The notes under the pieces: generated by a model
The model's input: only the letters and a program-made list of their open reading frames with translations
What the model was told of the DNA's origin: nothing
Database searches by the model: none
Assembly: GCA_008501585.1 (NCBI GenBank)
Contig: QQUN01000043.1
Location: forward strand, 1 to 45,103
Direction: 5' to 3'
Source of the DNA: Pseudomonadota bacterium
Lineage (GTDB): Bacteria; Pseudomonadota; Gammaproteobacteria; Burkholderiales; Rhodocyclaceae
Length of the DNA: 45,103 nucleotides
Translations under genes and position numbers: made by a program
In this document: positions 1 to 45,103 of the stretch, piece after piece
Numbering within the stretch: the stretch's first letter is position 1
Layout of the letters: each line of letters opens with the position of its first letter

Positions 1-90
1 CCACTGGCTCCGGCACTGGCCAACGCCCTGTGCGCCGCCAGCGGCAAGCGCATCCGCCGCCTGCCGATCGGCGACCAGCTCAAGGCGTAA
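1..90 (+). CDS. 3' end of molybdopterin-binding hydroxylase large subunit (partial)
   Basis: The window opens inside a gene. Frame 1 reads 29 codons, PLAPALANALCAASGKRIRRLP and a short tail, to a TAA at 88-90. The stretch PxLAxALANAL-AxxGKRxRRLP is typical of the C-terminus of xanthine dehydrogenase/isoquinoline 1-oxidoreductase-type molybdopterin subunits, which hydroxylate aldehydes or N-heterocycles using Mo-cytosine-dinucleotide. The next two genes, xdhC and a MocA-like cytidylyltransferase, are maturation factors for that enzyme class, which supports the call. The substrate cannot be judged from 29 residues. Confidence 0.7.
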   Translation, partial: PLAPALANALCAASGKRIRRLPIGDQLKA

Positions 91-95
91 GCGCC

Positions 96-1118
96 ATGGA
101 CAGCCTCGATCTGGACGTACTCACCCGCGCGCGCGACTGGCTCGCCGATGGCCGGCGGGTGATGCTCGCCACGGTGGTGCGCACCTGGGGCTCCTCGCCG
201 CGCCCGCCCGGCGCCCTGCTGGCCCTGCGCGACGACGGCCATGCCGTGGGCTCGGTGTCCGGCGGCTGCATCGAGGACGACCTCATCCGCCGCCTCGCCG
301 CCGAGGGCCTGCCGACGCAGCCGCAGGTCGTGAGCTACGGCGTTGGCGCCGAAGAGGCGCGCCGCTTCGGCCTGCCCTGCGGCGGCACCATGGAACTGGT
401 GCTCGAATCGCTCGACCGGGCCGCCCCGCTCGATACCCTGCTCGACCGGCTTGCCGCCGGCGAGCTGGTCGAACGCCGGCTCACGCTCTCGACGGGCGCG
501 GTGCAGCTCGCCCCCGCGCATCCCGAGCAAGGCCCGAGCTTCGACGGGCGCACGCTGGTGAGCGTGTTCGGGCCGCGCTACCGGCTGCTGCTGATCGGCG
601 CCGGCCAGCTCTCGGCGATTCTCGCGCGCATGGCGCTGGCGCTCGACTTCGCGGTCACGGTGTGCGACCCGCGCGAAGAATGGTCCGAGGAATGGGCGGT
701 GCCGGGCACCACGCTCAGCCGCGAGATGCCCGACGACCTGGTCATCGCCATGCGCCCCGACGCGCGCATGGCGGTGGTCGCCCTGACCCACGACCCCAAG
801 CTCGACGACCTCGCGCTGATGGAAGCGCTGCGCACGCCCGCCTTCTATGTGGCGGCCCTCGGCTCGCGCCGCAACAACGCGGTACGCCGCGAACGGCTGC
901 GCGAATTCGATCTCGACGAAGCCCAGGTCGCCGCCCTGCGCGGCCCGGCCGGCCTCTACATCGGCAGCCGCACGCCGGCCGAGATCGCCGTGTCGATCGC
1001 CGCCGAACTGGTGGCGGTCAAGAACGGCGTGGCGCCCGAGCGCGTGCTGCCGGTGGCCGAGGCCAAGGCCGCGCTGGAAGTGGCCGCCGATACGCTGTCG
1101 GCCTGCCGCAGCGGATGA
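96..1118 (+). CDS. xdhC: XdhC/CoxI family molybdenum hydroxylase maturation factor
   Basis: This is a 340-residue XdhC/CoxI protein, which in characterised members binds Mo cofactor, promotes its sulfuration and hands it to xanthine dehydrogenase-type enzymes in the cytoplasm. The N-terminal domain carries GSSPRPPG (about residues 32-39) and SGGCIEDDL (about 55-63). A Rossmann-type domain begins with LLLIGAGQLS near residue 164. An upstream in-frame start at 30 would overlap the preceding hydroxylase gene, so the ATG at 96, five bases after that gene's stop, is preferred. Its TGA overlaps the ATG of the MocA-like gene (ATGA), so the three genes form one operon. Confidence 0.9.
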   Translation: MDSLDLDVLTRARDWLADGRRVMLATVVRTWGSSPRPPGALLALRDDGHAVGSVSGGCIEDDLIRRLAAEGLPTQPQVVSYGVGAEEARRFGLPCGGTMELVLESLDRAAPLDTLLDRLAAGELVERRLTLSTGAVQLAPAHPEQGPSFDGRTLVSVFGPRYRLLLIGAGQLSAILARMALALDFAVTVCDPREEWSEEWAVPGTTLSREMPDDLVIAMRPDARMAVVALTHDPKLDDLALMEALRTPAFYVAALGSRRNNAVRRERLREFDLDEAQVAALRGPAGLYIGSRTPAEIAVSIAAELVAVKNGVAPERVLPVAEAKAALEVAADTLSACRSG

Positions 1119-1699
1119 GCCCGCAAGGCATCCTGCTCGCCGCCGGTTACGGCCGGCGCTTCGACCCCGACGGCCGACAGGACAAACTCCTCGCCCCGCT
1201 CGCCGACGGCCGCCCGGTGCTGTGGCACAGCGCCCGCGCGCTGGCCGACGCCCTGCCCGGCAGCCTCGCCGTGATCCGCCCCGACCAGCCCGAACGCGCC
1301 CGCTGGCTGCACGAGGCCGGCTGCCGCGTGCTCGAAACCCCAACCGCCGAGGCCGGCATGGGCCACGCCCTGGCCGCCGCCGTGACCGCCAGCGCCGAGG
1401 CCGACGGCTGGGTCGTGGCCCTGGCCGACATGCCCTGGCTCCCCGCCGCCGCCATCCGCGCCGTGGCCGCCCACCTCACCACCCCGAGCACCATCGCCGC
1501 CCCCCGCCACGCCGGCCAACGCGGTCACCCGGTCGGCTTCGGCAGGGCATGGCGCGACCGGCTGCAGACGCTCACCGGCGACCACGGCGCCCGCGCGATC
1601 CTGGCGGCGACCACCGTGAGCCTGTTCGACTGGGATGACGCGGGCGTGCTGCGCGATGTCGACACGCAGGACGACCTGGTCGAGCGCGGTACCATCTGA
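1115..1699 (+). CDS. MocA/MobA-like molybdenum cofactor nucleotidyltransferase
   Basis: This 194-residue NTP-transferase-fold protein begins with the nucleotide-binding signature LLAAGYGRRFDPDG (residues 7-20), followed by DKLLAPL. LADMPWL near residue 105 supplies the metal-binding Asp. This pattern fits MocA, which transfers CMP from CTP to Mo-molybdopterin to make the cytosine dinucleotide cofactor of xanthine-oxidase-family enzymes. A MobA-type GTP enzyme is less likely beside xdhC. The start overlaps the xdhC stop by four bases, so translation is probably coupled. No clear terminator follows. Confidence 0.85.
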   Translation: MSPQGILLAAGYGRRFDPDGRQDKLLAPLADGRPVLWHSARALADALPGSLAVIRPDQPERARWLHEAGCRVLETPTAEAGMGHALAAAVTASAEADGWVVALADMPWLPAAAIRAVAAHLTTPSTIAAPRHAGQRGHPVGFGRAWRDRLQTLTGDHGARAILAATTVSLFDWDDAGVLRDVDTQDDLVERGTI

Positions 1700-1765
1700 C
1701 CGACTGCGGCAGGCCGCGTTGGCGGTCTGACCGGGCATAACCACCAGTGCATCGAGAGGCGTGCA

Positions 1766-2236
1766 GTGAAATTGAAGCGGGTCCGGCTGAGCGAGGTCAG
1801 CGTGTCCGACCTCGTCGCGCTCCACAACACCCCGGGCGTTCTGCGCCATATGCCATTGGCCGGCGCCGTGTTCGACGAGGCGGTCTGCCGGCAATGGGTC
1901 CAAGCCAAGGAAGCGCAGTGGACCACGCACGGTTATGGCCCGTGGGGTCTGCTCATCGACGACGCGTTCGCCGGGTGGGGCGGCTTTCAGTGTGAACAGG
2001 GCGACGCGGATTTTGCGCTGGTGCTGTCGCCTGCTTACTGGGGCTATGGCCGGCCCATCTTCCAGTATTTCATTCGGCTGGCCTTTGACGAGATGGGCCT
2101 TGCGTCGATCACCGCCTTGCTCCCACCGAGCCGCGGCCCCGCCAGCGGCTTGCGCCGCCTGGGGTTTGAACCCGATGGCTCGGTGCGGATCGACGGGGCG
2201 ATGTTTTGCCGCTACCGGCTGCGGGCACCGGGTTGA
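1766..2236 (+). CDS. GNAT-like N-acetyltransferase domain protein
   Basis: A 156-residue protein resembling the RimJ/RimL-type GNAT acetyltransferases. It has an N-terminal LHNTPGVLRHMP segment, a central strand FALVLSPAYWGYGRPIF in the acetyl-CoA-loop position, and a C-terminal GLRRLGFEPDG segment typical of the last GNAT helix and strand. The pyrophosphate loop is degenerate (WGYGRP), so activity is uncertain and the substrate unknown. The start is a GTG at 1766 with a GAGAGG ribosome site at 1754-1759. It lies 66 bases after the MocA-like gene and may be a separate unit. Confidence 0.65.
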   Translation: MKLKRVRLSEVSVSDLVALHNTPGVLRHMPLAGAVFDEAVCRQWVQAKEAQWTTHGYGPWGLLIDDAFAGWGGFQCEQGDADFALVLSPAYWGYGRPIFQYFIRLAFDEMGLASITALLPPSRGPASGLRRLGFEPDGSVRIDGAMFCRYRLRAPG

Positions 2237-2412
2237 TCGGAACACCCCGCGGTGAGCGGGCGCACGCTTACATCAGGGAAGACCGATGGCAGTCGGCGGG
2301 ACGAAGCGGATGATCGTCAGCGCCACAAACATCGCCACGATGCAATGAAGCCGGTCACCGCGGCGAGGAAATGCTGGGCTGGGCTGCACGCCGGGAACGC
2401 GCAGTGCGGCAC

Positions 2413-3612
2413 TCACGCCTGACAACGCATCACCGCCGCCTCCATCGCGGGGCTCAACCGGGCGGGCGTGCATCGATGCAGGCGGGCCGAACGGCATCCA
2501 TTGAAAGCCATGAACGACGAGAGCGCGGTGGAAAAAGCGTGTGCAAAATCGTCGATCCGCGACAGCCCGGGTTCGAGCACGAGATGCTGCACATGGAGCA
2601 CCGAAGCGCGACGCTCGGCCTTGCAGTCCATCCGCGCGACAAGGGCGCCGCCCCACAGGACGGGGAGCGAGAAATAGCCATGCTGGCGCTTTGCTGCCGG
2701 CACGTAGCACTCCAGCAGGTAGTCAAAATCAAACAGCGCCCGCATGCGCTTTCGCTGAATCAGGAGGTTGTCGAAGGGCGAGAGGATGCTGAGCCGGCTG
2801 CGGCGCAAGGGCTTGCTCAACAGCGCCAGCGAGGCCGGCAAGGCGTAGTAACGGTGTTGGCCGACATGCACCGGCACCACCTCGCCGCACGACGCCATGT
2901 CGTTCAACACCGCGCTCACACGCGGTTTCATGTTGTTCTGCAAATAGCAGATTTCCGCCGCCTGCCCTAGCCCGTTGGCGTGCAGATAGCGCGTGATCAA
3001 AAAGCGGGCGTGCTCTTCCGGCGTGGGCAGACGGGTGTCAATGCCCTCGGGCAACACCCGCTCCGTCAGGTCATAGACCTTGTGAAAACTGACCCGCTGC
3101 GGCAGCATCAGCTCGCCCTGCATGAACAGGTATTCGAGTGCACGCTTGGCCGGCTTGCTCTTCCACTCGCCGAGCCTGCCGCCGGTGTCCTCGAAGTCCT
3201 TCGCCATCAACGGCCCTTCAGCCGCGATGCGTTTCAGCACTGCCTGCATCAGCGGCGCATCCGGGGTGTACCAGTAGCGCTGCGCCCCGCTGGCAATGGC
3301 GTGCTTGCGCGGCAGGCTGAACCGGTAGTCTTGCATCGGCAGATAGGCTGCGGCATGCGACCAGTATTCGAAGACCTGCTTATCGGCCACCAGCCGGTCG
3401 AGATGCGACGCGGCATAGCGTGGATTGCGGCTCCACAGCGTGTGGTGATGGGCTCGCTGAACGGCCGAAATGGTGTCGATCTGGATGTAGCCCAGATGCT
3501 CGATGGCCGACAGGGTCGCGGCCAGGGGCGAGCCCACCGGCTTGCCCGGTGGCAGCCGCTGGGACAACAACACCAGCTTTTGGGCGTCTTTAATCGAGAG
3601 GGTGTCGGTCAT
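2413..3612 (-). CDS. AlkX/YcaQ-type winged-helix DNA glycosylase
   Basis: This 399-residue protein belongs to the HTH_42 (winged helix DNA-binding) superfamily that includes E. coli YcaQ/AlkX, a glycosylase that unhooks nitrogen-mustard-type DNA interstrand crosslinks and excises alkylated bases. The QxD motif of the YcaQ subgroup is visible as Q44-I45-D46 in GYIQIDTISAVQRAHHH; the AlkZ subgroup has QxQ there. The SPFDNLLIQRKR segment typical of the family lies in the C-terminal half, and the length is near that of E. coli YcaQ (about 410). The gene is monocistronic on the minus strand. The Shine-Dalgarno at the ATG is weak. Confidence 0.85.
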   Translation of the reverse strand: MTDTLSIKDAQKLVLLSQRLPPGKPVGSPLAATLSAIEHLGYIQIDTISAVQRAHHHTLWSRNPRYAASHLDRLVADKQVFEYWSHAAAYLPMQDYRFSLPRKHAIASGAQRYWYTPDAPLMQAVLKRIAAEGPLMAKDFEDTGGRLGEWKSKPAKRALEYLFMQGELMLPQRVSFHKVYDLTERVLPEGIDTRLPTPEEHARFLITRYLHANGLGQAAEICYLQNNMKPRVSAVLNDMASCGEVVPVHVGQHRYYALPASLALLSKPLRRSRLSILSPFDNLLIQRKRMRALFDFDYLLECYVPAAKRQHGYFSLPVLWGGALVARMDCKAERRASVLHVQHLVLEPGLSRIDDFAHAFSTALSSFMAFNGCRSARLHRCTPARLSPAMEAAVMRCQA

Positions 3613-3654
3613 GGTGTTGAGGCCGTCGGGGCGCAGGCCCTCGGTCGCAACAGC

Positions 3655-3981
3655 TTAACTCGACAGCGCGACCACAGCCGCGCCCGCGGCCTTCCAGGCC
3701 GCGATACCGCCCGCCAGATAGCGCGCGTCGACACCCATCGCCCGCAACGCCGCGGCCAGCCCCTGGCTGAGCTCATGTCCGTGAGCACAATAGAGCACGA
3801 CGAGAGCGTCGTTCGGAACGGCGTCTTTCCAGTTCAGCCACAGCGCCGGGTCTTGCCAGCGACCGCCGGCAATCTCGGTGCCATCGGCCTGCCGGGCGGC
3901 GAGGCGGCGCACATCGATGAGGGTGTGGGCGAGTCCGCCGCGCTGCCACAGCGCAAGTTCGGCGGGCGTGATGTGGCTCAT
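3655..3981 (-). CDS. Rhodanese-like protein of the chromate operon
   Basis: A 108-residue single-domain rhodanese. It shows LIDVRR near residue 21, then the active loop YCAHGHELSQG with catalytic C65, and ends in YLAGGIAAWKAAG, the usual rhodanese C-terminal strand. Rhodaneses move sulfane sulfur from thiosulfate or persulfides to thiols or cyanide. It is the last gene of chrB-chrA-rhodanese, nine bases after the chrA stop, with an AGGAG ribosome site. A role in handling sulfur or redox stress during chromate exposure is inferred from position only. Without a signal peptide it should be cytoplasmic. Confidence 0.85.
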   Translation of the reverse strand: MSHITPAELALWQRGGLAHTLIDVRRLAARQADGTEIAGGRWQDPALWLNWKDAVPNDALVVLYCAHGHELSQGLAAALRAMGVDARYLAGGIAAWKAAGAAVVALSS

Positions 3982-3990
3982 GGTGGTCTC

Positions 3991-5349
3991 CTATCGGAAC
4001 AGCGACAGCGCCAGGCCGATCACCGCGCAGGCGGCGATGACCGGAATCACCCCGGCCTTGAAGCGCAGCAAGGCCACCGCCGCCCCCAGGGCGATGAGCG
4101 CCGACACGGCGTCGAAGCGCCCGTCCAGCCCCTCGGGCCACAGCACGTGGTAGCCGAAGAACAGCGCCAGGTTGAGCACCACGCCCACCACTGCCGCGGT
4201 GATGGCGGTGAGCGGTGCGGTGAGGCGGATCTCGCCATGGGTGGATTCGACCAGCGGGCCGCCCGCCAGAATGAAGAGGAAGGACGGCAGGAAGGTGAAC
4301 CAGGTCACCAGGCAGGCCGCCACCGCGCCGGCCAGAAAGAGCGACTCCGGCCCGTAGAAGGCTTTGACATAGCCGCCGACGAAACCGGCGAAGGCGACGA
4401 CCATGATCAGCGGGCCGGGCGTGGTCTCGCCCAACGCGAGGCCGTCGATCATCTGCGTGGGGGTGAGCCAGCCGTAGTGGCCGACTGCGCCCTGATACAC
4501 ATAGGGCAGCACGGCGTAGGCGCCGCCAAAGGTGAGCAAGGCGGCCTTGGTGAAGAACCAGCCCATCTGGGTGAGCGTGTGATCCCAGCCGAGGCCGGCG
4601 GTGAGCAAGCCCATGGGCACGATCCACAGCGTCGCCCCGATGGCGAACACGCCAAGCAGACGCGACCAGGCGAAGCGCGCATGCGCCGGCGTGGGGGTGT
4701 CGTCGTCGATCAGCGCGCGGCCAAAGCCCTCGCCCACCTTGCTGTGGCCGCCGCCCGCCGCGAAGTACCGTGGCGCGATCCGCCCGCCGACGTAACCGAT
4801 CAGCGCCGCCCCCAGCACGATGGCGGGGAATGGCACGTTGAGCGCGAAGATGGCCACGAAGGACGCGCCGGCAATGCCCCACAGCACATTGTTCTTGAGC
4901 GCCCGCGAGCCGATGCGGTGTGCCGCCTGCAGCACGATGGCCGTCACCGCCGGCTTGATGCCGTAAAACAGGCCGGACACCAGCGGCACATCGCCAAAGG
5001 CGATATACACCCACGACAGCCCGATGAGGATGAGTAAGGAGGGCAGCACGAACAAGCCGCCGGCGACGATGCCGCCCCAGCTGCGGTGCATCAGCCAGCC
5101 GATATAGGTGGCGAGCTGTTGCGCCTCGGGGCCGGGCAGCACCATGCAGTAATTGAGCGCGTGCAGAAAGCGCCGCTCCGACAGCCAGCGCCGACGCTCG
5201 ACCAGCTCCTGGTGCATGATCGCGATCTGCCCCGCCGGGCCGCCAAAGCTGATGAAACCGAGCTTGAGCCAGAACAGCACGGCCTCGCGGAAGCTGACCG
5301 CGGCAGGCGGGGCGTCGCCGGCCTCGCGGGCGGTTTTGGGGGTGTTCAT
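3991..5349 (-). CDS. chrA: Chromate transporter ChrA (CHR family)
   Basis: A 452-residue inner-membrane protein of the long, two-domain CHR family, which expels chromate from the cytoplasm. The N-terminal half carries FGGPAGQIAIMHQELV and the PGPEAQQLATYIGW loop. The C-terminal half repeats the pattern as TFGGAYAVLPYVYQG and LALGETTPGPLIMV. About ten to twelve hydrophobic segments are visible. The ATG overlaps the chrB stop by four bases, so the two are translationally coupled. The duplicated CHR halves, length and neighbours agree with chromate-resistance ChrA proteins. Sulfate or another oxyanion as substrate is possible but less likely beside chrB. Confidence 0.93.
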   Translation of the reverse strand: MNTPKTAREAGDAPPAAVSFREAVLFWLKLGFISFGGPAGQIAIMHQELVERRRWLSERRFLHALNYCMVLPGPEAQQLATYIGWLMHRSWGGIVAGGLFVLPSLLILIGLSWVYIAFGDVPLVSGLFYGIKPAVTAIVLQAAHRIGSRALKNNVLWGIAGASFVAIFALNVPFPAIVLGAALIGYVGGRIAPRYFAAGGGHSKVGEGFGRALIDDDTPTPAHARFAWSRLLGVFAIGATLWIVPMGLLTAGLGWDHTLTQMGWFFTKAALLTFGGAYAVLPYVYQGAVGHYGWLTPTQMIDGLALGETTPGPLIMVVAFAGFVGGYVKAFYGPESLFLAGAVAACLVTWFTFLPSFLFILAGGPLVESTHGEIRLTAPLTAITAAVVGVVLNLALFFGYHVLWPEGLDGRFDAVSALIALGAAVALLRFKAGVIPVIAACAVIGLALSLFR

Positions 5350-6284
5350 GTCGTGGCTCCGGCATCGAAGCGCGCCAGCAAGGCATCGAACACCGCGCTG
5401 GCCGCGCTCAACAAGGCGTCGTCATCGGCCATCGAATCGCGCAGGCCGGCCAGCACGCTCTCCACCCCCACCGCTTCGGGCGGCTGGACGCCGCCGACGT
5501 CGAGGTAGTGCACCAGCCTGCCCAGACGCGCCAGCGCGGGTTGCACCAGGCCGAAGCTCGCCATCAACACTTCAACACTCACCCGCCCACCCACATGGCT
5601 GAAGCGCGCGCCGTCGAAGTCGAAGCCGAGTGCGTCAGCCGGGCAGTCGGCCGGCGTAGCCAGCCACACGATGCGCGCCGCCGGGTCGATGAAGCGACGG
5701 ATCAGCCACGCGCAGGCGAGGCGGTCCACCCACGGCCGCCGACGCGTCGCCCAGGTGCGGCCCTGGAAGTCGGCCGGGTCCAACACATCGATCTGCCCGG
5801 CGATCGCGTGTGGCTCATCGGGCGACAGCACACGGGCAGTGTCTTGTTCCAGCGCCTGCAAGGCCGATTCGACCTGCTGCTGCGCCGCGCCGGCGAAGAA
5901 GTCGATGGCAACGATCTGCGCGAGGCTTCTGCGCAGCTTGCGCGCCTGCTTGACCACCGCCGCCACCGTATCGGCCGACAAGCCCTCACGCGCGGCAGCG
6001 ACCCCGGCCAGCAGCGCGGCGTAGTCATCGCCCCGGTCGAACAAGGCGGCAAAGTCGGCATCGTCCGGCGCGGCCACCTGCAGCACGTAGGCACTGCCGC
6101 CGCCGTCGCGTACATCGGCGGCCACGTTTTCGAGCAGCTCGGCGCGGGCAGCCCCCTGCGGCATGAGGTAGACACCGTCACGCAACACCGCTGCGCCAGA
6201 GTGCTTGAGTGCGCGCCACGCGCGCATGCGCACCGTGGCGTTTTCGGTGGGCAGGGTGAGGACGAGGGCAAGCCAAGGAGTCAT
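5346..6284 (-). CDS. chrB: Chromate resistance protein ChrB
   Basis: A 312-residue ChrB protein. The N-terminal domain reads WLALVLTLPTENATVRMRAWRALK-SGAAVLRDGVYLMP. The C-terminal ChrB domain contains WVDRLACAWLIRRFIDP, FDFDGARFSHVGG and SFGL. ChrB is required for chromate-induced expression of chrA in studied systems and is thought to sense chromate. The chosen ATG at 6284 removes a 33-residue extension that would run through the upstream AT-rich region. A palindrome at 6311-6325 lies 27-41 bases upstream and may be its operator. It is the first gene of chrB-chrA-rhodanese. Confidence 0.9.
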   Translation of the reverse strand: MTPWLALVLTLPTENATVRMRAWRALKHSGAAVLRDGVYLMPQGAARAELLENVAADVRDGGGSAYVLQVAAPDDADFAALFDRGDDYAALLAGVAAAREGLSADTVAAVVKQARKLRRSLAQIVAIDFFAGAAQQQVESALQALEQDTARVLSPDEPHAIAGQIDVLDPADFQGRTWATRRRPWVDRLACAWLIRRFIDPAARIVWLATPADCPADALGFDFDGARFSHVGGRVSVEVLMASFGLVQPALARLGRLVHYLDVGGVQPPEAVGVESVLAGLRDSMADDDALLSAASAVFDALLARFDAGATT

Positions 6285-6310
6285 GCAACAAACTCTACAA
6301 CTTCGTAGCG

Positions 6311-6325
6311 TACATTGCATATGTA
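6311..6325. promoter_or_regulatory. Palindrome upstream of chrB, candidate operator
   Basis: TACAT-N5-ATGTA, a perfect 5-bp inverted repeat in an AT-rich stretch 27 bases upstream of the chrB ATG. Its position in a promoter region suggests an operator, possibly for ChrB itself. No family consensus was available to compare. Confidence 0.35.
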
Positions 6326-6341
6326 TTTTTATCGCGCCACC

Positions 6342-6367
6342 CAAACAAAACGGCCCCGCAGGGCCGT
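6342..6367 (-). terminator. Rho-independent terminator of amt
   Basis: On the minus strand a 7-bp GC-rich stem (ACGGCCC/GGGCCGT, loop TGCG) is followed by TTTTGTTT. It begins 26 bases after the amt stop and separates amt from the chromate operon. Confidence 0.85.
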
Positions 6368-6392
6368 CGTGCTGACATGACACCGGGCACGC

Positions 6393-7595
6393 TTACCAGC
6401 TGGCGTCCCGATCCGGCGTGGCCGAAATCTTGTGGATGGTGAGGTCGGCGCCTTCGTACTCTTCTTCGGCGTCCAGGCGCAGGCGGGTGACTGTCTTGAT
6501 GCCGCCATACACCAGCAGGCCACCGGCAAAGGCAAAGGCCACCCCGGCCACGGTGCCGACGAGCTGGCTCATGAAACTGACGCCGCCCATGCCGCCGAGC
6601 GCGGGCGAACCGAAGATGCCGGCGGCAATGCCGCCCCAGGCACCGCACAGGCCGTGCAGCGGCCACACGCCGAGCACATCGTCGATCTTCCAGCGGTTCT
6701 GGGTGAGGGTGAAGAGCTGGACGAAGAGCACACCGGCCACCACGCCGACTGCCAGCGCACCAATCGGGTGCATCAGGTCGGAGCCGGCACACACCGCCAC
6801 CAGACCGGCGAGCGGGCCGTTGTGCACAAAACCCGGGTCGTTCTTGCCCATCACCAGCGCGGCGAGCGTGCCGCCGACCATGGCCATGAGCGAGTTGACC
6901 GCGACCAGCCCGCTGATGCCCTCGACCGTTTGTGCGCTCATCACGTTAAAGCCAAACCAGCCCACGGTGAGGATCCACGCCCCCAGCGCCAGGAAGGGAA
7001 TGCTGGAGGGCGGGTGGGCGGCAATCGCGCCCGACTTGTTGTAACGGCCGTGGCGCGCACCGAGCAGCAGCACGGCCGCCAGCGCAATCCAGCCACCGAC
7101 GGCATGCACCACGACGCTGCCGGCAAAGTCATGGAAGGTGGCGCCGAACGTGGCCTCCAGCCAGCCCTGGAAGCCGAAGTTGCTGTTCCAGATCAGGCCT
7201 TCGAAGAAGGGATAGACCAGACCGACCAGCAACGCGGTGGCGGCCAGCTGGGGGTAGAAGCGCGCGCGCTCGGCGATGCCGCCGGAGATGATCGCCGGAA
7301 TGGCGGCGGCGAAAGTGAGCAGGAAGAAGAACTTCACCAGGTCGTAGCCACTGCGCGCGGCCAGCACATCGGCGCCCTGGAAGAAGCTGACACCATAGGC
7401 GACGGCGTAGCCGACAAAGAAGTAGGCAATGGTCGACACGCTGAAGTCGACCAGGATCTTGACCAGCGCATTGACCTGGTTCTTGCGGCGAACGGTGCCG
7501 ACTTCGAGAAACGCGAAGCCCGCGTGCATGGCCAGCACCATGATGGCGCCCAACAGCACGAAGAGGACGTCACTGGATGTCTTGAACTGCTCCAT
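6393..7595 (-). CDS. amt: Ammonium transporter Amt
   Basis: A 400-residue ammonium transporter of the Amt/MEP/Rh family with about 11 membrane segments. The N-terminus MEQFKTSSDVLFVLLGAIMV leads into AFLEVGTVRRKNQVN. HDFAGSVVVHAVGG contains the first conserved pore His, and DLMHPIGALAVG lies in the second half. There is no cleavable signal peptide. The ATG at 7595 follows AAGGAG at 7-base spacing; a TTG further upstream lies before that ribosome site. The acidic cytoplasmic tail (LDAEEEYEGADLTIHKIS) resembles GlnK-regulated Amt tails, but no glnK is adjacent. A sigma-54 promoter and NtrC site upstream indicate induction under nitrogen limitation. Confidence 0.95.
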   Translation of the reverse strand: MEQFKTSSDVLFVLLGAIMVLAMHAGFAFLEVGTVRRKNQVNALVKILVDFSVSTIAYFFVGYAVAYGVSFFQGADVLAARSGYDLVKFFFLLTFAAAIPAIISGGIAERARFYPQLAATALLVGLVYPFFEGLIWNSNFGFQGWLEATFGATFHDFAGSVVVHAVGGWIALAAVLLLGARHGRYNKSGAIAAHPPSSIPFLALGAWILTVGWFGFNVMSAQTVEGISGLVAVNSLMAMVGGTLAALVMGKNDPGFVHNGPLAGLVAVCAGSDLMHPIGALAVGVVAGVLFVQLFTLTQNRWKIDDVLGVWPLHGLCGAWGGIAAGIFGSPALGGMGGVSFMSQLVGTVAGVAFAFAGGLLVYGGIKTVTRLRLDAEEEYEGADLTIHKISATPDRDASW

Positions 7596-7629
7596 GTAAA
7601 TGCTCCTTTTGCACAATGGCGGAGCATTT

Positions 7630-7646
7630 AGCAGATCACGTGCCAG
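7630..7646 (-). promoter_or_regulatory. Sigma-54 promoter of amt
   Basis: The minus strand reads CTGGCACGTGATCTGCT. The -24 GG (7644-7643) and the -12 GC (7632-7631) are separated by ten bases, matching the TGGCAC-N5-TTGC consensus closely. It lies 35-51 bases upstream of the amt ATG. Confidence 0.85.
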
Positions 7647-7708
7647 GCTGCAGATGCTTTTATTTCAACAACTTACAAATGCACGCCCCAAAGCGGCGCA
7701 TCCAGAAG

Positions 7709-7723
7709 GCACCAGCAAGGTGC
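7709..7723 (-). promoter_or_regulatory. NtrC-binding site upstream of amt
   Basis: The minus strand reads GCACC-TTGCT-GGTGC, a perfect copy of the NtrC palindrome GCACC-N5-GGTGC. Its centre is about 95 bp upstream of the start point predicted from the sigma-54 promoter, a normal enhancer distance. Confidence 0.85.
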
Positions 7724-7774
7724 ATTCCGCTGCCTCCTTGGCCCCATGAGCGTGCATCCGGCGGCGCCGATGCG

Positions 7775-9052
7775 TCATTGCGGTGCAAGCGTCTTGGGCA
7801 GCAAGACCCACATGGCGCCGGCCTGCTTCATGCGCCCCGCCTCCGCACCGGCGGCATCGCCGAAGCCCCAGAAGAAGTCGGCCCGCACGCCGCCGCGGAT
7901 CGCGCTGCCGGTGTCCTGTGCCATCACCAGATGACGCAGCGGCTGCTTGGTGTTGGGGCGGGTGGTGTCGAGGAAGACCGGCGCACCCAGCGGCACGGTC
8001 TGACGATCAACCGCAATGCTGCGCTCGGCCACCAGCGGCACGCCGAGTGCGCCGATGGGGCCTTCGTCGTTCGCCGGCAAGGGGCGGAAGAAGACATAGC
8101 TGGGGTTCTGGTCGAGCAGTTCGCGCAGGCGCGAGGGGTTGGCGCGCGCCCAGCGCTGGATGCCCTGCATCGAAGCCTCCGACAGCTTGAGCGCGCCCTG
8201 ATCCACCAGCCACTTGCCGATCGACTTGTAGGGATGGCCGTTCTGGTCGGCATAGCCGATGCGCAGGAAGCTGCCGTCGGGCAGCTCGACGCGGCCCGAG
8301 CCCTGCACCTGCAGGAAGAACAGCGCGATCGGGTCATCCGCCCAGGCCAGCACCGGCGCCGGGAAGGCATCGCCCTGCGCGGCCACGTCGCGCCGGGTCC
8401 AGTACGGCACCAGCCGGTTGCCCTCGATCCGCCCGCGCAGGCGCAAGGGCTTGAGTTCGGGGTAGATGCTCGCCAGTTCGACCGACACCATGTCCTGCGG
8501 CACGCCATGAATCGGCCAGGCGTGCTGGGTGGAGCGGTCGAGGCTGCCGCGGATCAAGGGCTCGTAATAGCCGGTGACCAGGCCGCTGGCACTGTTATCG
8601 GCATTGCGCACCTGCCAGGGCCGGAAGTTGCTGTCGAAGAACTGGCGCACCACGGCACGCGGCGGCGTATCGCCCAGCGCATCGGCCTGCGCGCACACCG
8701 ACGCCCAGGCGGCGTCCTTGCGCAGCACACGGCACGAACGCTGCCAGGCCGGCCAGGCGGCCTCGATCGCGTCGGCCTGCCAGCCCGGCAGGTCGGTCCA
8801 GCGCGCGGCCACGAGGCGACCCGGCGCCACGCCGGGCGTGGCCACCGGGGCGGCGGGCGCAGACGGCGGCGCCACAGGGGCCGGCTGCGGTTTGGGCGGT
8901 ATCGGCGCGGGCACCGGCTGGGGCACGGTTTGCGTCACCGGCGGCGGCACCTGGGCGCAGGGCGGACAGTCAAGCGGACGCTCGGTGGCGCAGGCCGACA
9001 AAAAAACACACAACCCGGCCACACGGAGCCAGGCGGGCAGACGAAGGAACAT
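7775..9052 (-). CDS. mltA: Membrane-bound lytic murein transglycosylase A
   Basis: A 425-residue outer-membrane lipoprotein. The signal peptide MFLRLPAWLRVAGLCVFLSAC ends at lipobox Cys21. A proline-rich linker follows (about residues 33-80), then the MltA barrel with TGYYEPLIRGS, GSGRVELPDGSF and NGHPYKSIG, and the C-terminal 3D domain with AQDTGSAIRGGVRADFFWG, which holds the catalytic Asp region. MltA cleaves the MurNAc-GlcNAc bond of peptidoglycan to give 1,6-anhydro ends. The lipobox fixes the start; an upstream extension of 97 residues is not signal-like and would cross the divergent gene. Confidence 0.95.
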   Translation of the reverse strand: MFLRLPAWLRVAGLCVFLSACATERPLDCPPCAQVPPPVTQTVPQPVPAPIPPKPQPAPVAPPSAPAAPVATPGVAPGRLVAARWTDLPGWQADAIEAAWPAWQRSCRVLRKDAAWASVCAQADALGDTPPRAVVRQFFDSNFRPWQVRNADNSASGLVTGYYEPLIRGSLDRSTQHAWPIHGVPQDMVSVELASIYPELKPLRLRGRIEGNRLVPYWTRRDVAAQGDAFPAPVLAWADDPIALFFLQVQGSGRVELPDGSFLRIGYADQNGHPYKSIGKWLVDQGALKLSEASMQGIQRWARANPSRLRELLDQNPSYVFFRPLPANDEGPIGALGVPLVAERSIAVDRQTVPLGAPVFLDTTRPNTKQPLRHLVMAQDTGSAIRGGVRADFFWGFGDAAGAEAGRMKQAGAMWVLLPKTLAPQ

Positions 9053-9136
9053 GGCGAACAGATCAGTTACACTCGAATGAGCGAAGCCGGCAGTATAGCC
9101 GCGACCGCCTCCTCCAACCTGCCACCGGAGCCTGCC

Positions 9137-9247
9137 ATGTGGGTGATCCTGCTCGAAGCCGGCGTCGCGCTGGCATTGTTGCTCGTGATTGTCTGGGCCA
9201 CCTGGCCACGCAAGAAGAACACCACCGATGACACCGACCGCTCCTGA
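9137..9247 (+). CDS. Small single-span membrane protein (36 aa)
   Basis: A 36-residue ORF beginning MWVILLEAGVALALLLVIVWATWPRKK: one hydrophobic helix, a basic patch, then a polar tail (NTTDDTDRS). The ATG has GGAG at 9127-9130 with six-base spacing. An alternative in-frame ATG at 9077 would add 20 residues but has no ribosome site. The 3' end overlaps the start of the DUF815 ATPase gene by 20 bases, suggesting co-translation. By the positive-inside rule the basic stretch should place the C-terminus in the cytoplasm. No function is recognised; it could anchor or regulate the ATPase. Confidence 0.6.
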   Translation: MWVILLEAGVALALLLVIVWATWPRKKNTTDDTDRS

Positions 9248-10103
9248 CCTGGCCGCCTTTTTCGCGCGGCTCGAAAAAACCCTCGATCGGCTCGACGCCT
9301 GGCTGCCCGCCCCGCCGGCCGCGCCGGACTGGGACAGCGCCATTGCCTTCCGCTGGCTGCGCCGCGGCGCGCAGGCCCGGCTCGAGGCGATTCCCCATCC
9401 GCACCTGATCCGGGTCGACGACCTGCAGGATGTGGATGATCAAGTCGCTCGGCTCGACGCCAACACCCGCCAGTTCGTCAAAGGCCGCCGGGCCAACAAT
9501 GCACTGCTCACCGGCGCCCGCGGCACCGGCAAGTCCTCGCTGGTCAAGGCCATGCTGGCGCGCTATGCCGACAAGGGCCTGCGCCTGATCGAGGTCGACA
9601 AGCAGGACCTGATGGACCTGCCCGAGATCGTCGAACTGGTGCGCCAGCGCCCCGAGCGCTTCGTGCTGTTCTGCGACGACCTCTCCTTCGAGGACGCCGA
9701 GCCGGCCTACAAGGCGCTCAAGAGCGTGCTCGACGGCTCGCTCGCCGCCGTGCCCGACAACGTCATCATCTACGCCACCTCCAACCGGCGCCACCTGATG
9801 CCCGAGTATCACGCCGAGAACCGCGAGGCGCACCACATCGACGGCGAGATCCACCCGGGCGAAGCGGTGGAAGAAAAGATCTCGCTGTCCGAACGCTTCG
9901 GCCTGTGGCTGTCCTTCTACCCCTTCAGCCAGGATGCCTATCTGGACATCGTCGCGCACTGGCTGGGCGAATTCGGCGTCAGCGCCGCCAAGATCGAAAA
10001 AGCCCGCACCGAGGCGCTGCAGTGGGCGCTGATGCGCGGCTCGCGCAGCGGCCGCGTGGCCTGGCAGTTCGCCCGCGACTACGCCGGCCGGCACACCAAG
10101 TGA
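9228..10103 (+). CDS. DUF815 family AAA+ ATPase
   Basis: A 291-residue DUF815 ATP-binding protein. Walker A is GARGTGKS (about 96-103) and Walker B is VLFCDDLSFE (about 146-155). YATSNRRHLMPE follows as a sensor-like strand, then an ERFGLWLSFYPF block and a C-terminal helical lid. Proteins of this family are widespread in proteobacteria but lack a firmly assigned role. The start at 9228 lies inside the end of the small membrane-protein gene. The Nudix gene follows after seven bases, so these three genes are probably one transcript divergent from mltA. Confidence 0.9.
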   Translation: MTPTAPDLAAFFARLEKTLDRLDAWLPAPPAAPDWDSAIAFRWLRRGAQARLEAIPHPHLIRVDDLQDVDDQVARLDANTRQFVKGRRANNALLTGARGTGKSSLVKAMLARYADKGLRLIEVDKQDLMDLPEIVELVRQRPERFVLFCDDLSFEDAEPAYKALKSVLDGSLAAVPDNVIIYATSNRRHLMPEYHAENREAHHIDGEIHPGEAVEEKISLSERFGLWLSFYPFSQDAYLDIVAHWLGEFGVSAAKIEKARTEALQWALMRGSRSGRVAWQFARDYAGRHTK

Positions 10104-10110
10104 GGCCCGC

Positions 10111-11067
10111 ATGACCGACTCCGCCGCCCCCAAGAAACGCGTCGACGTCGCCGCCGCAGTCATCACCCAGCCCGATGGCAGCGTGCTGCTCGGCCAGCGC
10201 GCCCCCGGCACCTTCTACCCCGGCTACTGGGAGTTCCCCGGCGGCAAGGTCGAACCCGGCGAAGACCCGCGCGCCGCGCTGATCCGCGAACTCGACGAGG
10301 AGCTGGGCATCACCGTCGACACCTGCTGGCCGTGGCTGATGCGCGAGCACGACTACGAACACGCCAACGTGCGCCTGCACTTCTTTGAAGTGCCCGAGTG
10401 GACCGGCGACATCAACGATCATGTGCACAGCGCCCTGGCGTGGGACCACCCCGACCGCTTCGTGGTCAGCCCCATGCTGCCGGCCAACGGCCCCATTCTC
10501 AAGGCGCTGCGCCTGCCGCGCGAGATGGGCATCACCGATGCCGCCCACCTGGGGGCCGATGCGCAGCTCGACGCACTCGACCGCGCCCTGGCCCGCGGCC
10601 TCAGGCTGGTACAGATCCGCGACACCACGCTCGACACCGGCCCGCGCGAGCGCCTCGCCCATCATGTCGTCCAGCGCTGCAACGCGGCCGGCGCGCTGGC
10701 CGTGGTCAATGGCGACGCCGACCTGGCCCGGCGCACCGGCGCCCACGGCCTGCACCTGCCGGCCCGCCAGCTCATGGCCTGCGGCACCCGCCCCGATTTC
10801 GACTGGGTCGGCGCCTCCTGTCACACCCGTGCCGAGCTTGAGCACTGCGCCCGGCTCGGCCTCGACTACGCCCTGGTCGGCCATGTCAGCGCCACGCCCA
10901 GCCATCCGGACACGCCCGCACTCGGCTGGGACGGCTTCCACGCCCTCACCCGCCTGCTGCCCATGCCGGTGTTCGCCATTGGCGGCGTCGGGCCACAACA
11001 GATGGGCCTTGCCCGCAGCTATGGCGCACACGGCGTGGCGGGGATTCGGGGGAGCTGGTCGACCTAG
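10111..11067 (+). CDS. Nudix hydrolase fused to a thiamine-phosphate-synthase-like domain
   Basis: A 318-residue two-domain protein. The N-terminal MutT-like domain has a complete Nudix box, G45-x5-E51-x7-R59-E60-x2-E63-E64-x-G66, expected to hydrolyse oxidised or other nucleoside triphosphates. After a linker, residues about 150-318 resemble a ThiE barrel: LVQIRDTTLD, AVVNGDADLARRTGAHGLHLP, GASCHTRAEL and FAIGGVG. Usual ThiE residues look changed (NGDAD where NDR-D is normal, SATPSH where a T-x-T-K phosphate loop is expected), so thiamine-phosphate synthesis is doubtful. Such fusions are known in beta- and gammaproteobacteria. Confidence 0.9.
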   Translation: MTDSAAPKKRVDVAAAVITQPDGSVLLGQRAPGTFYPGYWEFPGGKVEPGEDPRAALIRELDEELGITVDTCWPWLMREHDYEHANVRLHFFEVPEWTGDINDHVHSALAWDHPDRFVVSPMLPANGPILKALRLPREMGITDAAHLGADAQLDALDRALARGLRLVQIRDTTLDTGPRERLAHHVVQRCNAAGALAVVNGDADLARRTGAHGLHLPARQLMACGTRPDFDWVGASCHTRAELEHCARLGLDYALVGHVSATPSHPDTPALGWDGFHALTRLLPMPVFAIGGVGPQQMGLARSYGAHGVAGIRGSWST

Positions 11068-11122
11068 GGCGCGACAGGGCGGCCGGACCGAACGCGAACA
11101 CGCCCCGCGGCGAGGAGCACGC

Positions 11123-11563
11123 ATGCCCATCGACGAGACGACCCTGCAGCAAGTCAGCCACCTGCGCGAGCAGTGGGCCCATGAGGACAACCTCATCAAC
11201 CACCGTGTCGGCTGGCTGCTCCAGTCGCAGGGTCTGCTGCTGACCGCCTTCGCCATCTTCATCCAGACCTGGCTCACCGCCGGCACGGACGAGCGCATTG
11301 CCGTGCGGCCGGCGATGATCGCCTTTCCCATTGTCGGCATGCTGTCGACGGCGATCATTCATGACGCCATCCGCATGGCGGTCAAGGCACAAGCGGCCAT
11401 TGAGCGCCGCTATGCCAGGCTACCGGTCAACCCGGAACACTGGCCACTGCATCCGCTCCCGTTCGCGTCCAACGCCCACAACACCGCCGCCCTGATGGCC
11501 CAGGTCTTTGCCGTGCTGTGGCTGCTCACCCTGTTCTGGGCAATCGCCCGGGTCGCTGGCTGA
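11123..11563 (+). CDS. Small integral membrane protein of unknown function
   Basis: A 146-residue protein with an acidic N-terminus, the segment EQWAHEDNLINHRVGWL, then a hydrophobic helix (about 36-52), a second (about 61-80), a basic amphipathic stretch AIERRYARLPVNPEHWPLHPLP, and a third hydrophobic helix near the C-terminus (about 122-143). No known family is firmly recognised. GAGGAG at 11112-11117 supports the ATG at 11123. It lies 55 bases after the Nudix gene and converges with marR, whose stop is 17 bases away. It is probably an inner-membrane protein. Confidence 0.7.
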   Translation: MPIDETTLQQVSHLREQWAHEDNLINHRVGWLLQSQGLLLTAFAIFIQTWLTAGTDERIAVRPAMIAFPIVGMLSTAIIHDAIRMAVKAQAAIERRYARLPVNPEHWPLHPLPFASNAHNTAALMAQVFAVLWLLTLFWAIARVAG

Positions 11564-11579
11564 TCGCCCTCGCCGCCGG

Positions 11580-12008
11580 TCAGGCAGGCCCATCGCTGCC
11601 GCCGAGGCCGCACGCCCCTGGCTCGGACAGCGCCCGCATCAGCGTATCGCGCTCGGTGCGATGCGCGATGGCCAGCGCCACCACCAGATCCCGCCCCTTG
11701 GGCAGCAGGTGGATCTCGACCTGACGACGGTCGCCCGTGCTGCCCTGGCGCCGCACCAGTCCGAGCCGTTCGCACCGGTCAAGCAGCGCCACCACCCCGT
11801 GATGCTTGGCCTGCAGCCGCTCGGCGATCTCCCCGACGCTGGCCCACTCACGCCCCGGAAAGCCCATCACATGCAGCAGCAACTGGTACTGCAACACGGT
11901 CACGCCGGCGGCCTGGCAGAGGTCTTCGCTGGCGCGCAGATACCGGCGCAGCCGGTAGCGGAATCGCGACAGATCCTCGATATCGACCTTGCTCGGGAAC
12001 GTTGACAT
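11580..12008 (-). CDS. MarR family transcriptional regulator
   Basis: A 142-residue MarR-type winged-helix regulator. Helices around TVLQYQLLLHVMGFP lead into the recognition region SVGEIAERLQAKHHGVVALLDRCERLGLV and the wing RRQGSTGDRRQVEIHLLPKG with the conserved D-R pair. The ATG at 12008 has GAGAGG at five-base spacing, while an ATG at 12023 has no ribosome site. A perfect 17-bp palindrome 29-45 bases upstream is the likely operator for autoregulation and for the divergent Yip1-like gene. The ligand is unknown. Confidence 0.9.
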   Translation of the reverse strand: MSTFPSKVDIEDLSRFRYRLRRYLRASEDLCQAAGVTVLQYQLLLHVMGFPGREWASVGEIAERLQAKHHGVVALLDRCERLGLVRRQGSTGDRRQVEIHLLPKGRDLVVALAIAHRTERDTLMRALSEPGACGLGGSDGPA

Positions 12009-12036
12009 GCTGGCCTCTCGCATCTAGAACGGATTT

Positions 12037-12053
12037 ATATCATGCAGTGATAT
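12037..12053. promoter_or_regulatory. MarR-type operator palindrome
   Basis: ATATCA-TGCAG-TGATAT, a perfect 6-5-6 inverted repeat in the 100-bp region between divergent marR and the membrane-protein gene at 12109. Length and position fit a MarR dimer site that could control both genes. Confidence 0.7.
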
Positions 12054-12108
12054 TTAAAACCCCCATCGCCTGACCGTCCACGTCGGGTACCCGTCAAGGA
12101 GCGCCGCC

Positions 12109-12669
12109 ATGCGTCTCACCGCCCTCCCCCGGATGCTGATCTCCTCAAACGATGGCTGGCGCGAGATCGAGCGCCGTCACCCCAGCGTCGGCGCGCTGTT
12201 CCTGTGGATGGTCCTGCCCCTGACGCTCTTGCCCCCGGCCTTGCTGTATTACGCCGGCAGCCAGTACGGCGACATGCTCGTCACCGGCTGGTCCGATCGC
12301 AACTGGGGGCTCATCGCGCCCCTGTTCCTGGTCTGCGAATGGGCGGCCTTTGTCGGCATGGGCGTGTTCATCAAGAGCGTCGCGCACCATTCGGCCGCCC
12401 GGATCCGGCTCCACGACGCCTACATGGTGGCCGCCATCGCGCCGGTGCCGATGTGGTTGTCGTCACTGTCCCTGCTGGTGCCGAACCTGGCCTTCGTCAC
12501 CCTGGCCGCCCTGGCCGGGCTGGGCGCCGCCTGCGCGCTGATGTACCACGGGGTCTATGCCCTGTGCCACATGGACGACGCCGTCCCGGCAGCCAGCGTC
12601 ACCCACACCGTCATGGCCGCCGGCCTGCTGTGCTGGGCGGCGTTTCTGGTGCCGCTGCTGATGTTCTGA
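12109..12669 (+). CDS. Yip1/DUF1282-like membrane protein
   Basis: A 186-residue protein with five or six hydrophobic segments (about 28-48, 68-90, 104-124, 126-146 and 164-185). The N-terminus, RMLISSNDGWREIERRHPS, matches the opening of bacterial Yip1-domain (DUF1282/YIP1) proteins, whose role is not established. The ATG follows AAGGAG at about eight-base spacing. It is divergent from marR and shares the palindrome at 12037-12053, so it may be the MarR target. Confidence 0.8.
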   Translation: MRLTALPRMLISSNDGWREIERRHPSVGALFLWMVLPLTLLPPALLYYAGSQYGDMLVTGWSDRNWGLIAPLFLVCEWAAFVGMGVFIKSVAHHSAARIRLHDAYMVAAIAPVPMWLSSLSLLVPNLAFVTLAALAGLGAACALMYHGVYALCHMDDAVPAASVTHTVMAAGLLCWAAFLVPLLMF

Positions 12670-12685
12670 GCGCCGCGGGCGCGGC

Positions 12686-12922
12686 TCACCCCTGGCGCAG
12701 GCGGGCATCCAGGGTGTCGACCACCTCGGCCCAGTCGGCGTCCTCGGCAATTTCCTCGCGCAGAAAACTCGCCTGGGCCGGACTCCAGAACGGAGCCTCG
12801 GCGAGCTTCACCTCACCGGCCAGCGGCGCGTGGCGCGCAATGAAAGCGTCGATACTGGCCGAGTCGTTGGGCAGGCCGAGTTGGGCAAACAGCGCGGACA
12901 GGGGATGGATCGGGGTTTCCAT
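12686..12922 (-). CDS. DUF2789 family protein
   Basis: A 78-residue acidic protein whose pattern is HPLSALFAQLGLPND near the start, FIARHAPL, AEAPFWSPAQASFLREEI in the middle and DADWAEVVDTLDARLRQ at the end. This is the layout of DUF2789 proteins, small helical proteins of unknown function common in beta- and gammaproteobacteria. It is probably cytoplasmic. AAGGAG lies seven bases before the ATG. It converges with the Yip1-like gene (16-base gap), and the 136 bases on its upstream side contain only a short 7-1-7 palindrome at 12946-12960. Confidence 0.8.
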   Translation of the reverse strand: METPIHPLSALFAQLGLPNDSASIDAFIARHAPLAGEVKLAEAPFWSPAQASFLREEIAEDADWAEVVDTLDARLRQG

Positions 12923-13058
12923 GAGCGTCTCCTTCCGGGGGCGAAGCGCCTTGAAGGCGCACGGCAGGTCCGCGACGTTGCGAGGCCGCGGGTCGCGAAG
13001 GGCGCCGGTGACCGACGCCGTGGGTCGACTCTACGCCGCCCCGGCCGCGGATGCGACG

Positions 13059-13262
13059 CTATTGATCGTCTTCGAAGGTGTCCGACATGCCATCGGGCGG
13101 CTTGGCGGCGGGGATGCGGTAGCTTTCGGAAGCCCAGGCGCCCATGTCGATCTGGCGGCAGCGCTCGGAGCAGAACGGGCGGTGGGCGCTTTCCGGGCGC
13201 CACTCGACCGGCTTGGCGCAGGTCGGGCACTTGACGATGCGGGGAGCGGCGTTGCGGGTCAT
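13059..13262 (-). CDS. yacG: DNA gyrase inhibitor / zinc-binding protein YacG
   Basis: A 67-residue YacG protein. The zinc site is C12-x2-C15 and C31-x3-C35 within [11 protein letters not shown] and [16 protein letters not shown], the hallmark pair of the family. E. coli YacG binds GyrB and inhibits gyrase. The ATG at 13262 leaves only five bases after the zapD stop; a longer start would run into zapD. The order coaE-zapD-yacG is the conserved proteobacterial cluster. Confidence 0.93.
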
Positions 13263-13267
13263 TGCAC

Positions 13268-14023
13268 TCACAGGTTGCACAGCGTGAGTTCGAACTCGAT
13301 GTCGTTCTCGCACTGGCGGGGTCGGCTGACGGTGTCGGGGCGCATGAAGCGCACATTGAGCACGTATTTGTTGGCGCTGATTTCGGGCACCGCCTGGGCG
13401 CCCAGCGGCACCCGCACCCGCACCATCTGGATCGGGCGCCCGCCCATGGTGAGCTGGTAGTTGCCACGGCAGGCCACCTGCGTCTCGGGGCGGCCACTGG
13501 CGCGCAGCAGGCGCAGCACGATGGCCAGACCGTCGCGGATCGGCAGCATCGGGCGGATCCAGGCTTCGAGGTCGCGGCGGCGGGCGTCGGGCTCGCGGTT
13601 CTGCCAGTGGTAGTAGGCCGGCAGGTCGAACTGGCAGGCGCCGCCGGGAATGGCCGCGCGGCTGCGGATGCCCATCAGCCAGTCGTTCTCGCGCAGGTAG
13701 TGCCCGATCTTGCCCGACACCGAGAGCAGGCCGGCCGTGGCCTGCTCGATTTCGTACAGGGCGCCGCTGAGGGCTTGTTCGGAGATGTCCGGGTTGTCGC
13801 GGAAGGCCAGCAGCGACTGGCGCTGGCGTTCGAGTTCCTGCAGCAGGTCGACCTTGAATTCGGAACGGCTGGCCACTTCGAGCATGTCGAAGAGGGCAAT
13901 CAGCGTGGCGTGATGGTCGATGGGGGAGTCGCCGCGCAGGGTGTGCGCGATGCGGGCAAACAGATCTTCCAGCCGAAGCAAGGTGCGGATGCGTTCGTTG
14001 AGTGGGTATTCGAAAGTAATCAC
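13268..14023 (-). CDS. zapD: Cell division protein ZapD
   Basis: A 251-residue ZapD (formerly DUF1342/YacF), a cytoplasmic protein that cross-links FtsZ filaments at midcell. The N-terminus [21 protein letters not shown] matches the family opening, and [25 protein letters not shown] is the central signature. The start is the GTG at 14023. The overlapping ATG at 14028 meets a stop after two codons, and the longer reading adds non-conserved sequence. The size agrees with E. coli ZapD (247). It lies between coaE and yacG. Confidence 0.92.
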
Positions 14024-14093
14024 CGCATGCGCCTGATGGGTTTGCCAGCCTCCTGATGATCCGCGCGATGATAGCACACGGCCTGCGGGCCGC

Positions 14094-14705
14094 TCAGGCG
14101 CTGGCGAGCGCGAGATAGCGCACATGCAGCGCGTCGACCTGACGATAGAGCTGTTCGAGGTTGCCGCTGTTGTCGATCACGTCGTCGGCGGCGGCCAGCC
14201 GATCGGCCCGTGGCAGCTGCGCCGCCATGATGGCCTCGACCTGGTCGCGCGCCAGACCGGAGCGGGCCATCACCCGCGCCACCTGCACCGCCTCGTCGCA
14301 GTCGACCACGGCGATGCGCTGGCAGCGCTGGCGGTAGCTGCCCGACTCGATCAGCAGCGGTACCACCAGCACCACGTACGGGGCCTCGGCGACGGCGCAC
14401 TGGCGATCGGATTCGGCGCGGATCATGGGATGGAGGATGGCCTCGAGGCGCTGGCGTTCGGCCGGATCGGCAAAGGCCCGCGCACGCATGGCGCTGCGGT
14501 CGAGCGCGCCGTCGGCGGCGATCAGGCCATCGCCGAAGGCGGCACGGATGGCCGGCAGCGCGGCGCCACCGGCGGCGGTGAGCGCCCGGGCGATGAGGTC
14601 GGTGTCGACAATGGCCGCGCCACACACCCCGAAGCGGTCGGAGGCGGCGCTCTTGCCGCTGCCGATGCCGCCGGTGAGGCCGACGATCCAGCGCGGGCGG
14701 CTCAT
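14094..14705 (-). CDS. coaE: Dephospho-CoA kinase
   Basis: A 203-residue P-loop kinase that phosphorylates dephospho-CoA at the ribose 3'-OH, the last step of CoA synthesis. The P-loop GLTGGIGSGKS lies at residues 9-19. DTDLIAR and HPMIRAE are the family's substrate and lid segments, and VVLVVPLLIESG the core strand. The ATG overlaps the stop of the SPOR gene by four bases. coaX, the first enzyme of the same pathway, is 2.2 kb upstream on the same strand. Confidence 0.95.
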   Translation of the reverse strand: MSRPRWIVGLTGGIGSGKSAASDRFGVCGAAIVDTDLIARALTAAGGAALPAIRAAFGDGLIAADGALDRSAMRARAFADPAERQRLEAILHPMIRAESDRQCAVAEAPYVVLVVPLLIESGSYRQRCQRIAVVDCDEAVQVARVMARSGLARDQVEAIMAAQLPRADRLAAADDVIDNSGNLEQLYRQVDALHVRYLALASA

Positions 14706-15439
14706 GGGGTGCAGTCCTGCCGCGTGGCGCCGCTCAGCGTGCCGCTCCAGTCGCTGACCCGCTGCGCCAGCGCCTCGGCGGCGCCGCGGATCTCGATGCG
14801 GTGGATGGTGTCCCCCCGCTCTTCGATGGCCACACCGCGCACGCCTTTGGCCTCGATCCGGCGCTGCTGCTCCCGGGCCGCCGCCGCCGTCTTGAACAGG
14901 CCCAGCGAGATGGTCAGCGGCCGGCTGCCGTTTTCGCCCACCACGAACAGGTCGGTCCAGCCCTTGGCGCGAATCTCGGCCGCGCGCCGCTCGGCCGCGG
15001 CCTTGGTCGGGTGCGCCGGGATGTGCACCCACCAGGAGGTGACCTCGGTACTGGGCTGGTCGCGCACCGTGAGTTCGGCCACACGGCGCACCTGTTGCAA
15101 GAACGCCTCGGCGGCTTCGTCGTCGAGCCCGTCGAACGCGACGCAGGCCCGCGGCACGCTGACCACCGGCGGCGCCACGGCCACCGGGGGCGGCGCCGGG
15201 ACAGGCTCGGGCGGCGGCACCACGACGGGCGCCGGCGGCGGTTCGGGCTTGCGGGCCTCGGCCTGCCGGGCGGCGATGGCCGCGTCGTCGAGCACCTGGA
15301 TGCGATCGGGCTTGAGCTGGTTGGTGATGCGCTCGGGCTCGCTGCGCGTGCCGTCCTGGCCAAGCCAGCCCTGCCATGCGGCCAGCGCAATGACGTTGAG
15401 CAGCACCAGCAGGATGATCAGGAAACGCAGGATCGGCAC
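14702..15439 (-). CDS. SPOR-domain membrane protein
   Basis: A 245-residue protein with an N-terminal membrane anchor (ILRFLIILLVLLNVIALAAW), a long Pro/Ala-rich linker (about 68-95), then a C-terminal domain with WWVHIPAHPTKAAAERRAAEIRAKG and ISLGLFKTAAAAREQQRRI. The last two segments match SPOR, the domain that binds denuded glycan strands at division septa. A periplasmic position anchored in the inner membrane is expected. It is coupled to coaE by a four-base overlap. Its division role is inferred from the domain and from zapD two genes away. Confidence 0.8.
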   Translation of the reverse strand: MPILRFLIILLVLLNVIALAAWQGWLGQDGTRSEPERITNQLKPDRIQVLDDAAIAARQAEARKPEPPPAPVVVPPPEPVPAPPPVAVAPPVVSVPRACVAFDGLDDEAAEAFLQQVRRVAELTVRDQPSTEVTSWWVHIPAHPTKAAAERRAAEIRAKGWTDLFVVGENGSRPLTISLGLFKTAAAAREQQRRIEAKGVRGVAIEERGDTIHRIEIRGAAEALAQRVSDWSGTLSGATRQDCTP

Positions 15440-15450
15440 GCGCGGCTCCG

Positions 15451-16818
15451 TCAGCCGACCTTGGGCAGATGGGCCAACGAGGCGGCCACGGCTTCGGCCG
15501 GGTACTCGTAGTTTTCGAGTTCGCCGGCAAAGTAGCGGTCATACGAGGCCATGTCGAAATGCCCGTGGCCGGTGAGGTTGAACAGGATCACCTTGGACTC
15601 GCCGGTCTGCTTGCACACCAGCGCCTCGTCGATGGCGGCGCGGATGGCGTGGCAGGACTCGGGCGCGGGGATGATGCCCTCGTTGCGGGCGAACATCACG
15701 CCGGCCTCGAAGGTGGCCAGCTGCGGCACAGCCACCGCCTCGAGCAGCTTCTCGTGGTAGAGCTGCGAGACCAGCGGCGAGTCGCCGTGGTAGCGCAGGC
15801 CGCCGGCGTGGATGCCCGGCGGCATGAAGTCATGGCCGAGGGTGTACATCTTCATCAGCGGGGTGAAGCCGGAGGCGTCGCCGAAGTCGTAAGCGTAGGC
15901 GCCCTTGGTGAGCGTCGGGCAGGAGGCCGGCTCGACGGCCACGCAGCGCAGCTTCTCGGCGCGCTTCTCGCCGGCGATCTGGTCGCACAGGAAGGGGAAG
16001 GCGATGCCGCCGAAGCTGGAGCCGCCGCCGCAGGGGCCGAGCACCACGTCGGGGTAGAGGCCGATCTTCTCCAACTGGGCCTTGGCTTCCTGGCCGATCA
16101 CCGTCTGGTGCAGCAGCACATGGTTGAGCACCGAGCCGAGGGTGTACTTGGTGTCGGCGCGGCCGGCGGCCTCTTCCACCGCCTCGGAGATGGCGATGCC
16201 GAGCGAGCCCTGGTTGTCCGGGTCCTTCTCAAGAATCGCGCGGCCGGTCTGCGTCTGTTGCGACGGGCTGGCGAACACCTCGGCACCCCAGGTCTGCATC
16301 ATCGAGCGGCGGAAGGGCTTTTGCTGGTAGCTCACGTTGACCATGAACACCCGCACATCGATGCCGAACATGCCGCCGGCAAAGGCGATGGACGAGCCCC
16401 ACTGGCCGGCGCCGGTCTCGGTGGTCAGGCGCTTGATGCCGGCCTGCTTGTTGTAATAGGCCTGCGGCACGGCGGAGTTGGGTTTGTGCGAACCGGCCGG
16501 CGAAACCCCTTCATATTTGAAGAAGATCTTGGCCGGCGTGCCCAGCGCTTTCTCCAGGCGCACGGCGCGCACCAGCGGCGTCGGCCGCCAGATCTTGTAG
16601 ATTTCGCGCACTTCCTCGGGGATGGCGATCCAGCGCTCGGAGCTCATCTCCTGCTCGATGATCGGATCGGGGAAGATCGCGCTCATCTGCTCCGGCGTGG
16701 CGGGCGAGCCGTCCGGCCCCAGCGGCGGCAGCGGCGCATTGGGCATGTCGGCCGCGATGTTGTACCAGTGGGTCGGGATGTCCTCTTCGGTCATCAGAAT
16801 GCGTGTCGGCTCGCTCAT
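15451..16818 (-). CDS. TrpB2-type tryptophan synthase beta-like PLP enzyme
   Basis: A 455-residue fold-type II PLP enzyme of the TrpB2 group, longer than ordinary TrpB. The PLP lysine is K112 in GSHKPNSA, the phosphate cup is [11 protein letters not shown], and the C-terminus carries [11 protein letters not shown]. TrpB2 proteins can make tryptophan from indole and serine without a tight TrpA partner, and no trpA is present here. It may scavenge indole or make another amino acid. The ATG at 16818 follows GGAG; an upstream extension is rejected. It sits between coaX and the SPOR gene on the same strand. Confidence 0.9.
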
Positions 16819-16905
16819 TGACTGTTCTCCGTTATGTTTTTGTCGCAACGCCGGCGCGGGCCGGCGTTCTCCGTATCCGGCGGGCATCTTAGCCCGTCTG
16901 GCGCC

Positions 16906-17634
16906 TCATCGAAAGCGCCCCTGCGCCTGCACCACGGCGACGCCGTCGAGCACCAGGTTGTCGATGATGCGCAAGGGCACACCGAGCAAGGGGGCAATCT
17001 GCGCCGCCGCCCCGCCGTTGAGCAGGCAGCAGGCGCCGGGCAGGTCGGCCACCTGGCGGTACATGCGCTCGATGGCCCCGGCCTGGGCATGCAGGCAGCC
17101 CATCATGATGGCGTCGGCGGTACAGGTAGGCAGGTCGACGATGCCGCCCTCGGCCAGCGGCAGCTGGGCCGTGTTGCCGGCCAGCGCGCGACGCATGAGG
17201 TCGACACCCGGCGCGATCAGCCCGCCGCGGAACACGCCCTCGGCGTCGAGCACATCGATGGTGGTGGCCGTGCCGGCGGTGACCACCAGACAGGGTGCGG
17301 CGCCGTGCGCATGGGCACCGATCAGCGCGGCCCAGCGGTCGGCGCCCAATTGGGTCGGATTCACATAGCTGTTGCGTACGCCGCAGCACGACCGGCTGGG
17401 GATGAGCCACTGCGGCGCATACCCCCAGGCCGCCAGCGCATCGGCGACCCGCTGGCGCAGCTCGGGCGAGACCACCGAGGCGCCATACACGCCGTCGATC
17501 CGCCCCGGCGGCGGTAGCACGGCGTCGAAGTCCCAGGCCTCGTCATGCGCGAAGGCGCCCTGCGCCAGCCACTGCTCGCCCTCGCGCAGCCCCCATTTGA
17601 GGCGGGTGTTGCCGACATCGAGCAGCAGGATCAT
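16906..17634 (-). CDS. coaX: Type III pantothenate kinase
   Basis: A 242-residue CoaX of the ASKHA fold, which phosphorylates pantothenate as the first step of CoA synthesis. The phosphate-binding motif is DVGNTRLKW (6-14). GADRW (97-101) holds the catalytic Asp, and TAGTATTIDVLD and FRGGLIAPG follow. Type III kinases are not feedback-inhibited by CoA in studied members. The gene overlaps the birA 3' end by four bases, the conserved birA-coaX pair of betaproteobacteria. Confidence 0.95.
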   Translation of the reverse strand: MILLLDVGNTRLKWGLREGEQWLAQGAFAHDEAWDFDAVLPPPGRIDGVYGASVVSPELRQRVADALAAWGYAPQWLIPSRSCCGVRNSYVNPTQLGADRWAALIGAHAHGAAPCLVVTAGTATTIDVLDAEGVFRGGLIAPGVDLMRRALAGNTAQLPLAEGGIVDLPTCTADAIMMGCLHAQAGAIERMYRQVADLPGACCLLNGGAAAQIAPLLGVPLRIIDNLVLDGVAVVQAQGRFR

Positions 17635-18431
17635 CCGGCCGCCCGCAAGCTCACATCGCCGGCCAGCACGCGGCGCTCGCCGGCATCGGTCTGCAGGCGC
17701 AGGGCGCCGTCAGCATCCACGCCCAGGCAGATGCCTTCGACCGACGCCGCCTCGCCGACCAGGCGCACCGGCAGGTCGGCATAGGCATTGCGTTGGTTCC
17801 AGGCGCCCTGGAAGGCGGCAAAGCCGCCGATGGCGTAGGTGTCGAACAAGGTCCGCTGGCTGCGCAGCAACTCGGCGAGCAGATGTTCGCGGGTGGGCAG
17901 CGTGTCGATGACCTGATCGAGCGCGGTGACATCGTCGCGCCCCGGCACCGTTGCCCCGGGCGGGAGCACCAGGTTGAGCCCGATCCCCACCACCGCGGCC
18001 ACCTGCCGGGCCGAGACCAGTTCGACGAGAATGCCACCGAGCTTGCGCCCATGCACCTGGATGTCGTTGGGCCACTTGAGCTCGACGCCGGCCACGCCAA
18101 GATTCTCCAGCGTGGTCGCCACCGCGATGCCGGCCACCAGCGACAAGCCCGCCGGTGCCGGCGCATCGGCCGGAAAGCGCCACAGCGCGGAGAAGGTCAG
18201 GCTGGCGCCCGGCCAGGCCTGCCACTGCCGGCCACGCCGGCCGCGGCCGGCCAGTTGCAGGTCGCAGGCAAGCACCGGCACCCGGCCGTCATCGGCGGGC
18301 GTCTCGTCGATCAGAACGGAATTGGTCGAGTCGCACTCGGCACGCAGGTCGAGGGCAAAGGCATCGGCGTCCGGCCCCAGGTGGGTGCGCAGGGCGTCGG
18401 CATCAAGGCGCGGGCAGGATGAAGCGGGCAC
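17631..18431 (-). CDS. birA: Biotin--protein ligase (no DNA-binding domain)
   Basis: A 266-residue class I biotin protein ligase, which attaches biotin to the carboxyl carrier protein through biotinyl-AMP. The adenylate loop is GRGRRGRQW (62-70), followed by K119-W-P-N-D and GRKLGGILVE. An N-terminal helix-turn-helix is absent, so it should not repress biotin genes as E. coli BirA does. The start is a GTG without a good ribosome site and could be a few codons off. It overlaps coaX by four bases. Confidence 0.92.
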   Translation of the reverse strand: MPASSCPRLDADALRTHLGPDADAFALDLRAECDSTNSVLIDETPADDGRVPVLACDLQLAGRGRRGRQWQAWPGASLTFSALWRFPADAPAPAGLSLVAGIAVATTLENLGVAGVELKWPNDIQVHGRKLGGILVELVSARQVAAVVGIGLNLVLPPGATVPGRDDVTALDQVIDTLPTREHLLAELLRSQRTLFDTYAIGGFAAFQGAWNQRNAYADLPVRLVGEAASVEGICLGVDADGALRLQTDAGERRVLAGDVSLRAAG

Positions 18432-18497
18432 GGGTTGGCAGGCGGGAGTCGGAAAACTGCATTATGTCCCAATCCCCCGCCACCGGGCAGGTCCGGC

Positions 18498-19922
<1,425 letters not shown>

Positions 19923-19962
19923 AATGTATGCACTATTTTGGTGCGAGCTGCACGTTTGCGGT

Positions 19963-21027
19963 TCAGTGACGATCCGCGACGGGCAACAGCAAGGTGAAAC
20001 AAGTACGCCCAGGGACGCTGTCGACTTCGATCATGCCGTGATGCTGCTCGATGAAGCCCTGCGCCAGCGACAGCCCCAGTCCGCTCCCTCCGTCGCGGCC
20101 CGATACCAGCGGATAGAAGATCTGGTCTCGGATTTCTTCCGGGATACCCGGGCCGTTGTCGATCACTTGCAATTCGAGTGCCAGTTTGTGACGGCGCTTG
20201 GCCAGCGTGACCTGGCGCGCCGCGCGGGTGCGCAGGATGATCTCGCCGGCGCCATCCACCGCCTGCGCCGCATTGCGCACGATGTTGAGCACGGCCTGGA
20301 TCAGTTGCTCGCGGTCGCCGGTGAGGTCCGGCAGGCTGGTGTCGTAGTCGCGGCGCACGGTCACGCCGGGAAACTCGGCCAGGATCAGGCGCCGCACCCG
20401 CTCGAGCACATCGTGCAGATTGAGCGGCGCCGGGCGCATCACCGCATGGGTGCCGAGCAGGCGCTTCATCAGGGCCTGCAGGCGGTCGGCTTCGGCAATG
20501 ATGACCTGGGTGTATTCCTTCAGTTGCGGGTCGTCGAGTTCGCCCTCGAGCAGCTGGGCCGAGCCGCGGATGCCGCCGAGCGGATTCTTGATCTCGTGGG
20601 CCAGGTTGCGGATCAGCTCGCGGTTGGCCTGCTGCTGCTGCAGCAGCACCTCCTCCCGCGTCACCCGCAACTGCGCCTCGATCGGCCGGAACTCCAGCAG
20701 CAGCCGCACCCCGGGCGCTTCGACCGGGCTGACCGTGCAGTCGATCTCGATCGGCACATCCCGCCCCGGCGGGACGATGCGCAAGTCCTTGCCGGTATAG
20801 CTCCAGTTGTTGTTGAGCGCGTTGTACAGCGCGGCCGCCAGACCAGGGGGTTCGCCGAGCAGAGCGTCGAGCGACCGGCCGGCATGGCGGCGCGCACTGA
20901 CCCCGAAGAGGTTTTCCGCGCCGGCGTTGAGGTAGTGGACGACGAGTTTGTCATCGACCAGCACGACGGCGGTCGACAACAGGTCGAGGCCGGCGAACTG
21001 GTTGTTTCGGGTGGGGTCTTGGGTCAT
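19963..21027 (-). CDS. ntrB: Nitrogen regulation sensor kinase/phosphatase NtrB
   Basis: A 354-residue cytoplasmic kinase (NtrB/GlnL). An N-terminal PAS domain (about 12-115) is followed by the H-box NLAHEIKNPLGGIRG with H144 as phosphorylation site. The catalytic part has the N-box NIVRNAAQAVDGAG and the G-boxes DNGPGIP and GGSGLGLSLAQG. There are no membrane segments, as normal for NtrB, which PII proteins switch between kinase and phosphatase. It is the first gene of ntrBC, downstream of the DUF4124 gene. Confidence 0.97.
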   Translation of the reverse strand: MTQDPTRNNQFAGLDLLSTAVVLVDDKLVVHYLNAGAENLFGVSARRHAGRSLDALLGEPPGLAAALYNALNNNWSYTGKDLRIVPPGRDVPIEIDCTVSPVEAPGVRLLLEFRPIEAQLRVTREEVLLQQQQANRELIRNLAHEIKNPLGGIRGSAQLLEGELDDPQLKEYTQVIIAEADRLQALMKRLLGTHAVMRPAPLNLHDVLERVRRLILAEFPGVTVRRDYDTSLPDLTGDREQLIQAVLNIVRNAAQAVDGAGEIILRTRAARQVTLAKRRHKLALELQVIDNGPGIPEEIRDQIFYPLVSGRDGGSGLGLSLAQGFIEQHHGMIEVDSVPGRTCFTLLLPVADRH

Positions 21028-21072
21028 ATGCGGGAAGACAGAGCAAAATACGCGCCACTTCCCGCGGCGCGA

Positions 21073-21555
21073 TCAACGCAGATTGGACAATTCTTTTTTC
21101 AAGGCTTCAACATTACGCTCGTGTTGCGCCACGGCGTCCTGGAAGGGCTGCAGGCGATCGAGCTTTTTCTGGTAATTGCGCTCGTTGCCATAGCGCACGG
21201 CATCGGCCTCGTCCAGCGCCTTGCGGGCAGCCTCGAGCGCGGCCTCTTCGTTGGCCAGTTCGGTCTCCAGCAGTTTGCGCCGTTCGCCGTCGCGGGCGCG
21301 CTGGTCATCGGGCGAGACTTTCGGGAAACCGCCGGGCGCGGGTGCGGCGGCCGGCGCCCTGGGCGAAGACACGCCGCCGGGCACCGAAGAGACCGGCAGG
21401 TCGCGGCTGAGCCGCTCACAGCCCTTGGCATCGCGGGCATTGGTGTAGGTCACCCGTTTCTGCCCGGTAACCGGATCGGTTTCAACACATTTGTAGACAT
21501 CGGCCAGCGCCAGCGGGCTGATCAGCGCAGAGGCAAGCGCGAGGGCAAATTTCAT
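21073..21555 (-). CDS. DUF4124-containing exported protein
   Basis: A 160-residue secreted or periplasmic protein. The signal peptide MKFALALASALISPLALA is followed directly by DVYKCVETDPVTGQKRVTYTN, the DUF4124 signature (strand, Cys, T/Y-x-N). After a Pro/Ala-rich linker, residues from about 90 to the end form a charged coiled coil with heptad leucines. The ATG at 21555 leaves the shortest good signal peptide; an ATG two codons earlier is possible. DUF4124 has no known function. Its place between glnA and ntrB is common in betaproteobacteria. Confidence 0.85.
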   Translation of the reverse strand: MKFALALASALISPLALADVYKCVETDPVTGQKRVTYTNARDAKGCERLSRDLPVSSVPGGVSSPRAPAAAPAPGGFPKVSPDDQRARDGERRKLLETELANEEAALEAARKALDEADAVRYGNERNYQKKLDRLQPFQDAVAQHERNVEALKKELSNLR

Positions 21556-21637
21556 TGGCATGTCCGCACAAGTGGGTGGATGGCCCAGTGTAGCAATCCG
21601 ACGGGCGGTTTGCGCTGCATCGGGCCACTCCGTGAAC

Positions 21638-21668
21638 AAAAAAAGGACGGGGCGCACCCCGTCCTTTT
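21638..21668 (-). terminator. Rho-independent terminator of glnA
   Basis: On the minus strand AAAAGGACGGGG-TGCG-CCCCGTCCTTTT forms a 12-bp stem ending in a U-run (A7 at 21638-21644 on the plus strand). It begins about 25 bases after the glnA stop, so DUF4124 and ntrBC probably have their own promoter or rely on read-through. Confidence 0.93.
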
Positions 21669-21692
21669 CTAACGCATCAGCCCGAAACTGGA

Positions 21693-23102
21693 TTACAGGC
21701 TGTAGTACAGATCGAATTCGACCGGGTGCGTGGTGACACGCAGACGATCGACTTCTTCCGACTTCAGCGCGATGTAGGCATCGATGAAGTCATTGGAGAA
21801 CACGCCACCGCGGGTCAGGAACTCGCGATCCTTGTCGAGGTACTCCAGCGCCTGGTCGAGGCTGGTGCACACGGTCGGGATCAGCGCGTCTTCTTCCGGC
21901 GGCAGGTCGTACAGGTTCTTGTCGGCGGCGTCGCCCGGGTGGATCTTGTTCTGGATACCGTCCAGGCCGGCCATCAGCAGGGCCGAGAAGCACAGGTACG
22001 GGTTGGCCAGGGGATCCGGGAAGCGCGCTTCGATACGACGACCCTTCGGGTTGGCGACGTACGGAATGCGGATCGAGGCCGAACGGTTGCGGGCCGAGTA
22101 GGCCAGCTTGGTCGGCGCTTCGTAGTGCGGCACCAGACGCTTGTACGAGTTGGTGCCCGGGTTGGTGATGGCGTTCAGCGCGCGGGCGTGCTTGATGATG
22201 CCGCCGATGTAGTACAGGGCGGTATCGGACAGGCCGGCGTAGCCGTTGCCGGCGAACAGGTTCTGGCCGTCTTTCCAGATCGACTGGTGAACGTGCATGC
22301 CGGAGCCGTTGTCGCCGACGATGGGCTTGGGCATGAAGGTGGCGGTCTTGCCGTACTGGTGGGCCACGTTGTGCACGATGTACTTGAGGACCTGGGTCCA
22401 GTCAGCGCGCTGGGTCAGGGTGCTGAACTTGGTGCCGATCTCGCACTGGCCGGCGTTGGCCACTTCATGGTGATGCACTTCGACCGGCACGCCGCAGGCT
22501 TCGAGCGCCAGCACCATGGCGGCGCGGATGTCGTTCAGGCTGTCGACCGGCGGGACGGGGAAGTAGCCGCCCTTGACGCGCGGACGGTGACCGGTGTTGC
22601 CGCCTTCGAACTTGTCGGCGGTCGACCACGCGGCTTCTTCCGAAATGATCTTGCTGTACACGCCGGACATGTCGACCGACCATTCCACCGCGTCAAAAAT
22701 GAAGAACTCGGGTTCCGGGCCGAAGTAGGCGGTGTCGCCGATGCCGGAGCTCTTCAGATAGGCTTCGGCGCGCTTGGCGATGGAGCGCGGGTCGCGGTCG
22801 TAGCCCTTGCCGTCGGACGGCTCGATCACGTCGCAGGACAGCACCAGCGTGGTTTCGTCGTAGAACGGGTCGATGTAGGCGGAGGACGCTTCCGGCATGA
22901 GGATCATGTCGGAGGCCTGGATGCCTTTCCAGCCAGCGATGGAGGAACCATCGAAGGGGTGACCGTGCTCGAAGTGCTCCAGCTCAAAAGCGGACACCGG
23001 CAGGCTGACGTGCTGCTCTTTGCCGCGGGTATCGGTAAAACGGAGGTCAACGAAGCGCGCTTCGTTGTCCTCGATCATCTTCATGACATTCTCAGGACTC
23101 AT
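21693..23102 (-). CDS. glnA: Glutamine synthetase type I
   Basis: A 469-residue GSI-beta enzyme that joins ammonia and glutamate at the cost of ATP; it forms dodecamers in the cytoplasm. Signatures include [12 protein letters not shown], the active-site strand PEPEFFIFD, the ATP-binding part [19 protein letters not shown], and NLYDLPPEE near residue 398, whose Tyr is the adenylylation site controlled by GlnE. The ATG at 23102 has AGGAG at five-base spacing and gives exactly the usual length; a GTG two codons earlier is too close to the ribosome site. Sigma-54 and two NtrC sites lie upstream. Confidence 0.98.
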
Positions 23103-23172
23103 GGTCACTCCTAGCGTGGTGAGACGAATTACACAAAACCTGCCATTGCTGGCAAATCAACGGGGTCTGTCA

Positions 23173-23190
23173 AAGCAGATATCATGCCAC
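23173..23190 (-). promoter_or_regulatory. Sigma-54 promoter of glnA
   Basis: The minus strand reads GTGGCATGATATCTGCTT. The GG at 23188-23187 and GC at 23176-23175 are separated by ten bases, the required spacing for -24/-12. It predicts a start about 60 bases before the glnA ATG. Confidence 0.8.
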
Positions 23191-23253
23191 GACGCTCCCC
23201 TCCCTCTGACGACCCTTTTCGCCCCATTTCGGGGACAGATCCGGCGCGCCAGC

Positions 23254-23268
23254 GCACATTGTTGGTGC
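23254..23268 (-). promoter_or_regulatory. NtrC-binding site 1 of glnA (proximal)
   Basis: The minus strand reads GCACC-AACAA-TGTGC, one mismatch from GCACC-N5-GGTGC, inside a longer GCGCAC-N7-GTGCGC palindrome. Its centre is about 98 bp upstream of the predicted start. Confidence 0.8.
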
Positions 23269-23283
23269 GCCAATCCTTGCAAA

Positions 23284-23298
23284 GCACTGCTATGGTGC
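23284..23298 (-). promoter_or_regulatory. NtrC-binding site 2 of glnA (distal)
   Basis: The minus strand reads GCACC-ATAGC-AGTGC, one mismatch from consensus. It lies 30 bp (centre to centre, about three helical turns) from site 1, the tandem layout of NtrC enhancers. It overlaps the last codons of the CDF efflux gene. Confidence 0.75.
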
Positions 23299-24468
23299 AT
23301 CACTGCCATGCACCCGGATCGCGCGGATCTCCGGGTGCGCTGAAATCTCCTGCCGCAGGTGGCCACCGAGTTGCTCGGCCCGGCCCGCTTGCGCCAGCCA
23401 CGACATCGAAAAAAACAATTCCACCTCGATCCGCCCACCGAGATGGTGCACCAGCATGCGACGCGGCTCGGGCACCCCGTCGCCCAGCATGTCCCGCACC
23501 CAGCCGGCCAGCGTATCGCGATCGGGCAGCGGCCCGACCGGCATCATGGGGCTGTCGAGGTCGTCTTCGGCATCGATGTGCACCAGCACGTCCTGGACTT
23601 CCGGATGCGACTGACACACCCGCAGGCGCACCGCCTCGGCAATGGCATGCCCTTCAGAGACGCTGATGCGCGGGTCAACCAGCACATGTGCGTCACACAG
23701 GATACGGTGCGCCATGCGCCGTGTGCGCAGGTCATGCACGCCACGCGCACCGGGCGTGGCCGCAATGGTATCGCGGATCTTGCTCACCACCTCGGCCGAC
23801 ACCGCCGTGTCGACCAACTCGCGCACCGCGGCCGCGGCCAGCATCACCCCCATGCGCAGGATCATGAAGCCGACCAGCGCGGCGGCCAGCGGCTCGACAA
23901 AGCGGTAGCCGAACAGGCCGCCCGCAATGCCCACTGCCACCACCAGCGACGAGGCGGCGTCGGTGCGGGCATGCCAGGCATTGGCTTCGAGCATGCGCGA
24001 GTTGAGCCGGCGGCTGGCCGCCAGGGTGAAGCGGAACAGCCCCTCCTTGGCCGCCAGCGTGCCCAGCGCCATCCACAAGGCGATCGGATGCAGGGGCGGC
24101 AACTCGGCCGCCTCCTGGATACGGACACCGGCACTCCACAGGAAACCGGCGCCCACCATCACCAGCACCAGGCCGAGGAACATCGACACCACGGTCTCGA
24201 TGCGGTCGTGGCCATAGGGATGGTTGGCGTCGGCCGGGTCCGCGCCCTTGCGTGCCGCCACCAGCACCAGGCCGTCGGTCAGCAGGTCCGACAGGGTGTG
24301 CATGGCGTCGGCCACCAGGCTGAACGCGTTGGCGAACAGGCCGACGAACAGCTGGAGCACGGTGAGCGTCAGGTTGGTCACCATGGCGACCAAGGTGACG
24401 CGCTGCGCATCGCGCGAGCGCGTAGCGTCGTCCATCGGTACGGCAGCGGGCTTGGCTTCGCCAGTCAT
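23290..24468 (-). CDS. Cation diffusion facilitator metal efflux protein
   Basis: A 392-residue CDF transporter exporting Zn, Co, Fe, Mn or similar divalent cations in exchange for protons. Six membrane helices span about 24-215. The metal site is seen as SLVADAMHTLSDLLTD in helix 2 and HARTDAASSLVVAVG in helix 5. The HPYGHDRIETV loop joins helices 2 and 3, and a cytoplasmic dimerisation domain follows (VHDLRTRRMAHRILCDAHVLV). The long C-terminal extension (about 300-392) looks like a second copy of this fold. The start is uncertain: no strong ribosome site is seen at 24468 or at the later ATG at 24435. The metal cannot be assigned. Confidence 0.92.
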   Translation of the reverse strand: MTGEAKPAAVPMDDATRSRDAQRVTLVAMVTNLTLTVLQLFVGLFANAFSLVADAMHTLSDLLTDGLVLVAARKGADPADANHPYGHDRIETVVSMFLGLVLVMVGAGFLWSAGVRIQEAAELPPLHPIALWMALGTLAAKEGLFRFTLAASRRLNSRMLEANAWHARTDAASSLVVAVGIAGGLFGYRFVEPLAAALVGFMILRMGVMLAAAAVRELVDTAVSAEVVSKIRDTIAATPGARGVHDLRTRRMAHRILCDAHVLVDPRISVSEGHAIAEAVRLRVCQSHPEVQDVLVHIDAEDDLDSPMMPVGPLPDRDTLAGWVRDMLGDGVPEPRRMLVHHLGGRIEVELFFSMSWLAQAGRAEQLGGHLRQEISAHPEIRAIRVHGSDAP

Positions 24469-24517
24469 GACTGAACGGGTATACTTGCGAGTCCGCCATT
24501 CTAGCCGGATCGCCGCC

Positions 24518-24970
24518 ATGGGCACACTGACCGAACTCCTTTCGCTGGCGCAACAGCGCGCGCGCGACCTGAACCTCCCCTACGCCGGCGCCCTGACCCC
24601 GGCCGAAGCCCATCAGGTCTGGCAGGCAGCCCCCGGCGCGCGCCTGGTCGATGTGCGCACCCGCGCCGAGTGGGACTGGGTCGGGCGCATCCCCGGCGCC
24701 GCCGAAATCGAATGGATGAGCTACCCGGGCAACCAGCCCAATCCGCACTTTCTGGCCGAACTCAAGCGCCAGGTCGACCCGGAGGCGGTGGTGCTGTTCA
24801 TCTGCCGCAGCGGCCAGCGCTCGAGCAAGGCCGCCTCGGTTGCCACCGACGCCGGCTATCCGAACAGCTACAACGTGCTCGAGGGCTTCGAGGGCGACAA
24901 GGACGCCCGCGGCCATCGCAATGCCATTGGCGGCTGGCGCAAGGCCGGCCTGCCCTGGCAGCAGGGCTGA
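24518..24970 (+). CDS. Rhodanese-like sulfurtransferase
   Basis: A 150-residue single rhodanese domain. LTPAEAHQVWQAAPGARLVDVRTRAEW opens the fold, and the active-site loop is FICRSGQRSSKAA with the catalytic Cys near residue 95. YNVLEGFEGDKDARGHRN and GWRKAGLPW close it. CRSGQRS is the form found in many house-keeping rhodaneses. It lies upstream of nadA, whose enzyme contains an Fe-S cluster, so a sulfur-supply role is possible but unproven. A TATACT at 24480-24485 with a weak TTCGCC seventeen bases earlier may be the promoter. Confidence 0.9.
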   Translation: MGTLTELLSLAQQRARDLNLPYAGALTPAEAHQVWQAAPGARLVDVRTRAEWDWVGRIPGAAEIEWMSYPGNQPNPHFLAELKRQVDPEAVVLFICRSGQRSSKAASVATDAGYPNSYNVLEGFEGDKDARGHRNAIGGWRKAGLPWQQG

Positions 24971-25026
24971 CGAACCCGCACCCGAATCCGCTGTCTGACG
25001 TACGCCTCTGATACACAAGGAAGGAC

Positions 25027-26127
25027 ATGGAAGTCGCCACCATCAGCTTTGACCGCTTCAACACCCTGAAGGACGAGGACGCCCAGGCGCGCATCCGCGC
25101 CGCCCGCGCCAAGCTCGGCGACAAGGCCGTGCTGCTGTGCCACCACTACCAGCGTGCCGATGTCTATCAGCACGCCGACCTGACCGGTGACTCGCTCAAG
25201 CTGGCCAAGCTGGCCTCGGAAACCGACGCCGAGTACATCGTGTTCTGTGGTGTGCACTTCATGGCCGAGGTGGCCGACATCCTCTCCAGCGACAAGCAGA
25301 TCGCCATCCTGCCCGACCTGGCCGCCGGCTGTTCGATGGCCGACATGGCCAACCTCGCCAAGGTCGAGCGCTGCTGGCGCGAGCTGACCGAAGTGCTGGG
25401 CAACCCGGACGAGGTCATCACCCCGGTCACCTACATCAACTCCGCCGCCGACCTGAAGGCCTTCTGCGGCGAGCACGGCGGCATCGTGTGCACCTCGACC
25501 AACGCGCCAACCATCCTCGACTGGTCGTTCAAACAGCGCGAGAAGGTGCTGTTCTTCCCCGACCAGCACCTCGGTCGCTGGACCGGCTACAAGCAGGACA
25601 TCCCGCTCGACGAAATGCTGGTGTGGGACCCGGACCAGGAATACGGCGGCCTCACCCCCGAGCAAATCAAAAAGGCGCGCATCCTGCTGTGGAAGGGCCA
25701 CTGCTCGGTGCACCAGATGTTCCAGGAGAGTCACATCCGCCGCTGGCGCATGCAGCATCCGGACGGCTTCGTCATTTCCCACCCCGAGAGCAACCTCGAG
25801 GTGTGCAAGAACTCCGACTATGTCGGCTCGACCGAGTACATCATCAAGACCATCAAGGCCGGCCCCGACGGCGCCCGCTGGCTGGTGGGCACCGAGCTGA
25901 ACCTGGTCAACCGCCTGGCCGAAGAGGAAAAGGCCCGCGGCACCATCGTCGAGTTCATGGCCCCCACCGTGTGCATGTGCTCGACCATGCAGCGCATCGA
26001 CCCGCAGCACCTGGCCTGGACGCTCGAGAACCTCGTCGAGGGCAAGGTGGTGAACCGCATCTCGGTGCCGCCGCACGAGGCCGAGATGGCCAAGGTGGCG
26101 CTGGACCGCATGTTGTCGGTGTCCTGA
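25027..26127 (+). CDS. nadA: Quinolinate synthase
   Basis: A 366-residue NadA, which condenses iminoaspartate with dihydroxyacetone phosphate to quinolinate for NAD synthesis using a [4Fe-4S] cluster. Substrate motifs are CHHYQRADVYQHADLTGDS, FCGVHFMAEVADIL and VTYINSAADLKAFC. Cluster cysteines fit GCSMADMAN/AFCGEHGG, KGHCSVHQMF and TVCMCSTMQRI. AAGGAAGG lies just before the ATG. It follows the rhodanese gene by 56 bases and ends at a strong terminator. nadB and nadC are not in the window. Confidence 0.97.
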   Translation: MEVATISFDRFNTLKDEDAQARIRAARAKLGDKAVLLCHHYQRADVYQHADLTGDSLKLAKLASETDAEYIVFCGVHFMAEVADILSSDKQIAILPDLAAGCSMADMANLAKVERCWRELTEVLGNPDEVITPVTYINSAADLKAFCGEHGGIVCTSTNAPTILDWSFKQREKVLFFPDQHLGRWTGYKQDIPLDEMLVWDPDQEYGGLTPEQIKKARILLWKGHCSVHQMFQESHIRRWRMQHPDGFVISHPESNLEVCKNSDYVGSTEYIIKTIKAGPDGARWLVGTELNLVNRLAEEEKARGTIVEFMAPTVCMCSTMQRIDPQHLAWTLENLVEGKVVNRISVPPHEAEMAKVALDRMLSVS

Positions 26128-26143
26128 ACCGCCCCCGCGGACG

Positions 26144-26174
26144 AAAAACGGCGCCTGCATCGGCGCCGTTTTTT
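26144..26174. terminator. Bidirectional terminator between nadA and the chemoreceptor gene
   Basis: ACGGCGCC-TGCATC-GGCGCCGT with A5 before and T6 after: an 8-bp stem that works in both directions. nadA ends 17 bases before it and the convergent chemoreceptor gene ends 24 bases after it. Confidence 0.93.
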
Positions 26175-26197
26175 ATTGCCTCACGCCGCTCAGACGC

Positions 26198-27892
26198 TCA
26201 GACCTGGAAGCGGTCCACCGAGGCCTTCAGGTCGTTGGACAACTGGCGCAGGGACTCGGCCGCCTCGGCCGTATGCGCCACCGCCGCCGCGTTCTCGTCG
26301 GTTGCGCGGGCGATCTGCTCCACATGCTGGGCAATGCTGTGGCTCACGCTGGTCTGCTCCTTCACCGAGCCGGAAATCTCGCTCATGCCCTGCGCGGCGC
26401 GGGTGGCCGACTCGCCGGTGGCGGCCATGATGCCGTTCATGCCGTCCAGATGGGTCTTGCCTGCATCCAGCGCGGCTGTACCCCGCGCCACCGCCGCCTC
26501 GACCGACTTCGACTGATCGGCCAGCGATGCGGTCACCCGATCGATCTCGTTCGCCGCCTTGGCCGATTTCTCGGCCAGCTTGCGCACCTCGTCGGCCACC
26601 ACCGCAAAGCCCCGGCCCTGCTCCCCGGCACGCGCCGCTTCGATCGCGGCGTTGAGCGCCAGCAGGTTGGTCTGCTCGGCAATCTCGGTGACCTGCCCGG
26701 TCATGCTCTCGATGCTGCGGGTGCGTGCCACGAACTCGGTCACCGACTCGGCGATGGCCTGCACCGCCGCCTCGGTCCGTTGCAGCTCGGACGACAGCCC
26801 GGCCAGGGTCTTCACGCCATTGCGCGCCTGTGCCAGGTTGTCGCCGGCCAGTGACGAGACATCGCTGGCGTGGTCGGCCACCGTGCTCACGCTGACCGAC
26901 ATTTCCTCCATCGCGGCGGCCGTTTCAGCGGCCGCATCGGCCTGCGCCGTCGAGGCCGCGTGCACCTGGTCGGCGGCCGCGCTCAGGCGCTGCGCCGCAC
27001 CGTCGACCGCTTCAGCATTGCCGCGCACGCCGCGGATGATCTCGTTCAGCGAATCGAGCAGATGGTTGAAGCTATCGGAGATGCGCGCCAGTTCTCCGGT
27101 GCCCTCCGGCGCCCGCACCCGCAGGTCGCGGCTGTGCTGCACCCGGTGGGCGGCCTCGCTGAGCGCTGCCGCGCTGCGCGACACCCGCCGCGCCACGCCC
27201 CAGGCCAGCGCCGCCACCACCAGCCCGCCGCCAAGGATCAAGGCCACCACCACACCGACGCCGCCGTTGATCTCGTTGGCGATCCCGTCGATGGGCACCG
27301 TGACCCCGATCACCCCGCGCAGGTCGCCGACCTTCCAGTCGTTCTTGGGCGTTTCCGGGTGATTGTTGTGGCAGCCGACGCAGCCCTCCGCCATGCGGTC
27401 ACCAACCGCATAGCGCAGCGACAACCGGCCATTGATGGTCTCGACCCGGCTGACCGGGGTGTTCGGGTCCTTGGCCAGCGCGTCCATGGCCGCGTTCTCG
27501 AAGTCGTCATAGCGCTCGGTCTTGGCCCGGTGCGGGAACGGGAAGCGACTGTAGAGGCGCACCTGCATGCCTTCATGGTCGCGTGCAATGCTCTCGCCCA
27601 GCGTCTTGACCAGCGTCGCCGGCAGCGGCAGCACATTGTTGTGGTCCATGAAATCGTAGTTGAGCGTCGCCCCTGCGGTGCGCGCGCGCGGCACGATTTC
27701 CTTGGTATAGAACGCCCGCAGCGAAATGATCTGGTCCGCCAGCGCCGAGGCGGTGTTGATGCCCGCCGCCGTGGCCGTATCGGCCCGCATCTGGTTGAGC
27801 AAGGCCACCACCGCGGCCACCACCACCAGGCCGCTGACCACCACCGGAAGCAGGAACTGGCGGGCCAGCCCCATTCGATTGAACCACTGCAT
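26198..27892 (-). CDS. Methyl-accepting chemotaxis protein with c-type heme sensor domain
   Basis: A 564-residue chemoreceptor. TM1 (about 12-32) and TM2 (about 211-233) bracket a periplasmic domain of the DUF3365/Tll0287-like type containing C171-V-G-C174-H175, a covalent heme-attachment motif. A HAMP region follows (about 234-285), then the signalling domain with the hairpin tip [18 protein letters not shown] and [16 protein letters not shown]. It should signal through CheA/CheW from the inner membrane, sensing redox state, oxygen or a diatomic gas. No che genes are nearby. The ATG at 27892 directly precedes TM1. Confidence 0.93.
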
Positions 27893-27995
27893 GACGCCAT
27901 CCTGTTGCCCGCTGCGGGCGATGAAGAACGATGGCGTTCCTTACGACGACCCGCGCCCCGACTTGATGGCGTCAAGCCCGCTCGGGCTGACTTTG

Positions 27996-28011
27996 TGTCA
28001 AAAAATTGACA
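27996..28011. promoter_or_regulatory. Palindrome upstream of the chemoreceptor gene
   Basis: TGTCAA-N4-TTGACA, a perfect 6-4-6 inverted repeat, lies 104 bases before the chemoreceptor ATG and just past the cupin stop. A second palindrome (AGCCCG-CT-CGGGCT) follows nearby. It could be an operator or part of a weak terminator; the U-run needed for a clear terminator is missing. Confidence 0.3.
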
Positions 28012-28015
28012 GCAA

Positions 28016-28465
28016 TCAACTGCGGAGAAAATCGGCCACCTGCGGATCACGCTCGAGCGCGGCCAGATCGTCCTCGGTGGGCAGTTGCGGACGGTCGCGC
28101 TCGGCATTGACCATGCACAAAAAACCGAGCGGCTCACCGGCGTCGGCACGGAACTGGTGCCAGCACCAGGCCGGGATATGAACCAGGTCATGCGGCCCGA
28201 TCACACTCACCTGAGCATCGACCAGGCAGCGCCCGCGACCGCGCAGGATCATCACGGCGTGGACGTGCTCATGGCGTTCGAGCGTGGAGTGCCCGCCGGC
28301 TGCCACCTCGAAGTAGCGCAGCTCGCAGCCCAGCTCGGCCGAGGCAAACAGGCGCTGCCGGCTCACGTCCTTGAACGGCGCCGCCCCCTCGGCCTTGTAG
28401 GCCAGCAGCTCCACCGCTTCCCAGCGGTAGCCGGGCAAGGCTTTGCGCACGGGTTGTTCAGCCAT
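28016..28465 (-). CDS. Cupin-domain protein paired with a RuBisCO-like protein
   Basis: A 149-residue single-cupin protein. Metal-site motif 1 reads H65-E-H67-V-H69 followed by MILRGRG; the usual Glu position appears taken by H69. Motif 2 is PHDLVHIPAWCWHQF with H103. AAGGGGG lies before the ATG, which is inside the last codons of the RuBisCO-like gene (eight-base overlap), so the two are coupled. In Rhodospirillum rubrum a cupin acts after a RuBisCO-like protein as methylthioxylulose-5-phosphate methylsulfurylase, giving deoxyxylulose 5-phosphate. The same role is a hypothesis here; generic cupin functions remain possible. Confidence 0.8.
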   Translation of the reverse strand: MAEQPVRKALPGYRWEAVELLAYKAEGAAPFKDVSRQRLFASAELGCELRYFEVAAGGHSTLERHEHVHAVMILRGRGRCLVDAQVSVIGPHDLVHIPAWCWHQFRADAGEPLGFLCMVNAERDRPQLPTEDDLAALERDPQVADFLRS

Positions 28466-29558
28466 GTCGTCCCCCTTGCGCTGCCACCGCCTGCACAAAA
28501 TCACGCATCGCCTGCGCGGGCGCCTCGGCGGCCAGCAGCGCCCCGCCGACCAGCAAGACCACATCCTCGCCGTAGCTGGCGCACATCTCGCCCACCCGCG
28601 CCGGCGTCATGCCGCCAGCTGGCACCGGCAGCGCCGGCCGGTGCGCCCCGAGCGGCGCCGCCAGCGCGCCCGCGATGCGCTGGCAGGTCGCCACGTCGTA
28701 GCTGAACCGGCCCCCGTGATTGGGGAAGATCACCATGTCGGCACCAATCAGGCGAAACAGCGTGCCAAACAGCACTGCCGGATCAATGCGCAGATTGCCG
28801 CCCAGCGCTGGGTGGGCCAGCACCGGCACCCCGAGCGCGTCATGCACCAGCTCGGCCACCTGCGACACCCCGAGCACCAGCGGGCACAGCATCACCGCCC
28901 CCACCCCCGCCTCGCGGCAGACCGCCAGCTGGCCTTGCACGGCACGGGGGCCGCCGTTCAGATTGGGCGCATAGACGCAGCGCCCGCCCGTCTCGCGGTT
29001 GGCGGCATCGACCGCCGCCTGGATGGCCGGCACCCGCTCGGCAAACGGCGCGCTGACCGGGTCGGCCAGCCCGTGGTCGTCCTTGATCAGGTGGAAGCCG
29101 GCGCGCGCCTGCTGGCCAGCCAGGGCCGCCAGCGCCGCCACCGAACTGCCCACCGGCTTGAGCGCGGTACAGGTGATCGCGCCATGCGGCACGCCCAGCC
29201 GTTCGCGCACGCCGGCCACGCCAAAGCGCGGCCCGGGCAGCGCCGGCAAGCCGTCCGGCCAGCGCACATCGACCAGGCAGACATCCGGCTGCAACGACAC
29301 ATTGCCGAACCACATGTTGAGCAGCTGGCCGGCGTCGTCGCCGACCGTCTCCAGCGCCAGCGCGATCACCGCACGAAAATGCGACGGCCCGTCCGGCGCC
29401 AGGTGCAGCACCCGCCCCATCACCGCCTCGCGCACGCGGTGATCGGTCACCGCGGCGACGGGGCACTCCACACTTTGCTCACGCGCCAGCGCCTCGGCCC
29501 GCGCCGCGATGGTGTCCGCCGAGGCGGCAATCCTGTACGTGACATGCATCCATTTCAT
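28458..29558 (-). CDS. RuBisCO-like protein (form IV large subunit)
   Basis: A 366-residue protein of the RuBisCO large-subunit superfamily, shorter than true RbcL (about 470). NMWFGNVSL (81-89) matches the N-terminal GN motif. LKPVG (K134) matches the catalytic KP strand (spinach K175). GFHLIKDDHGLAD (K159, D160, D161, H162) matches the carbamylation site, with His where carboxylases have Glu204. PAGGM (313-317) and VGGAL (337-341) are the two phosphate-site loops. The loop-6 lysine context is not recognisable, so carboxylation is unlikely. Form IV members are isomerases, enolases or (de)carboxylases in sulfur or sugar metabolism. The start (ATG 29558) has a weak ribosome site. Confidence 0.9.
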   Translation of the reverse strand: MKWMHVTYRIAASADTIAARAEALAREQSVECPVAAVTDHRVREAVMGRVLHLAPDGPSHFRAVIALALETVGDDAGQLLNMWFGNVSLQPDVCLVDVRWPDGLPALPGPRFGVAGVRERLGVPHGAITCTALKPVGSSVAALAALAGQQARAGFHLIKDDHGLADPVSAPFAERVPAIQAAVDAANRETGGRCVYAPNLNGGPRAVQGQLAVCREAGVGAVMLCPLVLGVSQVAELVHDALGVPVLAHPALGGNLRIDPAVLFGTLFRLIGADMVIFPNHGGRFSYDVATCQRIAGALAAPLGAHRPALPVPAGGMTPARVGEMCASYGEDVVLLVGGALLAAEAPAQAMRDFVQAVAAQGGRHG

Positions 29559-29654
29559 GGGACTCTGGTATACCTTTTCCTGCTGACACACTGACCGGCA
29601 TGTGCCGGCCACGACCCGGATTATGCCGTCTTTGGCCGAGGATCTCCGTCTGCC

Positions 29655-30404
29655 ATGAGCTTGCGCATCTGCACCTACAACATCCACAAGGGCTTCTCGC
29701 AGTTCAATCGCCGCATGGTGATTCACGAACTGCGCGACCGGCTGCGCCAGCTCGAGGTGGACATCGTCTTCCTGCAGGAAGTGCAGGGCATGCATTTTCG
29801 CCATGCCGCGCGGCACCCGGACTGGCCGGTCGAGCCGCAGCATGAATTCCTCGCCCGCGACATCTGGCCCGCCAGCGCCTACGGCGGCAACGCCGTCTAC
29901 GACCACGGCCACCACGGCAACGCGATTCTCAGCCGTTTCCCGATCCTCAGCAGCCACAACCAGGATGTGTCGGACCACCGCTTCGAGCGCCGCGGCCTGC
30001 TCCATTGCGAAATCTCGCCGGGCCCGGATCTGCCGACCATCCACTGCGTGTGCGTGCACCTGGGCCTGATGGCCGGCAGCCGGCGCCGCCAGATGGACGC
30101 CCTCGCCCGGCGCATGGAAACGCTCGCCGGCCCCGATGCCCCCCTGCTCATTGCCGGCGACTTCAACGACTGGCGCAACCACGCCGATGCGCTGCTGGTG
30201 GACCGGCTTGGCGTACGCGAGGCCTTCTGCGGCACGCACGGCGCCCCGGCCCGCAGCTTCCCGAGCCGCTTGCCGGTGCTGCGCCTCGACCGCATCTATG
30301 TGCGCGGACTGGCGGTCAGCGGCAGCCAGGTGCACTTCGGCCAGCCCTGGTCACGCATCTCCGACCACGCCGCCCTCACCGCCGACCTGGCCTGGCCGTC
30401 GTGA
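29655..30404 (+). CDS. Endonuclease/exonuclease/phosphatase family protein (YbhP-like)
   Basis: A 249-residue EEP-fold protein. Its core motifs are TYNIHKG (Asn), LQEVQG (metal Glu), the HHGNAILSR strand, CVHLGL, the GDFNDW catalytic Asp/Asn strand and RISDHAAL with the terminal catalytic His. This is the metal-dependent phosphodiesterase core, and order and size match E. coli YbhP, encoded next to cardiolipin synthase ClsB. The substrate is unknown; a phospholipid-related one is suggested by context only. Its TGA overlaps the clsB GTG. Confidence 0.88.
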   Translation: MSLRICTYNIHKGFSQFNRRMVIHELRDRLRQLEVDIVFLQEVQGMHFRHAARHPDWPVEPQHEFLARDIWPASAYGGNAVYDHGHHGNAILSRFPILSSHNQDVSDHRFERRGLLHCEISPGPDLPTIHCVCVHLGLMAGSRRRQMDALARRMETLAGPDAPLLIAGDFNDWRNHADALLVDRLGVREAFCGTHGAPARSFPSRLPVLRLDRIYVRGLAVSGSQVHFGQPWSRISDHAALTADLAWPS

Positions 30405-31591
30405 TCTCGCGCGAGCTGTGGCCGCATTTCAGCGAGGGCAACGCCGTCACCCTGCTGGAGAACGGCGCCGAGTTCTTTCCCGCGCTGGCGTCGGCCATCG
30501 ACCATGCGCGCGAGGAGGTGTTTCTCGAGACCTACATCTTCCGCGACGACCGCATCGGCCAGATGATTGCCGAAGCGCTGGTGCGGGCGGCCGAGCGCGG
30601 CGTCATCGTCAGCCTGCTGGTCGATGGTTTCGGCAGCCGCGACTTTGTCGCCAGCCACATGACCCCGTTGGTCGAGAAGGGCGTGCGCATGCTGGTGTAC
30701 CGGCGCGAGGTCGGCCGCCTGTTGTTGCGCCGGCACCGCCTGCGGCGGCTGCATCGCAAACTCGCCGCCATCGACGGCCGGGTCGCCTTCGTCGGCGGCA
30801 TCAACATCGTCGACGACCACAACACCGCGCTGCCCAACCACCCACGGCACGACTACGCGGTCCGGGTCGAGGGGCCGCTACTGCAACCCATCCACGACAC
30901 CACCCGCCGCCTGTGGGAGCTGGTCGCCTGGGCCAGCTTCCGCCAGCGGCTGCGCCTACAGGACGTCGCCACGCCGCGCACCGACACCGCCGGCCACATC
31001 CGTGCGGCCTTCGTCATCCGCGACAACCTGCGCCATCGCCGCGACATCGAAACCGCCTACCTGCAGGCCATCGACCAGGCCGAGCGCGAGATCGTCATCG
31101 CCAACGCCTACTTCCTGCCGGGGCGGCGCGTGCGCAAGGCGCTGACCGCCGCCGCCGACCGCGGCGTGAGCGTCATCATCCTGCTGCAGGGGCGGGTCGA
31201 ATATGCCTTGCAGCACTACGCCACCAAGGCGCTCTACCCCGCGCTGATCCGCCACGGCGTGCGCATCTTCGAGTATCACCGCAGCTTCCTGCATGCCAAG
31301 GTGGCGGTCATCGACGGCCACTGGGCCACGGTGGGGTCGAGCAATTTCGACCCGTTCAGCCTGTTGCTGGCACGTGAAGGCAATGTGATCGTGCGCGACA
31401 CCGACTTTGCCGGGCGCTTGCGCGAACGCCTCGCCGCCGCCATGGCTGACGGCGCCGCCGAACTCGAGCCGCAGCACTGGCGACGCAAGGCCCTGCTGAC
31501 CCGCGCCCTGCACTGGATCGCCTACGGCCTGGTGCGGGCCGCCGTCGGCCTCACCGGCTACGCCGGCGAACGGCAGGCCAACCCGCGCTGA
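30401..31591 (+). CDS. clsB: Cardiolipin synthase ClsB (phospholipase D family)
   Basis: A 396-residue PLD-superfamily enzyme with two HKD motifs: H118-R-K120-x4-D125 in LHRKLAAIDGRVAFVGGIN, and H298-A-K300-x4-D305 in LHAKVAVIDGHWATVGSSN. It lacks the N-terminal membrane helices of ClsA, as does E. coli ClsB. The enzyme joins phosphatidyl groups to make cardiolipin (ClsB can also make phosphatidylglycerol). The GTG start overlaps the YbhP-like stop by four bases. A hydrophobic C-terminal segment (WIAYGLVRAAVGLTGYAG) may touch the membrane. Confidence 0.92.
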   Translation: MISRELWPHFSEGNAVTLLENGAEFFPALASAIDHAREEVFLETYIFRDDRIGQMIAEALVRAAERGVIVSLLVDGFGSRDFVASHMTPLVEKGVRMLVYRREVGRLLLRRHRLRRLHRKLAAIDGRVAFVGGINIVDDHNTALPNHPRHDYAVRVEGPLLQPIHDTTRRLWELVAWASFRQRLRLQDVATPRTDTAGHIRAAFVIRDNLRHRRDIETAYLQAIDQAEREIVIANAYFLPGRRVRKALTAAADRGVSVIILLQGRVEYALQHYATKALYPALIRHGVRIFEYHRSFLHAKVAVIDGHWATVGSSNFDPFSLLLAREGNVIVRDTDFAGRLRERLAAAMADGAAELEPQHWRRKALLTRALHWIAYGLVRAAVGLTGYAGERQANPR

Positions 31592-31602
31592 CGCACAGGC
31601 TC

Positions 31603-32094
31603 TCAGTCCGCCGGGGGCGCGATCCGCGGCGGCGGCAGCGGGCGCTTGCTGGAAATCACCCCGGTGTTGACGCCAAACCACCCCAGGCCGCCGAAGAGTC
31701 GCGCATACTCGATCTTCACGCAGCGGTCCATCACCACCTGCAGGCCGGCTGCCTCGGCCCGCGCCACGGCATCGGGGTTGATCACGCCCAGTTGCAGCCA
31801 GAGCGTCCGCGCGCCGATGGCGATGGCGTCGTCCACAATCGGCATCAGCTCCTCGGGTTTGCGAAAGCAATCGACCATGTCCACCGGCCCCGGGATGTCG
31901 CGCAGGCTCGGATAGCAGCGCTCGCCGAGTACCGTCTCGTAGGCGGGATTGACCGGAATGATGGTGTAGCCGCGCTGCTGCATGTATTGCGCCGCAAAGA
32001 AACTCGGCCGGTTCCACTTGGCGGACAGGCCGACCACGGCAATCGTACGGGTTTGCGCCAGCACCCGGCGCAGGCCATCAGCGTCATCGATCAT
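31603..32094 (-). CDS. CoA-binding domain protein (YccU-like)
   Basis: A 163-residue Rossmann-fold CoA_binding protein. The opening IAVVGLSAKWNRPSFFAAQYMQQRGY is the dinucleotide/CoA loop, followed by IIPVNPAYETVLGERCYPSL and LWLQLGVIN, then MDRCVKIEYARL. This matches E. coli YccU and related proteins whose role is not established. AAGGAGAG lies before the ATG. It overlaps the gluQ 3' end by 11 bases, so the two genes are probably co-translated. The C-terminal tail is basic and proline-rich. Confidence 0.9.
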   Translation of the reverse strand: MIDDADGLRRVLAQTRTIAVVGLSAKWNRPSFFAAQYMQQRGYTIIPVNPAYETVLGERCYPSLRDIPGPVDMVDCFRKPEELMPIVDDAIAIGARTLWLQLGVINPDAVARAEAAGLQVVMDRCVKIEYARLFGGLGWFGVNTGVISSKRPLPPPRIAPPAD

Positions 32095-33004
32095 ATTCTC
32101 TCCTTGCATGCACCGCGGCCGTCCGCGGCACCGCCGCCAGCGACCAGTGAGCCAGCGCCCACCGCCAGATATGGGCCACCGGCGCACCCGCCAGCTCGGC
32201 CGGTGGCGCCTGACCGAGGCAGCATAGCGCATCGAACAGCACCTGAGCGTCGGGCAGCCCATCGACCGCCCGTGCCAGCGACTGCTTCGACAACTTCTGC
32301 CCGTGCGCGTCCACCACCACGGGCAAATGCGCGTACTGCGGCGTGGGGATCTCCAGCGCCGCCTGCAACGCGATCTGTCGCGCCGTCGAGGGCAGCAGGT
32401 CGATCCCACGCACCACCTCGGTGACCCCCGCGGCGGCATCGTCCACCACCACCGCGAGCTGGTAAGCAAACAGCCCGTCAGCGCGCAGCAACACGAAGTC
32501 GCCCACATCGACGGCAACATCCTCGGCGATCTCTCCCTGCACCCGGTCGGCAAAGCGGACCACGCCGGGCGCCACCGCAAAGCGCCAGGCACGCGCCGTC
32601 TGTCCGGCCGGCAGGCCCGTTCGGCAGGTGCCGGGGTAGCGCGCCGAGCCATCGGCCGCCCGGGGCGCATCGGCCAGCATCTTGCGGGTGCAGGCACAGC
32701 CATAGACCCGGCCACGCGCGCGCAGCACCGCCAGCGCCTCCGCATAATCGGCCAGCCGGTCGTGCTGCCACACCAGCGGCCCGTCCCACTCGAAGCCCAG
32801 TCGCGCCAGCGTGCGAACGATCCCCTCCCCCGCGCCCGGCACGGAACGCGGTGCATCCACGTCCTCGATGCGCAGCAGCCAGCGCCCGCCTGCCGCACGC
32901 GCCGACAGGTAGCTGCCGACCGCCGCCACCACGGAGCCGAAATGCAGCGGTCCGGAGGGTGATGGCGCAAAGCGGCCGACCGGCCGGGAGAGAGGGGTGT
33001 TCAT
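32084..33004 (-). CDS. gluQ: Glutamyl-Q tRNA(Asp) synthetase
   Basis: A 306-residue truncated glutamyl-tRNA synthetase-like enzyme, without an anticodon-binding domain, that loads glutamate on queuosine-34 of tRNA-Asp. The ATP signatures are RFAPSPSGPLHFGS and KLSKQSLARAV. The zinc site is C-x-C in YGCACTRKM with a Cys in RYPGTCR, as in GluQ. Starts at 33004, 33007 and 33016 are all possible; none has a strong ribosome site. Neighbours have no clear functional link. Confidence 0.92.
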   Translation of the reverse strand: MNTPLSRPVGRFAPSPSGPLHFGSVVAAVGSYLSARAAGGRWLLRIEDVDAPRSVPGAGEGIVRTLARLGFEWDGPLVWQHDRLADYAEALAVLRARGRVYGCACTRKMLADAPRAADGSARYPGTCRTGLPAGQTARAWRFAVAPGVVRFADRVQGEIAEDVAVDVGDFVLLRADGLFAYQLAVVVDDAAAGVTEVVRGIDLLPSTARQIALQAALEIPTPQYAHLPVVVDAHGQKLSKQSLARAVDGLPDAQVLFDALCCLGQAPPAELAGAPVAHIWRWALAHWSLAAVPRTAAVHARREYDR

Positions 33005-33135
33005 CATGGCCGACATGCTAAACCAAGGCTGGAGGCCCGGCACAGGCGCGCCCTATCACCAATGGTCAATACCCAGCGCGAAACAATGGGCCGATAATCT
33101 TTCCCGATCGTCCCCCTCTGCCACGGGTGGTCTGC

Positions 33136-35085
33136 ATGGAAGTTTCACTTCGCCGGCACCGGAACAAGCATGCGCGCGCAAACGCGCTCGCGCAGCGTGC
33201 GCACGCAGAATCGCTCAGACTGCTCGCAGTCAACGTCCGCGCCGGCATTCTCGCGCTGCTCGCCGGCACCTTTGGCGCGCTGGTCTGGCTGTGGCCGGTC
33301 ATGGACCCGGTGGTGTTACTGGCCTGGGGCGCGGGGATGGTCGTGGGGGTATTCACCTCCACCCGACTGGTGCGCGCCAGCGCCGACTGGCCGCAGATGC
33401 CCGACGCACTGCAGCGCCTCGAATGGTGCTTTGCCGCCAATGCCTGTTTCGTCGGCGCGCTGTGGGGGGCGCTCCCGCTACTCGGTGCCTACACGCCCAA
33501 TGGTGGCGCACAGACCCTGATCATCATGCTGCTGGGCATCGTCGCCCTTGGCGGCGCCGGCATCTTTGCCCCGAGCCGGGTGGTCTTCTTTGCCTTCATC
33601 ATTCCGGAAATCGGGCCGCTGATCGCCACGCTGGCGGCCGACCCACCCGCCGCCCTGCCCCAGGCGGCCATTGCCACCGGGGTGTTCGCCGCCATGCTCG
33701 GTGCGCTGCATGAGCTGTTCCACCTCACCCTGACCGCCACCGTCGCCCAGCGCCTGAGCAGCGACACACTGGCCGAAGAGCAGCGCGTCATCCTCGACAG
33801 CGCCTCCGAAGCCATCCTTTTTACCCGCGGGGAGCGCCTGATCAAATGCAATCGCCGCTTCGCCGACATGGTTGGCGAGTCGGTCGAACACCTCAGTGGC
33901 CGCCCGCTATGGCAATGGCTCGCCGACCCCGCTGAATGGCACCGCCATGCCGACCGGGCGCGCAACGCGCTGGCCAGCGGCCTCACCTTCCGGACCAAGA
34001 TCCGGCTGCGCCGCGCCAACGGCGAGCTGCTGTGGGTCGAGTTCTCCGCCGAGGCGGTGGACGCCACCCGGCTCGACAAAGGCATCGTCTGGCTGGGGCA
34101 GGACCTGACCTCCCGCCTGCGCTCGGAAGCCACCCTGCATGAATCCGAAGCCCGCTACCGCCAACTGATCACTCTCACCTCCGACTGGTACTGGGAGTGG
34201 GATGACCGGCTGCGCTTCACCCATGTCAGCGGCCCGGGCACCGAACGCGCCGGCCTCGGGCCCAACGCCTACGGCCGCAGCCTCGGAGCCCTGCCGCATA
34301 TCACCGGCATCAATGCCGAGCGCTGGTCCACCCTGCAGCGCCAGATCGAGCGGCATGAACCCTTCCGTGACTTCATCTGGCAAGCCAGCGACAACGACGC
34401 GCAGGCACGCTGGTTCTCCATGAGCGGCAACCCGACCTTCGACACCGAGGGCAATTTCGCCGGCTACCACGGCATCGGCTCCGAAGTCACCGAGCAGATG
34501 CGCGGCTCCGAACAGTTCCGCCATCTCGCCTACCACGACACCCTCACCGGCCTGCCCAACCGCCGCCTGCTCGACGACCGTCTCCACCTGGCCATCGCCC
34601 AGGCCTCACGCCGGCACCAACGGCTCGCGGTGATGGTGGTCGACCTGGACAACTTCAAGATCATCAATGACAGCGCCGGCCATGCCACCGGCGACCTGGT
34701 CCTGATGGCGGTCGCCCGCCGGCTCCAGGCGGCCATCCGCGCCAGCGACACCGTCGCCCGCCTCGGCGGCGACGAGTTCGTGGCCATCCTGCCCGATATC
34801 GAAGACCTCGCCGCGGCCTGTACCGTGGCCGACAAGATCACCGAAGCGCTCGCCCAGCCAATCGATGCGGGCGAACGGCAGTACCTGCTCGGTGGCAGTG
34901 TCGGCGTGGCAATCTACCCCGACGACGGCGCCAGCGCCCGCGCCCTGCTGGCACGGGCCGACGGGGCCATGTATGAAGCCAAGCGCCAGGGCGGCAGCCG
35001 CCACGCGGTCCACCAACCCGCCGCTGCCGACCACGTGCCGACACCACCGCGCACGCCAGCGAAGTCCAGCACCCCGACGAACTGA
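33136..35085 (+). CDS. Membrane PAS-GGDEF diguanylate cyclase
   Basis: A 649-residue inner-membrane signalling protein. About five hydrophobic segments (residues 30-205) form a sensor or anchor region. Two PAS domains follow (about 218-335 and 340-465), then a GGDEF domain with intact RLGGDEFVAIL (GGDEF at 544-548) and the RxxD inhibitory site R535-A-S-D538 five residues before it. It should make cyclic di-GMP from two GTP and be product-inhibited. There is no EAL domain. The ATG at 33136 is preferred over the GTG three codons earlier. A terminator follows directly. Confidence 0.93.
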   Translation: MEVSLRRHRNKHARANALAQRAHAESLRLLAVNVRAGILALLAGTFGALVWLWPVMDPVVLLAWGAGMVVGVFTSTRLVRASADWPQMPDALQRLEWCFAANACFVGALWGALPLLGAYTPNGGAQTLIIMLLGIVALGGAGIFAPSRVVFFAFIIPEIGPLIATLAADPPAALPQAAIATGVFAAMLGALHELFHLTLTATVAQRLSSDTLAEEQRVILDSASEAILFTRGERLIKCNRRFADMVGESVEHLSGRPLWQWLADPAEWHRHADRARNALASGLTFRTKIRLRRANGELLWVEFSAEAVDATRLDKGIVWLGQDLTSRLRSEATLHESEARYRQLITLTSDWYWEWDDRLRFTHVSGPGTERAGLGPNAYGRSLGALPHITGINAERWSTLQRQIERHEPFRDFIWQASDNDAQARWFSMSGNPTFDTEGNFAGYHGIGSEVTEQMRGSEQFRHLAYHDTLTGLPNRRLLDDRLHLAIAQASRRHQRLAVMVVDLDNFKIINDSAGHATGDLVLMAVARRLQAAIRASDTVARLGGDEFVAILPDIEDLAAACTVADKITEALAQPIDAGERQYLLGGSVGVAIYPDDGASARALLARADGAMYEAKRQGGSRHAVHQPAAADHVPTPPRTPAKSSTPTN

Positions 35086-35097
35086 TCACGCCGCAAA

Positions 35098-35131
35098 GCA
35101 AAAGGCCCCGACATGATGCGGGGCCTTTTGC
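35098..35131. terminator. Bidirectional terminator between GGDEF gene and ychF
   Basis: GCAAAAGGCCCCG-N8-CGGGGCCTTTTGC is a perfect 13-bp stem with A and T runs inside its base. It serves the GGDEF gene (plus) and ychF (minus), which converge here. Confidence 0.9.
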
Positions 35132-35161
35132 GCTCAGCCATGGCAGGCTACATACGACGAC

Positions 35162-36253
35162 TCAGACGTTGAACAGGAAGTTCAGCACATCACCGTCCTG
35201 CACCACGTAGTCCTTGCCCTCGGCGCGCATCTTGCCGGCTTCCTTGGCGCCCTGCTCGCCACCAAAGGTGATGAAATCATCGTAGGCGATGGTCTGGGCG
35301 CGAATGAATCCACGCTCGAAGTCGGTGTGGATGACGCCCGCGGCCTGCGGTGCGGTATCGCCCACATGGATGGTCCAGGCCCGCACCTCCTTCACCCCGG
35401 CGGTGAAATAGGTCTGCAGGCCGAGCAGACGGTAACCGGCGCGGATCAGGCGGTTCAGGCCCGGCTCCGCCAGCCCGAGATCTTCGAGGAAGGCTTTTTT
35501 GTCCTCATCGTCGAGGTCGGCCAGTTCCTGTTCGATCTTGGCGCACACGGCGACCACCGGTGCGCCCTCGCTTTCGGCCAGCGCCTTGAGGCGGTCCAGG
35601 TGCGGGTTGTTCTCGAAACCATCCTCGAGCACATTGGCCACATACATGGCCGGCTTGATGGTGAGCAGGCACAGCGGGCGGATCAGTTCGACCTCGTCCG
35701 CCGACAGCCCCAGCGTACGGACGGTGCGGCCCTCGTTCAGGTGCGGCAGCAGGCGCTCGAGCACCTCGACCAGTTTCTTGGCGTCCTTGTCGCCGGCGCG
35801 CGCCTTCTTGTTCTCGCGGTGCAGTGCCTTTTCGACCGCGGACAGATCGGCGAGCGCCAGTTCAGTGACGATGGTTTCCATGTCGGCAATCGGGTCCACC
35901 CGGCCGGACACATGCACCACATTCTCGTCGTCGAAGCAGCGCACCACGTTCACGATGGCATCGGTTTCACGAATATTGGCCAGGAACTGGTTCCCCAGGC
36001 CCTCGCCCTTCGATGCACCGGCGACCAGGCCGGCAATATCGACAAACTCCACGATGGCCGGCTGCACCCGTTGCGGCTTGACGATGGCCGACAACGCGTC
36101 GAGGCGCGGATCGGGCACTTCAACGATGCCGACGTTCGGCTCGATGGTGCAGAACGGGTAGTTCTCCGCCGCAATGCCCGATTTCGTCAGGGCGTTGAAC
36201 AGCGTGGACTTGCCAACGTTGGGCAAACCGACGATGCCGCATTTCAGACTCAT
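35162..36253 (-). CDS. ychF: Redox-regulated ATPase YchF (Obg-related)
   Basis: A 363-residue P-loop protein, the exact usual length of YchF. G1 is [16 protein letters not shown]3 [21 protein letters not shown], and the TGS-like C-terminus carries [12 protein letters not shown] and [23 protein letters not shown]. YchF/OLA1 prefers ATP over GTP and associates with ribosomes and stress responses. The ATG overlaps the pth stop by four bases, which is the usual pth-ychF coupling. Confidence 0.97.
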
Positions 36254-36849
36254 GATGTCGCTTCCTTGGCGCGCCCGGGGCGCGTATTGATCTTCTGCGT
36301 GGCAACCTCGAAGGCGCCGCGCGCAATGTCGGGCCACGCCAGCAAGGCGCGATCCATGGCCACCGCGATGGCCTCGTGTTCTTCCTTGCGCGGCGGCTTG
36401 AGTACATAGCTCACCACCGCGTTGCGATCACCCGGGTGGCCAATGCCGAGGCGCAGGCGCCAGTAATCGTGCGTGCCGCTGTGCGATGAAATGTCTTTCA
36501 GGCCATTGTGGCCGCCGAGACCGCCGCCGAATTTCAGGCGCGCATGCCCGGGCGGCAGATCGAGTTCGTCATGCACCACCAGGATCTCGTCCGGCGCGAT
36601 CCGGTAGAACCGGGCCAGGGCACTGACGGACTGTCCCGAACGGTTCATGAAGGTATCGGGCATCAACAGCCACAGGCCATCCGGCCCCTTGGCGACCTGG
36701 CCGTGAAAACGGCTCTCGCGATTGAAGCGCAGGCCGAGATCTGCGGCAAGGCGCTCACAAAACCAAAACCCGGCATTGTGCCGGGTTTCGGAATATTCGG
36801 CCCCGGGGTTCCCGAGGCCGACAATCAGGCGCGGAGGCTTTGAACTCAT
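36250..36849 (-). CDS. pth: Peptidyl-tRNA hydrolase
   Basis: A 199-residue Pth, which frees tRNA from stalled peptidyl-tRNA. [17 protein letters not shown] holds the catalytic His (H24), [10 protein letters not shown] the partner Asp, and [15 protein letters not shown] the tRNA-binding loop. It follows rplY on the same strand by 32 bases and overlaps ychF. The cluster prs-rplY-pth-ychF is a conserved house-keeping block in betaproteobacteria. Confidence 0.97.
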
Positions 36850-36881
36850 GCGTCAATCCAATCCTGACACGCCCGAGGGCA

Positions 36882-37508
36882 TTACTCTTCGGCTGCTTCT
36901 TCGCCGCCTTCTTCACCTTCGTCCGACGTGCCGGCGTCCTTGACCTGCGGCGACAGGATGGTCACCACCACCTGGTCCGGATGGCCGTGGTCCACCACCT
37001 CGACGCCTTCGGGCAGCTTCAGGCCGGCCAGGGTGATCGAATCGCCCAGGTTCATGCCGGTCAGGTCGACTTCGATGAACTCCGGCAGGTTGCGCGGCAG
37101 GGTGGAGATTTCCACTTCGTTCAGGATGTGCGAAGCGATGCCGTGCTGGACCTTCAGGCCCGGCGCTGCGTCTTCGTTGGTGAAGTGCAGCGGCACCTTC
37201 ATGGTGATGGCCACGCCGGTCTTGACGCGCATGAAGTCCATGTGCAGCACGAGCTGCTTGTACGGGTGCCATTGCGCGTCACGCAGCACAACCTTCTCGG
37301 CCTTGCCGTCGATATCGACGTTCAGGATCGATGCGTGGAACGCTTCCTTGTGCAGCCAGTGGTACATCTCGTTGTGATCCAGAGTGACGCTGATGGCGTC
37401 CTGGTCCGCACCGAAAATGATGGCGGGCACCTGGCCTGCGCGACGCAGGCGGCGGCTCGCACTCGATCCCTGCTCGACGCGCTTGGCGGCTTTGATAGTG
37501 ATATCCAT
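36882..37508 (-). CDS. rplY: 50S ribosomal protein L25 (CTC form)
   Basis: A 208-residue L25/CTC-type protein. The N-terminal L25 domain (about 1-95) includes RRLRRAGQVPAIIFG and the 5S rRNA-binding region. A C-terminal beta domain follows (about 100-190), then an acidic tail rich in Glu (EGEEGGEEAAEE). The long CTC form differs from the 94-residue E. coli L25. The ATG has GGAG with a six-base gap. Its gene lies between prs and pth. Confidence 0.96.
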   Translation of the reverse strand: MDITIKAAKRVEQGSSASRRLRRAGQVPAIIFGADQDAISVTLDHNEMYHWLHKEAFHASILNVDIDGKAEKVVLRDAQWHPYKQLVLHMDFMRVKTGVAITMKVPLHFTNEDAAPGLKVQHGIASHILNEVEISTLPRNLPEFIEVDLTGMNLGDSITLAGLKLPEGVEVVDHGHPDQVVVTILSPQVKDAGTSDEGEEGGEEAAEE

Positions 37509-37587
37509 GACTACTCCACTTGATGACAGGCCCGTCCGCGACCAGACGGGCCGAAAAACCCCGGCGACATTGCCGCCGGGGGAAAAA

Positions 37588-38538
37588 TCAGTCCATGAAC
37601 AAGGAGCTGACCGACTCCTCGTTGCTGATGCGCAGCATCGTGTCGGCCAGCAGCGAGGCCACCGAGACCTGGCGGATGCGGCCGGTGGCGCGGGCTTCGT
37701 CACGCAGCGGGATGGTATCGGTCACCACCAGCTCGTCGAGTTCGGAATCGTTGATGCGCGAAATGGCTGCGCCCGAGAGCACCGCGTGGGTGCAGTAGGC
37801 CAGCACGCGCTTGGCACCGTTTTCCTTGAGCGCACCGGCGGCCTTGCACAGCGTGCCGGCGGTATCGACGATGTCGTCCATGATCACGCAGGTGCGGTCC
37901 TTGACCTCGCCGATGATGTTCATCACTTCCGACACATTGGCTTTCGGACGACGCTTGTCGATGATCGCCAGGTCGCACTCCATGCGCTTGGCAAAGGCAC
38001 GCGCGCGCACCACGCCGCCGACGTCGGGCGACACCACCATCAGGTCGGCATGTTTCTGCTTGTCCAGGTCGGCCAGCAGCACCGGCGCGGCATAGACGTT
38101 GTCCACCGCGATATCGAAGAAGCCCTGGATCTGGTCGGCGTGCAGGTCCATGGTCAGCAGGCGCTGGACGCCCACGGCCTGCAGCATGTTGGCCACCACC
38201 TTGGCGGTGATGGGCACGCGGGCCGAACGGGGGCGGCGATCCTGGCGGGCATAGCCGAAATACGGGATGGCGGCGGTGATGCGGCCGGCCGAGGCGCGCT
38301 TGAGCGCATCGACCAGGATCACCAGTTCCATCAGGTTGTCGTTGGTCGGAACACAGGTCGGCTGCAGAACGAAAACGTCCTTGCCGCGCACGTTCTCCAA
38401 CAGCTCGACATTGACCTCACCGTCGGAAAAACGGCCCACCGTGGCCGAGCCGAGCGCCATGCCCAGCCGACGGACCACGTCCGAGGCAAGTTTAGGATTG
38501 GCGTTGCCGGTAAAGACCATCAGGCTGCCGTGAGCCAT
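37588..38538 (-). CDS. prs: Ribose-phosphate pyrophosphokinase
   Basis: A 316-residue PRPP synthetase, which transfers pyrophosphate from ATP to ribose 5-phosphate for nucleotide, His, Trp and NAD synthesis. Conserved parts are [17 protein letters not shown], the metal/ribose loop [30 protein letters not shown] and the PRPP loop [17 protein letters not shown] lies seven to eight bases before the ATG. It lies downstream of tRNA-Gln, whose hairpin ends about 47 bases before this gene. Confidence 0.97.
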
Positions 38539-38578
38539 ACTGCTTCTCCGATGACAATCAGATTCAGATCGTGGTCGC

Positions 38579-38615
38579 AAAAACACGTCGGGCAGGCATC
38601 AAGCCTGCCCGACGT
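38579..38615 (-). terminator. Terminator hairpin after tRNA-Gln
   Basis: A 13-bp perfect stem (ACGTCGGGCAGGC pairs with GCCTGCCCGACGT, five-base loop), read on the minus strand, is followed by GTTTTTGC. It lies seven bases after the tRNA 3' end and before prs, so it could end or attenuate read-through into prs. Confidence 0.85.
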
Positions 38616-38621
38616 CCATGC

Positions 38622-38698
38622 TGGCTGGGGAGGAAGGATTCGAACCCTCGAATGCCGGAATCAAAATCCGGTGCCTTAACCGACTTGGCGACTCCCCA
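38622..38698 (-). tRNA. tRNA-Gln (anticodon TTG)
   Basis: A 77-nucleotide tRNA on the minus strand with encoded CCA. The acceptor stem is TGGGGAG/CTCCCCA, the anticodon loop ATTTTGATT has anticodon TTG (reads CAA), and the T arm contains GGGTTCGAATCC. tRNA-Gln between ispE and prs is the usual betaproteobacterial order. Confidence 0.98.
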
Positions 38699-38716
38699 AT
38701 AATCGTTTCGCGTTGA

Positions 38717-39556
38717 TCACACCGCCCAGTCGTACAGCGGATGCCTGTCGAGGCTTCTCGCTGCCCACGCCTGCCACCGTTCGGGGCACTGCGCGACAAC
38801 CTGCCGGGCCTGCGCTTCATCCCCCATGGGGGCAAACACACAAGCACCCGAACCGGTCATCCGCGCTGACGCGTACTGACTCAACCAGTCGATCGCCTCA
38901 GCGACCTGCGGGTACCGATCACACACCACCGGCTGCAAGTCATTCCGTGTGGTGTGCATCGCGAAGTCCGGCATTTTGATGATTTCCGTCGAACGCGTCA
39001 ACTCCTTCGCAGAAAAGATTTCAGCCGTCGGCACCGACACCCCCGGCGCCAGCACCACATACCATGACGGCGGCACAGCCATCGGCACCAGCGCCTCGCC
39101 AACGCCCTCGGCAAAGGCGTCACGCCCGAAGACGAAAAACGGCACATCGGCGCCCAGCGCCAAACCCAGTGTCTGCAAGCGCTCACGCGACCAATCCAGC
39201 TGCCAGAGCCGGTTGAGGGCAAGCAAGGTCGTGGCCGCATCGGAGCTGCCGCCGCCGAGTCCGCCGCCCATGGGCAGCACCTTGTCGACCCAGATATCGA
39301 CGCCTTGCGACACACCCGCCGCCGCCTGCAGCCGGCGCGCGGCCCGCACCACCAGGTCGTCTTCGGCCGGCACGCCCGGCACCGCCGTCATCCGCACGAT
39401 GTCGCCATCGGCCCGGCATCGAAACCGCAGGGTGTCACCCCAGTCGAGCAGGCGGAAGGCGGTCTGCAGGAGATGGTAACCATCGGCCCGGCGGCCGACG
39501 ACATGCAGAAAGAGATTGAGCTTGGCCGGCGCCAGGCAGGTGAGCGCGTCGGTCAT
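38717..39556 (-). CDS. ispE: 4-diphosphocytidyl-2-C-methyl-D-erythritol kinase
   Basis: A 279-residue GHMP kinase of the MEP isoprenoid pathway. [19 protein letters not shown] has the catalytic Lys region. [17 protein letters not shown] (96-112) is the ATP loop, LGADVPFFV holds the catalytic Asp, and [13 protein letters not shown] is the C-terminal motif. The ATG at 39556 overlaps the lolB TGA (ATGA), which decides against a GTG two codons earlier. It is the only MEP gene in the window, so it does not by itself link to the RuBisCO-like locus. Confidence 0.97.
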
Positions 39557-40119
39557 TGCCACTGGTCGATCAGCAGTTTCAGGCTCACGTCACCACGCGA
39601 GACTTCGACCAGACGGGTCGGCGCATCAAACCCGTCGGCAGCATAGCCGCGATAGCGCACCTCCCAGCCCTGCTCGACCACCCGCACCGGCCGCCCGAAC
39701 GGATCGCGCTCGCGAACATCGTCGAGGTCGATGACGCCCGCCTGCACCCAGCGTGGCAACACGGCCACCGGCACATCTGCCCCCAGCATGCGCGCCAGCA
39801 GTTCGTTGAGCGGCGCCACATGCCGCGCCCCGTCGGCCAGTTGCAACACGGCCACACCACCTGAAGATTCCAGCTCGGCCACGGTCTGCCCCAGGGGCGA
39901 GAAGAACTGCCAGCGGTCTTGCCCTTCGGCATGCTGCCAGGCAAATCGACCATGCACCGCCTCCTCGCCGCGCTGGGCGGCAAGACGGCCCGATACATTG
40001 AAGGACGACAGTACCGGGCGTTGCAGCATCGCCTGTGGCGACGGCAGGGGCACGGTCACGGGCGTTGCACATCCGGCCACTACCAGGGTGGCCGCACACA
40101 CCAGGAGCGCGCGGATCAC
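39553..40119 (-). CDS. lolB: Outer-membrane lipoprotein receptor LolB
   Basis: A 188-residue lipoprotein with the lipobox VAGC at C17 after a short signal peptide ([13 protein letters not shown]). The body has the LolB pattern: [25 protein letters not shown], a [14 protein letters not shown] strand, and a hydrophobic loop near [11 protein letters not shown]. LolB receives lipoproteins from LolA and inserts them in the outer membrane. The GTG start overlaps the TPR gene's TGA by four bases, and the stop overlaps ispE. Confidence 0.92.
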
Positions 40120-41861
40120 AGGCCGAACCGGCGCATGACCGCCTTCAGCGTATCGTTCTCCGGATGCTTGCCGGCAGCGGCCTGCCAGGTCTGGCGAGCC
40201 GTTGCCTGGTCGCCCAGCGCCCAGATGACTTCGCCCAGGTGCGCGGCGATCTCCGGATCGTCGCGCAAGGTGTAGGCCTTTTCGAGAATGCTGCGGGCGT
40301 CGGCCAGATGCCCCTGGCGGAAACGCACCCAGCCGAGGCTGTCGAGAATGAACGGATCGCCCGGGGCCAGCGCCACCGCCTTGCGAATCAGTTGCTCGGC
40401 CTCCTCCAGGCGCAGGCCACGGTCGGCGAGCGAGTAGCCGAGGGCATTGTAGGCATGGGCGTAGTCGGGCTTGAGCGCGATGAGCTTGCGCAACCGCCCC
40501 TCCATGGCATCGATGCGCCCCATTCGCTCGAGCAACATCGCCGACTCGTACAACAGGTCGGCATTGTCCGGCTCGCGCTGCAATCCGCCATCGGCCACCT
40601 GCAAGGCGGTTTCGATCTGCCCGGCATCGCGCAACATCTGCGCCTCCAGCAACAGATAGCTCATCCGCTCGTCGCTGCCCTCGCCCAGCGCCTGCAGGCG
40701 CGCACGGGCCTCGTCCAGGGCGCCGCCCTGCGCCAGCATGCGGGCAATCTGCAGCTGCGCACGCTCACGGCGTGGCGGCTGGGCCACCGTCTCGTAGTGG
40801 GCCAGCGCACCGGCTTGATCGCCGCGCGCCTCGAAGATCTGCCCCAGCGCCATCTCGATGGCGTCCTTGTCCGGGTAGCCGCTGCTCTGCAAGACCTCCA
40901 GATGCTGCTCGGCGCCCGGCAAGTCCCCCATTTCGAGGGCGATCATGGCAGCGGCGTAGCGTGAGGACTGATCGTCAGGTTCCTGGATCAAGACCAGCTC
41001 AAAGGCCGCACGCGCTTCGGCATATTGCTTGGTACTGACCAGGGCGCGGCCATAGGCGCGCTGCCCCTGCAGGCTGTCGGGATGCCGGGCCAGATACCCG
41101 GCCAGCGTGCTGACCGCTGCCGCCGGATCGGTGCCGTGCTGGATCTGCGCCTTGAGCAGCAGCGGCTGGTCCCAGTCGGGGCGCAGCCGGATGGCCTCAT
41201 CGAGTGCCGCCAGGCTGGCCGCTTCGTCCCGCGCCGCGAAGGCCGCATGGGCCCGGGCAAAATGGGCTTCGCTGTAATCGAGGTAAGGCTCGGTGACCCG
41301 GTCGACAATCTGCCGCGCCGCCCCCTTGTCGGGCATGCGGGCGAGCACGCGATTGAGGCTGAGCAAATCCCCCGGCAAGCGGGCGCCGGAGGTGGCCAGC
41401 GCCTCGGCCAGGCGCATGGCGATCTGCTCGCTGGAAACATTGGCACCGCCGAGGGTGCCCGCCAGCACACGCTTGGCGTCGGTCGACTCCGGGTCCAGTT
41501 CGACCCACACGCCAGCGGCCTGCTGCGCGGCATCCATCCGGCGCGCGTAAAGGGCCATCTCGGTGGCCCGCTGGGCGACACGCACGTCGCGCGTCAGCTG
41601 CAGCAACTCAAGATAGACCGGCACCGCGACGTCGACGCGACCACGGGCGCCGGCAATTTCGGCCAGCAGCACACCGTAGAGCACCTGGGGCGTGAGTTCC
41701 TGCCCCGGCATGCCCACCTGCGGGATCGGCTCACCCGCCACCGGCTCAGGCACCGGCTCGGGCACGACCGGCTGCGCCAGCGCCGCACAGGGGGCAAAGC
41801 CGGCAGCCATCAGCAAGGCCAGGCGAAGCAGCGGCCGACGGAGCGTCGAAGTCAAAGACAT
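40116..41861 (-). CDS. Exported tetratricopeptide repeat protein
   Basis: A 581-residue TPR protein with a Sec signal peptide (MSLTSTLRRPLLRLALLMAAGFAPCAALA) and a Pro/Glu-rich linker, then repeated 34-residue TPR helices from about residue 45 to the end, such as AYNALGYSLADRGLRLEEAEQLI and DSLGWVRFRQGHLADARSILEKA. Periplasmic or outer-membrane-linked location is likely. It is the first gene of a coupled TPR-lolB-ispE unit, the usual order in betaproteobacteria, and is divergent from mutM. The function is not established. Confidence 0.9.
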   Translation of the reverse strand: MSLTSTLRRPLLRLALLMAAGFAPCAALAQPVVPEPVPEPVAGEPIPQVGMPGQELTPQVLYGVLLAEIAGARGRVDVAVPVYLELLQLTRDVRVAQRATEMALYARRMDAAQQAAGVWVELDPESTDAKRVLAGTLGGANVSSEQIAMRLAEALATSGARLPGDLLSLNRVLARMPDKGAARQIVDRVTEPYLDYSEAHFARAHAAFAARDEAASLAALDEAIRLRPDWDQPLLLKAQIQHGTDPAAAVSTLAGYLARHPDSLQGQRAYGRALVSTKQYAEARAAFELVLIQEPDDQSSRYAAAMIALEMGDLPGAEQHLEVLQSSGYPDKDAIEMALGQIFEARGDQAGALAHYETVAQPPRRERAQLQIARMLAQGGALDEARARLQALGEGSDERMSYLLLEAQMLRDAGQIETALQVADGGLQREPDNADLLYESAMLLERMGRIDAMEGRLRKLIALKPDYAHAYNALGYSLADRGLRLEEAEQLIRKAVALAPGDPFILDSLGWVRFRQGHLADARSILEKAYTLRDDPEIAAHLGEVIWALGDQATARQTWQAAAGKHPENDTLKAVMRRFGL

Positions 41862-42027
41862 TTCAAATCCCGGGAATCGGTGAATCAAGCAGGTTGTTGC
41901 CCAGCGGCATCACCCATCGCTTTGGAGTGCACTTTGTGCGGCTGGTTCGCGGGATGTTAGCAGTTTCGCGGTTTCGGGCAAGCCAGTCGGCACGCATACA
42001 ATGCCATATTCACCGCTGGATTCGCCC

Positions 42028-42840
42028 ATGCCCGAACTACCCGAAGTCGAAACCACCCGGCGCGGCCTTGCGCCCCACCTGGTCGGCCACACGGTCCGCC
42101 GTGTGACGGTGCGCTGCGCCCAGCTGCGCCGGCCGGTGCCAACACAACTCGAGACCGTGCTGCGCGGCCAACCCCTGCGCGACCTGACACGGCGGGCAAA
42201 ATACCTGCTGTTTGGCTTCGACACCGGCATACTGCTCGCCCACCTGGGGATGTCGGGCAGCCTCCAACTCGTCTCGCCGACCACCGCACCGGGAAAGCAC
42301 GACCATGTGGACCTGGATTTCGGCCATCTCACGCTGCGCTACCGCGACCCGCGCCGCTTCGGCATGCTGCTGTGGCTGGATCCGGCGGACGACGACTCCC
42401 CCCTGCGCGATCTCGGCCCGGAGCCCCTGGAAGCCGCCTTCAATGGCGACTGGCTGCACAGGCAGACGCGGGGGCGCAAGACACCGATCAAGACCTGGCT
42501 GATGGACAACCACAATGTGGTCGGCATCGGCAACATCTACGCCGCGGAGAGCCTGTTTCGCGCCCGCATCCACCCGCTGACGCCCGCCGGCCGGCTGGGC
42601 CCCCGCCGCTGCGACCGGCTGGTGCAGTGCATCCGCGAGACCCTGACCGACGCCATCGCGGCGGGCGGCAGCACGCTGCGCGACTTCGTCGGCGGCGACG
42701 GCCAGCCGGGCTACTTCCAGCAGCAATATTTCGTGTATGGCCGCGACGGCGAGCCCTGCCGCATCTGCGCCCGGCCGATCCAGCGTATCGTCCAGGCCCA
42801 GCGCGCCACCTGCTTCTGCGCCCACTGCCAGCGCCGCTAG
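42028..42840 (+). CDS. mutM: Formamidopyrimidine-DNA glycosylase
   Basis: A 270-residue Fpg/MutM that removes 8-oxoguanine and formamidopyrimidine. The N-terminus PELPEVETTRRGL has the essential Pro (after Met removal) and Glu. RRAKYLLFG supplies the catalytic lysine strand, QQQYFVYGRDGEPC leads to the zinc finger C-x2-C ... C-x2-C (CRIC and CAHC). The ATG at 42028 is fixed by the essential N-terminal Pro; an upstream start would bury it. It is divergent from the TPR gene with about 166 bases between. Confidence 0.97.
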   Translation: MPELPEVETTRRGLAPHLVGHTVRRVTVRCAQLRRPVPTQLETVLRGQPLRDLTRRAKYLLFGFDTGILLAHLGMSGSLQLVSPTTAPGKHDHVDLDFGHLTLRYRDPRRFGMLLWLDPADDDSPLRDLGPEPLEAAFNGDWLHRQTRGRKTPIKTWLMDNHNVVGIGNIYAAESLFRARIHPLTPAGRLGPRRCDRLVQCIRETLTDAIAAGGSTLRDFVGGDGQPGYFQQQYFVYGRDGEPCRICARPIQRIVQAQRATCFCAHCQRR

Positions 42841-42980
42841 CCGCCGTTCGTCGCACATCGACGACCTTCCGCGCGCTGCGGCGCTTTCCGGTTTGGATGG
42901 CGCCCGGCTCGGCGCTATGCTAGTAGCCTGCGAGAGACTCGGCCACCGTGCCGAACACGTTGACAGAGACAGGGTTCAGC

Positions 42981-44933
42981 ATGGCACTCATTGACCAGTT
43001 TTCCGAGTACAGTCGCTGGCGCGCCAATGCAGCGCGCACCGTGGGCCAGCTGCGTCACTGGCTGAGCCAGAACGAAATTGGCGACGCCCAGGGCGACTTG
43101 CGCCTCCAGTACGTGCTCGACCGCCTGGGTGAAGACAAGCTCACCGTCGCCTTCGTGGCGGAATTCTCGCGCGGCAAGTCCGAGCTGATCAACGCGCTGT
43201 TCTTCGCCGATTACGGCAACCGCGTGCTGCCCTCGAGCGCCGGGCGCACCACCATGTGCCCGACCGAGCTGCAATGGTCCGAGGGCGACACCCCGCAGAT
43301 CCGCCTGCTGCCGATCGAAACCCGCAAGGAACACGCCACCGTTGGCGAGCTCAAGCGCTTCCCCGAGATGTGGACACAGTTCCCGCTCGACACCAGCTCA
43401 TCGACAGCCTTGCAGGCGGCCCTTGCCCGCGTGGGCGAAACCCGGCTGGTCACGCCGGCCGAGGCCGAGGCGCTGGGCTTTGCGATTGACCCGCAAGGCG
43501 AAGGCGGCCTGCAACCCGACGAGGCGGGGATGATCGACATCCCCTGCTGGCGCCACGCCATCATCCACTTCCGCCACCCGCTGCTCGAGCAGGGGCTGGT
43601 CATCCTCGACACGCCGGGGCTCAACGCCATCGGCGCCGAGCCGGAGCTGACGCTCTCGCTGCTGCCCAACGCCCACGCCGTGCTGTTCATCCTGGCGGCC
43701 GACACCGGCGTCACGCAGAGCGACCTGTCGGTCTGGCGCGAGTACGTCAATGCCGGCCAGCGCCGTGATGGCCGCCTGGTCGTGCTCAACAAGATCGACA
43801 GCCTGTGGGACGGCCTGCGCGACGACGCCCGCATCAAGGAAGAGCTCGACCGCCAGGTGCAGTCCGTGGCGCGAAACCTCTCGCTGGGCGCCGAACACAT
43901 CTTCCCCATTTCGGCACAGAAAGGCCTGCTGGCCCGCATCCAGAGCGACGCCGACCTGCTCGAACGCAGCCAGCTGGTGCGCCTTGAGCGCGCACTGACC
44001 GACCAGTTGCTGCCCGCCAAGCAACAGATCGTGCGCAATGCCACCCTCGCCGAAACCGAGGACCTGGTCAGCCATGCCGACAGCCTGATGGCGACCCGCC
44101 TGACCGGCGTGCGCGAACAACTCAACGAACTGACCGAACTGCGCGGCAAGAACCAGAGCGTCATCGAGTACATGATGCGCAAGATCCGCTCGGAGAAGAG
44201 CGAATTTGAAGACGGGCTGAAGAAGTACTACGCCGTGCGCAGCGTCTTCACCAGCATGACCAACAACCTGCTCGGCCACCTGGGCCTCGACGCCCTGCGC
44301 GACGAAACCCGCCGCACCCGCGAGGCCATGCTCGACTCCAGCTTCTCGCGCGGCCTGCGCGAGGCCATGGTCGATTTCTTCAAGCACCTGCGCAGCAACC
44401 TGCGCAAGTCCTCCGACGAGGTCGAGGAAATCTCCGGCATGCTCAGCGCCATGTACAAGCGCTTCTCGGTCGAACACGGCCTCAAGCTGGCGCCGCCATC
44501 GGCCTTCTCCACCTCGCGCTACGAGCGCGAGATCGACCGCCTCGAGCAAGCCTTCAACCACCAGCTCAACACGCCGCTGGCGCTGCTCACCACCGAAAAG
44601 CACACCCTCACCCAGAAGTTCTTCGAGACCATTGCGGTCCAGGCGCGGCGCACCTTCGAGCTGGCCAATCGCGACGTGGAGCACTGGCTGCGGGCCGTGA
44701 TGTCACCACTGGAAACGCAGGTGCGCGAATACCAGCTGCAGCTCAAGCGACGGCTCGAAAGCGTCAAGCGCATTCATCAGGCCACCGATACGCTGGAAGA
44801 CCGCATCATCGAGCTGCAGCAGCAAGAGGATGCTCTGATCAAGCTGCGCACCGATCTCGACGCCGTCGCCGGCGACGTCCGCAAGGCGCTCGGCGCCGTC
44901 CCGGCGCTGACGACCGAGGCCAAGGCCGCCTGA
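42981..44933 (+). CDS. Dynamin-family GTPase
   Basis: A 650-residue dynamin-like protein. G1 is AEFSRGKSELINAL (61-74); the usual first Gly is Ala60. G2 is SSAGRTTMCPTEL, G3 ILDTPGLNAIG and G4 VVLNKIDSL. The rest is helical with a long coiled coil at the C-terminus (about 560-650). Bacterial dynamin-like proteins remodel or repair membranes. No membrane helix is visible, and the partner is unknown. AGGG lies before the ATG. It lies downstream of mutM (about 140 bases) and ends before two hairpins. Confidence 0.9.
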   Translation: MALIDQFSEYSRWRANAARTVGQLRHWLSQNEIGDAQGDLRLQYVLDRLGEDKLTVAFVAEFSRGKSELINALFFADYGNRVLPSSAGRTTMCPTELQWSEGDTPQIRLLPIETRKEHATVGELKRFPEMWTQFPLDTSSSTALQAALARVGETRLVTPAEAEALGFAIDPQGEGGLQPDEAGMIDIPCWRHAIIHFRHPLLEQGLVILDTPGLNAIGAEPELTLSLLPNAHAVLFILAADTGVTQSDLSVWREYVNAGQRRDGRLVVLNKIDSLWDGLRDDARIKEELDRQVQSVARNLSLGAEHIFPISAQKGLLARIQSDADLLERSQLVRLERALTDQLLPAKQQIVRNATLAETEDLVSHADSLMATRLTGVREQLNELTELRGKNQSVIEYMMRKIRSEKSEFEDGLKKYYAVRSVFTSMTNNLLGHLGLDALRDETRRTREAMLDSSFSRGLREAMVDFFKHLRSNLRKSSDEVEEISGMLSAMYKRFSVEHGLKLAPPSAFSTSRYEREIDRLEQAFNHQLNTPLALLTTEKHTLTQKFFETIAVQARRTFELANRDVEHWLRAVMSPLETQVREYQLQLKRRLESVKRIHQATDTLEDRIIELQQQEDALIKLRTDLDAVAGDVRKALGAVPALTTEAKAA

Positions 44934-44947
44934 ACGAGGTGCGATCA

Positions 44948-44977
44948 TAAAAAAAGCGAGGCCGAAACGCCTCGCTT
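44948..44977 (-). terminator. Hairpin with minus-strand U-run
   Basis: AAGCGAGGC-CGAAAC-GCCTCGCTT (9-bp stem) with A7 in front on the plus strand, so the U-run is on the minus strand. It would stop transcripts coming from the right, beyond the window, from running into the GTPase gene. Confidence 0.75.
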
Positions 44978-44989
44978 CAGACTGCTGAC

Positions 44990-45020
44990 AAAGCCCTGGC
45001 CTTCTGGCCGGGGCTTTTGT
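44990..45020 (+). terminator. Plus-strand terminator after dynamin-like gene
   Basis: AAAGCCC-T-GGCC-TTCT-GGCC-G-GGGCTTT, an interrupted 11-bp stem, followed by TGTCT. It probably ends the dynamin-like transcript. Confidence 0.75.
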
Positions 45021-45045
45021 CTAATTGGGACACGCTCTTTGCGCG

Positions 45046-45103
45046 ATGCCCCCAATGCTCAAGCCCCCCAGCCCCAAACAGCATGCTCTCGAGATGGTGA
45101 CAC
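45046..45103 (+). CDS. 5' end of IS1182-like transposase (partial)
   Basis: From ATG at 45046 the last bases read MPPMLKPPSPKQHALEMVT before the window ends; the ATG at 45055 is an alternative start. The opening MLKxPxPKQxxLEMVT is that of IS1182-family (DDE) transposases. The start of an insertion sequence just after two terminators is therefore likely, with its left end expected in about 45010-45045 (near TCTAATTGGGACACGC). Only 19 codons are visible, so intactness cannot be judged. Confidence 0.6.
   Translation, partial: MPPMLKPPSPKQHALEMVT

Follow-up and report, generated by a model that had tools for sequence, protein, structure and literature searches.

Described systems and the gene pair

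The MTA-isoprenoid shunt, in which methylthioadenosine (MTA), a sulfur compound left over from polyamine synthesis, is recycled to methanethiol and the isoprenoid precursor 1-deoxyxylulose 5-phosphate (DXP), has already been published for Rhodospirillum rubrum and Rhodopseudomonas palustris, and the locus described here is very probably this known system in another host. In R. rubrum (Rru_A1998 and Rru_A2000) the cupin takes off the methylthio group with glutathione (PMC5893883). R. palustris has two RuBisCO-like proteins, RLP1 (RPA2169) of the DeepYkr clade and RLP2 of the Photo clade; RLP1 is a proven 5-methylthioribulose-1-phosphate 1,3-isomerase, which forms 1-methylthioxylulose and 1-methylthioribulose 5-phosphates in a 3:1 ratio with a kcat of 1.3 per second (PMC5893883). 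The R. palustris cupin, deletion of which stops the shunt, is 56% identical to that of R. rubrum (PMC5893883), and both organisms use the phosphorylase MtnP (PMC5893883, PMC4958253). Homologous pairs have been noted in Meiothermus, Nitrococcus and Halorhodospira (PMC4958253), and KOfam profiles of both genes have been run against genomes in a study surveying the MEP pathway (PMC10663253). Among the literature matches listed, no description of the shunt in Denitromonas or Rhodocyclaceae was found.

The window, i.e. the whole stretch of 45,103 nucleotides that was analysed, contains the following features:

28458..29558, minus strand: form IV RuBisCO-like protein gene, 366 aa plus stop; predicted 5-methylthioribulose-1-phosphate 1,3-isomerase, DeepYkr type by relationship
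28016..28465, minus strand: single-domain cupin gene, 149 aa plus stop; predicted 1-methylthioxylulose-5-phosphate methylsulfurylase
28458..28465, minus strand: overlap of both genes, 8 bp, suggestive of coupled translation
28471..28477, minus strand: AAGGGGG, ribosome-binding-site-like, recognised by eye, 5 bases upstream of the cupin ATG

The frame of the RuBisCO-like protein comprises 366 codons from 29558 to 28461, with a stop ending at 28458, and that of the cupin 149 codons from 28465 to 28019, with a stop ending at 28016, so that the two genes share exactly the eight bases (28458-28465) that an earlier note had given for their overlap. Mechanically called open reading frames are longer (625 and 182 aa, respectively) and start further upstream. 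The shorter starts fit, since the matches of both proteins to four relatives (L006-L009) begin at residue 1 and the AAGGGGG motif precedes the cupin ATG. The 366-aa protein contains a RuBisCO large-chain catalytic domain (Pfam PF00016, E 3.9e-10) and the 149-aa protein one cupin domain (Cupin_2, PF07883, E 6.1e-12). A scan of positions 27800-29900 gave no promoter-like site; terminator-like sites numbered four, where shuffled sequences average 1.0, and none of these four lies on the minus strand past the cupin stop.

The four relatives are Denitromonas ohlonensis, D. halophila, a Zoogloeaceae bacterium and a Rhodocyclaceae MAG. Their RuBisCO-like proteins are 87-89% identical to that of the window, and the cupin gene follows with identical spacing. 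G506, a genome from the same genus as the window, encodes exactly the RuBisCO-like protein of D. halophila, and we infer from this that the genus is Denitromonas.

The isoprenoid pathway, into which the shunt would lead, is represented in the window by ispE (38720-39562, minus strand), 9 kb from the pair and adjoining a tRNA-Gln gene (38622-38698); there is no sign of a functional linkage of ispE to the pair. A TrpB-like pyridoxal-phosphate enzyme is encoded at 15454-16887 (minus strand; 726 bits, cut-off 366).

Relationship of the RuBisCO-like protein

Among solved proteins, PDB entry 3QFW, titled as a RuBisCO-like protein from R. palustris, comes closest to the window protein (E 1.7e-92, 47% identity); MtnW-type proteins follow, the best of them at E 3.3e-38. 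From its organism and its group in the tree, 3QFW is presumably RLP1 (RPA2169), and it served as the comparison sequence for the shunt; an identity of 47% is in itself not proof of an identical substrate. In a maximum-likelihood tree of 43 rows, built without the duplicate loci L039-L053, the window protein falls within a group of 21 rows (20 cupin-linked proteins and 3QFW; support 100/99). These 21 rows are nested in a wider group (31 rows; 96/86), which includes nine transketolase-linked proteins and is separate from the MtnW enolases. One cupin-linked protein, L011, lies inside the group of 31 and outside the group of 21, and the cupin-linked rows therefore do not form one group (three label changes). 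The midpoint root was used for drawing only, and long-branch warnings apply to L036, L037 and L125. His162 is conserved in 30 of the 31 rows of the wider group (Asp in L125), and Glu occupies this position in all 12 other rows; we take it to correspond to a metal-binding glutamate of RuBisCO.

The window protein thus groups with 3QFW, and with RLP1 if our assignment of that entry is right, apart from MtnW, as a DeepYkr-clade protein of the shunt should. This placement supports the proposal of the earlier note that the pair carries out the two-step conversion of R. rubrum or a related one. The Bacillus MtnW (YkrW-type) enolase is likewise a RuBisCO-like protein that acts on methionine-salvage intermediates, but it belongs to another tree group and has Glu in place of His162, and the window protein falls far short of the MtnW cut-offs. 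For the window protein the AlphaFold model is poor, with a mean pLDDT of 45.6, so that no active-site argument is drawn from it; its Foldseek list was used as a source of entry titles only.

When 398 genomes of the phylum were searched with the RuBisCO-like protein at E 1e-20, 12 gave a match, the own genome counted. L011-L015 belong to the wider group, and L016 is MtnW-like by score and neighbour. Locus L115 (6042-8767) belongs to the window's class but to a different family; there the RuBisCO-like gene is immediately preceded by a phosphoribulokinase-type gene and immediately followed by the cupin gene.

The cupin

The cupin is most closely related, among solved proteins, to Rru_A2000 of R. 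rubrum (3JZV; E 3.7e-58, 63% aligned identity), followed by the R. palustris cupin 3KGZ (E 4.3e-54, 61% aligned identity) and the Halorhodospira halophila cupin 3IBM (E 5.3e-36); beyond these three, the best match among solved cupins has E 1.1e-4. An alignment of 24 cupins, with near-copies included, one gap allowed and the duplicate loci L039-L053 except L046 left out, has 35 invariant positions, all of which are common to the window cupin and Rru_A2000. They include H65, H67, H69, H103 and C117, and the histidines are expected to hold a metal, as in cupins generally. The earlier note had named a lack of the residues of the methylsulfurylase clade as a ground for refuting its reading; as far as sequence can show, the reading holds, since by identity and by invariant residues the cupin belongs with the 1-methylthioxylulose-5-phosphate methylsulfurylases. 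The AlphaFold model is of moderate quality (mean pLDDT 62.0). In its structural matches unrelated cupins are level with Rru_A2000 in Z score, and the fold alone therefore decides nothing on function.

Other pathway genes in the own genome

The earlier note had found no gene for MTA phosphorylase or methylthioribose isomerase in the window and had proposed to look for both elsewhere in the genome. Matches to mtnA and to a phosphorylase of the MTAP/MTIP family are indeed there, placed by the own-genome search on other contigs. The mtnA gene lies on contig C31 (366 bits, cut-off 279), with its start at the end of C76; the ends of the two contigs share sequence, which argues for one gene across an assembly break. 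In the mtnA pieces L003:11000-12588 and L004:11543-13053 an aldolase gene comes after mtnA, and an aminotransferase-like gene, recognised by eye, flanks mtnA on its other side and points the opposite way. Encoded on C38 is a phosphorylase that scores above the cut-offs of both the MTA phosphorylase model (MTAP; 277 bits, cut-off 274.85) and the methylthioinosine phosphorylase model (MTIP; 399 bits, cut-off 223). Its best solved relative is 3OZB (E 5.1e-80), named methylthioadenosine phosphorylase, which we take to be the Pseudomonas methylthioinosine phosphorylase. In addition, a gene on C43 reaches 674 bits for NF006549 (cut-off 540), with a best solved relative named 5-methylthioadenosine/S-adenosylhomocysteine deaminase (E 8.7e-150). 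As the phosphorylase scores better as MTIP and a homologue of MTA deaminase is present, MTA may enter the pathway through methylthioinosine. The idea that the upstream genes are missing from the genome was rejected, as mtnA, the phosphorylase and the deaminase homologue were all located.

For the recovery of methanethiol, three loci of the own genome exceed the cut-off of TIGR01326, a model named for O-acetylhomoserine (OAH) and O-acetylserine (OAS) sulfhydrylases. Directly after mtnA, on the same strand, comes the genome's sole class II aldolase-family match. It scores below cut-off for fuculose-phosphate aldolase (171 bits, cut-off 264), ribulose-1-phosphate aldolase (161 bits, below 300) and MtnB (58 bits, below 137). 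These scores, together with the place beside mtnA, suggest that it is the Ald2 of the DHAP shunt. No match to mtnC was found in the own genome at E 1e-10.

Compared with R. rubrum, the system shares a related RuBisCO-like protein and a 63%-identical cupin, encoded close together, as well as MtnA and OAH sulfhydrylase-family genes in the genome. Unlike in R. rubrum, where one locus number separates the two genes, they overlap here by 8 bp, and the phosphorylase scores better as methylthioinosine phosphorylase, with a deaminase homologue present. The similarity to R. palustris lies in the adjacency of the two genes (consecutive locus numbers RPA2169-RPA2170 there, overlapping genes here), in the 47% and 61% identity to its solved proteins, and in the coexistence of an Ald2-type gene, here a putative one. 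The differences are the host lineage, here Rhodocyclales, the purine step, here possibly via methylthioinosine, and the position of mtnA, which to judge from the locus numbers adjoins mtnP and is far from ald2 in R. palustris, whereas it adjoins the aldolase gene here.

Occurrence in the family

The RuBisCO-like protein and the cupin were searched for in 150 sampled genomes of the family, some of them incomplete, at E 1e-10. The RuBisCO-like query matched 18 genomes; three of these matches, at about 30% identity, do not belong to the tree group, and the other 15 have 52-100% identity. The cupin query matched 15 genomes, an identical set, from 7 genera. The two genes share contig and strand in all 15, and in 14 the cupin gene comes within about 200 bases after the RuBisCO-like gene (about 3 kb further in G437). 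That the same 15 of 150 genomes carry both genes, and that the spacing is kept in L006-L009, argues that the pairing is more than chance, although the 15 carriers are related genomes and thus not independent events.

The other genes are far more widespread. In the 150 genomes mtnA was matched in 133 (129 over cut-off), an MTAP-family gene in 142 at E 1e-20 (45 over cut-off) and the Ald2-like aldolase in 123 at E 1e-15, whereas mtnC was matched at E 1e-10 in one, which is not among the 15 carriers of the pair. Each of these carriers has mtnA, the aldolase and an MTAP-family match, the last over cut-off in nine and just below it in six. With only 15 of 150 genomes carrying the pair, while mtnA and the aldolase are common, the pair is evidently dispensable, and on these gene counts the usual exit in the family looks like the DHAP shunt rather than MtnC-type salvage.

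Transketolase-linked relatives

Further RuBisCO-like proteins of the wider group are encoded in plasmid gene runs of Rhizobiaceae and relatives. They share 38-43% identity with the window protein (33% in Vibrio), and His162 is found in eight of the nine transketolase-linked rows aligned. They differ from the window pair in that a cupin gene was not found alongside and a two-gene transketolase lies directly upstream. Out of 25 matched plasmid records, several of them close kin, 17 were examined. The two-gene transketolase, consisting of an N-terminal and a C-terminal half, stands directly upstream of the RuBisCO-like gene in 15 of the 17 (frame-shifted in one), mtnA is present in 14 and mtnK in 13; one record has a cupin gene, and one has neither cupin nor transketolase. 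Most of the loci L120, L122-L125, L127-L135 and L137 display the run mtnK-mtnA-tktN-tktC-rlp, with no cupin gene found, and where annotated a sugar ABC transporter gene is often directed away from mtnK. On the Ponticoccus alexandrii plasmid (L124:661-7047) mtnA, a molybdopterin oxidoreductase gene, the split transketolase and the RuBisCO-like gene form one run.

Four genomes with transketolase-linked relatives (L111-L114) all have the transketolase pair. Adjoining mtnA and mtnK occur only in L112 (L112:7935-13356, minus strand); neither was found within 17 kb at L113 and L114, and L111 is a short contig. On the Vibrio nigripulchritudo plasmid (L125:2979-8614) genes for a split transketolase, for an FGGY sugar kinase and for transport accompany a distant RuBisCO-like gene, and mtnA was not found in this 13-kb stretch; the L125 protein may act on another sugar. 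The caveat of the earlier note that the substrate stays open may apply to these distant relatives, with a split transketolase upstream, usually mtnA, and no cupin.

The chemistry invites the guess that the transketolase-type enzyme cleaves 1-methylthioxylulose 5-phosphate and expels methanethiol. A literature search for transketolase, methylthioribulose and RuBisCO-like together found no paper, and among the matches listed for methylthioribose and mtnK none holds both transketolase and RuBisCO-like. The split transketolase in place of the cupin is possibly an undescribed way of using methylthiosugars.

Proposed function and alternative explanations

The pair very probably operates as the MTA-isoprenoid shunt, to judge from the relationships of its products and the gene content of the genome. 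In the proposed route MTA would be converted to methylthioinosine by deamination, or used directly, and after phosphorolysis MtnA would yield 5-methylthioribulose 1-phosphate. The RuBisCO-like protein would then shift the carbonyl group of this intermediate via an enediol, forming mainly 1-methylthioxylulose 5-phosphate, from which the cupin, which probably binds a metal and uses glutathione as the thiol, would strip the methylthio group to give DXP for isoprenoids. Methanethiol, the final product, would be returned to methionine via O-acetylhomoserine sulfhydrylase. The Ald2-like aldolase of the DHAP shunt would draw on the same 5-methylthioribulose 1-phosphate, for which it probably competes with the pair, so that, as in R. 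palustris, there would be two exits, the pair being one of them. The suggestion in the earlier note of a novel pathway falls away, as the route has already been published.

The RuBisCO-like protein might in addition accept 5-deoxyribulose 1-phosphate and convert it directly to DXP, by the 1,3-isomerisation proposed above and without the cupin. This extension, which is drawn from the carbon skeletons, is unlikely but conceivable. The substrate would be the product formed by MtnA from the sugar phosphate of 5'-deoxyadenosine, the by-product of radical-SAM enzymes. The R. rubrum phosphorylase takes both MTA and 5-deoxyadenosine (PMC4958253), and MtnA and Ald2 of E. coli have been named dual-specific (PMC10986504); among the literature matches listed, a RuBisCO-like step on 5-deoxyribulose 1-phosphate is not mentioned. 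If true, two by-products of SAM would be led to isoprenoids through one enzyme, with DXP synthase bypassed.

The alternative that survives best retains the chemistry of the shunt, with which it is compatible, and differs in purpose: the pair would mainly serve to remove methylthioribulose phosphate and set methanethiol free, and the recovery of DXP and methionine would be minor. In R. palustris the release of methanethiol from MTA is equal with and without sulfate and is termed 'housekeeping' by the authors (PMC5893883), and the genome studied here already has the Ald2-like branch. On the other hand, the release in R. palustris drops under total sulfur limitation (PMC5893883), and three OAH sulfhydrylase-family genes are present in the genome studied here; disposal as the main purpose is possible but rather unlikely. 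It is very unlikely that the pair acts mainly on another ketose phosphate, as the earlier note had also suggested. Such a role would suit the surroundings of the 33%-identical Vibrio relative and the lack of mtnA and mtnK within the 17 kb examined in two of the four genomes (L113 and L114), but mtnA is in the same run in 14 of the 15 plasmid records with transketolase-linked relatives, the window cupin shares 63% identity with the methylsulfurylase of R. rubrum, and the whole supply route is encoded in the own genome, so that for the window pair itself a different sugar finds no support. The identification of the RuBisCO-like protein as an MtnW-type 2,3-diketo-5-methylthiopentyl-1-phosphate enolase of classical salvage was rejected by score and tree and can practically be dismissed: its two top NCBIfam models are MtnW models, but the scores of 162.2 and 117.3 bits are far under the cut-offs of 409 and 513.6, the protein is set apart from MtnW in the tree, the sole class II aldolase-family match is far below the MtnB cut-off, and the own genome has no mtnC match at E 1e-10.

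Implications

The MTA-isoprenoid shunt as read here places oxygen-independent methionine salvage with release of methanethiol in a lineage of the Rhodocyclales. In the family the shunt would be a patchy add-on, carried by 15 of the 150 sampled genomes, to a common pair of mtnA and aldolase genes, so that the contribution of a second exit could be studied in the family as a natural series.
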